Positions 1 to 34,160 of a stretch of 34,160 nt of DNA are shown here, one piece after another. Origin of the DNA: a virus. Location: IMG/VR virus record IMGVR_UViG_3300042475_001136, positions 1-34,160 of that record. The stretch is one strand, 5' to 3'. Position numbers and translations under genes: made by a program. Numbering within the stretch: position 1 is the stretch's first letter; each line of letters starts with the position of its first letter. Under the pieces are notes generated by a model. It was not told where the DNA came from. It did not search any database and saw only the letters and a program-made list of their open reading frames with translations.

Positions 1-127
1 CACAAAATGTTTCAGTTTCAGGTTCAATTGGATTTAATAGTACAGAAGGATTATTTATATATGGGAAGGCGGGTAGTTCTTATGATTTTAAGATTTATAA
101 TGGAAGTGGTAATGCTATATTACAAGT
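1..127. repeat. 127-bp terminal overlap of a circular contig (left copy)
   Basis: Bases 1-127 are identical to 34034-34160. The repeat lies inside the tail-fibre coding sequence and keeps its frame. An exact overlap of 127 bases equals a common largest assembler k-mer, so it most likely marks closure of a circular or circularly permuted genome of 34,033 bp and not a biological terminal repeat. Confidence 0.95.
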
Positions 128-1583
128 TCCAACTTCAACAGTAAATGTTCAACTTTTAGGTGCATTAAGTGGTACAAGTGCAAGTTTTAATTCTTTGACT
201 GCAATTTTTAATTCTGGAAGTGGTACAGGAAGTTTAGGAATTGGAAAATGGTTAACACAACCTGAAACAAGTGCAATAACAAGAACATATTTTACAGGTT
301 CAGATTCTTCAACTTATGGAAGATGGGAAATTTATAGAAGCACATCTACAACACCTGCAATAATACATCAATATAATTCAGATGGAACACAACAAATGCA
401 TGGTGCTTTAAGTGGTACAAGTGCTTCATTTAGTGGTAACACAAATTTAGCTACTAATGGAGGTGTTACAAGAATAGGACTTGGTACAACAACTTTTGTA
501 ACAGACGAATTTTTAACAATAGCGTCAAATTCAGATAACCATAGTCAAATCATAAACGTAAAAGAACAAAATGCAGCAGCAAGTGGTACACCATATCTTG
601 TTTTAAGGAAAAGTGATGATACCTATATTGGTTTATTTAGAAGAATAGGAACTGATAATGCTATGTTGGTTACTGGTAATTCATATTTGGCATTAGGTGG
701 TGGAAATGTAGAACACATGCGTATTACTACAAGTGGTAACGTTGGAATCGGAACGCCTACTCCTTCATCAGCAGGAGGAGGTTATACAGGTCTTGATATT
801 AGAGGAACAACCGGTTCAAGTTTGGTACTTGGTAATACAACAACTTTATTTACTTACATATATGCTGCTGCAAGTGCATTTACTATTGAAACAACATCTA
901 CAATACCAATTTTATTTAATCCGGGCGGTTCCGAACGAATGAGAATCACATCGGGGGGTGAAATATTAGCAGGTTCTACTTCGGCAGGAACAGGTTATGT
1001 AGCGGTTAATAAAATTGGCTCATATCAAGGTTATGGTAGTGATTCAAATTCAACTTCAATTAGTTCAATAAGAACCGCAGGTTTCTTTGGTGTAGATGGT
1101 GGCGCAAGTTCAAATAATCAGGCTTCATATACTGCATTAACTGCAAATGTTCAATGGGGTGCGGCAAGTAATCCGGGCGCAATTTTTAGGGGTTATCAAA
1201 ATACTAATTTAGCTGTACAAATTTCATACACAGGTAATTTAGCCAATACCAATGGTTCTTATGGTACACTTGCTTCAGATATTAGATTAAAAGAAAATAT
1301 TAAACAAGCAACTTCTAAATTAAATGATTTATTAAAATTAAATGTTGTAAACTTTAATTTCATTAACAATGAACAAAAACATATTGGTTTTATTGCGCAA
1401 GAATTAAGAGAAGTTTTTCCTTCTTTTGTTTACCAATCAGATACAAGAGAATTTGATGAAGAAGGAAATGTTATTAGTGGTTTAGAAGATAGTTTAGGAA
1501 TTAAAGTTGGAATGGAATTCGCAATATTAGTAAAAGCTATTCAAGAACTTAAAGCAGAAATAGACGAATTAAAAAATAAATAA
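1..1583 (+). CDS. Tail fibre, C-terminal part, with S74 self-cleaving chaperone
   Basis: This is the 3' part of the gene that starts at 33052; joined through the circle it encodes 854 residues. The frame is open from base 3, so the gene does not start inside the window. The shaft is rich in Gly, Thr, Ser and Asn and carries repeated GNVGIGT-type and LSGTSASF motifs typical of trimeric beta fibres. The end is a Peptidase_S74 (intramolecular chaperone) domain: SDIRLKENI begins at base 1275 (Ser753 of the full protein), with Lys758 five residues on, matching the Ser/Lys pair of endosialidase-type chaperones. Cleavage before Ser753 would release about 102 residues that contain the typical IGFIAQEL segment. 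The last 20 residues look helical. It should bind the host surface at the tail tip. Confidence 0.93.
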   Translation, partial: QNVSVSGSIGFNSTEGLFIYGKAGSSYDFKIYNGSGNAILQVPTSTVNVQLLGALSGTSASFNSLTAIFNSGSGTGSLGIGKWLTQPETSAITRTYFTGSDSSTYGRWEIYRSTSTTPAIIHQYNSDGTQQMHGALSGTSASFSGNTNLATNGGVTRIGLGTTTFVTDEFLTIASNSDNHSQIINVKEQNAAASGTPYLVLRKSDDTYIGLFRRIGTDNAMLVTGNSYLALGGGNVEHMRITTSGNVGIGTPTPSSAGGGYTGLDIRGTTGSSLVLGNTTTLFTYIYAAASAFTIETTSTIPILFNPGGSERMRITSGGEILAGSTSAGTGYVAVNKIGSYQGYGSDSNSTSISSIRTAGFFGVDGGASSNNQASYTALTANVQWGAASNPGAIFRGYQNTNLAVQISYTGNLANTNGSYGTLASDIRLKENIKQATSKLNDLLKLNVVNFNFINNEQKHIGFIAQELREVFPSFVYQSDTREFDEEGNVISGLEDSLGIKVGMEFAILVKAIQELKAEIDELKNK

Positions 1584-1593
1584 AATAAACATT

Positions 1594-1929
1594 ATGAGTA
1601 AATTTTGGATAATTAACCAAATGGATAGTTTACCAACCGACGGCGATTTAAAAGATTTTGTAATAAATGTTCATTGGAATCGTAACGAAAAAGAAACAAT
1701 AAATAATAAACAATACTTTGCTTCGGTATATGGTTCACAATCATTTTCAAAAGATAATGTAACTAACTTTATACCTTACAAAGATTTGACTTATGAAATT
1801 GTATGCGAATGGCTTGATTCAAGTTTAGACGTTGAGGCTTTAGACGCCAATTTAGACGCCCAAATAGAAAATCAAGTAAATCCGCCAATTGTGGTTTTGC
1901 CGTTACCTTTTCAAAACCCTACAAATTAA
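1594..1929 (+). CDS. Small protein encoded after the tail fibre
   Basis: This 111-residue protein starts 10 bp after the fibre stop. Its last third (DVEALDANLDAQIENQVNPP) looks like the LEAxLAAQIEAQxNP tail of short proteins often found next to phage tail-fibre genes (DUF7936-like, from memory). No signal peptide or membrane segment is visible. Codon choice, with several GAC and GCC, resembles the fibre gene more than the replication genes, which fits joint acquisition with the fibre. The role is unknown; a fibre accessory or chaperone is possible. The gene is secure, the family only tentative. Confidence 0.7.
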   Translation: MSKFWIINQMDSLPTDGDLKDFVINVHWNRNEKETINNKQYFASVYGSQSFSKDNVTNFIPYKDLTYEIVCEWLDSSLDVEALDANLDAQIENQVNPPIVVLPLPFQNPTN

Positions 1930-1942
1930 TTAAATATTTAAG

Positions 1943-1950
1943 TATATTTG
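1943..1950 (+). promoter_or_regulatory. Possible Bacteroidota -7 element (TAnnTTTG)
   Basis: TATATTTG lies 18 bases before the ATG at 1969 and matches the -7 consensus TAnnTTTG of the Bacteroidota housekeeping sigma factor. No clear TTG is seen at the expected -33 distance, so this is a weak promoter candidate for the lysis block. Confidence 0.4.
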
Positions 1951-1968
1951 TAAATAAAAAATAAAACT

Positions 1969-2115
1969 ATGATTACATTAAACGAACAACAATTAAGTGA
2001 ATTAAACCAATTTTGTCAGGAATTGCCAACTAAATACGGTGTTCCATTATTACAATGGTTTAAGCAAATTCAAGACGAACAGAACCCAAAAGAAGAATCT
2101 AAAAAAGAAGACTAA
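1969..2115 (+). CDS. Small hypothetical protein (48 aa)
   Basis: A 48-residue reading frame from ATG 1969 to TAA 2115, between the fibre accessory gene and a small membrane protein gene. It is hydrophilic with a mostly helical look (QQLSELNQFCQ, then PLLQWFKQIQ) and a highly charged C-terminus (KEESKKED). The next start lies one base after its stop. It follows an A-rich leader and a TAnnTTTG element. I do not recognise the family; its position suggests membership of the lysis operon. Confidence 0.65.
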   Translation: MITLNEQQLSELNQFCQELPTKYGVPLLQWFKQIQDEQNPKEESKKED

Positions 2116-2116
2116 A

Positions 2117-2296
2117 ATGGCACAACATAGCGACCAAGCAGATTTAAATTTATTAATTAGCACAGTAGGTGCAATTGTAAGTATTACAACAATTCAACCA
2201 ATAGTCACATTGTTGGCAGGTTTGGTCGCTATTGTTTCAGGTATAATGGCAATTCGCTATTATTACAACGCAACTAAAAAAGTCAAAAATGATTAA
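2117..2296 (+). CDS. Small membrane protein, holin-like
   Basis: 59 residues from ATG 2117. A longer frame is open upstream from a TTG at 2039, but that stretch overlaps the 48-aa gene and is lysine-rich noise, so the ATG is preferred. Residues about 12-48 form one long or two short hydrophobic segments (NLLISTVGAIVSITT, then VTLLAGLVAIVSGIMAI), followed by a basic tail (NATKKVKN). This is the layout of a small holin or antiholin. It overlaps the next gene by 8 bp. Position in the lysis block supports the idea, but no motif proves it. Confidence 0.7.
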   Translation: MAQHSDQADLNLLISTVGAIVSITTIQPIVTLLAGLVAIVSGIMAIRYYYNATKKVKND

Positions 2297-2840
2297 GAAT
2301 TTAGTAATTGCAGTCTTATTGGTTGTGGTTGTTTTATTCTTATTTTCAGAACCTACATACAATAAAGGTTCTGTGACTATTGTGCGCGACACAGTTTACC
2401 AACAGAAAACTTTTACTAAGTACAAAAAAGGAAATGATATTCATTCTTATACCATTTTGACCGATTCTGTATTAATCCCTGTTCACGATACAATTAAAAT
2501 TTTATCCGATTATAGCCGTGTTTATGCGTATTCAGATACGATTGCAATTGATACAAATAATGTTGTATTTATACAGGACACAATAAGCCAAAACAAGATA
2601 TTAGGACGCGGATTCAGTGCTAAATTAAGTGAAAAAACTATAATTGAAACGCGTACTATCACGCCAAAGGCTAAGAATGCACTTTATTTAGGCATTACGG
2701 GAGATCTTAGACAGGATAATTCAATTGACAATGTAGGTATTGGCGCAATATATAAGATTAAAAATAAGGCTCTTATTGGCTTAAATTTAAAAACAGGTCA
2801 GTCTGTAAAATATGGCATTGGTTTCTATTTAAAATTATAA
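2289..2840 (+). CDS. Membrane-anchored periplasmic protein
   Basis: 183 residues. Residues 4-20 are a strong hydrophobic segment with no cleavage site, so the protein is probably anchored in the inner membrane with the rest in the periplasm. The body alternates polar and hydrophobic residues (DTVYQ, HDTIKIL, DTIAIDT), and the last 50 residues read as beta hairpins with many Gly (LGITGDL, VGIGAIY, GLNLKTG). It resembles a class of Bacteroidota phage proteins encoded near the lysis genes (DUF6808-like, from memory). A link from inner membrane to cell wall or outer membrane during lysis is possible. It overlaps its upstream neighbour by 8 bp. Confidence 0.7.
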   Translation: MIKNLVIAVLLVVVVLFLFSEPTYNKGSVTIVRDTVYQQKTFTKYKKGNDIHSYTILTDSVLIPVHDTIKILSDYSRVYAYSDTIAIDTNNVVFIQDTISQNKILGRGFSAKLSEKTIIETRTITPKAKNALYLGITGDLRQDNSIDNVGIGAIYKIKNKALIGLNLKTGQSVKYGIGFYLKL

Positions 2841-2849
2841 ACAAATAGA

Positions 2850-3152
2850 ATGGCAGCAAGTAAAAAAATAGACGTTTCAGCAAATCCTCTTCCAATAAGC
2901 TTTAAAGACTTTAGTAAAAACCCAGTGGTTGGAACTATGTTTTTAGTGATTGTTGGAATTTCAGTTTTATATATTGATATTCGTGGCACTTTTAATAATC
3001 AGATCGAAGGTCAAGGACGCAAGATAGAAAAATTAGAAACACGCGTTGATTTGGTAAGTGATGCTTTACGTCGTTGTGATTCTTCTTTAGCTTCAGCTAC
3101 AACTAAACTTTCAACTTTAGAACAATTAGGTAAGATTCAAAAAATTAAATAA
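2850..3152 (+). CDS. Membrane protein with coiled coil, inner-spanin candidate
   Basis: 100 residues. Residues about 28-46 (VGTMFLVIVGISVLYIDI) form one transmembrane segment. After it comes a periplasmic stretch with heptad character (IEGQGRKIEKLETRVDLV, then SSLASATTKLSTLEQL). A single anchor plus periplasmic coiled coil is the layout of an inner-membrane spanin. The stop codon overlaps the start of the next gene (TAATG at 3150-3154), whose product looks like a small exported protein, as expected for an Rz/Rz1-type pair. Sequence alone cannot exclude another membrane role. Confidence 0.65.
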   Translation: MAASKKIDVSANPLPISFKDFSKNPVVGTMFLVIVGISVLYIDIRGTFNNQIEGQGRKIEKLETRVDLVSDALRRCDSSLASATTKLSTLEQLGKIQKIK

Positions 3153-3469
3153 TGAAATATTTATTTATACTTTTTTTATTTGGATGCACTGTTTCAGCGC
3201 AAAAAACAAGTGAAGAAGTTGAACAAGAGCGTGAGTTTAATCAACTTATGTCAAGAGTTGCAGAAACAAATAATAGATCTGTTGAAGTTCAACAAGCTGC
3301 AAGTAAAAAAGAAGCTGAGTTAGTAACAAAAGCAGTTTCAACTATAGTGGCAATGAAAAGTGAAATTAAAGATTTAAAAATTGAATTAAATGAAGTCAAA
3401 AGTAAGTTGGATTCTGTTACTATTGATACCGGTAGCAAATTTATGCTATTGCCAATATCCAATAACTAA
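3152..3469 (+). CDS. Exported coiled-coil protein, outer-spanin candidate
   Basis: 105 residues with a clear N-terminal signal (MKYLFILFLFGCTVSAQ). Either LFGC is a lipobox with lipidation at Cys12, or signal peptidase I cuts after VSA; both are plausible. The mature part is a continuous charged helix with heptads (EVEQEREFNQLMSRVAE, then MKSEIKDLKIELNEVKSKL). A small lipoprotein with a coiled coil, directly after an inner-membrane coiled-coil protein, fits an outer-membrane spanin. Its last 80 bases also encode the signal peptide of the next gene in another frame. Confidence 0.65.
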   Translation: MKYLFILFLFGCTVSAQKTSEEVEQEREFNQLMSRVAETNNRSVEVQQAASKKEAELVTKAVSTIVAMKSEIKDLKIELNEVKSKLDSVTIDTGSKFMLLPISNN

Positions 3470-3782
3470 AAAGATTGGTGAAGACACGGTTGTAATAATG
3501 ACTTTAAAACAAGGTGATCAAATTAATAAAACTTTTAACAAGTTTAATCAAGATCTAAAGTTTACAAAAGATAGTTTAAAAATAAAACAGATTCAATATG
3601 ACAGCTTATTCAATACAATATCTTTGGTTAAAGATTCATTCTATGATTGGAAGTGGAAATATAAAGAAAATAAAAGAATTTATGAAGCGTATAATGAAAA
3701 TCAAAGAAAAATTGAAAAGTTACATTCAGTAAGTAAACTTATTTTAGTCGGAATAATTATTTTACAATTTAGTCAATTATAA
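3390..3782 (+). CDS. Exported or membrane protein overlapping its neighbour by 80 nt
   Basis: 130 residues from ATG 3390, which lies inside the preceding gene in the +1 frame. Residues 1-21 form a typical signal peptide (basic MKSK, hydrophobic WILLLLIPVA, then NLCYCQ). The middle is a lysine-rich helix (INKTFNKFNQDLKFTKDSLK) and the C-terminus is a second hydrophobic segment (LILVGIIILQF). The product could stay in the membrane at both ends or be a cleaved periplasmic protein with a C-terminal anchor. The long overlap with another exported-protein gene recalls the overlapped spanin genes of other phages. The exact role is inferred. Confidence 0.65.
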   Translation: MKSKVSWILLLLIPVANLCYCQYPITKKIGEDTVVIMTLKQGDQINKTFNKFNQDLKFTKDSLKIKQIQYDSLFNTISLVKDSFYDWKWKYKENKRIYEAYNENQRKIEKLHSVSKLILVGIIILQFSQL

Positions 3783-3783
3783 T

Positions 3784-3999
3784 ATGAAACAATTTTTTAC
3801 GGAAGACAATGATCGTTTAAGCATGAAAAGGCTTTGCGGTCTTATGTGCGTAGTTGCATTATGCGTTACTATGTATCATAATAGCTTTAGCGAGTTATCA
3901 AAAGCACCAAGCGAGGCATTAGTTTACGCAGTTGCAAGTTTAGCATTTGGTTGTTTAGGATTAACAACGGCAGAAAAAATATTTAAGAAGAATGACTAA
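3784..3999 (+). CDS. Putative holin with two membrane segments
   Basis: 71 residues starting one base after the previous stop. There are two hydrophobic segments, about residues 16-31 (RLCGLMCVVALCVTMY) and 44-61 (ALVYAVASLAFGCLGLTT), a short linker, and a charged C-terminus (EKIFKKND). Size, two-segment topology and its place two genes before the endolysin are typical of class II holins. There is no sequence signature beyond topology. The gene overlaps a 28-codon membrane frame by 8 bp. Confidence 0.7.
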   Translation: MKQFFTEDNDRLSMKRLCGLMCVVALCVTMYHNSFSELSKAPSEALVYAVASLAFGCLGLTTAEKIFKKND

Positions 4000-4078
4000 T
4001 TATGAAAAAAGAGTGCTAACTTTTGTTGGCATTTTATATATAGGATTATTATTTTATTTATTTAATTATATTTTATGA
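3992..4078 (+). CDS. Tiny membrane protein (28 aa) between holin and endolysin
   Basis: An ATG at 3992 opens a 28-residue frame: a short charged head (TNYEKR) and one hydrophobic helix (TFVGILYIGLLFYLFNYIL). It overlaps the holin-like gene by 8 bp and its TGA overlaps the endolysin start as ATGA (4075-4078). This tight packing on both sides is the same as for neighbouring real genes. It could adjust lysis timing. Its small size keeps confidence moderate. Confidence 0.55.
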   Translation: MTNYEKRVLTFVGILYIGLLFYLFNYIL

Positions 4079-4539
4079 AATTAAGCGAACATTTAGATCT
4101 ATCAGAAGTTATAAGAAGTGAAAGCGCAAAGCGAAACGGCATTAGTAATATGCCAACAGAGCAACACATTGCTAATTTTAAACTATTAGCAGAAAAGGTA
4201 TTCGAGCCAATACGAAATAATTTTCGTTGCCCTATTCACATTTCAAGTGGGTACAGATCCATTGAACTTAATCGTGCTGTTAAGGGAAGTTTAACAAGCC
4301 AACATTGTCAAGGCGAAGCCATTGATATTGATATGGACGGAACCCCGCACGGAGTAACAAATAAAATGGTTTTTAATTATATTAAAGACAATTTAGAATT
4401 TGATCAATTGATTTGGGAATTTGGAACAAATGAAAATCCTGATTGGGTTCACGTTTCTTATGAATCAACTGGAAAACAAAGAAAGCAAGTTTTAAAAGCA
4501 TACAAACAAAACGGTAAGACTCAATACAAACCATATTAA
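4075..4539 (+). CDS. Endolysin, M15 peptidase (D-Ala-D-Ala type)
   Basis: 154 residues of the Peptidase_M15_3 fold, which cleaves peptide cross-links of peptidoglycan. The zinc-binding set is visible: His77 in SQHCQGEAIDID, Asp84 seven residues on, and His126 in DWVHVSY. The substrate-side SSGYRS motif (58-62) is intact. There is no signal peptide, so release should depend on a holin, consistent with the small membrane genes just upstream. Family length is about 120-160 residues, so the protein looks complete. Its stop overlaps the next start (TAATG). Confidence 0.93.
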   Translation: MKLSEHLDLSEVIRSESAKRNGISNMPTEQHIANFKLLAEKVFEPIRNNFRCPIHISSGYRSIELNRAVKGSLTSQHCQGEAIDIDMDGTPHGVTNKMVFNYIKDNLEFDQLIWEFGTNENPDWVHVSYESTGKQRKQVLKAYKQNGKTQYKPY

Positions 4540-5282
4540 TGCAAAACAATACAGGATCAACAAGGAGAAGATTATTTTTTGATATTGAAACTTCCCCTAA
4601 CATTGGTTTGTTTTGGCAAGCTGGATATAAAAAAAATATTGATTACTCTAACATAATTCAAGAAAGAGCAATCATTTGTATATGTTATAAATGGGAAGAC
4701 GAAAAAGAAGTACATGCATTAACATGGGACTCAAGACAGAATGATAAAAAAATGCTACAAGACTTTATTAAAGTAGCAAATCAAGCAGTTGAATTAGTAG
4801 GACATAATGGAGATAAGTTTGATCTTGCTTGGATTAGAACAAGATGCGTATTTCATAGAATAGATATGTTTCCAAAATATCTAACTATAGACACGCTTAA
4901 AGTTGCCAGATCTAAGTTTAGATTTAATTCAAATAAACTGGATTACATAGCAGAATATTTAGGTCTTGGAAATAAGATCAAAACAGAGTTTGGATTGTGG
5001 AAAGATATTTTGCTTAGAAAAGATAAATCAGCAATGGAAAAAATGGTTAAGTACTGTAAAAAAGACGTAACCCTTCTTGAAGATGTTTTTAAAATATTAA
5101 ATCCACACATTGAACCTAAGACTCACTATGGAGTATTTGCTGGAGAAGAAAGAAAATCATGTCCAGAATGCGGAAGTGATGATCTTAGAAAACAAGGGAT
5201 GATGCCTATGGTTTCTGGTTTATTAAAGCAAAGATACCAATGCAAAACATGTGGTAAATTTCACACTCAAACTATTAAATAA
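4539..5282 (+). CDS. DnaQ-like 3'-5' exonuclease with C-terminal zinc ribbon
   Basis: 247 residues. The N-terminal part is an RNase H-like DEDD exonuclease: FFDIETSP gives Asp15 and Glu17, HNGDKFDL (89-96) the second Asp, and YCKKDVTLL (172-180) the third Asp176, with Tyr172 suggesting the DEDDy type. Residues 208-238 add a four-cysteine ribbon (CPEC and CKTC), which likely binds nucleic acid. A role in DNA processing, repair or recombination is inferred. It stands between the endolysin and small metabolic genes, overlapping both neighbours by one base. Confidence 0.87.
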   Translation: MQNNTGSTRRRLFFDIETSPNIGLFWQAGYKKNIDYSNIIQERAIICICYKWEDEKEVHALTWDSRQNDKKMLQDFIKVANQAVELVGHNGDKFDLAWIRTRCVFHRIDMFPKYLTIDTLKVARSKFRFNSNKLDYIAEYLGLGNKIKTEFGLWKDILLRKDKSAMEKMVKYCKKDVTLLEDVFKILNPHIEPKTHYGVFAGEERKSCPECGSDDLRKQGMMPMVSGLLKQRYQCKTCGKFHTQTIK

Positions 5283-5482
5283 TGAGCAAAATTCTATATA
5301 GTATTATTGATGATCTATTGGCAAGAGAAGATAAAGGTATTAAAGAATACGGTACAACAATGGATAGGCAAGATTTAACTGAAGAAGATTGGCTTCAACA
5401 TGCGTATGAAGAAGCACTTGATCTTTCAATGTATTTAAAAAAATTAATTAAGCAAAAGCAAGAAATTAAAAAAAGACTGTGA
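5282..5482 (+). CDS. MazG-like small protein
   Basis: 66 residues, all helical. The segment KGIKEYGTTMDRQDLT followed by HAYEEALDLSMYLKKLI resembles short phage proteins of the all-alpha NTP pyrophosphatase superfamily, where an acidic EExxD-type cluster binds Mg2+. Only one half of the usual four-helix active site is seen, so it would have to work as an oligomer. A nucleotide-pool role is inferred. It overlaps the previous gene by one base (TAATG) and the next by one base (TGATG). Confidence 0.6.
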   Translation: MSKILYSIIDDLLAREDKGIKEYGTTMDRQDLTEEDWLQHAYEEALDLSMYLKKLIKQKQEIKKRL

Positions 5483-5925
5483 TGAAACTTGTAAGAATTT
5501 ATTCATTTGGAAAAGTTTTCAATCATACAGTCTATGAAGAGTTGCAAGTTTTAGATAAGACAAATCCTAATTTTAAAGGATGCGGAAATGAATTTTTACA
5601 TAACAGAGAATGGTGGGTTATTTTAGATAGTCATAAAAATATTATTGCATATTGCGGTTGTTTATTTTCTGAAGGCATTTGCATATTTGTAAGAGCTTGG
5701 GTTGATCGCAAACATAGAGGCAAAGGTTTACAAAAACGATTGATTGATGTTAGAATAAGAGCAGCAAAACGCCATTACTGTCATACAGTCATAACATATA
5801 CGACTTTAGATAACTATCCATCTGCTAATAATTTAATTAGAAGAGGGTTTAAATTATACAATCCTGAGTATCAATACGGTGGATCTAATATGCTTTATTT
5901 TGCAAAAGAGATTGATTTTCAATAA
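5482..5925 (+). CDS. GNAT-family acetyltransferase
   Basis: 147 residues from ATG 5482; a GTG three bases upstream is also in frame. The acetyl-CoA loop of the GNAT fold is seen as RKHRGKGLQKRLI, after the beta strand FVRAWVDRK, and the C-terminal ANNLIRRGFKLYN motif is also typical. The acceptor is unknown. Phage GNAT proteins may modify host proteins or small molecules. It is the last gene before an 84-bp spacer, so it probably ends a transcription unit, although no hairpin terminator is visible. Confidence 0.8.
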   Translation: MKLVRIYSFGKVFNHTVYEELQVLDKTNPNFKGCGNEFLHNREWWVILDSHKNIIAYCGCLFSEGICIFVRAWVDRKHRGKGLQKRLIDVRIRAAKRHYCHTVITYTTLDNYPSANNLIRRGFKLYNPEYQYGGSNMLYFAKEIDFQ

Positions 5926-5959
5926 GTTATGCTTTTTTTCTAAAATAATGTCTAAAAAG

Positions 5960-5990
5960 TGTTCAAATATGAACTATTTATGTATATTAG
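5960..5990 (+). promoter_or_regulatory. Promoter candidate for the replication block
   Basis: TGTTCAA at 5960-5966 and TATATTAG at 5983-5990 are 23 bases apart start to start, in the 84-bp spacer before the gene at 6010. A near copy stands at 16107-16138 (TGTACAA, 24 bases, TAAATTAG, then GCTA). Both precede a new gene block. TAnnTTAG is one base off the host TAnnTTTG consensus, so a phage-specific or modified promoter is inferred. Confidence 0.5.
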
Positions 5991-6009
5991 CTAAAACAAA
6001 CTAATAAAT

Positions 6010-6234
6010 ATGGAAAATCTACTACAAAGACTTAAACCTGAATTAAGGTTAAAAATTACGGATGACATTACTGTTTATCCAAGAATGATTGCTGCATTAA
6101 TTACAGAATTAGAAGAAAAGTATTACATCAATGATGTTAAATACATGCATATTTTGGATTTAGAAAATTATTATAGAAATACTTATGATCAATTTTGGGT
6201 TACACCTTGGGATTGTTTAATTAATCAAAACTAA
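6010..6234 (+). CDS. Hypothetical protein (74 aa)
   Basis: First gene after the spacer at 5926-6009, so probably expressed early. 74 residues, soluble, mostly helical, rich in Leu, Tyr and Asn (PRMIAALITELEEKYY, then HILDLENYYRN). I do not recognise a family. No Cys or His clusters, signal or membrane segment are seen. Start ATG 6010 has the A-rich upstream stretch usual in Bacteroidota. Confidence 0.7.
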   Translation: MENLLQRLKPELRLKITDDITVYPRMIAALITELEEKYYINDVKYMHILDLENYYRNTYDQFWVTPWDCLINQN

Positions 6235-6238
6235 TAAC

Positions 6239-6514
6239 ATGAGAAAAGAACTTTACACCTACGAACAACTTTGCGATAAATATGGCAAAGAAGTTATTGA
6301 TCCATTAGATACTTTTATTTATTGGCAATTACAGTATAAAGGAAATATTACTTTTTTAGGAAAAGAATATAATTTTGAAGAATATCTTCAGGTAGTAAAT
6401 AAAAAAGCTGCTCCATTTGCTGGTTATGATTATGAAGACGACAGTTTTACATTTAATCAATGGTATCAACATCAATCAGAATTAGAATATTGTAGACAAG
6501 CCGAAATTGAATAA
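6239..6514 (+). CDS. Hypothetical acidic protein (91 aa)
   Basis: 91 residues starting 4 bp after the previous stop. It is acidic and aromatic-rich (DTFIYWQLQYKGNITF, AGYDYEDDSFTFNQWYQ), without membrane segments. No family is recognised. The acidic, Tyr/Trp-rich composition is seen in some phage early proteins that bind host proteins, but that is only a suggestion. Confidence 0.7.
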   Translation: MRKELYTYEQLCDKYGKEVIDPLDTFIYWQLQYKGNITFLGKEYNFEEYLQVVNKKAAPFAGYDYEDDSFTFNQWYQHQSELEYCRQAEIE

Positions 6515-6516
6515 CT

Positions 6517-6690
6517 ATGCCATTTTCAACATGCTGTGGAGCACATACCAATTATTCTGAAATAGATATTTGTCCAGACTGTTTAGATCATTGTGACTGG
6601 GAAGAAGAAGACGAAGAAGAAGTTGAACAGGACAAACAATCAGAAGAGCAATTAGAACAAAATCAAATAAACCAAAAAACAAATCTATGA
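6517..6690 (+). CDS. Small zinc-ribbon-like protein (57 aa)
   Basis: ATG 6517 to TGA 6690, 57 residues, ending in an ATGA overlap with the ERF gene. The N-terminal half has two Cys pairs and a His (STCCGAHTN, ICPDCLDHCDW), a pattern common in small phage zinc proteins. The second half is extremely acidic and Gln/Asn-rich (WEEEDEEEVEQD). The gene fills the gap between two tightly spaced genes exactly. It may bind nucleic acid or protein; no precise role is known. Confidence 0.75.
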   Translation: MPFSTCCGAHTNYSEIDICPDCLDHCDWEEEDEEEVEQDKQSEEQLEQNQINQKTNL

Positions 6691-7295
6691 GTTTAATTCA
6701 AATTCAAAAGGAACTTAAAGTTCCTAAAAACCAAATGAACAAATTTGGTAATTACAGATTCAGATCTGCCGAAGATATAATTGAAGCGGCAAAACCTATT
6801 TGTCATAAACATGACTGTGCACTTACTATAAGTGATGAAGTTGTTTTGATTGGCGATAGGATCTACGTAAAAGCGACTGCAACTTTACACAAAAGCGATG
6901 GTGATTATTTTACCACAAATGGTTATGCAAGAGAAGAAGAAGTTAAAAAAGGTATGGATGCTGCACAAATTACAGGATCTGCCAGTTCTTATGCTCGTAA
7001 ATATGCATTGAATGGATTGTTTGCAATTGATGACACTAAAGACGCAGATTCAACTAATGATCACAAAGATGAAATTGGTGATGAAAAAAGATTGCAACTA
7101 ATCACAATGTTAGAAAACACATTGTATGATGAAGAAAAAAAATCTAAAATGGCAAATTTAATTGATTCATATACTACATGGGATCAATATAATAAAGCAT
7201 TTAAAGTTTTAATTGCAAATCAAATAGAAGATAAAGATCGTATTGCTATGGGTTTAAATTACAATCAATCTGATATTAAAAAAAGATTAAAATGA
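6687..7295 (+). CDS. ERF-family single-strand annealing protein
   Basis: 202 residues. The N-terminal 120 residues match the ERF superfamily of phage recombinases: KVPKNQMNKFGNYRFRSAEDI, a central beta region with a TTNGYAREEE stretch, and the signature GMDAAQITGSASSYARKYAL leading into FAIDDTKDAD. ERF proteins anneal complementary single strands in recombination-dependent replication or genome circularisation. The C-terminal 75 residues are helical and may bind partners. Downstream genes include an SSB-tailed protein and a VRR-NUC nuclease, a fitting recombination set. It overlaps its neighbours by 4 bp on both sides. Confidence 0.9.
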   Translation: MSLIQIQKELKVPKNQMNKFGNYRFRSAEDIIEAAKPICHKHDCALTISDEVVLIGDRIYVKATATLHKSDGDYFTTNGYAREEEVKKGMDAAQITGSASSYARKYALNGLFAIDDTKDADSTNDHKDEIGDEKRLQLITMLENTLYDEEKKSKMANLIDSYTTWDQYNKAFKVLIANQIEDKDRIAMGLNYNQSDIKKRLK

Positions 7296-7687
7296 GAGAA
7301 TACACTTTAGAAGAGTTAACAGACAAGGCAGAAAAAATGATTGATTTTTTACAAAAACCATTGCCAAAAAATGATTCTCATGATTATCATGATTCATTAA
7401 TTAAAAGATTAGACACATTAAATATTGCTATGACTCAATCTGGTGAATACAGAACAGCAGCAGAGTATAAAATTGACTGTGTAATTGATCTTGAAATTGG
7501 TGAAAAAATAGCTGAGATCATGGATGGCAAACTTGCTACATCTACAGTAAACATGTGGATCAAGAGTAAAGCAAGAGAATGGACACGTTTAAAAAATGCA
7601 TTTGATCGTATTAATTCTGCATCTGTACATCAGATAGACGCAATTAGATCTATTTTATCATGGGAGAAAGCCAAAATAAACCTTTAA
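7292..7687 (+). CDS. Hypothetical recombination-block protein (131 aa)
   Basis: 131 residues, soluble and mainly helical, starting in an ATGA overlap with the ERF gene. The C-terminal half, with VNMWIKSKAREWTRLKNAFD followed by HQIDAIRSILSWEK, has basic and aromatic residues that would suit binding to DNA or to the ERF protein. I do not recognise the family. The operon position suggests a recombination accessory. Confidence 0.7.
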   Translation: MREYTLEELTDKAEKMIDFLQKPLPKNDSHDYHDSLIKRLDTLNIAMTQSGEYRTAAEYKIDCVIDLEIGEKIAEIMDGKLATSTVNMWIKSKAREWTRLKNAFDRINSASVHQIDAIRSILSWEKAKINL

Positions 7688-7688
7688 T

Positions 7689-7901
7689 ATGAAACAAGAA
7701 ACCTATCAAGACTTAGAAAATGGAATGCAAAAATTGCTTCCAATGGAAAGACAAATGTTGTTAGCTGAAGTTTACCACTATGCTTGGTATTCATCTGAAG
7801 CTTATCATGAACTAAAAACATTCTTAAAAAAATGGGAAAAAGAATGTGAATTTAAAGCAGTATTTTTTAAACCGGATTCAGAAGAATCCACAAATCAATA
7901 A
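7689..7901 (+). CDS. Hypothetical protein (70 aa)
   Basis: 70 residues, one base after the previous stop. Helical and charged, with a hydrophobic and aromatic middle (RQMLLAEVYHYAWYSS) and a lysine-rich segment (ELKTFLKKWEKECEFK). No motif or family recognised. Part of the recombination operon by spacing. Confidence 0.65.
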   Translation: MKQETYQDLENGMQKLLPMERQMLLAEVYHYAWYSSEAYHELKTFLKKWEKECEFKAVFFKPDSEESTNQ

Positions 7902-7905
7902 TAAA

Positions 7906-8145
7906 ATGTCAGAAGCAAAAAAAGAATCAATTGGTGCATGGAAAAACATGACTAAAGAAGGAAAAGAGGTAATTAAATTTACTATTAAAGGTCAACGTTA
8001 TAATATGTGGGTTAATCAATACAAAGATAAATCTGCACAACCAGACTATAAGATCTACGAAGACAACTGGGTAGATCCTAATGCAAAGCAAACAACACCA
8101 CAACCAACACCAATTACAGAAACAGAAGACGATTTACCATTTTAA
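7906..8145 (+). CDS. Small protein with an SSB-type acidic tail
   Basis: 79 residues from ATG 7906; an in-frame TTG at 7846 would extend it into the previous gene, so the ATG is preferred. Residues 1-55 contain beta-like stretches (KEVIKFTIKGQRYNMWVNQY). A Pro/Thr/Gln-rich linker (KQTTPQPTPITETE) then leads to the extreme C-terminus DDLPF, the tip that bacterial single-strand binding proteins use to recruit replication partners. No full OB fold of normal SSB length (about 110 residues) is visible. It may be a minimal ssDNA-binding protein or a protein that mimics the SSB tail. Confidence 0.75.
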   Translation: MSEAKKESIGAWKNMTKEGKEVIKFTIKGQRYNMWVNQYKDKSAQPDYKIYEDNWVDPNAKQTTPQPTPITETEDDLPF

Positions 8146-8147
8146 TT

Positions 8148-8573
8148 ATGCAATTAGAAAATAACTTAGTACAGTATTACAAAGATCAAGTGAGAAATTT
8201 AAAAACTTTGCATAAGACATTAGTCAATGCAAATTTAATTCACGATCAATTTGCAGTTGGATCTATAAATACTACAATAAGTGCTCGTAAGCTTGTAGAA
8301 CTTGTTGGTGATATGTTTGATTTAGATATTCTTGAAAAGAATAGATCTAAAAAACATACTATTGCAAGAAAAATGTCAGCTTACATTCTTAAAAAATATA
8401 CAAGACTTTCTTTGCAAGAAATTGCCCCATTAATTGGAGTAGTAGATCATACTACTGTTATTTACAATGTAAAAACAGCCTCTGATTATATAGATACTGA
8501 TGAATGGTTTAAAGAAAAAATTGAAGAAATTGAGAAAGAGATTGAAAATTATAGTATATTTGTAGGTCAATAA
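8148..8573 (+). CDS. Orphan DnaA domain IV protein (replication initiator-like)
   Basis: 141 residues. Residues 69-110 match the DNA-binding domain IV of DnaA: KKHTIARKMSAYILKKYTRL, SLQEIAPLIGVVDHTTVIY, with the DHTT recognition signature at 100-103. The AAA+ ATPase domain is absent; the N-terminal 65 residues are helical with no P-loop. It could bind DnaA boxes in the phage or host origin and recruit or block host DnaA. It sits among replication genes, just before a structured leader and a primosome-type gene. Confidence 0.88.
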   Translation: MQLENNLVQYYKDQVRNLKTLHKTLVNANLIHDQFAVGSINTTISARKLVELVGDMFDLDILEKNRSKKHTIARKMSAYILKKYTRLSLQEIAPLIGVVDHTTVIYNVKTASDYIDTDEWFKEKIEEIEKEIENYSIFVGQ

Positions 8574-8584
8574 TCATTCAAAAA

Positions 8585-8670
8585 GCAATATGCGACATTG
8601 CAAGATTTACAATATTGGGCCGAGGATGAACAGGTAGTCGCATTACCTGGGATTCTGAAGCCCATTTTTT
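8585..8670 (+). ncRNA. Structured leader with two kissing hairpins and a terminator-like stem
   Basis: The only spacer of about 100 bp in the replication block. Hairpin 1 is GCAAT (8585-8589), loop ATGCGAC (8590-8596), ATTGC (8597-8601). Hairpin 2 is CAGGTA (8631-8636), loop GTCGCAT (8637-8643), TACCTG (8644-8649). The two 7-nt loops are perfectly complementary. TGGGC (8616-8620) pairs with GCCCA (8660-8664) around hairpin 2 and is followed by six T (8665-8670), like an intrinsic terminator. GCAATAT (8585-8591) could instead pair with ATATTG (8612-8617), giving a second fold. ATG 8675 follows at once, so control of that gene is inferred. No known riboswitch class is recognised. Confidence 0.65.
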
Positions 8671-8674
8671 ATTT

Positions 8675-9292
8675 ATGTCTAAAGATCCAGCCGTGTTATT
8701 TTATACATCAGATTTTTTGTCTGGTACATTTACCATGACAGATGAGCAAGTAGGAAAATACATTAGACTGTTATGCCTTCAGCATCAAAAAGGCAAGTTA
8801 ACTGAAAAGGATATGCTCAGCATATGCAAAGCATATGATGTTGACATTTGGGAAAAATTTGATCAAGTAGATGGTCTGTTTATAAACAAGAAAATGTTTG
8901 AAGAGTCTGAAAGACGCAAGAAATTTACAGAAAGTCGTAGATCTAATGCAAAAACAGTTAAAAGTGATAGCATATCCTTAGCATATCCTCAGCATATGCC
9001 TATGCATATGGAAACTGAAACTATAACTATAACTAATAAAGATATATTTATAAATAATATAGAAGAGTATCGAGGAATTTTAGAAGATTCTTATGATGAA
9101 TTTTTAGAATATTGGACAGAACCGTCAAAAAGTGGTAAATTGCGTTACGAAATGGAAAAGTTCTTCGATGTAAAAAGAAGAGTTAATACTTGGATTAAAA
9201 ACAAACTAAGATATGGAAATAAATCTACAACAAGTTCTGGCAACAAGTCAGAGCAAAGAATTGCAAGCCTTAAAAACTGGGTTAATAGCTAA
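8675..9292 (+). CDS. Primosome-type replication protein (DUF1376/YdaU-like)
   Basis: 205 residues. The N-terminus (PAVLFYTSDFLSGTFTMTDE, then VGKYIRLLCLQHQKGKLT) matches the winged-helix domain found in phage replisome organisers and YdaU/DUF1376-type proteins, which open origins or load helicase. A low-complexity linker with repeated His/Met/Thr follows (about 100-122), then a helical C-terminal domain (SYDEFLEYWTEPSKSGKLRY, WIKNKLRYG). Its start stands right after the T-run of the structured leader, which may regulate it. The 3' end overlaps the next gene by 80 bp. Confidence 0.8.
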   Translation: MSKDPAVLFYTSDFLSGTFTMTDEQVGKYIRLLCLQHQKGKLTEKDMLSICKAYDVDIWEKFDQVDGLFINKKMFEESERRKKFTESRRSNAKTVKSDSISLAYPQHMPMHMETETITITNKDIFINNIEEYRGILEDSYDEFLEYWTEPSKSGKLRYEMEKFFDVKRRVNTWIKNKLRYGNKSTTSSGNKSEQRIASLKNWVNS

Positions 9293-9968
9293 ACAAGATC
9301 ATGATATTGTAGATGCTTTTGCTGGAGAAAAGATTGCATCAATATCTACACAAACCTTAAAACAAGCTCTTGCTTACATTTTTACATTAATTGGACTGTC
9401 AAATCCTCCAATGGCGGAGGAATTTATGATCATAGAAGAATTTATTAGATCAAGCTATTCACAATTCACAATTGATGAATTTCGACTTGCTTTTAAGCTT
9501 GCAGTTCAAAATAAATTGGATTGTAGTGTTGAACATTATGAAAAATTTAGTCCTAAGTTTATAGGTCAAGTCATGAACGCATATAGGACTAAAGCTAATG
9601 ACATTAGAAAGATCCAAAGTTATAAATCAATAGAAACTATGCCTGTGCCACAACTGTCAGAAAATGACATAGTAGAATTTACCAGAAATGAATGGATGCA
9701 AGGCAAGAAAGAAGACTTTAATAGAGTTTTTAATGCTGACAAGGTTTTTGCTATATTGCATAAACAAGGAAAGTTAAATCTTACTAAAGAAGAAATTGAT
9801 CAAACAGTTAAAATGGTTAGAGAAGATAATCTGCAAAGATTTAATAAAATGAGCCATTTAGACATGAAAGAATTTTCTAAAAAAATGAAAGATGAAGATT
9901 TTCTTGAAACGCAATGTAAAAAACTAACATTAGTAAAATATTTTGAAAATTTATCAAGTAACATATAG
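9213..9968 (+). CDS. Replication-block protein (251 aa), possible helicase loader or partner
   Basis: 251 residues from ATG 9213, 80 bp inside the upstream gene in another frame. It is fully helical, with TLKQALAYIFTLIGLSNPPM, EEFIRSSYSQFTIDEFRLAF and FIGQVMNAYRTKAND. The middle recalls phage and host helicase-loader or primosome proteins that lack an ATPase domain, and no Walker motif is present. The role is inferred from position after the primosome-type gene. Downstream starts before 9213 are absent from this frame, and the next Met is at residue 68, so the overlap is probably real. Confidence 0.75.
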   Translation: MEINLQQVLATSQSKELQALKTGLIAKQDHDIVDAFAGEKIASISTQTLKQALAYIFTLIGLSNPPMAEEFMIIEEFIRSSYSQFTIDEFRLAFKLAVQNKLDCSVEHYEKFSPKFIGQVMNAYRTKANDIRKIQSYKSIETMPVPQLSENDIVEFTRNEWMQGKKEDFNRVFNADKVFAILHKQGKLNLTKEEIDQTVKMVREDNLQRFNKMSHLDMKEFSKKMKDEDFLETQCKKLTLVKYFENLSSNI

Positions 9969-10122
9969 TCACCATGGTATCAGAAAGTGGATATACACTT
10001 CTGACTTTGAAACTTATTATAAATCTTATGTGGAAGCTCAAGAAAGAGAGAGTGGATTCTCTATGCCGGAACAATTTCAAAAAGAAATGTACAAAATGCG
10101 AGAAATTAAAGGACTATTTTGA
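9943..10122 (+). CDS. Overlooked 59-aa protein with TTG start
   Basis: A frame from TTG 9943 to TGA 10122 reads like a real protein: MKIYQVTYSHHGIRKW (TTG read as Met), then SDFETYYKSYVEAQERES, ending MPEQFQKEMYKMREIKG. It has the amphipathic, aromatic pattern of a folded small protein, unlike the overlapping frame from 9974, whose first 18-26 residues look random. It overlaps the previous gene by 26 bp and the next by about 95 bp. The TTG start, after an A/T-rich stretch, is the only suitable start codon. The family is not known to me. Confidence 0.6.
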   Translation: MKIYQVTYSHHGIRKWIYTSDFETYYKSYVEAQERESGFSMPEQFQKEMYKMREIKGLF

Positions 10123-10240
10123 TTTTTATATAAACAAGAAAAGAGTAGATGGTAGATCTACAAAATGCATAAAATGTATAAATAAATACGCAAATGGTAG
10201 AATTAAACAAATTAAAGAAGGAACTATAAAAGCATTTTAA
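10028..10240 (+). CDS. Small zinc-finger protein (CxxC-CxxC)
   Basis: The frame is open from 9974, but the convincing part begins near 10052-10085. ATG 10028 gives 70 residues; GTG 10052 is an alternative. KKKCTKCEKLKDYFDFYINK followed by STKCIKCINKYANGRIK is the CxxC...CxxC ribbon seen in many phage HNH-related or stand-alone zinc proteins. No catalytic His-Asn-His is present, so a nuclease role is not supported. The basic C-terminus suits nucleic-acid binding. The stop overlaps the next start (TAATG). Confidence 0.65.
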   Translation: MWKLKKERVDSLCRNNFKKKCTKCEKLKDYFDFYINKKRVDGRSTKCIKCINKYANGRIKQIKEGTIKAF

Positions 10241-10554
10241 TGGATATATCAGCAAATGATCTAACTAAATGGGCAAAGAAAAGTCTTGAATATATTGGTT
10301 ACAGGCTTAACAGGGTTAACAATATACCATGGGGAAAAAGAAAAGGAACTGTAGAAAAAGGATGGGCAGATCTACAAGGATATGATTCTACAGGAAAATA
10401 TGTGGCAATAGAAGTCAAGAAAATAGGTGATCGCTTAAGTAAGGAGCAAATTGATCGTTTGCAAGATATTTTTAATTGTGGAGGAATAGTTTATATTTGT
10501 ACAGAAAAAGATGGACAACCCACATTAATAGAATGGTCAAAAATAAAATTTTAG
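10240..10554 (+). CDS. VRR-NUC domain nuclease
   Basis: 104 residues, the usual length of stand-alone phage VRR-NUC proteins of the PD-(D/E)XK superfamily. Active-site residues are in place: Asp44 in KGWADLQGY and Glu58-x-Lys60 in VAIEVKK, followed by LSKEQIDRLQDIFNCGGIVY, the helix and strand typical of the fold. Such enzymes cut branched or flap DNA and often act as Holliday-junction resolvases, which fits the ERF recombination block and packaging. It overlaps the sigma-like gene by 22 bp. Confidence 0.88.
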   Translation: MDISANDLTKWAKKSLEYIGYRLNRVNNIPWGKRKGTVEKGWADLQGYDSTGKYVAIEVKKIGDRLSKEQIDRLQDIFNCGGIVYICTEKDGQPTLIEWSKIKF

Positions 10555-11033
10555 CAGAGTTTTGGGAAAGTAAAGAGGTTAATGAAGCCTTTGCTAAAAT
10601 GCAACCTGAAGAACTACAGTACGATCTAAAGGCAGAAGTTTTTTTAGTTCTTTGTGAAATGGAAGATCAAAAATTAATTGGAATGTATGAAAGAAATGAA
10701 CTTAAATTTTATGTTGTAAGAACAATGCTTAACATGATAAAATCAGATAGAAGTTTATTTTATAAAAACTATCGCAATCATGTTGAGTTTGGATTCAATG
10801 ATCATAGTAAAGAAATAGAAAGATTAAATTATGAACCAACAGATCTTATAGATCGATTAGAAAAAAATTTAGAAGAATTACATTGGTATAATAAGACTAT
10901 TTTAAAGCTTTATGCGATTGATTTTAAAAAAAATGCAAAAGAATTAAGTAGAAAAACTGGAATACCTTATATGTCAATCATTAGAACAATATCAAAAACC
11001 AAATCTGAAATTAAAGAAAAACTTAAAAAATGA
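10533..11033 (+). CDS. Sigma-70-like transcription factor
   Basis: 166 residues from ATG 10533 (MVKNKILAEFWES); a longer open frame from 10476 lies inside the VRR-NUC gene and is rejected. The N-terminal half resembles sigma region 2 (DLKAEVFLVLCEMEDQKLIG, then ELKFYVVRTMLNMIKS, FYKNYRN). The last 50 residues form a helix-turn-helix like region 4 (ILKLYAI, KELSRKTGIPYMSIIRTISK). Similar sigma-like proteins are common in Bacteroidota phages. It could direct host RNA polymerase to phage promoters such as the paired TAnnTTAG elements at 5960 and 16107. Family assignment is from pattern only. Confidence 0.75.
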   Translation: MVKNKILAEFWESKEVNEAFAKMQPEELQYDLKAEVFLVLCEMEDQKLIGMYERNELKFYVVRTMLNMIKSDRSLFYKNYRNHVEFGFNDHSKEIERLNYEPTDLIDRLEKNLEELHWYNKTILKLYAIDFKKNAKELSRKTGIPYMSIIRTISKTKSEIKEKLKK

Positions 11034-11269
11034 TTTTGTCAATTTTAACTGCTATATGTGCATCACTATTTATTAACGATATACATAACCTTCCCTTTAA
11101 ATGGAAAATCAACTACAAGCCTTTTAATTGCGGAAGTTGCTTGGCTGCGTGGCTTGCACCAATACACTATTTCTCACCTGAACTAATTCAAAATATTACA
11201 TCAACGATATTTATTGCAGGATTTTTAGCGCCTATAGTTTCAAAATTAATATGGAATTTATGGAAATAA
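11030..11269 (+). CDS. Small membrane protein with CGSC motif
   Basis: 79 residues with an N-terminal hydrophobic segment (ILSILTAICASLFI) and a C-terminal one (ITSTIFIAGFLAPIVSKLI). Between them stands FNCGSCLAAWLAP. This pattern, two membrane segments around a CxxC followed by Trp, recurs in small Bacteroidota phage proteins of unknown role. It starts in an ATGA overlap with the sigma-like gene and overlaps the next gene by 19 bp. Confidence 0.7.
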   Translation: MILSILTAICASLFINDIHNLPFKWKINYKPFNCGSCLAAWLAPIHYFSPELIQNITSTIFIAGFLAPIVSKLIWNLWK

Positions 11270-11571
11270 AACAAGAACACAGAAATTGGTTAGATGCAAA
11301 CATAGGAAACTATGAAACAGCAAAGAATGGTTACATAAGAAACCTTGATTTGCCAGATTTACAAATGTATGAGCATATTTATAGGATATATTTAGATCCT
11401 AATTTTTTACTTTCTGTTTGGTGTGGCAATTGTAAATATGAAATGATAATGAGACTTTATAAATGGTATGAGCAACAACCTGTGCCAACATATTGGCATA
11501 AAGAACCTGTTGAAATTGTTTTAAATCAACAACCAAAACCAAAAAGAAAATATACTAAAAAAAATGGCTAA
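11251..11571 (+). CDS. Hypothetical protein with basic tail (106 aa)
   Basis: 106 residues from ATG 11251; ATG 11260 (MEIKQEHRNW) is equally possible. The fold looks helical (QMYEHIYRIYLDPNFLLSVW). CGNCKYEMI could bind metal with partners elsewhere. The tail PKPKRKYTKKNG is strongly basic and could bind DNA or membrane. Similar proteins seem common in Bacteroidota phages, with no known role. It overlaps the next gene by 8 bp. Confidence 0.65.
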   Translation: MEFMEIKQEHRNWLDANIGNYETAKNGYIRNLDLPDLQMYEHIYRIYLDPNFLLSVWCGNCKYEMIMRLYKWYEQQPVPTYWHKEPVEIVLNQQPKPKRKYTKKNG

Positions 11572-12046
11572 CATAATACATCCAACGGCAGTAATTGGTG
11601 ACAATGTTATTTTAGGAGACAATAATTTTATTGGTCCTTATTGTGTTATTGGTGAAAAAGCTGAACATAAAAAATATTGGGATCAACCAATTGGAAAAGT
11701 TATAATTGGAAATAATAATATTATTACTGGTTTAGTAACAATAGATGCAGGAACTGAAACAGACACAAGGATTGAAAATGATTGTTTTATAATGAAACAT
11801 GCACACATAGGTCATGATTGTAAAATTTTAAGTAAAGTTACTATTTCATGTGGAGCAAAAATTGGTGGTCACTCAATTATTGGAGAGTCTTCTAATATTG
11901 GATTAAATGCTGTATTACATCAATTTAGTGTTGTAAGAAAAGGATGCATGATAGGTGCAAGTGCGTTTTTTAAAGGAGAATCAGAAGTTGAAACTAAATA
12001 CGCAGGGGTGCCAGCTCGTAAACTTGGAAAAAATATTAAAAAATGA
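11564..12046 (+). CDS. LpxA-like hexapeptide acyltransferase
   Basis: 160 residues made almost wholly of hexapeptide repeats of a left-handed beta helix (HPTAVIGDNVILGDNNFIGP, VIIGNNNII). The segment KHAHIGHDCKIL carries His81 and His84, matching the AHIAHDC motif around the catalytic His of LpxA, and VLHQFSVVRKG matches another LpxA motif. LpxA itself is about 260 residues; the helical C-terminal domain is missing, so a different acyl or acetyl transfer on a sugar nucleotide is likely. It heads a three-gene overlapping cassette with two glycosyltransferases, suggesting sugar modification of virion, DNA or host surface. Confidence 0.85.
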   Translation: MANIIHPTAVIGDNVILGDNNFIGPYCVIGEKAEHKKYWDQPIGKVIIGNNNIITGLVTIDAGTETDTRIENDCFIMKHAHIGHDCKILSKVTISCGAKIGGHSIIGESSNIGLNAVLHQFSVVRKGCMIGASAFFKGESEVETKYAGVPARKLGKNIKK

Positions 12047-12762
12047 GAGTAGCAGTTATTTTATTAATGCAAAATAGATTTGATTTAACAACTAAAGTTA
12101 TTCAAAATAATTTTTTTAATGCAGGTATTGATGCTGACTGTTATTTGATTGATACAGGTAGTGATGAATCATTTGGATCAAATTATCCATTTGCTGGATT
12201 TTATGCGTCTAAAGAAAAAATGGGAATATCTGCTGGAGTAAATATTGGTTTAAAATTAGCATTACAATATAGATCTTATGATGGAGTTGTTTTAATGGCA
12301 AATGATATTTTAATGCCTGATAATTGGTTAAGTGATTTTGCTTATTATGCGCAAACAGTCAAAAAAACTGGAATAATTGGAATTCATTGTGTAGAAGAGT
12401 TGCCAGCATTAGTAGATGGAATTCACAAAACGCATACGCCATTTGGAAATAATTTTTTATCAATGGATTTAATTGAAGCAATTGGTGGTTACAATGAAGA
12501 ATATGATCCATATGGAATGCAAGATCGTGATTATGCAGAAAGAGCAATTTTGGCTGGATTTACAAATTATTATATAATTGGAAAGTCAGAACATATTGGT
12601 CATGATGTTGGAAATGGAACTGAATACAGAAGAATGAAAGATGAAAGTTTAGCTCGAGCACAATCTGTTTGGGAAAAATATCAACCTATATATCACAATG
12701 AAAAAAGAATCTATGCGAATTTTAGCGATAACATCCAAGAATTCAGGCGTCGGTTATCATAG
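12043..12762 (+). CDS. Family 2-like glycosyltransferase (GT-A fold)
   Basis: 239 residues. Features of GT-A enzymes: N-terminal strand VAVILLMQNRFDLT, YLIDTGSDES, the KEKMGISAGVNIGLKLAL helix, VLMANDILMPDNWL with Asn-Asp in the place of the metal-binding DxD, and GGYNEEYDPYGMQDRDYAERA with the acceptor-side acidic residues. It would transfer a sugar from a nucleotide donor. The target is unknown; glycosylated virion proteins, host surface sugars or modified bases are all possible. It starts in an ATGA overlap with the acyltransferase gene. Confidence 0.85.
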   Translation: MRVAVILLMQNRFDLTTKVIQNNFFNAGIDADCYLIDTGSDESFGSNYPFAGFYASKEKMGISAGVNIGLKLALQYRSYDGVVLMANDILMPDNWLSDFAYYAQTVKKTGIIGIHCVEELPALVDGIHKTHTPFGNNFLSMDLIEAIGGYNEEYDPYGMQDRDYAERAILAGFTNYYIIGKSEHIGHDVGNGTEYRRMKDESLARAQSVWEKYQPIYHNEKRIYANFSDNIQEFRRRLS

Positions 12763-13720
12763 AATTATGATGCCAATAGTCAATATGCAAAAAGACTATT
12801 GTTTGATGACTGATACAATTAATGAAGAAGTTTTTGAAGGCAATTATGATATTGTTGTGATGAACAGGATGTTAGCAAATATCACTCCAGAACAAATGAT
12901 TGAGTGGAGAAATAAATATGGGTTTAAACTTGTTGTTGATAATGATGACTATTGGAAACTTGATCCTTCTCATATTTTATATGAAAGATATGTTTTAAAT
13001 AATATTACAGATCAAATTATTTCTTGGTTAAGAATTGCTGATTTATGTACATGTACTCATGAGAGACTTGCTGAAGAAATTTTGCAATACAATGAAAATA
13101 TTTGTATTTTGCCAAATGCAATACCTTATGGAGAAGAACAATTTGGTGATTTTAAAAAAGAATCTGATAAAATAAGATTGTTTTGGTCTGGATCTGGTAC
13201 ACATGGAAAAGATTTGGAGATTTTAAGAGGTCCTATGAAAAGAATTAATTTTCCTGTTCGTACTGTCATTGCTGGTTATAATGAAACAGAAAAACCTATT
13301 TGGGATGGAATGATTGCTGCTTTTACTAATGGTTTAAAATTAAATCCTACGATCTACAATTATAATGAGGTAAGTCATTACATGGCAGCTTATTGTGATT
13401 CAGACATTTCTTTAATTCCATTGGTTGATTCTAAGTTTAATTCTATGAAGTCGAATTTAAAAGTTTTAGAAACAGCAGCAAAAAGAAACCCTGTTATTGT
13501 TAGCAATGTAGATCCATATAAAGGATTTTATCCATCTTGTAAAGTTAATACACAAAAAGATTGGTACTATTGGATAAAGCTTTTAGTAAATGATGAGGCA
13601 GCGCGAATTAGTTATGGAGAAGATCTTTACGAGTATTGCAATAAGCACTACAATTTACATGAAGTAAATAAGAAGAGATTTTCTATTTATAATAAATTAG
13701 TAGGAAATGCCAGTAATTAA
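12698..13720 (+). CDS. GT-B glycosyltransferase (family 1/4-like)
   Basis: 340 residues, overlapping the previous gene by 65 bp from ATG 12698; ATG 12713 (MRILAITSKN) is an alternative start. Two Rossmann-like halves are seen: N-terminal NSGVGYHRIMMPI, LVVDNDDYW, then the linker CILPNAIPYGEEQF, and the C-terminal RLFWSGSGTHGKDLEIL, SDISLIPLVDSKFNSMKSNL and KVLETAAKRNPVIVSN, the usual donor-binding region. The acceptor is unknown. The trio of acyltransferase and two glycosyltransferases likely builds or decorates one glycan. Confidence 0.87.
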   Translation: MKKESMRILAITSKNSGVGYHRIMMPIVNMQKDYCLMTDTINEEVFEGNYDIVVMNRMLANITPEQMIEWRNKYGFKLVVDNDDYWKLDPSHILYERYVLNNITDQIISWLRIADLCTCTHERLAEEILQYNENICILPNAIPYGEEQFGDFKKESDKIRLFWSGSGTHGKDLEILRGPMKRINFPVRTVIAGYNETEKPIWDGMIAAFTNGLKLNPTIYNYNEVSHYMAAYCDSDISLIPLVDSKFNSMKSNLKVLETAAKRNPVIVSNVDPYKGFYPSCKVNTQKDWYYWIKLLVNDEAARISYGEDLYEYCNKHYNLHEVNKKRFSIYNKLVGNASN

Positions 13721-14129
13721 ATGCTCAAACGGAAAATATAGAATTGGAAACGGATCTTGCGTTTATGAAACAGAAGAGAAAGCTCAACAAGCATGGGCTG
13801 CGATCAGAGTTTCAATGGCTGATAGTTATAATGACTATCCACAATCTGCAAGAGTAAATGCTCAAAGAGCAATAAATATTCGAGATCAATATAAAACAAA
13901 TTGTGGAACGCCTGTTGGTTGGGCAAGAGCAAATCAATTAGCTAAAGGAGACAATATCACAAGAGACACAATTGCAAGAATGTCGTCTTTTGAAAGACAT
14001 AGAGAAAATTCTAAAGGTGATCCTAAAACAGATTGTGGAGCACTTATGTGGTTAGCATGGGGTGGAGACGAAGGTATTGCATGGGCTAAAAGAAAACTTG
14101 AGCAAATAGATAATGAAAAAACACGTTAA
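13707..14129 (+). CDS. Phage protein with conserved Cys/Trp domain (140 aa)
   Basis: 140 residues. The N-terminal KCSNGKYRIGNGSCVYETEE looks like a short beta domain. The rest, with YPQSARVNAQRAINIRDQY, GTPVGWARANQLAKGDNITR, MSSFERHRENS and DCGALMWLAWGGDEGIAWAK, resembles a domain I have met in phage structural or head-morphogenesis proteins, sometimes fused to them; I cannot name the family. It lies before the HNH and terminase genes and overlaps both neighbours, so a packaging or head role is inferred. Confidence 0.65.
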   Translation: MPVIKCSNGKYRIGNGSCVYETEEKAQQAWAAIRVSMADSYNDYPQSARVNAQRAINIRDQYKTNCGTPVGWARANQLAKGDNITRDTIARMSSFERHRENSKGDPKTDCGALMWLAWGGDEGIAWAKRKLEQIDNEKTR

Positions 14130-14376
14130 GATTTATTTAGATCATTTTGGGTATGGGATCGAAGATTTTATACCATGTGAAGTTTGTGGGAAAAAAGCGG
14201 TTGATATACATCACATAAACGCAAGAGGAATGGGAGGATCTAAAAATTCTGACACAATAGATAATTTACAGGCATTATGCAGATACTGTCATACTGTCAT
14301 GGGTGATACTAAAACACATTACGATTTTTTAAAAGAAACACATAATAAAATTTTAAATGGCAAAGATAAGTTCTGA
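14113..14376 (+). CDS. HNH endonuclease
   Basis: 87 residues. The classic beta-beta-alpha-metal motif is complete: CEVC (22-25), DIHHINARGMGGSKNSDTID with His33-His34, Asn51, and CRYCH (56-60). Small HNH proteins next to the terminase assist DNA cutting for packaging in several siphoviruses; this location supports that role over a homing function. No surrounding intron or inteins are visible. It overlaps both neighbours. Confidence 0.9.
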   Translation: MKKHVKIYLDHFGYGIEDFIPCEVCGKKAVDIHHINARGMGGSKNSDTIDNLQALCRYCHTVMGDTKTHYDFLKETHNKILNGKDKF

Positions 14377-14479
14377 CAGTAGGAAAGTAAGTTTTGGAAA
14401 ACGCAAAAGAGGATCAGCAAAAAAATCTTTTAACAAACACAACCCTAAGCCAAAAGCATATAGGGGACAAGGTAGATAA
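14357..14479 (+). CDS. Very basic 40-aa protein
   Basis: ATG 14357 to TAA 14479, 40 residues, overlapping the HNH gene by 20 bp and ending one base before the TerS start. About a third of the residues are Lys or Arg (SRKVSFGKRKRGSAKKSFNK, KAYRGQGR). I recall near-identical small proteins upstream of terminase genes in other Bacteroidota phages, which argues it is real. Such a peptide should bind nucleic acid; a packaging or assembly role is a guess. Confidence 0.7.
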   Translation: MAKISSDSRKVSFGKRKRGSAKKSFNKHNPKPKAYRGQGR

Positions 14480-14480
14480 T

Positions 14481-14894
14481 ATGGCAAACGAACAAAATCT
14501 AAAACCTTTTAAAAAAGGATTTGATGAAAAAAGAAATATAAACGGAAGACCTCGTAAATATGTATCTAATCTAAAAGATCAAGGATATAAAATGGCAGAG
14601 GTTAATGATGCAATTCAAGTGCTTATGTCAATGACAATGCAAGAATTAAATGAGGTTGCATCTAATCCTGAAGCGACTGTTCTTGAAATGACTGTAGCAA
14701 AAGCAATGCTTAAGTCAATGAAAAATGGTAGTTTATATTCATTAGATACTTTACTTACAAGATCATTTGGAAAACCAAAAGAAACAGTTGACACAAATAT
14801 AAATGGTGAATTAAAAGGAAAGATTGAAGTTGTTGTGACTTCAAGTGCAATACCTTTAGCAAATAGAGAAACAGACGTAGATGTTACAAAATAG
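14481..14894 (+). CDS. Terminase small subunit-like protein
   Basis: 137 residues from ATG 14481; the open frame upstream overlaps the basic 40-aa gene. The start KPFKKGFDEKRNINGRPRKY has the Lys-rich GRPRK motif common at the start of phage small terminases. Helices follow (VNDAIQVLMSMTMQELNEVA, VLEMTVAKAMLKSMKNG, LDTLLTRSFGKPKETV). It should recognise the packaging site and recruit TerL. The overlap of 14 bp with the large subunit gene supports the assignment. Confidence 0.8.
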   Translation: MANEQNLKPFKKGFDEKRNINGRPRKYVSNLKDQGYKMAEVNDAIQVLMSMTMQELNEVASNPEATVLEMTVAKAMLKSMKNGSLYSLDTLLTRSFGKPKETVDTNINGELKGKIEVVVTSSAIPLANRETDVDVTK

Positions 14895-16044
14895 CATTTT
14901 TAAAACAACAGATGTATTTCAGGCGAACAGAGACGCCAAAACTGATATTGTAATAAATCAAGGTGGAACTTCTTCTGGTAAGACGTATGCAATCATGCAG
15001 AATTTATTCTTACATGCAATAGAAGATCCTAATCAGGTTATAACAGTGGTTGGTCAGGATATACCAAACTTAAAAGTTGGTGCTCTTAGAGATGCCGAAA
15101 ACATTGTTGCTGCAAGTGAATTACTACAAACGTACATAAATAGTTACAATAAATCTGATCGTGTCTTTTATTTTTTCAATGGATCTATTATTGAATTTAA
15201 AAGTTATGATGATTGGCAAGACGCTAAGTCAGGTAAGCGTGATTATTTATTTATGAATGAGATCAATGGTATACCTAAGCCAATATATGATGAATTGTAT
15301 TTTAGAACAAAAAAGAAAACTTACTTAGATTATAACCCAAACACAGAATTTTGGGCTCATAGTGATTTGATTGGTAGAGAGAATGTCACTTTAATAATTT
15401 CAGATCATAGACACAATACGTTTTTAGATGAAAAAATACATGATAAGATCGAAGCAATAGAAGATCCTGAACTATGGAAAGTTTATGCAAGAGGATTGAC
15501 TGGTAAATTAGAAGGAGTTATTTTTAGAGACTATAACATTATACCAAATGTAAGTTTAGATGCAAAATTAATTGGTTATGGATTAGACTTTGGATTTACA
15601 AATGATCCAACAGCTTTAATTGCAATGTATAATCAAAATGGAGAACTTGTTTTAGACGAATTGATCTATGAAACAAGATTATTAAATGTAGATATTAGCA
15701 ATAGATTAAGAGAATTAAATATTGGCGGAACTATTATTGCAGATTCTGCAGAGCCAAAATCAATTGCTGAATTACAATCATATGGTTGGATGGTTGAAGC
15801 AGCTAAAAAAGGAAATGATAGTATTAGACAGTCGATCAATACTTTAAAAAGATATAAGATCAATGTGACACAAAACAGTCACAATCTAAAAAAAGAATTA
15901 AATAGTTACAAGTGGAAGCAAAATAAAGATGGAAAGTTAGAGAATGTACCTGTAGACTTCCTAAACCATGCTATAGATGCCACAAGATATGTATGTTTAA
16001 ACCTGTTAGATAATGTCTCTCAAGGTAAGTATAGCTTTATATAA
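14881..16044 (+). CDS. terL: Terminase large subunit (ATPase and nuclease)
   Basis: 387 residues, near normal for PBSX-type terminases. ATPase: Walker A GGTSSGKT (28-35), Walker B DYLFMNE with catalytic Glu128, coupling region around 148-158. Nuclease: Asp236 in GLDFGFTNDPTA, Asp288 in IIADSAEPKSI and Asp366 in NHAIDATRY form the RNase H-like metal site. It drives DNA into the prohead and cuts it. It ends the packaging genes and is followed by a 116-bp regulatory spacer. Confidence 0.96.
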   Translation: MLQNSIFKTTDVFQANRDAKTDIVINQGGTSSGKTYAIMQNLFLHAIEDPNQVITVVGQDIPNLKVGALRDAENIVAASELLQTYINSYNKSDRVFYFFNGSIIEFKSYDDWQDAKSGKRDYLFMNEINGIPKPIYDELYFRTKKKTYLDYNPNTEFWAHSDLIGRENVTLIISDHRHNTFLDEKIHDKIEAIEDPELWKVYARGLTGKLEGVIFRDYNIIPNVSLDAKLIGYGLDFGFTNDPTALIAMYNQNGELVLDELIYETRLLNVDISNRLRELNIGGTIIADSAEPKSIAELQSYGWMVEAAKKGNDSIRQSINTLKRYKINVTQNSHNLKKELNSYKWKQNKDGKLENVPVDFLNHAIDATRYVCLNLLDNVSQGKYSFI

Positions 16045-16048
16045 CTGA

Positions 16049-16077
16049 TTGATTTTCAATACATTACAATAAATTTG
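16049..16077 (+). promoter_or_regulatory. Host-type promoter (TTG-N18-TAAATTTG)
   Basis: TTG at 16049-16051 and TAAATTTG at 16070-16077, 18 bases apart, fit the Bacteroidota -33/-7 consensus (TTTG, about 19 bases, TAnnTTTG). Transcription would begin near 16084, inside the left arm of a dyad (16081-16127), so regulation by an operator is plausible. Confidence 0.55.
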
Positions 16078-16080
16078 TAT

Positions 16081-16127
16081 ATTTCTTGAAAAAAAGCTTG
16101 TAAAAATGTACAAGATATGCAAGAAAT
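16081..16127. promoter_or_regulatory. Nested inverted repeats, operator or hairpin
   Basis: Outer arms ATTTCTTG (16081-16088) and CAAGAAAT (16120-16127) are perfectly complementary, and so are inner arms CTTGTA (16097-16102) and TACAAG (16109-16114) around AAAATG. The structure lies just after a host-type promoter and over the TGTACAA element of a second one. It could be an operator, or an RNA hairpin in the leader. It lacks a T-run, so it is not a standard terminator. Confidence 0.5.
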
Positions 16128-16138
16128 TAGTAAATTAG
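16107..16138 (+). promoter_or_regulatory. Second copy of the phage promoter-like element
   Basis: TGTACAA (16107-16113), ATATG (16115-16119) and TAAATTAG (16131-16138) followed by CTA match the order and spacing of 5960-5993. Both precede a short A-rich leader with AAACAAACTA and a first gene. A shared promoter type is inferred. Confidence 0.5.
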
Positions 16139-16160
16139 CTATATAAACAAACAAACTACA

Positions 16161-16310
16161 ATGAATCGCTTAAAAACACCACAAGAGAAACAGTTAGAAC
16201 ATTACAATAAAATGAACGAGATCTATAAAAAAGATAGTCTCGATTTTAAATGGTTTTTTATTATTATTATTTCAGCATTAGTATTAACTGCATTAATTGA
16301 AAACATATGA
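16161..16310 (+). CDS. Small membrane protein (49 aa)
   Basis: ATG 16161 to TGA 16310, first gene after the regulatory spacer. The N-terminal 30 residues are charged and helical (TPQEKQLEHYNKMNEIYKKD), followed by one transmembrane segment (WFFIIIISALVLTALI) and a short tail. Probably anchored in the inner membrane with the charged part in the cytoplasm. Overlaps the next gene as ATGA. Function unknown. Confidence 0.7.
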   Translation: MNRLKTPQEKQLEHYNKMNEIYKKDSLDFKWFFIIIISALVLTALIENI

Positions 16311-16573
16311 GCAATATTTTAAAAGAAGCTCATAAAATTGTCTATGAGCGTACAGAAGAAAAATCAAGACAATATGGTCCATTTGAAGAAGGCATGCAAC
16401 GTGCTGCACAGATCTTAAATGGAATGACAGGATTAAATGTAGATGCGACAGTTATGTATAAAGCATTGATTGCTTTAAAATTATCTCGTGAGTCTTATAA
16501 TCACAAAGAAGATAATTTATTAGATGCAGTTGCTTACATGTCCTCAATGAACGATTTTTTAAACCAAAAATAA
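16307..16573 (+). CDS. DUF6378-like (MazG-related) phage protein
   Basis: 88 residues, helical. The patterns RTEEKSRQYGPFEEGMQ, YKALIALKLSRESYNHKEDN and LLDAVAYMSSMNDF match short phage proteins annotated DUF6378, related to all-alpha NTP pyrophosphatases, with acidic residues (EE, ED, D) placed for metal binding. It likely acts on the nucleotide pool, fitting the dCMP deaminase and MazG genes in the same block. Confidence 0.7.
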   Translation: MSNILKEAHKIVYERTEEKSRQYGPFEEGMQRAAQILNGMTGLNVDATVMYKALIALKLSRESYNHKEDNLLDAVAYMSSMNDFLNQK

Positions 16574-16579
16574 ACAAAA

Positions 16580-16765
16580 ATGGAACAAATCACAGTTGGT
16601 ACACAAGTACAGTTTGAATCTTTCTCTAAACCTAAAACACAAATCACAGGAGTAGTTGCAAAGATCTTTACAAGTAAGAAAGACAATAAAGAATATTGTC
16701 AAGTAAAAGTTGAAGGCAAATTAATTTCTAAACAATTAAGCAAAGTAACTGTTTTACAAGCTTAA
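16580..16765 (+). CDS. Small beta-barrel-like protein (61 aa)
   Basis: 61 residues with alternating strands (ITVGTQVQFESF, TQITGVVAKIFTS, KEYCQVKVEGKLISKQLSKV) suggesting an SH3-like or OB-like small barrel. Basic and without Cys clusters or membrane segments. Possibly a nucleic-acid-binding accessory; no family is recognised. Confidence 0.65.
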   Translation: MEQITVGTQVQFESFSKPKTQITGVVAKIFTSKKDNKEYCQVKVEGKLISKQLSKVTVLQA

Positions 16766-16778
16766 AAAAAACCTATCT

Positions 16779-17531
16779 ATGAAAAAATATAACACCACTG
16801 ATTTAGATCCAGTATCTACATTTGAGAGACATGTATTTCATCGTGATCAATTTGCACATTATCTTAGATGGTCTCATATTGTTAAAGAAGCTAAAATCGG
16901 CGAGACAGTTGTTGATTTTGGTTGTGGCAAAGGCAATATGTTAGAAGTTTTTTACAGAAACAAATTTAAGTGCAAAAGATTTGTTGGAATAGATATTCGC
17001 AAACAAACAATTGAAGCTGCTAAAGAAAAGTTTGCTCCAGTTGAATGGGCGGAATTCTATGCTGATGATTTAATATTTCCTACATTAGACTACAAACAGT
17101 ATCAAGCTGACAAAGTTTGTTCATTTGAAGTTGCTGAACATGTAGGTAAGCAAAACATAGATCTATTTCTTACTAACATGAGAGATTGCGGAAATGAAAA
17201 TGCTACATATTATATCAGTACTCCTAACTATGACGAGCAAGTAGGAGCAGCAGGTAACCATACTTATGATTCAGGAGACGGCAGAGGAGTTGCAATACAT
17301 GAATTTGCTCACGCTGAATTACAAGGACACATTGAAAAGTATTTTACTATTGAAAAGAAATTTGGAACTTTTGCTTCTATTACGCATTATAAGCATTTGC
17401 TAAATGATTGGCAAGTACAAATGTTTGAAGCACTTAAAGGTTACTATGATAGTAATATGCTAAGCGTGATCATGGCACCATTTTTTCCAGAACAATCTCG
17501 CAATACTTTGTGGGTATTAAAACGCAAATAA
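16779..17531 (+). CDS. SAM-dependent class I methyltransferase
   Basis: 250 residues. Motif I is VVDFGCGKGNM (44-54), followed by the acidic strand end VGIDIRKQTI, YADDLIF and motif IV-like KVCSFEVAEHVGKQNI, then STPNYDE. No target-recognition domain or NPPY/DPPY motif of DNA adenine methylases is seen, and no PC motif of C5 cytosine methylases. The substrate is therefore open: a small molecule, nucleotide, glycan or base derivative. The location between MazG-like genes and a deoxynucleotide cassette hints at nucleotide or base modification. Confidence 0.83.
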   Translation: MKKYNTTDLDPVSTFERHVFHRDQFAHYLRWSHIVKEAKIGETVVDFGCGKGNMLEVFYRNKFKCKRFVGIDIRKQTIEAAKEKFAPVEWAEFYADDLIFPTLDYKQYQADKVCSFEVAEHVGKQNIDLFLTNMRDCGNENATYYISTPNYDEQVGAAGNHTYDSGDGRGVAIHEFAHAELQGHIEKYFTIEKKFGTFASITHYKHLLNDWQVQMFEALKGYYDSNMLSVIMAPFFPEQSRNTLWVLKRK

Positions 17532-17532
17532 T

Positions 17533-17880
17533 ATGCAACTAAAAAATGAATTTGCCTCAATAAGAGAATGGGCAGAAAATAGAGGATTATATGAAAAAGG
17601 TGATGTCAAGACTCAATTTATTAAGTTGCAAGAAGAATGTGGAGAGTTAGCTAATGCTATTTTAAAAGACAACAGAGCAGAATTTATAGACGCTATAGGA
17701 GATATTGTTGTCGTGTTAACTAATCTTACAGAATTAAGTGGATTTAAAATTGAATCTAAAGACGACATACAAAGTGTAAGAAGTATTACGATCGAAGATT
17801 GTATCAATTCAGCTTATACAGTAATTAAAAACAGATCTGGATCTATGCAAAATGGTACATTTATAAAAGATGCAAAATAG
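17533..17880 (+). CDS. MazG-type nucleotide pyrophosphohydrolase
   Basis: 115 residues. The metal-binding helix pair of the MazG family is clear: LQEECGELANAI (33-43) with EExxE, and EFIDAIGDIVVVL (50-62) with ExxD and a further Asp57. MazG-like phage enzymes hydrolyse (d)NTPs to monophosphates; T4 uses an all-alpha enzyme of this superfamily to remove dCTP and dUTP. The monophosphate product would feed the dCMP deaminase and the thymidylate-synthase-like enzyme encoded next. It overlaps the deaminase gene by 11 bp. Confidence 0.87.
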   Translation: MQLKNEFASIREWAENRGLYEKGDVKTQFIKLQEECGELANAILKDNRAEFIDAIGDIVVVLTNLTELSGFKIESKDDIQSVRSITIEDCINSAYTVIKNRSGSMQNGTFIKDAK

Positions 17881-18277
17881 AAATGAATTCTATATGAAAC
17901 TGGCTCTTGAAGTCGCTCAAGCTTCTTACTGTCAAAGAAAGCAAGTAGGAGCATTGATCGTACAAGGAGACAATGTAATTGCAATTGGTTATAATGGTAC
18001 AATAAGTGGTTTTCCAAATGTCTGTGAATTAGAAGACGGAACTACCAGACCTGATGTTTTACATGCAGAGTCAAATGCGATAGCAAAATGTGCTAAATCA
18101 TCTAACACTTCAGACGGGGCGGCATTGTATGTCACTTTGTCACCCTGCTTTGAATGTGCAAAAATTATTATACAATCTGGAATAAAAGAGGTATATTACT
18201 TAGAAGAGTATCGCAATATCGATGGCTTAAACCTACTAAACAAATCAAAAATCTATGTTCAGCAAGTCATACTATAA
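17870..18277 (+). CDS. dCMP deaminase
   Basis: 135 residues of the cytidine deaminase superfamily. Zinc site: His65-Ala-Glu67 in VLHAESNAI and Cys93/Cys96 in SPCFECAKII, all intact. YNGTISGFPNVCE is typical of deoxycytidylate deaminases, which turn dCMP into dUMP for thymidylate synthesis. It lies between MazG and a thymidylate-synthase-fold gene, overlapping both (11 and 23 bp), so the three are surely co-expressed. Confidence 0.92.
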   Translation: MQNRNEFYMKLALEVAQASYCQRKQVGALIVQGDNVIAIGYNGTISGFPNVCELEDGTTRPDVLHAESNAIAKCAKSSNTSDGAALYVTLSPCFECAKIIIQSGIKEVYYLEEYRNIDGLNLLNKSKIYVQQVIL

Positions 18278-18911
18278 TGCAGAATTTGCATTTGAAGATC
18301 TATATGACACAATCATGTCTATAGGAGAAGAAAGAAATGGCACTAAGACTTTACACAATGTATTGATCGAGTTACAGTCGCCAGGAGACAACAACATAAA
18401 GACTCCATGGAGAAAGTGGAATAGAAACTATGCTCAATATGAATTTAATTGGTATTTATCAGGCAACCCTAATGCTGAAGAAATATCTAAGAAAGCAAAG
18501 ATCTGGGCAACTATGATGGATGAGCAAGGAAATGTCAATTCTAACTACGGTTATCAATGGCAAAGAAATGATCAATTAACTAAAGTCATAGACATGCTTA
18601 GAAATGATCCTAAGACGCGTAGAGCAAGTATCTCACTATATGATGGTAAAGAAATAGACACGTATCAAAAGGACACAATCTGCACATACGCTATTAATTT
18701 CTACATAGATAGGAATGACAGTTTAAGCATGCAAGTAATGATGAGGTCTAATGATCTTGTATATGGATTCTGTAACGATCAATACTGTTTTAGTGAATTA
18801 CAACATATTGTGGCAAATGAATTAAAGAAAACTGTAGGAAAATACCATCATTATGTTTGTAATATGCATATTTATGAAAGGCATTATAATTTAAAAGAAA
18901 GTGTGAAATAA
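18255..18911 (+). CDS. Thymidylate-synthase-fold enzyme, probably dCMP (hydroxy)methylase
   Basis: 218 residues. Catalytic residues of the family align with E. coli ThyA by eye: Glu63 (EFNWYLSG), Arg122-Arg123 (TRRASISLYD), nucleophile Cys143 (ICTYAINFY), Arg164 and Asp167 (RSNDLVYG), His205 and Tyr207 (MHIYERH). From Arg164 on, numbering is offset by two. The residue equal to ThyA Asn177, which selects dUMP, is Asp175 (GFCNDQYCF). Asp at this place is the hallmark of T4 dCMP hydroxymethylase and switches ThyA mutants towards dCMP. The N-terminal folate and phosphate loop is shorter than in ThyA (264 residues). dCMP hydroxymethylase or methylase is the best reading; thymidylate synthase cannot be excluded. 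Confidence 0.8.
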   Translation: MFSKSYYNAEFAFEDLYDTIMSIGEERNGTKTLHNVLIELQSPGDNNIKTPWRKWNRNYAQYEFNWYLSGNPNAEEISKKAKIWATMMDEQGNVNSNYGYQWQRNDQLTKVIDMLRNDPKTRRASISLYDGKEIDTYQKDTICTYAINFYIDRNDSLSMQVMMRSNDLVYGFCNDQYCFSELQHIVANELKKTVGKYHHYVCNMHIYERHYNLKESVK

Positions 18912-18924
18912 CTATGAAAAGCAT

Positions 18925-18998
18925 ACCACCTCAAGCAATTTTTAATATTAAAAAATAACAAAGGTAGTAATTTGGGTAAACTTGGGGTGGTAATTTTT
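18925..18998 (+). promoter_or_regulatory. Hairpin leader 1 of a twin pair
   Basis: ACCACCTCAAG (18925-18935) pairs over all 11 bases (one G-U) with CTTGGGGTGGT (18981-18991); the 45-nt loop contains the palindrome TTTTTAATATTAAAAA. The stem is followed by AATTTTT (18992-18998), as in a terminator, and then by ATG 19012. Bases 18989-19015 are identical to 19252-19278 in leader 2. Attenuation or translational control is inferred. A 14-codon frame starts at 18914 in the left arm; it may be chance. Confidence 0.6.
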
Positions 18999-19011
18999 AA
19001 AACTACAAACT

Positions 19012-19188
19012 ATGAGACATAACTACAACGAACTAAAACAAACAACCTTAATGGAAATGGAAATAGCAGAATTAGTTGCTAAGATCCAACGTCTTGAAAA
19101 AGAATTAGCTTTAAAAGAGCAAGAAAATAAACAGTTGAGAAATGAATTTAAAATGCTTAATTTAGCAGTAACAGATCTACAACAATAA
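19012..19188 (+). CDS. Small coiled-coil protein (58 aa)
   Basis: ATG 19012 to TAA 19188, 58 residues, directly after hairpin leader 1. Nearly the whole protein is one helix with leucine heptads (MEIAELVAKIQRLEKELALK, then NKQLRNEFKMLNLAV), so it should form a coiled-coil dimer or bind a helical partner. There is no basic DNA-binding region. The family is unknown; a small regulator or antagonist is possible. Highly acidic and basic residues alternate as in real coiled coils, which supports coding. Confidence 0.7.
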   Translation: MRHNYNELKQTTLMEMEIAELVAKIQRLEKELALKEQENKQLRNEFKMLNLAVTDLQQ

Positions 19189-19192
19189 GATA

Positions 19193-19261
19193 TTGCCCCT
19201 ACCAATTATTAATTATTAACTTAGTGGTGTTTGTTATGTCTAAACGGTGGGGGTAATTTTT
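19193..19261 (+). promoter_or_regulatory. Hairpin leader 2 of the twin pair
   Basis: TTGCCCCTACC (19193-19203) pairs over 11 bases (two G-U) with GGTGGGGGTAA (19246-19256); the loop is 42 nt. It is followed by TTTTT (19257-19261) and ATG 19275. Stem length, loop size, T-run and the following 27 bases match leader 1, although the stem sequences differ, so structure seems conserved. Confidence 0.6.
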
Positions 19262-19274
19262 AAAACTACAAACT

Positions 19275-19634
19275 ATGATTACAAACTTTGAACACATTAC
19301 AAGAGAACTAACAGAAGAAGAATGCAAATTAGTTCCAATCCTAATTAAAGGATTTAGTACAAAAACAAAAGAAACTGCAGTAAAAGCTCCTGAGATTGTA
19401 GAAGCAATCAATAAGCAAGCGGATAAATTTGGATTAAAAAACAAGTTTAGTGAGGTTAGATTAAGAAAAATAGTTAATTTTATAAGATCAGAAGGTATTC
19501 TTCCCCTAATGGCAACATCAAATGGTTACTACTGCACGGAAGATCGAGAAGAAATTAGATCACAGATTGAAAGTCTTACTCAACGTGCAGAAGCAATCAT
19601 GGTATCAGCAAATGGATTAAAGAAATATTTATAA
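19275..19634 (+). CDS. Winged-helix-like protein, possible regulator
   Basis: 119 residues behind hairpin leader 2. KAPEIVEAINKQADKFGLKN, SEVRLRKIVNFIRSEGILPL and MATSNGYYCTEDREEI read as helix-turn-helix plus wing, a pattern I have seen in small Bacteroidota phage proteins of unknown role. DNA binding is inferred. As the gene lies between nucleotide metabolism and virion genes, it could switch early to late expression. The 20-bp dyad immediately downstream could be its operator. Confidence 0.7.
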   Translation: MITNFEHITRELTEEECKLVPILIKGFSTKTKETAVKAPEIVEAINKQADKFGLKNKFSEVRLRKIVNFIRSEGILPLMATSNGYYCTEDREEIRSQIESLTQRAEAIMVSANGLKKYL

Positions 19635-19636
19635 AA

Positions 19637-19686
19637 GTAAACCTATAAGTTAACTTATTTGGTAAAAAGTAAATTTATAAGTTTAC
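19637..19686. promoter_or_regulatory. 20-bp inverted repeat before the virion genes
   Basis: GTAAACCTATAAGTTAACTT (19637-19656) and AAGTAAATTTATAAGTTTAC (19667-19686) are inverted copies with a 10-base spacer: 17 Watson-Crick pairs, one G-U, two mismatches. The halves are also similar as direct repeats, because each is itself nearly palindromic. No T-run follows on the + strand. An operator bound by two dimers, or an mRNA hairpin, are both possible. Confidence 0.6.
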
Positions 19687-19699
19687 AAAATTAATTAAT

Positions 19700-20386
19700 A
19701 TGGAAACAAGAATGACATGGGACAAACTAACATTATGGCAGTATCAACAGTTAATGCCAATTCTGACAAATCCTGATAAAGAATGGACAAAGTTAGATCA
19801 AGAAGTTAAGTTACTGTCAATCATTAGTGGATTAACAGAATATCAAATAGACAGTTTAGATCTTAATACATTAAAACAATTAAGATCAGATTTAGATTTT
19901 TTAGATGAAGAAATTAAAGGCAAACCAGTAGACTTTATAGAAGTTAATGGTAAAAGATACAGATGTGTTTATGAAATTAAATACATGCCAGCAGCAAGAT
20001 ATATTGAAAGCAAAGTTTTCTCTAAGAAAACATTAGAGAACTTACATAAGATTGCAGCATCAATGGTAATACCACAGAAAAAGAATTGGTTAGGCAAATG
20101 GACTGATGATGTATATGATGCAAGTAAGCATGAGTTGTATGCCATGGATATGCAAGAAGCAAATTATATACATGTTTACCATTCGCTTGTTTTTTTTTAT
20201 CAAGTCTACAGAAATTGGATCGAAGTTTCTCAGGATTATATGGTAAAGGAGATGATGGAGAAGGGGATGACGACGGAGGAAGCCCAACAAATAGTCAATC
20301 TTTTATGTCAGTCTATGGATGGCACTACACCTGCTATCTTATTGCCGCACAAGAAAATATTAGAGTTGAGGAAGTTTTTGAAATGA
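19700..20386 (+). CDS. Tail assembly chaperone, gpG-like
   Basis: 228 residues, start of the virion block. The protein is helical (WDKLTLWQYQQLMPILTN, EVKLLSIISGLTEYQIDSL, NTLKQLRSDLDFLDEE) with a short beta part (VDFIEVNGKRYRCVYEI), the layout of gpG-type tail chaperones in Bacteroidota siphoviruses, in which phage proteins with such starts are often called tail chaperones. A nine-T tract at 20190-20198 falls near codon 164-166, and a long open frame in the -1 frame overlaps the 3' end, as in lambda G/GT. The chaperone binds the tape measure during tail assembly. Confidence 0.78.
   Translation: METRMTWDKLTLWQYQQLMPILTNPDKEWTKLDQEVKLLSIISGLTEYQIDSLDLNTLKQLRSDLDFLDEEIKGKPVDFIEVNGKRYRCVYEIKYMPAARYIESKVFSKKTLENLHKIAASMVIPQKKNWLGKWTDDVYDASKHELYAMDMQEANYIHVYHSLVFFYQVYRNWIEVSQDYMVKEMMEKGMTTEEAQQIVNLLCQSMDGTTPAILLPHKKILELRKFLK
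20190..20198 (+). other. Nine-T slippery tract for -1 frameshift
   Basis: Nine T in a row; read in the zero frame as GTT TTT TTT TAT. The heptamer TTTTTTT at 20191-20197 fits X-XXY-YYZ. A slip by -1 continues from TTA 20197 to TAG 20469 without a stop, giving a 256-residue fusion. No other such tract is present in the gene. Confidence 0.75.
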
Positions 20387-20469
20387 AAACAATAGAGTTT
20401 TTAAATAAAATGGCATATATGAAAGCTAAAAATGCTTACGAGAAAGAAGAAGCAAAGCGATTAAGATAG
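20197..20469 (+). CDS. gpT-like extension made by -1 frameshift
   Basis: In the -1 frame the sequence codes for about 90 residues after the slip. A Gly/Asp linker (GKGDDGEGDDDGGSPTN) is followed by a conserved-looking helical module (YGWHYTCYLIAAQENIRVEE, MKTIEFLNKMAYMKAKNAYE) that matches gpT-type ends of tail chaperones: Trp-Tyr helix, then a helix with LNxxxYxKxK. The frame has no good own start before 20308 (ATG in FMSVYG), so fusion is the likelier route. It covers the stop of the zero frame at 20386. Confidence 0.78.
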   Translation, partial: LSSLQKLDRSFSGLYGKGDDGEGDDDGGSPTNSQSFMSVYGWHYTCYLIAAQENIRVEEVFEMKTIEFLNKMAYMKAKNAYEKEEAKRLR

Positions 20470-20496
20470 TTTGTAGTTTACAAGTGATAAGCGATC

Positions 20497-20529
20497 ACCC
20501 CCTGGTATTTCTATGCTGGGGGTTTTTTT
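20497..20529 (+). terminator. Intrinsic terminator after the tail chaperones
   Basis: ACCCCC (20497-20502) pairs with GGGGGT (20518-20523); seven T follow from 20523. It ends the chaperone transcript. The next gene starts at 20567. Confidence 0.85.
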
Positions 20530-20566
20530 ATGCTGGTATTTAGGATCTTTTTTTCTATTTAATTGT

Positions 20567-21292
20567 ATGAGTGAAGCAAAAGCGCAAGCCCAGTTACTTA
20601 AGGATCAATTTTTAAAAACAGTTGGAGATCAGTTTAATCTGGTAGATCCTACTGAATTTCCTATTGCTGAGCAATTGCTGATCTATTATGGAAAGCTTTT
20701 TAATGATGAGGTGCAAAAAAATCTTGACAAATCAGGATCTATTGCATCAGGTAAGATCGGAGATCTTGTTGTGCCTAAGATCACAAAGTTTGGTACAGAT
20801 TACGAGATGATGCTTGGTTATGATGTAAATAATCCTGCTTCTGTTTACTATAAATATGTAAATAAAGGGGTAAAAGGAGTTGGAGGAGTAAATCAAAAAC
20901 CAAAAAAAGTTGCTTCTGACACTCCATATGCATATAAGACTCCATACCCAAATAAAAAGATGGCGACATCTATTTTGCAATGGTATAGATTAGGTAAAGC
21001 AAAAACGAGTTCAGAAACACAGACTAAAAAGCTAAGTAAAACACAAAGGAAAAGTAAAAAATTAAAACAAACAGTAAGTAAAACAGATTCACTTAAGACT
21101 TTAGCATATGCAACAGCGGCAGCAATTAAAAGAGACGGTTTAAAAACAACTGCATATTTTGATAATGCTGTAAAGAAAGTATTTGACAAAGGATTTTTTG
21201 AAAGTATGGCAATAGCTTTAGGTGGTGATATTCAAATTCAAATTAAACAAATAGGTAATAAATTAGAAAACAATGGCTATAACAATAAATAG
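20567..21292 (+). CDS. Tail completion or neck protein
   Basis: 241 residues from ATG 20567. An in-frame ATG at 20513 lies inside the terminator, so it is rejected. The protein is rich in Lys (KKLSKTQRKSKKLKQ), with helices at both ends (AQAQLLKDQFLKTVGDQF, AIKRDGLKTTAYFDNAVKKV, FESMAIALGGDIQIQIKQI). The C-terminal region resembles minor tail/neck proteins of HK97 gp10 type in Bacteroidota phages. Its context between chaperones and tail proteins agrees. It overlaps the next gene by 20 bp. Confidence 0.65.
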   Translation: MSEAKAQAQLLKDQFLKTVGDQFNLVDPTEFPIAEQLLIYYGKLFNDEVQKNLDKSGSIASGKIGDLVVPKITKFGTDYEMMLGYDVNNPASVYYKYVNKGVKGVGGVNQKPKKVASDTPYAYKTPYPNKKMATSILQWYRLGKAKTSSETQTKKLSKTQRKSKKLKQTVSKTDSLKTLAYATAAAIKRDGLKTTAYFDNAVKKVFDKGFFESMAIALGGDIQIQIKQIGNKLENNGYNNK

Positions 21293-22487
21293 TGTTCCAG
21301 CTACTTACCCATCAATGCATGATGATTTGTGGTTTGTGTCTTCTTCTACAAATGTAGGAGTAACAAACTTTAAATTTGTGTATGATGTTTATATTAATGG
21401 CGCTCAAGTAAGTAGAAACAAAGTATTTCCTGCTCCAAGTGCTGAAGGTTCTTATGGAGTATTTAATGCTGCACCAATGGTAAGAGCATATGTGACAAAT
21501 TATTTTGAACCATCTGGAACTACTGTTTTAATGGCGTCTAATGATAAGATCAAAGTTGATTATCAAGTAAGAGTAGGAGAAGAGGTTAGTGGTGCTGTAG
21601 TTTCAAACTTGGCAAGTGGATCTTATTCTGCTTACAACTATTATCCACCTTTGTTTGGTGATATATTTACAGAGAATGGTGAAGTGCCTTTAGTACTGTC
21701 AAACTACTATGATAATTTATTAATTGAAAACTACACAGATGACTGGTTAAGTGATCGTGATCAAAACGATATTACAATTGAATATGGTGATCAATTCTAT
21801 ATTACATTCTTAAAGATAACTTCAGGATCTTATAAGTTATGGGTGCAACCAACAAATGAAGATGGAACTGTTGGAACTTCTGTTTCTGGTGATATTACAA
21901 TGACTGGACAGTTTAATTTCTTTAATTTCCAAGCTGCCGCTATTAATGCATTTGCAGGAAGTGAAATTATTACGCAATCAACATATGGATATAATGTTTA
22001 TATTTCACTTGGAGCTGCTACTACAAGAGTTTTAAAATTCAGACAAGTATGCAATCCAAAATATAGACAATACAATTTGCACTTTTTAAATAGACTTGGT
22101 GGCTATGACACCATGGCATTTAGATTAGTTAATAAAAGAAAGAGTGAGTTTCAAAGATCTTCTTATAGACGCAATCCTTATCAATTATCTAATGGTCAAA
22201 TGAAAAACATAGATAGTTACAATAAGTACAATGAAACAACATTTAACTTTGCAATTCAACATACTGACTACTACAATTTAACAAGTGATTGGGTTAACGA
22301 TCAAGATTATGCTTGGCTTGCTCAATTAGTTGCGTCTCCAATTGTTTACATGGAAGTTCAAGGAGCATTTTTTCCAATAACTATTAGAAATAACAACTAC
22401 CAATATAAGTATCAAATATCAGATGGCTTATTTAATTTTGATTTAGAAGTTGAAGTTGGTAAATATTTAAACAGTCAATTTAGATAA
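21273..22487 (+). CDS. Tail protein, distal tail or baseplate candidate
   Basis: 404 residues, rich in beta strands, Asn, Tyr and Ser and without signal or membrane segments. Stretches such as VYDVYINGAQVSRNKVF, QYNLHFLNRLGGYDTMAF and RNNNYQYKYQISDGLFNFDL suggest beta-sandwich domains, as in distal tail proteins. The FLNRLGGYD region is a recurring element in Bacteroidota phage tail proteins. The gene lies upstream of another large beta-rich protein and the tape measure. The exact place in the tail is inferred. Confidence 0.7.
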   Translation: MAITINSVPATYPSMHDDLWFVSSSTNVGVTNFKFVYDVYINGAQVSRNKVFPAPSAEGSYGVFNAAPMVRAYVTNYFEPSGTTVLMASNDKIKVDYQVRVGEEVSGAVVSNLASGSYSAYNYYPPLFGDIFTENGEVPLVLSNYYDNLLIENYTDDWLSDRDQNDITIEYGDQFYITFLKITSGSYKLWVQPTNEDGTVGTSVSGDITMTGQFNFFNFQAAAINAFAGSEIITQSTYGYNVYISLGAATTRVLKFRQVCNPKYRQYNLHFLNRLGGYDTMAFRLVNKRKSEFQRSSYRRNPYQLSNGQMKNIDSYNKYNETTFNFAIQHTDYYNLTSDWVNDQDYAWLAQLVASPIVYMEVQGAFFPITIRNNNYQYKYQISDGLFNFDLEVEVGKYLNSQFR

Positions 22488-24562
22488 TGATAAGTACAGA
22501 AATTTATATTGAAGATCAATTAATAGATCTATTAAAAGATATTGGTACAGATTTTACTTATACTATTGATGATGTAAGAGAGTTTGGATCAAAAAATACA
22601 TCATTTAGTAGAACTATTTCTATTCCAGCAACTGCAAGAAATAATAAGATCTTAGGTTTTGCATTTGAATTAAATATGCATCATGATCACAATATGGATT
22701 TGCCAAATGTAAATACAAACTTTACGCCAGCTCAAGCTGCTAAATGTGAGGTTTATATTGATAAGATCCAGATTTTTAAAGGAGTTATTCGTATTTTAGA
22801 AATAGTATCTAATAATAATACAACAGAATATCAATGTGCTGTGTTTGGTGAATTAGGTGGATTTATAACTGAATTAGGAAATAGACGTTTAGAAGATTTA
22901 GATTTTAGCGAGTATAATCATACTTGGAATGTAACTGCAATTCAAAATAGTTGGGATAGCATTACAGGATCAGGTTATTATTATCCCTTAATTGATTACG
23001 GAGACGTATCAACAAATAAAGATGATTTTCATGTTTCAACATTTCGACCTGCATTATACGTTAAAGAATATATTGAAAAAATATTTGAAGGCACTACATA
23101 CAGTTTAAATTGTGATTTTTTTAATACAGACTTTTTTAAAAAGCTTATTATACCAAATAACAGTCAAGGAATTCAAGGTACAAATGACAGATTTATATTA
23201 GGCACAATTAGTGCAACAAAAACAATTTTAAACAGTAATACACCAACAGCAAGAAATGCAAATTTGTCTTTTGATTCTACGACTCTTCTTAATTTTACAG
23301 AAAATGCAGGAAAAAGCATATTTACTTATACTGATGGCACAAAGACAGTTAATGCACTGGCTACAATAACTGGAGTATATCAAACAGATGCTGCTTCATC
23401 TATTACTGCAACATTATATGTAAACGGTATTGCAGTTCAATCTTTAACGCAAAGTACATTTTCTGCAAATAATCCTTTCACATTTAATATTGATTGGACA
23501 GGTGCAATTGCAAATACAAATCAAGTACGTATTGAATTAAGTGTACCTGTAACTGCAAACACTTATATTGTAAACGTTTCAAGTGCAAACTTTACATTCA
23601 CTCAATTGGCTGCACAGTTAACGTCAGTTGCTTATAATGGTACTGTTTCAATGAATAATAACTTACCAAAAGGTATATTCCAAAAGGATTTCTTTTTGTC
23701 AGTTTGTAAAATGTTTAATTTATATGTGTATCAAGATAATATCAATGAGAAGCAAATTAATATTGCACCTTATATAGATTTTTATTCTGATGCAGTAACA
23801 AATTCATTAGATTGGTCACAAAAAGTAGATATGAATGCTACTTGGTCTATAAAACCTATGTCTCAGTTGAATGCGCGTTATTATGCCTATAGATATACTG
23901 ATGACTCTGATTATTATAATGATAACTACAAAAAGAAATATGGACAATCATATGGAGATTTTATTTATGATTCTGAATTTGATTTTGTAAAAGATACAGC
24001 ATCAACTCAAATTATTTTTGCTCCAACTATATTAACTCAGCCAACAGGACATGGTCATGCTGATAAATATTTTTCTGTAATTTATAAATTGTCAAATAAT
24101 AATACACAAGAAGATCCAATGGATAGTGTTATTCGTATTTTAATGGCAAAAAAATTATCGATTGCTCATAGTTGGCATATAAGAAGCGGAAGTGGTTCTG
24201 GTGGAATTCTTGCGACACTTACAACATATGGATATGCAGGACACTTAGATGACCCAACAAACCCTACTGTTGACTTAAATTTTGGTCCACCTAAAGAATT
24301 GCAGTTTCCAGCATCTATTTATCCTACAAACAACTTGTTTAATACATACAACAAACCATATATTTTAGAAATAACAGATATGGAAAGTAAATTATTAACT
24401 TGTAGAGTATATTTAAACGCTTTAGATATTTATAATTTAGATTTTAGCAAATACATATGGATCAATGGAGTACTATTTAGATTGAATAAAATAGAATCAT
24501 ATGATCCAACAGCATATAGAACAACACAGGTTAATTTATTAAAAGTAATAAACACAAATTAA
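22487..24562 (+). CDS. Large tail/baseplate protein (691 aa)
   Basis: 691 residues. The N-terminal EIYIEDQLIDLLKDIGTDFT and SFSRTISIPATARNNKIL, followed by CEVYIDKIQIFKGVIRI and a late KQINIAPYIDFYSDAV, are recurrent in Bacteroidota siphovirus tail proteins that probably form the baseplate hub. A central immunoglobulin-like stretch (about 270-390) is rich in Thr and Asn (ATLYVNGIAVQSLTQSTF). The C-terminal YILEITDMESKLLTCRVYLN reads as hub beta strands. It may attach the fibre and open the cell envelope. It overlaps both neighbours by one base. Confidence 0.72.
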   Translation: MISTEIYIEDQLIDLLKDIGTDFTYTIDDVREFGSKNTSFSRTISIPATARNNKILGFAFELNMHHDHNMDLPNVNTNFTPAQAAKCEVYIDKIQIFKGVIRILEIVSNNNTTEYQCAVFGELGGFITELGNRRLEDLDFSEYNHTWNVTAIQNSWDSITGSGYYYPLIDYGDVSTNKDDFHVSTFRPALYVKEYIEKIFEGTTYSLNCDFFNTDFFKKLIIPNNSQGIQGTNDRFILGTISATKTILNSNTPTARNANLSFDSTTLLNFTENAGKSIFTYTDGTKTVNALATITGVYQTDAASSITATLYVNGIAVQSLTQSTFSANNPFTFNIDWTGAIANTNQVRIELSVPVTANTYIVNVSSANFTFTQLAAQLTSVAYNGTVSMNNNLPKGIFQKDFFLSVCKMFNLYVYQDNINEKQINIAPYIDFYSDAVTNSLDWSQKVDMNATWSIKPMSQLNARYYAYRYTDDSDYYNDNYKKKYGQSYGDFIYDSEFDFVKDTASTQIIFAPTILTQPTGHGHADKYFSVIYKLSNNNTQEDPMDSVIRILMAKKLSIAHSWHIRSGSGSGGILATLTTYGYAGHLDDPTNPTVDLNFGPPKELQFPASIYPTNNLFNTYNKPYILEITDMESKLLTCRVYLNALDIYNLDFSKYIWINGVLFRLNKIESYDPTAYRTTQVNLLKVINTN

Positions 24563-26835
24563 TGGCAGAAGAAGTAATTGGTATAAAAATAATAACAGAC
24601 GCTGCGCAAGCAACGCAAGATGTTCAAAATTTAGATAAAGCATTTTCAGATACAGATACATCTGTCAAAAGTTTAAGAACACAACTTAGAGAAGCTCAAG
24701 CACAGGTTGGTTTAATGGCTGATAAATTTGGAGCAACATCTAAAGAAGCAATTGAAGCAGCTAAACGTGCAGCAGATCTTAAAGATCGTATTGGTGATGC
24801 TAAAGCGTTAACTGATGCATTTAATCCTGATGCTAAGTTTAAAGCAGTTGCAAGTTCATTAGCAGGTGTGGCAGGCGGTTTTGCTGCACTTCAAGGTGGC
24901 ATGGCATTGTTTGGAAAAGAAAATAAAAATGTAGAAGCTGCATTGTTAAAGGTAAATGCTGCAATGGCATTATCTCAAGGTTTACAATCAGTAGGAGAAT
25001 CAGTTGACTCATTTAAGCAATTAGGTGCAGTTATTAAAAGCACAACGGTATTTCAAGAAGCAAATAATGCTGCAACTAAAACAGCCGCTGCAGTACAAAA
25101 GGCATTTGGAGTTTCTGTTGATACAACTTCAAAAGGATTTAATGTTTTAAAAGGCGCTATAGTTGCAACTGGTATTGGTGCACTTGTAGTGGCGTTAGGT
25201 TTAGTAATAAATAATTTTGATAAAATTAGCAATTGGATTAAAAATAGTCCTTTAGGATCTTTGGCTAAAGGTGTTAGTAATTTAGTTACAGAGTTTACAG
25301 ACTTTATTGGTGTTACAAGTGAAGCAGAACGTAATTTAAACAAATTATCTGCAGCTAATCAAAGAGCAAATGAAGACATAAATAATAGAATTAAAGTTTT
25401 AAAAGCTCAAGGTGGATCTGAAAAAGAAATTTATGATCTAAGCCAGCAAAGAGTTAATAATGAATTAGCAACTTTAAGAGAAAGTTTAAAAACAAAAGGT
25501 GAATTAACGGCAGAAGAATCAAAACAATTCAGGGATTTAAAAACTGAGCAATTAGTTTTGACAGCTGACTATAATAAAAAAGTTGCAGATGATAATGCAA
25601 AAGCAGCTGAAGATAATAAGAAGAAACGTGATGAAGCAAATAAACAAGCTATTGAAGACAAGAAAACAGCTGATAAAATGCTTTTGGATTTACAAAATGA
25701 AAAGGCATTAGCAGAAATAACATCTGAAGAAGATAAAGCAAAAAAGCAGGCAGAAATAAACATGAATGCTCGTATTGCTGAAATTGATGCTTTAAAAGTT
25801 GATACAAAAACAAAGAATGAACTTAAAAAAGCAACTGAAGAAGCTTATCAATTAGAGGTAGCTGCAATTGATGATGAAATTAAAAAAGATCGTGCTGATA
25901 AAGATAAGAAATTTGAAGAAGATCTACAAACTACTTTATCTGAAGCTCGTATTGCTAAATTTAAAGAAGGCAAAGAAAAAGAAGTAGCTGCATTAGACGA
26001 AGCTTTAGTTGCTGATACAAAAAAGGTACTTGATAACGCTGATTACACAGAAGAACAAAAGGGGTTAATGGTTGCCGCTTTACGTGAAAAATATGGAGCT
26101 GAAGTTGCTGAAATTGACGATAAATATGAAAAAGAAGCAAACGACAAAGAAAAAGCACGTTTAGATTCTATTGTAAATAATGAAAATCTCTCTTACGCAG
26201 CAAGAAAAAAAGGTGTTGATGAAGCATTAGCATTAAATAAAAAATTATTTGCAGAAGGTAAGATTGATGCGACTGCTTATAATAAAACAGAAAAAGAACT
26301 TAGTGATGCAAGAGTTGAAATAAGTAAAAAAGAAGCAGCAGCAAGAGCAGAGAATGCACAAAAAATATCTGCAACATTAAAAAATGCAGCAAAAGCAATT
26401 GGTGAACATACAGTCGCTGGTAAAGCAGCTGCAATAGCCGCTACTACAATTGACACATATATGTCTGCAACTGCAGCATTTAAATCTTTAGCTGGTATTC
26501 CTGTTGTTGGTCCAGTTTTAGGTGCGGTTGCCGCTGCTGCTGCAATTGCCGCTGGTTTAGCTAATGTTAAAGCAATTTTAGCAGTAAAAGCGCCTGAAGT
26601 TCCTGGAGGTTCTTCTGAACCAGGATTTGTAAATATACCTTCACCTGGTACTCCTTCTACTGGAGGATCAATGCCATCTTTAGGTGGTGGTGGTACACCT
26701 AATTTAGGCGGTGGTGGTGGTACAACAGGTGGTGGTGGAGGAGGAGGTGCAGTAAGAGCATATGTTGTTGAACGTGATATTACTGATTCTCAAAATAGAC
26801 AAGAAGAAATTCAAAACAGGGCAAGATTTGAATAA
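24562..26835 (+). CDS. Tape measure protein
   Basis: 757 residues. The first 120 residues are helical with Ala/Asp/Lys (AAQATQDVQNLDKAFSDTDT). Residues about 195-220 contain the hydrophobic stretch GAIVATGIGALVVALGLVIN, typical of tape measures. Residues 300-560 are long coiled coils rich in Lys/Glu (NKKKRDEANKQAIEDKKTAD), and a second hydrophobic stretch (GPVLGAVAAAAAIAAGLANV) precedes a Gly/Pro-rich end (GGGGGTTGGGGGGGA). Length sets tail length; at about 1.5 angstrom per residue this would mean a tail of roughly 110 nm. Confidence 0.92.
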   Translation: MAEEVIGIKIITDAAQATQDVQNLDKAFSDTDTSVKSLRTQLREAQAQVGLMADKFGATSKEAIEAAKRAADLKDRIGDAKALTDAFNPDAKFKAVASSLAGVAGGFAALQGGMALFGKENKNVEAALLKVNAAMALSQGLQSVGESVDSFKQLGAVIKSTTVFQEANNAATKTAAAVQKAFGVSVDTTSKGFNVLKGAIVATGIGALVVALGLVINNFDKISNWIKNSPLGSLAKGVSNLVTEFTDFIGVTSEAERNLNKLSAANQRANEDINNRIKVLKAQGGSEKEIYDLSQQRVNNELATLRESLKTKGELTAEESKQFRDLKTEQLVLTADYNKKVADDNAKAAEDNKKKRDEANKQAIEDKKTADKMLLDLQNEKALAEITSEEDKAKKQAEINMNARIAEIDALKVDTKTKNELKKATEEAYQLEVAAIDDEIKKDRADKDKKFEEDLQTTLSEARIAKFKEGKEKEVAALDEALVADTKKVLDNADYTEEQKGLMVAALREKYGAEVAEIDDKYEKEANDKEKARLDSIVNNENLSYAARKKGVDEALALNKKLFAEGKIDATAYNKTEKELSDARVEISKKEAAARAENAQKISATLKNAAKAIGEHTVAGKAAAIAATTIDTYMSATAAFKSLAGIPVVGPVLGAVAAAAAIAAGLANVKAILAVKAPEVPGGSSEPGFVNIPSPGTPSTGGSMPSLGGGGTPNLGGGGGTTGGGGGGGAVRAYVVERDITDSQNRQEEIQNRARFE

Positions 26836-26869
26836 ATGATAATTAATTTAAAATAAACTATATACTATT

Positions 26870-27463
26870 ATGAATTTAGAATTACCTGTATACATGTTGG
26901 ATATTACTGATGATGTAAATGATGATTCACAAGTTGATTTCATTGCATTGGTAGATCGTCCAGCAATACAAAAAAATTGGAATGCTTTTAACAACACTCA
27001 AAAATTTGAAATTGTTTCTGAAGACAGGCGTATTATTTCTGGTCCTATTATGTTGGCTGATACTCCTATCTTCCGTAGTGATAGCCAATATGGTGATTAT
27101 TATGTTGCTTTTAGTAAAGAGACGATTCTTAAAATTGCTCAAAAGTTTTTTAAAAAAGGTTTTCAAAGTAATGTAAACTTGATGCATAATAGCAATCAAG
27201 TATTTGATGGAATTACTTTGTTTGAAAGCTTTATATCAGATCAAGATCGTGGTATTATGCCAATGAAAGGATTTGAAGATTCTCCATGGGGTTCTTGGTT
27301 TGGATCTATGATTGTAGATAACGATCAGGCATGGCAAAAAGTTAAAAATGGAGAGATTATGGGCTTCAGTGTTGAAGGTCTTTTTAACTATAAACCAAGA
27401 GAAGTTAATAAAGTTGCTTCTATGGTAGATGAGATTAAAAGGATTTTATCTGAAGTTAAGTGA
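26870..27463 (+). CDS. Prohead serine protease, XkdF-like (S78_2)
   Basis: 197 residues. VDFIALVDRPAIQKNW near the start is the hallmark of XkdF-type proteins. Catalytic His106 (NVNLMHNS) and Ser167 (GEIMGFSVEG) stand in the motifs of the S78_2 family. It would cut the scaffold and capsid proteins in the prohead. The order protease, scaffold, capsid is the usual one. A 34-bp AT-rich spacer precedes the gene. Confidence 0.88.
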   Translation: MNLELPVYMLDITDDVNDDSQVDFIALVDRPAIQKNWNAFNNTQKFEIVSEDRRIISGPIMLADTPIFRSDSQYGDYYVAFSKETILKIAQKFFKKGFQSNVNLMHNSNQVFDGITLFESFISDQDRGIMPMKGFEDSPWGSWFGSMIVDNDQAWQKVKNGEIMGFSVEGLFNYKPREVNKVASMVDEIKRILSEVK

Positions 27464-27500
27464 TAAACATTTGATTTAATAACTATATAAAACAAAAAGT

Positions 27501-28109
27501 ATGAACGCACAGGAAGCGATTTTAAAAATTAAGGCATTGTTTGAAGACAATGTTGCGCCTGTTGAGGAAGTTCAAGCTGAAGAAACTAAAGTTGAAGAAA
27601 CTAAGGTTGAAATGGCAGAATATTCTTTAATGGACGGTACTAAAGTTGAAATTTCAGCTTTGGAAATTGGTGGAACTGTACTTTTAGCTGATGGTACTCC
27701 TGCACCTGCTGGAGAGCATCAATTAATGGATGGTACACAGATTCAATTAGATGAGAATGGTATTATTGTTGAGATTTCTTCTGCTACAGAAGATGCAACA
27801 TCTGAGCCAGATACTGAAGTTGAAGCTACAAAAGAAGAAGATAAAAAAATGCAAGAAATGGCAGAACAATTTGAAGCAAAATTTGCTGAATTGGTAGAAG
27901 CTAAAATTGCAGCAGAAAAAAGAGTTGAAGAATTAGAGTCTAAAATAAAGCAAGGTTTTGCACAAGTAGCTGATTTAATAGAGGCACTTTCAAACACTCC
28001 TACAGTAGATCCAATTCAGAGACCAAATAGTTTTGCATCTTTCACAACTACTAAAGATATGAAAGAATCAAGATTAGAAAAATATAGAAACGCATTATTA
28101 AACAACTAA
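27501..28109 (+). CDS. Capsid scaffold protein
   Basis: 202 residues, very acidic. It has an internal beta repeat, YSLMDGTKVEISALEIGG and HQLMDGTQIQLDENGIIVEI, followed by a long coiled coil (EQFEAKFAELVEAKIAAEKR, VEELESKIKQG) and a disordered end with RPNSFASFTT. This is the arrangement of scaffolds between XkdF-type protease and capsid genes in Bacteroidota phages. A 15-bp tandem repeat (27579-27608) encodes EETKV twice. Cleavage by the protease encoded before it is expected. Confidence 0.82.
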   Translation: MNAQEAILKIKALFEDNVAPVEEVQAEETKVEETKVEMAEYSLMDGTKVEISALEIGGTVLLADGTPAPAGEHQLMDGTQIQLDENGIIVEISSATEDATSEPDTEVEATKEEDKKMQEMAEQFEAKFAELVEAKIAAEKRVEELESKIKQGFAQVADLIEALSNTPTVDPIQRPNSFASFTTTKDMKESRLEKYRNALLNN

Positions 28110-28121
28110 AATTCAATAACA

Positions 28122-29075
28122 ATGGCATTTAATGTATCAGCATTAGCTAACTATACAGAACAAAACGCAGCACTTTTAGTGACTTCATCTGTATTAGGAG
28201 CAAAAACAGCAGCTTTAATTAAAAGCGCTGGTAACGTGATGGTAGGAGTAAAATCTTCTGAGACTATCAACATTATGGACACAGACGCAATCTTCCAATC
28301 TGGTGGATCTTGTGGTTTCACTGCATCTGGTTCTACAACTTTCACTCAAAGAACAGTGACTGTTGGTAAAATTAAAGTAAACGAAGCTTTATGTCCTAAA
28401 GACTTAGAAGCAAAGTATTTACAAAAAGCATTACCTACAGGTTCTATGTATGATTCAATCCCTTTTGAGCAAGAATTTGCTGATAAAAAAGCTGCAACTA
28501 TTGCTGCTCAATTAGAAGTTGGTTTATGGCAAGGTGATACTGATTCAGTAAACGTTAACTTAAACAAGTTTGACGGTTTGATCAAATTGATTGGTGCTGC
28601 TTCTGGTGTTGTAGCTGCTAACGCTTCTACTTACATCTCTGGTGCTCCATTAAGCACAATTACTGCTGCTAATGTAATTTCTATCTTTGATGGTGTTTAC
28701 CAAGCAATCCCTGCTAAAGTTGTAGCTAAAGACGATATGACTATCTTCTGTGGTCAAGACGTTTTCAGAACTTATACTGTAGCTTTAAAGAACGCTAACA
28801 ACTTCCATTATTCAATTGATGTTAAAGCAGATTCTGAATTTGTTTTACCTGGTACAATGATCAAGGTTGTAGCATTAGAAGGTTTAAACGGTACAAATAA
28901 GATCTATGCTTTACGTTTAAGCAATATCTTCTTAGGTACAGATTTATTGAATGAAGAAGAGAAATTTGAGATCTTCTACGCTAAAGAAGCTGATCAAGTT
29001 CGTTTTGTATCTGAATTCAAAATGGGTGTAAACGTAGCATTCCCTGATGAGATCGTTAAGTTTATCTTAGCATAA
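28122..29075 (+). CDS. Major capsid protein, HK97 fold
   Basis: 317 residues. The succession of TINIMDTDAIFQSGGSCGFT, ITVxxx-type strand VTVGKIKVNEALCPKDLEAK, a spine helix (FADKKAATIAAQLEVGLWQG), GVYQAIPAKVVAKDDMTIFC and MIKVVALEGLNGT fits HK97-type capsid proteins of Bacteroidota phages. There is no N-terminal delta domain; a separate scaffold supplies it. The codons are richer in C-ending forms (TTC, AAC, ATC) than those of neighbours, as expected for the most abundant protein. A terminator follows. Confidence 0.9.
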   Translation: MAFNVSALANYTEQNAALLVTSSVLGAKTAALIKSAGNVMVGVKSSETINIMDTDAIFQSGGSCGFTASGSTTFTQRTVTVGKIKVNEALCPKDLEAKYLQKALPTGSMYDSIPFEQEFADKKAATIAAQLEVGLWQGDTDSVNVNLNKFDGLIKLIGAASGVVAANASTYISGAPLSTITAANVISIFDGVYQAIPAKVVAKDDMTIFCGQDVFRTYTVALKNANNFHYSIDVKADSEFVLPGTMIKVVALEGLNGTNKIYALRLSNIFLGTDLLNEEEKFEIFYAKEADQVRFVSEFKMGVNVAFPDEIVKFILA

Positions 29076-29081
29076 TTATAA

Positions 29082-29108
29082 GGGGGATTGAAATATATCC
29101 CCCATTTT
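29082..29108 (+). terminator. Intrinsic terminator after the capsid gene
   Basis: GGGGGAT (29082-29088) pairs with ATCCCCC (29097-29103), with an 8-nt loop, followed by ATTTT. On the minus strand it is preceded by AAAAT, so it works best on the + strand. Confidence 0.8.
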
Positions 29109-29131
29109 ATAAAATTTAAAAATTTAAAAAT

Positions 29132-29653
29132 ATGCCATGCGCACTTACACAAGGATATTCTTTAGACTGTCGCGATAGTTTAGGTGGAATAGTTGAGGTA
29201 TATTTTACTGAAGCAGCAAACGTAACAACAACAACTGAAGCAAGTGGTGTAATTACCGCTTTAACTAAAGCTGCTGGAAAACGTTTTTGGAAATATGCTT
29301 TGGTAAAAGACACATCAATGTTTAACCAAACTTTGAATGCATCCGTAGCAAACGGAACTGTATTCTATGCACAAGAGTTGCAGATTATCCTTAACAAATT
29401 ACAGACTAACACAAGAAATGAATTATTGTTGTTAGCACAAAATTCTTTGGTTGCAGTTGTAAAAGATAGCAACGGAATTTATTGGTATTTAGGAAAAACA
29501 CGTGGTATTGATATGACTGCAAATGCAGCTTCTACAGGTACTGCACAAGGTGACAGAAGTGGATTTACTTTAACTTTCACAGGTTCAGAACCTGCGTTAG
29601 CTCCAAGTGTAACTTCAGTTGTTGCTTTAGCTTTAGAGACTCCAGGTTCTTAG
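29132..29653 (+). CDS. Major tail tube protein
   Basis: 173 residues. CALTQGYSLDCRDSLGGIVE, EVYFTEAANVTTTTEASGVI, GKRFWKYALVKDTSMFNQTL, ASVANGTVFYAQELQIIL and STGTAQGDRSGFTLTFTGSE form a pattern I know from abundant tail proteins of Bacteroidota siphoviruses. It should assemble around the tape measure. Terminators on both sides suggest its own mRNA and strong expression. Codons are again C-richer than the average of the genome. Confidence 0.8.
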   Translation: MPCALTQGYSLDCRDSLGGIVEVYFTEAANVTTTTEASGVITALTKAAGKRFWKYALVKDTSMFNQTLNASVANGTVFYAQELQIILNKLQTNTRNELLLLAQNSLVAVVKDSNGIYWYLGKTRGIDMTANAASTGTAQGDRSGFTLTFTGSEPALAPSVTSVVALALETPGS

Positions 29654-29683
29654 TGATTTAGTTTTTCATAGATTTAAGGTTTG

Positions 29684-29715
29684 CCCCTGGTCATTAATTT
29701 GATCAGGGGTTTTTT
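29684..29715 (+). terminator. Intrinsic terminator after the tail tube gene
   Basis: CCCCTGGTCA (29684-29693) and TGATCAGGGG (29700-29709) form a 10-bp stem (one G-U) with a 6-nt loop, followed by six T (29710-29715). It shares CCCCTGG with the terminator at 20497. Confidence 0.9.
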
Positions 29716-29750
29716 ATTGTAAACAAATCAATGTTTTGCTATTTAGTTAT

Positions 29751-30125
29751 ATGATCAGATTAACTAAAGGTCAAACACAGAACATCATTTTAACATTAAC
29801 TGAAAAACAGTTATTGATTAATCCAAACTATCTTTTTGTTTTCACAAATAGAAGTGCAAATACAGAAGTAAAGTTTGTAAAATTAAATGCTACTGATGTT
29901 AGTATCTTTAAAGATCGATATAATGAGTTTAGTATAACTACTAACACAAATTTTGGATCTTCATTAAATGGTCAATATGTTTATGAAGTTTATGAGCAGA
30001 CAAGTACTACAAATCTTAATCCAGAAGGTTTAAATCTATTAGAAACTGGGATTATGGAATTAGTAGGTCAAGCTTTCTCTTATACTCAATATTCAACTGA
30101 TGACACATACAAAATTAGACAATAA
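29751..30125 (+). CDS. Conserved virion-block protein (124 aa)
   Basis: 124 residues from ATG 29751; an in-frame TTG at 29736 adds five residues, which is less likely. Beta-rich (MIRLTKGQTQNIILTLTEKQ, NYLFVFTNRSANTEVKFV, YEVYEQTSTTNLNPEGLNLL). This pattern is common in Bacteroidota phages near head and tail genes, role unknown. Its start context CTATTTAGTTATATGA resembles that of the gene at 20567, which also follows a terminator. It overlaps the portal gene by one base. Confidence 0.72.
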   Translation: MIRLTKGQTQNIILTLTEKQLLINPNYLFVFTNRSANTEVKFVKLNATDVSIFKDRYNEFSITTNTNFGSSLNGQYVYEVYEQTSTTNLNPEGLNLLETGIMELVGQAFSYTQYSTDDTYKIRQ

Positions 30126-31936
30126 TGGATTTTAAACCAATGGATTTACGCGTATTAACATTTGCAGAAGCACGCCAACCAGACTTTAAAGAAAAGAAAG
30201 GTGAAGGTTATATCTTATATGGAGATCGTAATGATTACCCAACTTATTTGGTTGAATTATTTAATAAGTCAGCTAAACATAATGCAATTGTAAAAAGTAA
30301 AGTTCACTATATTACTGCAAATGGATGGAGAGGAAATGATCAATCAGATACTTTTATTCAGAAAGTAAATAGAATGGAAAGTCTTAATGATCTAACAAGA
30401 AAAGTATCATTAGACACAGAATTATTTGGTGGATATTATTTAGAAATTATTTGGTCAAAAACTGGTCAATTAAGTGAGATTTGGCATACAGATTATACTT
30501 GCATAAGAACAAATAAAGACAATACACAATTTTGGCATAAAGAAGATTGGAAAGACAATAAAGAAAAGCCTAAAGTATATCCAGCTTTTAATCCTAACAA
30601 TCCAACAGGTTCTCAAATATTATATGTAAAAGAATACCGCCCAAATATGGGTATTTATTCTTTACCAGGTTATTTTGGTGCATTAAATTATATTGAATCA
30701 GACATTGAAATTTCTAAACATGTTTTAGGTAACGCACAAACAGGGTTTTCTGCAAGTAAACTTATAACTTTACCAAATGGCGAGCCTTCAGATGATGAAA
30801 AAAGAAATATTGAGCAAAGATTTAGCAAAAGATTTAGTGGATCAGATGGTAAGAAATTTATCTTAGCATTTGTTAATGACAGTCAAAGAAAACCAATTAT
30901 TGATGATTTAGGCGCGTCAGATATAACTAAAGAAGATTTTGGAAGGGTAGATTCACTTATTCAAACAAACATGTTTAGTGGTCACCAGATTACGACTCCG
31001 TCTATTTTTGGTATTGCTGAGGCAGGTAAGTTAGGATCAAGATCTGAAATGCGTGATGGATATGAGATTTTTAAAAATACTTATGTTAACAGTAAGCAAA
31101 TGCACCTTGAAAGTGTATTTAATATGTTAGCTAAATACAGAGGAATTGTAGATCCTGAATTAAATATCATTCCTACTGAGCCAATTGGATTTGAATTTAC
31201 AGAAAACTTGTTAAAAGAAATAGCGCCTAAAGAATGGTTGCTTGAAAAAGCTGGTATTGATATGAGTAAATATCAAGCACCTGAAGAACCTGTAGCTGTT
31301 GTACAATCTATGCAATTTAGCGAAGATTATACTGTTTTTAATCAATTTGGAGAAGCAAAAGAAAGTTTTAAAGTTTGGAAACAAAAAACAAGATTTTCTG
31401 ATGATACAGATTTTCAAATGTTTGCAGATGTAAGTCAATTACAGTCAAATGTTTTAGATCTAATTTCTAAAGACAAAAGAATAACCGTTGATGTTATTGC
31501 TGAGGTTTTAAAATCAAATCCAGATACAATTGCTAACGTAATTAGTGATTTAGTTGATTTAGGATATTTAGAAGTTAAAGAGTACACAATAGGAGAAGGA
31601 ATAGATCAAAATGTTATTGCTGAACATATATTGACTGCGCCTTTAAATGAAATTGTTGCTCAAATAAAACCAACAACAAAAGAATTATTAATAAGATACT
31701 CATATGAGTGGAAAGCAGGATTTAATAATACAGATAAAAAGACAAGTCGTCCATTTTGTGTTGCTTTATTAGAGGCTGGTAAAATGTATTCGAGATCTGA
31801 AATAGAGCAAATAAGCGCAAGACTTGGTTATTCAGTTTGGGATCGTGGTGGTGGTTGGTATACAGTACCTGGAACTAATGAGCATGAACCAAGTTGTAGA
31901 CATCAATGGGTATCTAACATCGTAACAAGAAAATAA
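30125..31936 (+). CDS. Portal protein with extra C-terminal domains
   Basis: 603 residues. Residues 1-370 look like a portal: GYILYGDRNDYPTYLVELFN, NAIVKSKVHYITANGW, then LGNAQTGFSASKLITL, FSGHQITTPSIFGIAEAGKL and EIFKNTYVNSKQMHLESVFN. Residues about 430-480 form a winged-helix-like segment (ITVDVIAEVLKSNPDTIANV). The last 65 residues (SRPFCVALLEAGKMYSRSEI, EHEPSCRHQWVSNIV) carry the FC...CRHxW pattern seen at the end of Mu gpF-like head proteins. The fusion suggests portal and head-morphogenesis functions in one chain. It overlaps the upstream gene by one base. Confidence 0.82.
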   Translation: MDFKPMDLRVLTFAEARQPDFKEKKGEGYILYGDRNDYPTYLVELFNKSAKHNAIVKSKVHYITANGWRGNDQSDTFIQKVNRMESLNDLTRKVSLDTELFGGYYLEIIWSKTGQLSEIWHTDYTCIRTNKDNTQFWHKEDWKDNKEKPKVYPAFNPNNPTGSQILYVKEYRPNMGIYSLPGYFGALNYIESDIEISKHVLGNAQTGFSASKLITLPNGEPSDDEKRNIEQRFSKRFSGSDGKKFILAFVNDSQRKPIIDDLGASDITKEDFGRVDSLIQTNMFSGHQITTPSIFGIAEAGKLGSRSEMRDGYEIFKNTYVNSKQMHLESVFNMLAKYRGIVDPELNIIPTEPIGFEFTENLLKEIAPKEWLLEKAGIDMSKYQAPEEPVAVVQSMQFSEDYTVFNQFGEAKESFKVWKQKTRFSDDTDFQMFADVSQLQSNVLDLISKDKRITVDVIAEVLKSNPDTIANVISDLVDLGYLEVKEYTIGEGIDQNVIAEHILTAPLNEIVAQIKPTTKELLIRYSYEWKAGFNNTDKKTSRPFCVALLEAGKMYSRSEIEQISARLGYSVWDRGGGWYTVPGTNEHEPSCRHQWVSNIVTRK

Positions 31937-31937
31937 A

Positions 31938-32534
31938 ATGAGTAAAAACACACTATTCATATCTGTACAGAATATAAAAGACAGAACAGGTTTACACGCT
32001 AACGTTGATGAAAAATTAGTTTTGCCTGAGATCAAGACTGCTCAAGATATGTATATCTTACCAGCATTAGGATCTGCTTTGTATGATGAATTACAAACCG
32101 CAGTTGAAGCAAATAGTTATACAGCATTGCAAAATACTTTATTAAATGATTACATTGCTGATTGTTTGATCTATTATGTTTTATCTGAATTACCAAGTGG
32201 ATTAAGTTTTCAATTTTACAATAAAGGTTTAATAAGAAAAACAGGAGAAAATCAAGAATCTCCATCTATGCAAGATATGATTGATGTTGCAAATAGATAC
32301 AAAGCAAGAGCAGAGTTTTATAAGCAAAGACTTATTAAATATTTAAAACAAAATAATGCTTTATATCCTAACTATTTAAACTTTGGATCAGGTATTGATT
32401 CGATCAAACCTGACAACGAAGGTTATACAGTTTCAATGTGGTTAGGTGATAATGGTTGTTGCGGTGATGGTTGGGATGGTGAAAGTAGAAAAACATTTGA
32501 AGAACGTTATCAAGGTAATATAGGATGCTGCTAA
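31938..32534 (+). CDS. Head-tail connector (DUF6712-like)
   Basis: 198 residues. VQNIKDRTGLHANVDEKLVL, ALGSALYDELQTAVEANS and DYIADCLIYYVLSELPSGLS are typical of helical connector proteins after portal genes in Bacteroidota phages (DUF6712, from memory). The C-terminal Cys/Gly-rich tail (GDNGCCGDGWDGESRKTFEE, NIGCC) is unusual and might bind metal or form disulphides. It probably docks on the portal ring. Confidence 0.77.
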   Translation: MSKNTLFISVQNIKDRTGLHANVDEKLVLPEIKTAQDMYILPALGSALYDELQTAVEANSYTALQNTLLNDYIADCLIYYVLSELPSGLSFQFYNKGLIRKTGENQESPSMQDMIDVANRYKARAEFYKQRLIKYLKQNNALYPNYLNFGSGIDSIKPDNEGYTVSMWLGDNGCCGDGWDGESRKTFEERYQGNIGCC

Positions 32535-32535
32535 T

Positions 32536-32664
32536 ATGAGCAAACAAGTAACAATAAAAAATCAAACTAAACTTAAGGTTTATTTAGAAAAAGCAAAAAA
32601 TAATGACGCTAAACCAAATAGTAGACGAATTAAAGAAGATAGCAAACGCCCACGAACAAATTAA
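32536..32664 (+). CDS. Small basic protein (42 aa)
   Basis: ATG 32536 to TAA 32664, one base after the connector stop; it overlaps the next gene by 62 bp in another frame. 42 residues, very basic (KQVTIKNQTKLKVYLEKAKN, RRIKEDSKRPRTN). Similar short basic proteins occur beside connector genes in related phages, as far as I recall. Coding is likely but not certain because of the overlap. Confidence 0.5.
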   Translation: MSKQVTIKNQTKLKVYLEKAKNNDAKPNSRRIKEDSKRPRTN

Positions 32665-33052
32665 TTTTGTTTATTTTGGTGATGTTTGGGAACGTTTAAG
32701 TAATGGAGAAGTTACTTATCCTGCTATGTTTTACACTTTGACTGGTGCAAATTTTGGAGAAAAAGAGATTGCTTATTCTTTTAGTTTATATTTTATGGAT
32801 CGTATGCTTATGGAAGAGAATAATGAAACAGAAGTTTTGTCAGATATGACACAAGTTGGTGGAGATATTGTGGCTCAATTAAGATACCCAGAAGATTATG
32901 GATTAGTAACATGGACATTAAGTAGAAATTTACCTGTCACATTTTACACAGAAAGTGATCCAGATCTATTAGCAGGAGTAAAATTAGATGCTGTTTTGAC
33001 AGTACCATTTATTAACAACAGGTGCCAAGTGCCTTCAAATTATAATTACTAA
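32603..33052 (+). CDS. Tail terminator-like protein
   Basis: 149 residues. VDELKKIANAHEQINFVYFG, VTYPAMFYTLTGANFGEKEI, SFSLYFMDRMLMEENNETEV and LSDMTQVGGDIVAQLRYP fit the alpha-beta fold of tail terminator or completion proteins, which cap the tail tube and join it to the head. Position after portal and connector supports this. The TAA overlaps the fibre start (TAATG at 33050-33054). Confidence 0.72.
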   Translation: MTLNQIVDELKKIANAHEQINFVYFGDVWERLSNGEVTYPAMFYTLTGANFGEKEIAYSFSLYFMDRMLMEENNETEVLSDMTQVGGDIVAQLRYPEDYGLVTWTLSRNLPVTFYTESDPDLLAGVKLDAVLTVPFINNRCQVPSNYNY

Positions 33053-34160
33053 TGGAGAGTAAAAAAATAAATCAGTTAGCGACTGAACTTTCGCCGGTAT
33101 TATCAGATCTAACAATTATTGGAGATCCAGCAACAGGTATAAGTAAAAAAATTACGCTTTCACAAATGGCGTCTTTGTTTACAGGTACTGTTGAAGAATA
33201 TCCAAACCTTGCTTCATTTCCTTTGGTTGGTACGGCTGACACTATTTATATTGCTTTAGATACAAACGTTTTATACCGTTGGAATACAGGGACAAACGCA
33301 TACGTTGAATTGTCGCCGAACATTATTAATTCATTGGTATTTAACGACGCAAATGGATTTGACGGAACGATTGCTTTGGTTGGTTCAGTTGCAACCCTTA
33401 CAATCACGACTGCTTTAACAACAGGTTCAGTTGGTTTTATTGGCGCTTCAGGTGTATTATTACAAGACAACGCAAACTTCTTTTGGGACGATACGAATAA
33501 CAGATTGGGTTTAGGTACAAATGCGCCAACAACTGCAATTGACGTTTTTGGTTCAGGTATTATCGGACGTTTAAACGGAACTTCAACAAACAATGCTTTT
33601 TTAGGTTTTTCAAGTGCAGGTTCAAATAAATGGTCAATTGGCAATGTTCAGTCTGACCATAGATTTAGGATTTATAACGACGCAACAACAAGCGAATTAG
33701 TTTCAGTTTTGCAAACAGGGGAATTTGGAATTGGTATTGCAAACCCAACAACAAAACTTCATATTGACGGCGGTGCAAGTGCATTAATTGCAAATTTAGA
33801 CGCAAATGTTTCTGTTGCAAAAAGTTTAAGTTTTCGTTCGGACAATAGCAACAGAATAAATTTAGAAGTTTCAGGGACAGAATCAGGTTCAAATGCAGGT
33901 GCAAACTTTTTTTTACGTGCTTATTCAGACGCAGGCGCTTTATTAAATACGCCTTTGACGATTACACGCGCGACAGGTGCGGCAACTTTTATTAGTTCAA
34001 TTACTGCAAATGGTGGTTTAATATTTGATACACCACAAAATGTTTCAGTTTCAGGTTCAATTGGATTTAATAGTACAGAAGGATTATTTATATATGGGAA
34101 GGCGGGTAGTTCTTATGATTTTAAGATTTATAATGGAAGTGGTAATGCTATATTACAAGT
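33052..34160 (+). CDS. Tail fibre, N-terminal part (continues at base 1 of the circle)
   Basis: ATG 33052 opens a frame that runs to the end of the window and continues at base 128 (equal to 34161 of the circle) up to TAA 1583; full length 854 residues. The N-terminus (MESKKINQLATELSPVLSDL, TIIGDPATGISKKITLSQMA) is typical of fibres that attach to the baseplate. Beta repeats follow, with motifs NNRLGLGTNAPTTAIDVFG, GEFGIGIANPTTKLHIDGG. From about 33128 the sequence has no GATC and uses more GAC, ACG and GCG codons than the head genes, hinting that the fibre shaft has a different origin. Confidence 0.92.
   Translation, partial: MESKKINQLATELSPVLSDLTIIGDPATGISKKITLSQMASLFTGTVEEYPNLASFPLVGTADTIYIALDTNVLYRWNTGTNAYVELSPNIINSLVFNDANGFDGTIALVGSVATLTITTALTTGSVGFIGASGVLLQDNANFFWDDTNNRLGLGTNAPTTAIDVFGSGIIGRLNGTSTNNAFLGFSSAGSNKWSIGNVQSDHRFRIYNDATTSELVSVLQTGEFGIGIANPTTKLHIDGGASALIANLDANVSVAKSLSFRSDNSNRINLEVSGTESGSNAGANFFLRAYSDAGALLNTPLTITRATGAATFISSITANGGLIFDTPQNVSVSGSIGFNSTEGLFIYGKAGSSYDFKIYNGSGNAILQ
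34034..34160. repeat. 127-bp terminal overlap (right copy)
   Basis: Identical to bases 1-127; see the left copy. Removing one copy gives a circle of 34,033 bp. Confidence 0.95.

Follow-up and report, generated by a model that had tools for sequence, protein, structure and literature searches.

Here we describe a leader RNA of phage replication modules that appears to represent a family of regulatory RNAs not described before, widespread among environmental phages of probable Bacteroidota hosts. In the window, by which we mean the whole stretch of 34,160 nucleotides that was analysed (virus record IMGVR_UViG_3300042475_001136), it fills the spacer at 8585-8670 between a gene encoding the C-terminal domain of DnaA (DnaA-C) and a DUF1376-like gene. 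It consists of two hairpins with complementary loops, the second forming the tip of a terminator-like hairpin. We consider it probable that the leader is a cis-acting terminator-attenuator of the replication module, in which the loop of hairpin 1 makes a kissing contact with the loop at the terminator tip. The element is roughly 100 letters long and has its own predicted promoter; its parts and neighbours are as follows.

8148-8573, plus strand: upstream gene, DnaA C-terminal (DnaA-box binding) domain (Pfam Bac_DnaA_C, E = 2e-13)
8555-8562, plus strand: predicted -7 promoter box TATATTTG in the last DnaA-C codons, matching the Bacteroidota consensus TAnnTTTG
8585-8601, plus strand: hairpin 1 (H1), stem GCAAT/ATTGC (8585-8589/8597-8601), loop ATGCGAC (8590-8596), found by unguided RNAalifold
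8602-8615, plus strand: A/T-rich linker of 14 nt with a conserved ATATT, delimited from linker lengths and column conservation
8616-8664, plus strand: terminator-like hairpin with hairpin 2 as its tip, defined by the covarying closing stem, central helix and hairpin 2
8631-8649, plus strand: hairpin 2 (H2), stem CAGGTA/TACCTG (8631-8636/8644-8649), loop GTCGCAT (8637-8643), from the covarying loop-loop pair
8665-8670, plus strand: T6 tract immediately 3' of the closing stem, the T-run being kept in core elements
8675-9292, plus strand: downstream replication gene with a DUF1376 N-terminal domain, primosomal-protein-like (Pfam and PHROG)

The H2 loop is the full 7-nt complement of the H1 loop. 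The closing stem of the terminator-like hairpin pairs TGGGC (8616-8620) with GCCCA (8660-8664), and its two internal strands (8621-8630 and 8650-8659), 10 nt each, place tandem G-A mismatches on either side of a short central helix. The ATG of the replication gene lies 10 nt past this stem. The hairpins, complementary loops, closing stem, T6 and 10-nt strands that the initial annotation had read from this single sequence are all present exactly as it described them. Folded alone, the window leader is unimpressive (z = -1.6), and the comparison of relatives is decisive. The product of 8675-9292 matches Pfam DUF1376 with E = 0.00093, which is below the curated cut-off, and the PHROG primosomal protein with E = 0.0013. 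A blastn search of the leader region against phage records gave no match, and the genome is without DNA-level relatives among deposited phages.

With the two neighbouring proteins as queries, IMG/VR yielded 95 distinct DnaA-C loci, in 87 of which the spacer contains two hairpins with complementary loops, 7 nt long (6 nt in L031/L032). Such loop pairs arise in 0.16% and 0.3% of shuffles (two runs) and occur in 2 of 210 other gene-upstream regions. Sixty-six distinct core elements were parsed and 40 representatives of them aligned; because these rows were collected by exact loop complementarity, their 100% loop-loop pairing is partly by construction, and the unbiased count is 87 of 95. Over the 29 pairs of this alignment, standard pairs fill 92.2% of the pair cells, as against 35-40% when the partners are slid along each other, and 21 pairs show changes on both sides. 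In the H1 stem every pair has changed in this way, and in the loop-loop helix five of seven. Every helix contributes to the covariation score of 0.636 (0.074-0.105 after sliding), and RNAalifold without guidance recovers H1, the closing stem and H2. The comparison of relatives shows that the RNA structure is real and that the loop-loop complementarity is under selection. The structured leader proposed initially is therefore borne out by the covariation of its stems and loop-loop helix, whereas an alternative pairing of 8585-8591 with 8612-8617, suggested at the same time, could not be upheld: it is paired in 75.1% of cases versus 75.9% in shuffled sequences and has no covarying pair.

The remaining eight DnaA-C loci comprise five with a very distant DnaA and three (L025-L027) with no spacer, where the DnaA-C stop codon directly abuts the DUF1376 ATG (TAATAATG). 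L025-L027 lost the spacer or never had it, so the leader is dispensable in some lineages, and this natural absence can be used for comparison. According to the initial annotation, the leader would be refuted by a relative of the phage that has this gene order but no hairpins. The abutting genes of L025-L027 are of this kind, but every spacer of about 100 nt in the DnaA-C group carries the hairpins.

The leader also occurs where the DnaA-C neighbour is missing. In L036 the upstream gene is a different one, yet the architecture is kept, its loops forming a new pair, GTAGCCG/CGGCTAC. The DUF1376 proteins of L036 and L237 were used as queries for a scan, and the upstream regions, clustered at 85% identity, formed 64 clusters. 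Complementary 7-nt loops 43-53 nt apart were found in 20 of the 30 clusters whose spacer measures 60 nt or more, and in three further clusters overlapped by a spurious reading frame; truly abutting genes had no such loops. With a looser criterion, leaders were counted in 22 of 29 spaced versus 0 of 13 abutting clusters, the background being 5% of shuffles and 13 of 210 control genes. Moreover, a covariance model trained on the DnaA-C-linked group only, and blind to the loop-loop pair, finds nine distant leaders (L251, L259, L282, L248, L240, L277, L271, L241 and L237; E from 1e-7 to 0.02); in seven of them the match stops precisely at the start codon of the DUF1376 gene, and in L282 and L277 it stops no more than about 10 nt away. 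Since a model trained on the DnaA-C group detects distant leaders at DUF1376 starts, this comparison identifies the two sets as one RNA family, tied to the downstream gene. When the linker of the distant group was used as a DNA search pattern, the 18 matches were all unrelated. Leaders with larger loops or nested second hairpins were seen in the DUF1376 phages L255, L260, L265, L268, L269 and L274 (for example GTAGTGTG/CACACTAC, GGGGAACA/TGTTCCCC and TGGAACC/GGTTCCA), and they are probably further variants of the same architecture.

The gene after the leader varies while the leader stays. Products named from the sequences themselves, only some of them searched against libraries, include DUF1376, Lin1244-type, replisome-organiser-like, HNH and methyltransferase proteins and one with another winged-helix-like N-terminus. 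N-terminal domains (DUF1376, Lin1244-type, other helix-turn-helix) are swapped behind the leader, and the pattern indicates modular exchange at the border between leader and start codon. In L037, L044, L183 and L067 the C-terminal half is shared with the window gene 8675-9292 and the N-terminal domains are exchanged. An HNH nuclease gene (L091:4223-4630) and a DNA methyltransferase gene (L186:3511-4395), standing before or instead of the replication gene, begin exactly at the start-codon position of the leader. Inside the DUF1376 gene of the window lie iteron-like 11-nt repeats, AGCATATcctt/AGCATATgcaa (8808-8848 and 8969-9009); similar CATATG repeats were noticed in L036. The replication origin may lie inside the initiator gene, and lambda O likewise has iterons within the initiator gene.

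H1 and H2 contain 18 G-U wobbles and no A-C mismatches, and therefore it is the plus-strand RNA that is selected; the loop-loop pair itself is strictly Watson-Crick, without wobble. The Bacteroidota -7 promoter consensus is TAnnTTTG (PMC7366714). Of 40 upstream clusters, 27 have an exact copy at most 34 nt 5' of H1, whereas 1.3 would be expected from shuffled sequences. Core members have the box within the final coding stretch of DnaA-C, and distant members have their exact copies 2-14 nt before H1; a TTTG near -33 is present in some distant members and weak or absent in many. Transcription in the window would start at about 8566-8569. At the other end, a run of 4-8 T follows the stem in all 66 distinct core elements, and the distance from stem to ATG is 7-11 nt in all core members. 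At least five T within 20 nt before the ATG are found for only 2 of the 45 genes of the window, the other one being the gene at 19275. The element has the sequence features of an intrinsic terminator, a G+C-rich hairpin directly followed by a U-tract; the window hairpin was not called by a consensus terminator scanner, because the internal mismatches shorten its basal stem to 5 bp. In L237, L307 and L310 loop 2 caps a second hairpin whose stem is long and near-perfect and runs into U6-U9, and in 18 of 23 DUF1376 clusters the hairpin folded around loop 2 ends at the T-run.

Loops are diverse among these phages. The 66 core elements use six loop pairs, one of them in both orders (ATGCGAC/GTCGCAT and GTCGCAT/ATGCGAC), and 17 distinct loop 7-mers are found over the DUF1376 leaders of the 64 upstream clusters. 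In the L036 subgroup the loop pairs differ in seven of seven sequences, with 0.306 differences per site in the loops, 0.057 in the H1 stem and 0.168 (83% alike) in the rest. In the core group the loops vary no faster than the rest (0.377 versus 0.366-0.452). The L036 subgroup leaves room for loop diversification between phages and is no proof of it.

Under the attenuator model, RNA polymerase would start at a Bacteroidota-type promoter located within the 3' end of DnaA-C, as the -7 box suggests, and would transcribe H1, the A/T-rich linker and then the hairpin with its U-tract before the replication start codon. The H2-tipped hairpin would act as an intrinsic terminator, so that most transcripts would stop as an RNA of about 100 nt and the replication protein would be expressed only from readthrough. 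The H1 loop would kiss the apical loop of the terminator with all seven bases, in a ColE1-like manner, and this contact would alter the frequency of termination; both the modulation and the direction of the effect are part of the proposal. The contact is suggested to form in cis, because the range of linker lengths (12-17 nt across the core group) is narrow. Loop-loop covariation, recurrence before DUF1376, enrichment of the promoter box, the T-run and the constant distance to the ATG all argue for the attenuator, and its position directly before a replication gene agrees with the initial proposal of an attenuator. No conserved antiterminator pairing was found.

Several other readings of the same data were considered. 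The 10-nt gap between stem and ATG speaks against the attenuator in so far as it also suits translational control, by which the leader would hide the start region, the kissing contact or a protein would open or close it, and the T-run would be nothing but an A/T-rich start. Throughout the core group 7-11 nt separate the stem from the ATG, which places the end of the stem inside a ribosome footprint; however, few other phage genes have a T-run ahead of their ATG (2 of 45), and the long near-perfect hairpins with U6-9 of distant members have the textbook form of a terminator, so we regard this explanation as rather unlikely. The same constant distance to the ATG would be unexpected for an independent RNA gene, and the loop 7-mers show no excess of other phage sites, which makes it still less likely that the element is a small RNA in its own right, or a primer for replication, that merely adjoins the replication gene, despite its promoter-like and terminator-like ends and the iteron-like repeats, a likely origin, inside the next gene. 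As for a site acting at the DNA level, where the loops would be a protein-bound inverted repeat and the hairpins incidental, it would agree with the strictly Watson-Crick loop-loop pair. It is very improbable given that the stems around both loops covary and that G-U wobbles are found on one strand only.

Regulation in trans deserves separate attention. The initial annotation had also offered a separate antisense RNA with the loops as its target, and this suggestion found no support: loop 7-mers elsewhere in the phage occur at chance frequency (58 seen versus 51.2 expected), and the complementarity of H1 and H2 is confined to the loops, excluding the stems. The leader might instead be its own antisense, a self-kissing sensor of copy number in which the terminated RNA would accumulate with the number of genomes, pair with nascent leaders and feed back; loop diversity would then stop cross-regulation between co-infecting phages. 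An element with its own promoter and terminator would yield a free small RNA, the downstream gene is a replication gene, and in the L036 subgroup all loop pairs differ around nearly constant H1 stems. On the other side, the core-group loops do not change faster than their surroundings, and the constant linker suits a cis contact at least equally; on balance we judge such a sensor to be unlikely. A self-antisense replication timer, in which the leader kisses nascent copies, gauges the number of phage genomes and tunes replication, is put forward tentatively as a minor possibility; it would need no separate antisense RNA, and the changing loop pair would be the identity of each phage.

The host of these viruses is probably a member of the Bacteroidota, because the promoter type fits and the only clear matches in bacterial genomes are contigs of a Chitinophagaceae metagenome-assembled genome (MAG). 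Against 395 Bacteroidota genomes the covariance model matched only two phage-like contigs of this one MAG. Otherwise no leader was found at chromosomal Lin1244-type genes, where some loci were read on the wrong strand, and three phage records whose replication proteins are related (Porphyromonas phage005b and two fecal clones) have no such loops before the gene.

The Rfam 15 scan gave no match in the window at the gathering threshold, in line with the earlier statement that the element fits no known riboswitch class, and among 20 relatives the only hit was a tRNA elsewhere in L036. A leader peptide with ribosome-mediated attenuation was rejected for want of a conserved frame: an ATG at H1 is absent in 21 of the 66 elements, and where it is present the frames run from 5 to more than 40 codons with no common peptide. 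No description of this leader was found in the open-licence literature. The general kind, a regulatory leader with kissing loops, is known, and the combination is new to us; we know of no other design that guards a replication gene by a terminator whose apical loop is kissed by the loop of an upstream hairpin. If the leader does act as proposed, it would be a minimal RNA-only switch for the timing or frequency of phage replication, and the family would be a source of orthogonal kissing-loop pairs.

Among known systems, purine riboswitches also join two hairpins by kissing 7-nt loops. They have an enclosing P1, a three-way junction and an invariant ligand core, whereas in the phage leader the hairpins stand side by side across a linker of 12-17 nt, with no junction, few invariant positions and loops free to change, and a purine riboswitch was rejected. 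The countertranscript-driven attenuator of the pT181 type likewise has a terminator ahead of a replication initiator gene, within its leader, but it depends on an antisense RNA together with an anti-attenuator pairing, and neither is seen for the phage leader. In the repZ/repA leaders of IncI-alpha, IncB and IncL/M plasmids (cited in PMC10724649), an upstream hairpin likewise has a loop that pairs with a structure further downstream, ahead of the replication initiator gene, and the resulting pseudoknot enables translation while an antisense RNA competes; in the phage leader, by contrast, the H1 loop is matched to that of a terminator-like hairpin, with no antisense RNA in evidence. The kissing itself is of the ColE1 type, as initially supposed: in RNAI/RNAII, too, 7-nt hairpin loops are fully paired and replication is controlled. 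In ColE1, however, a sense RNA meets its antisense RNA and the complementarity spans whole hairpins, while in the phage leader both hairpins belong to one RNA and only their loops are complementary.
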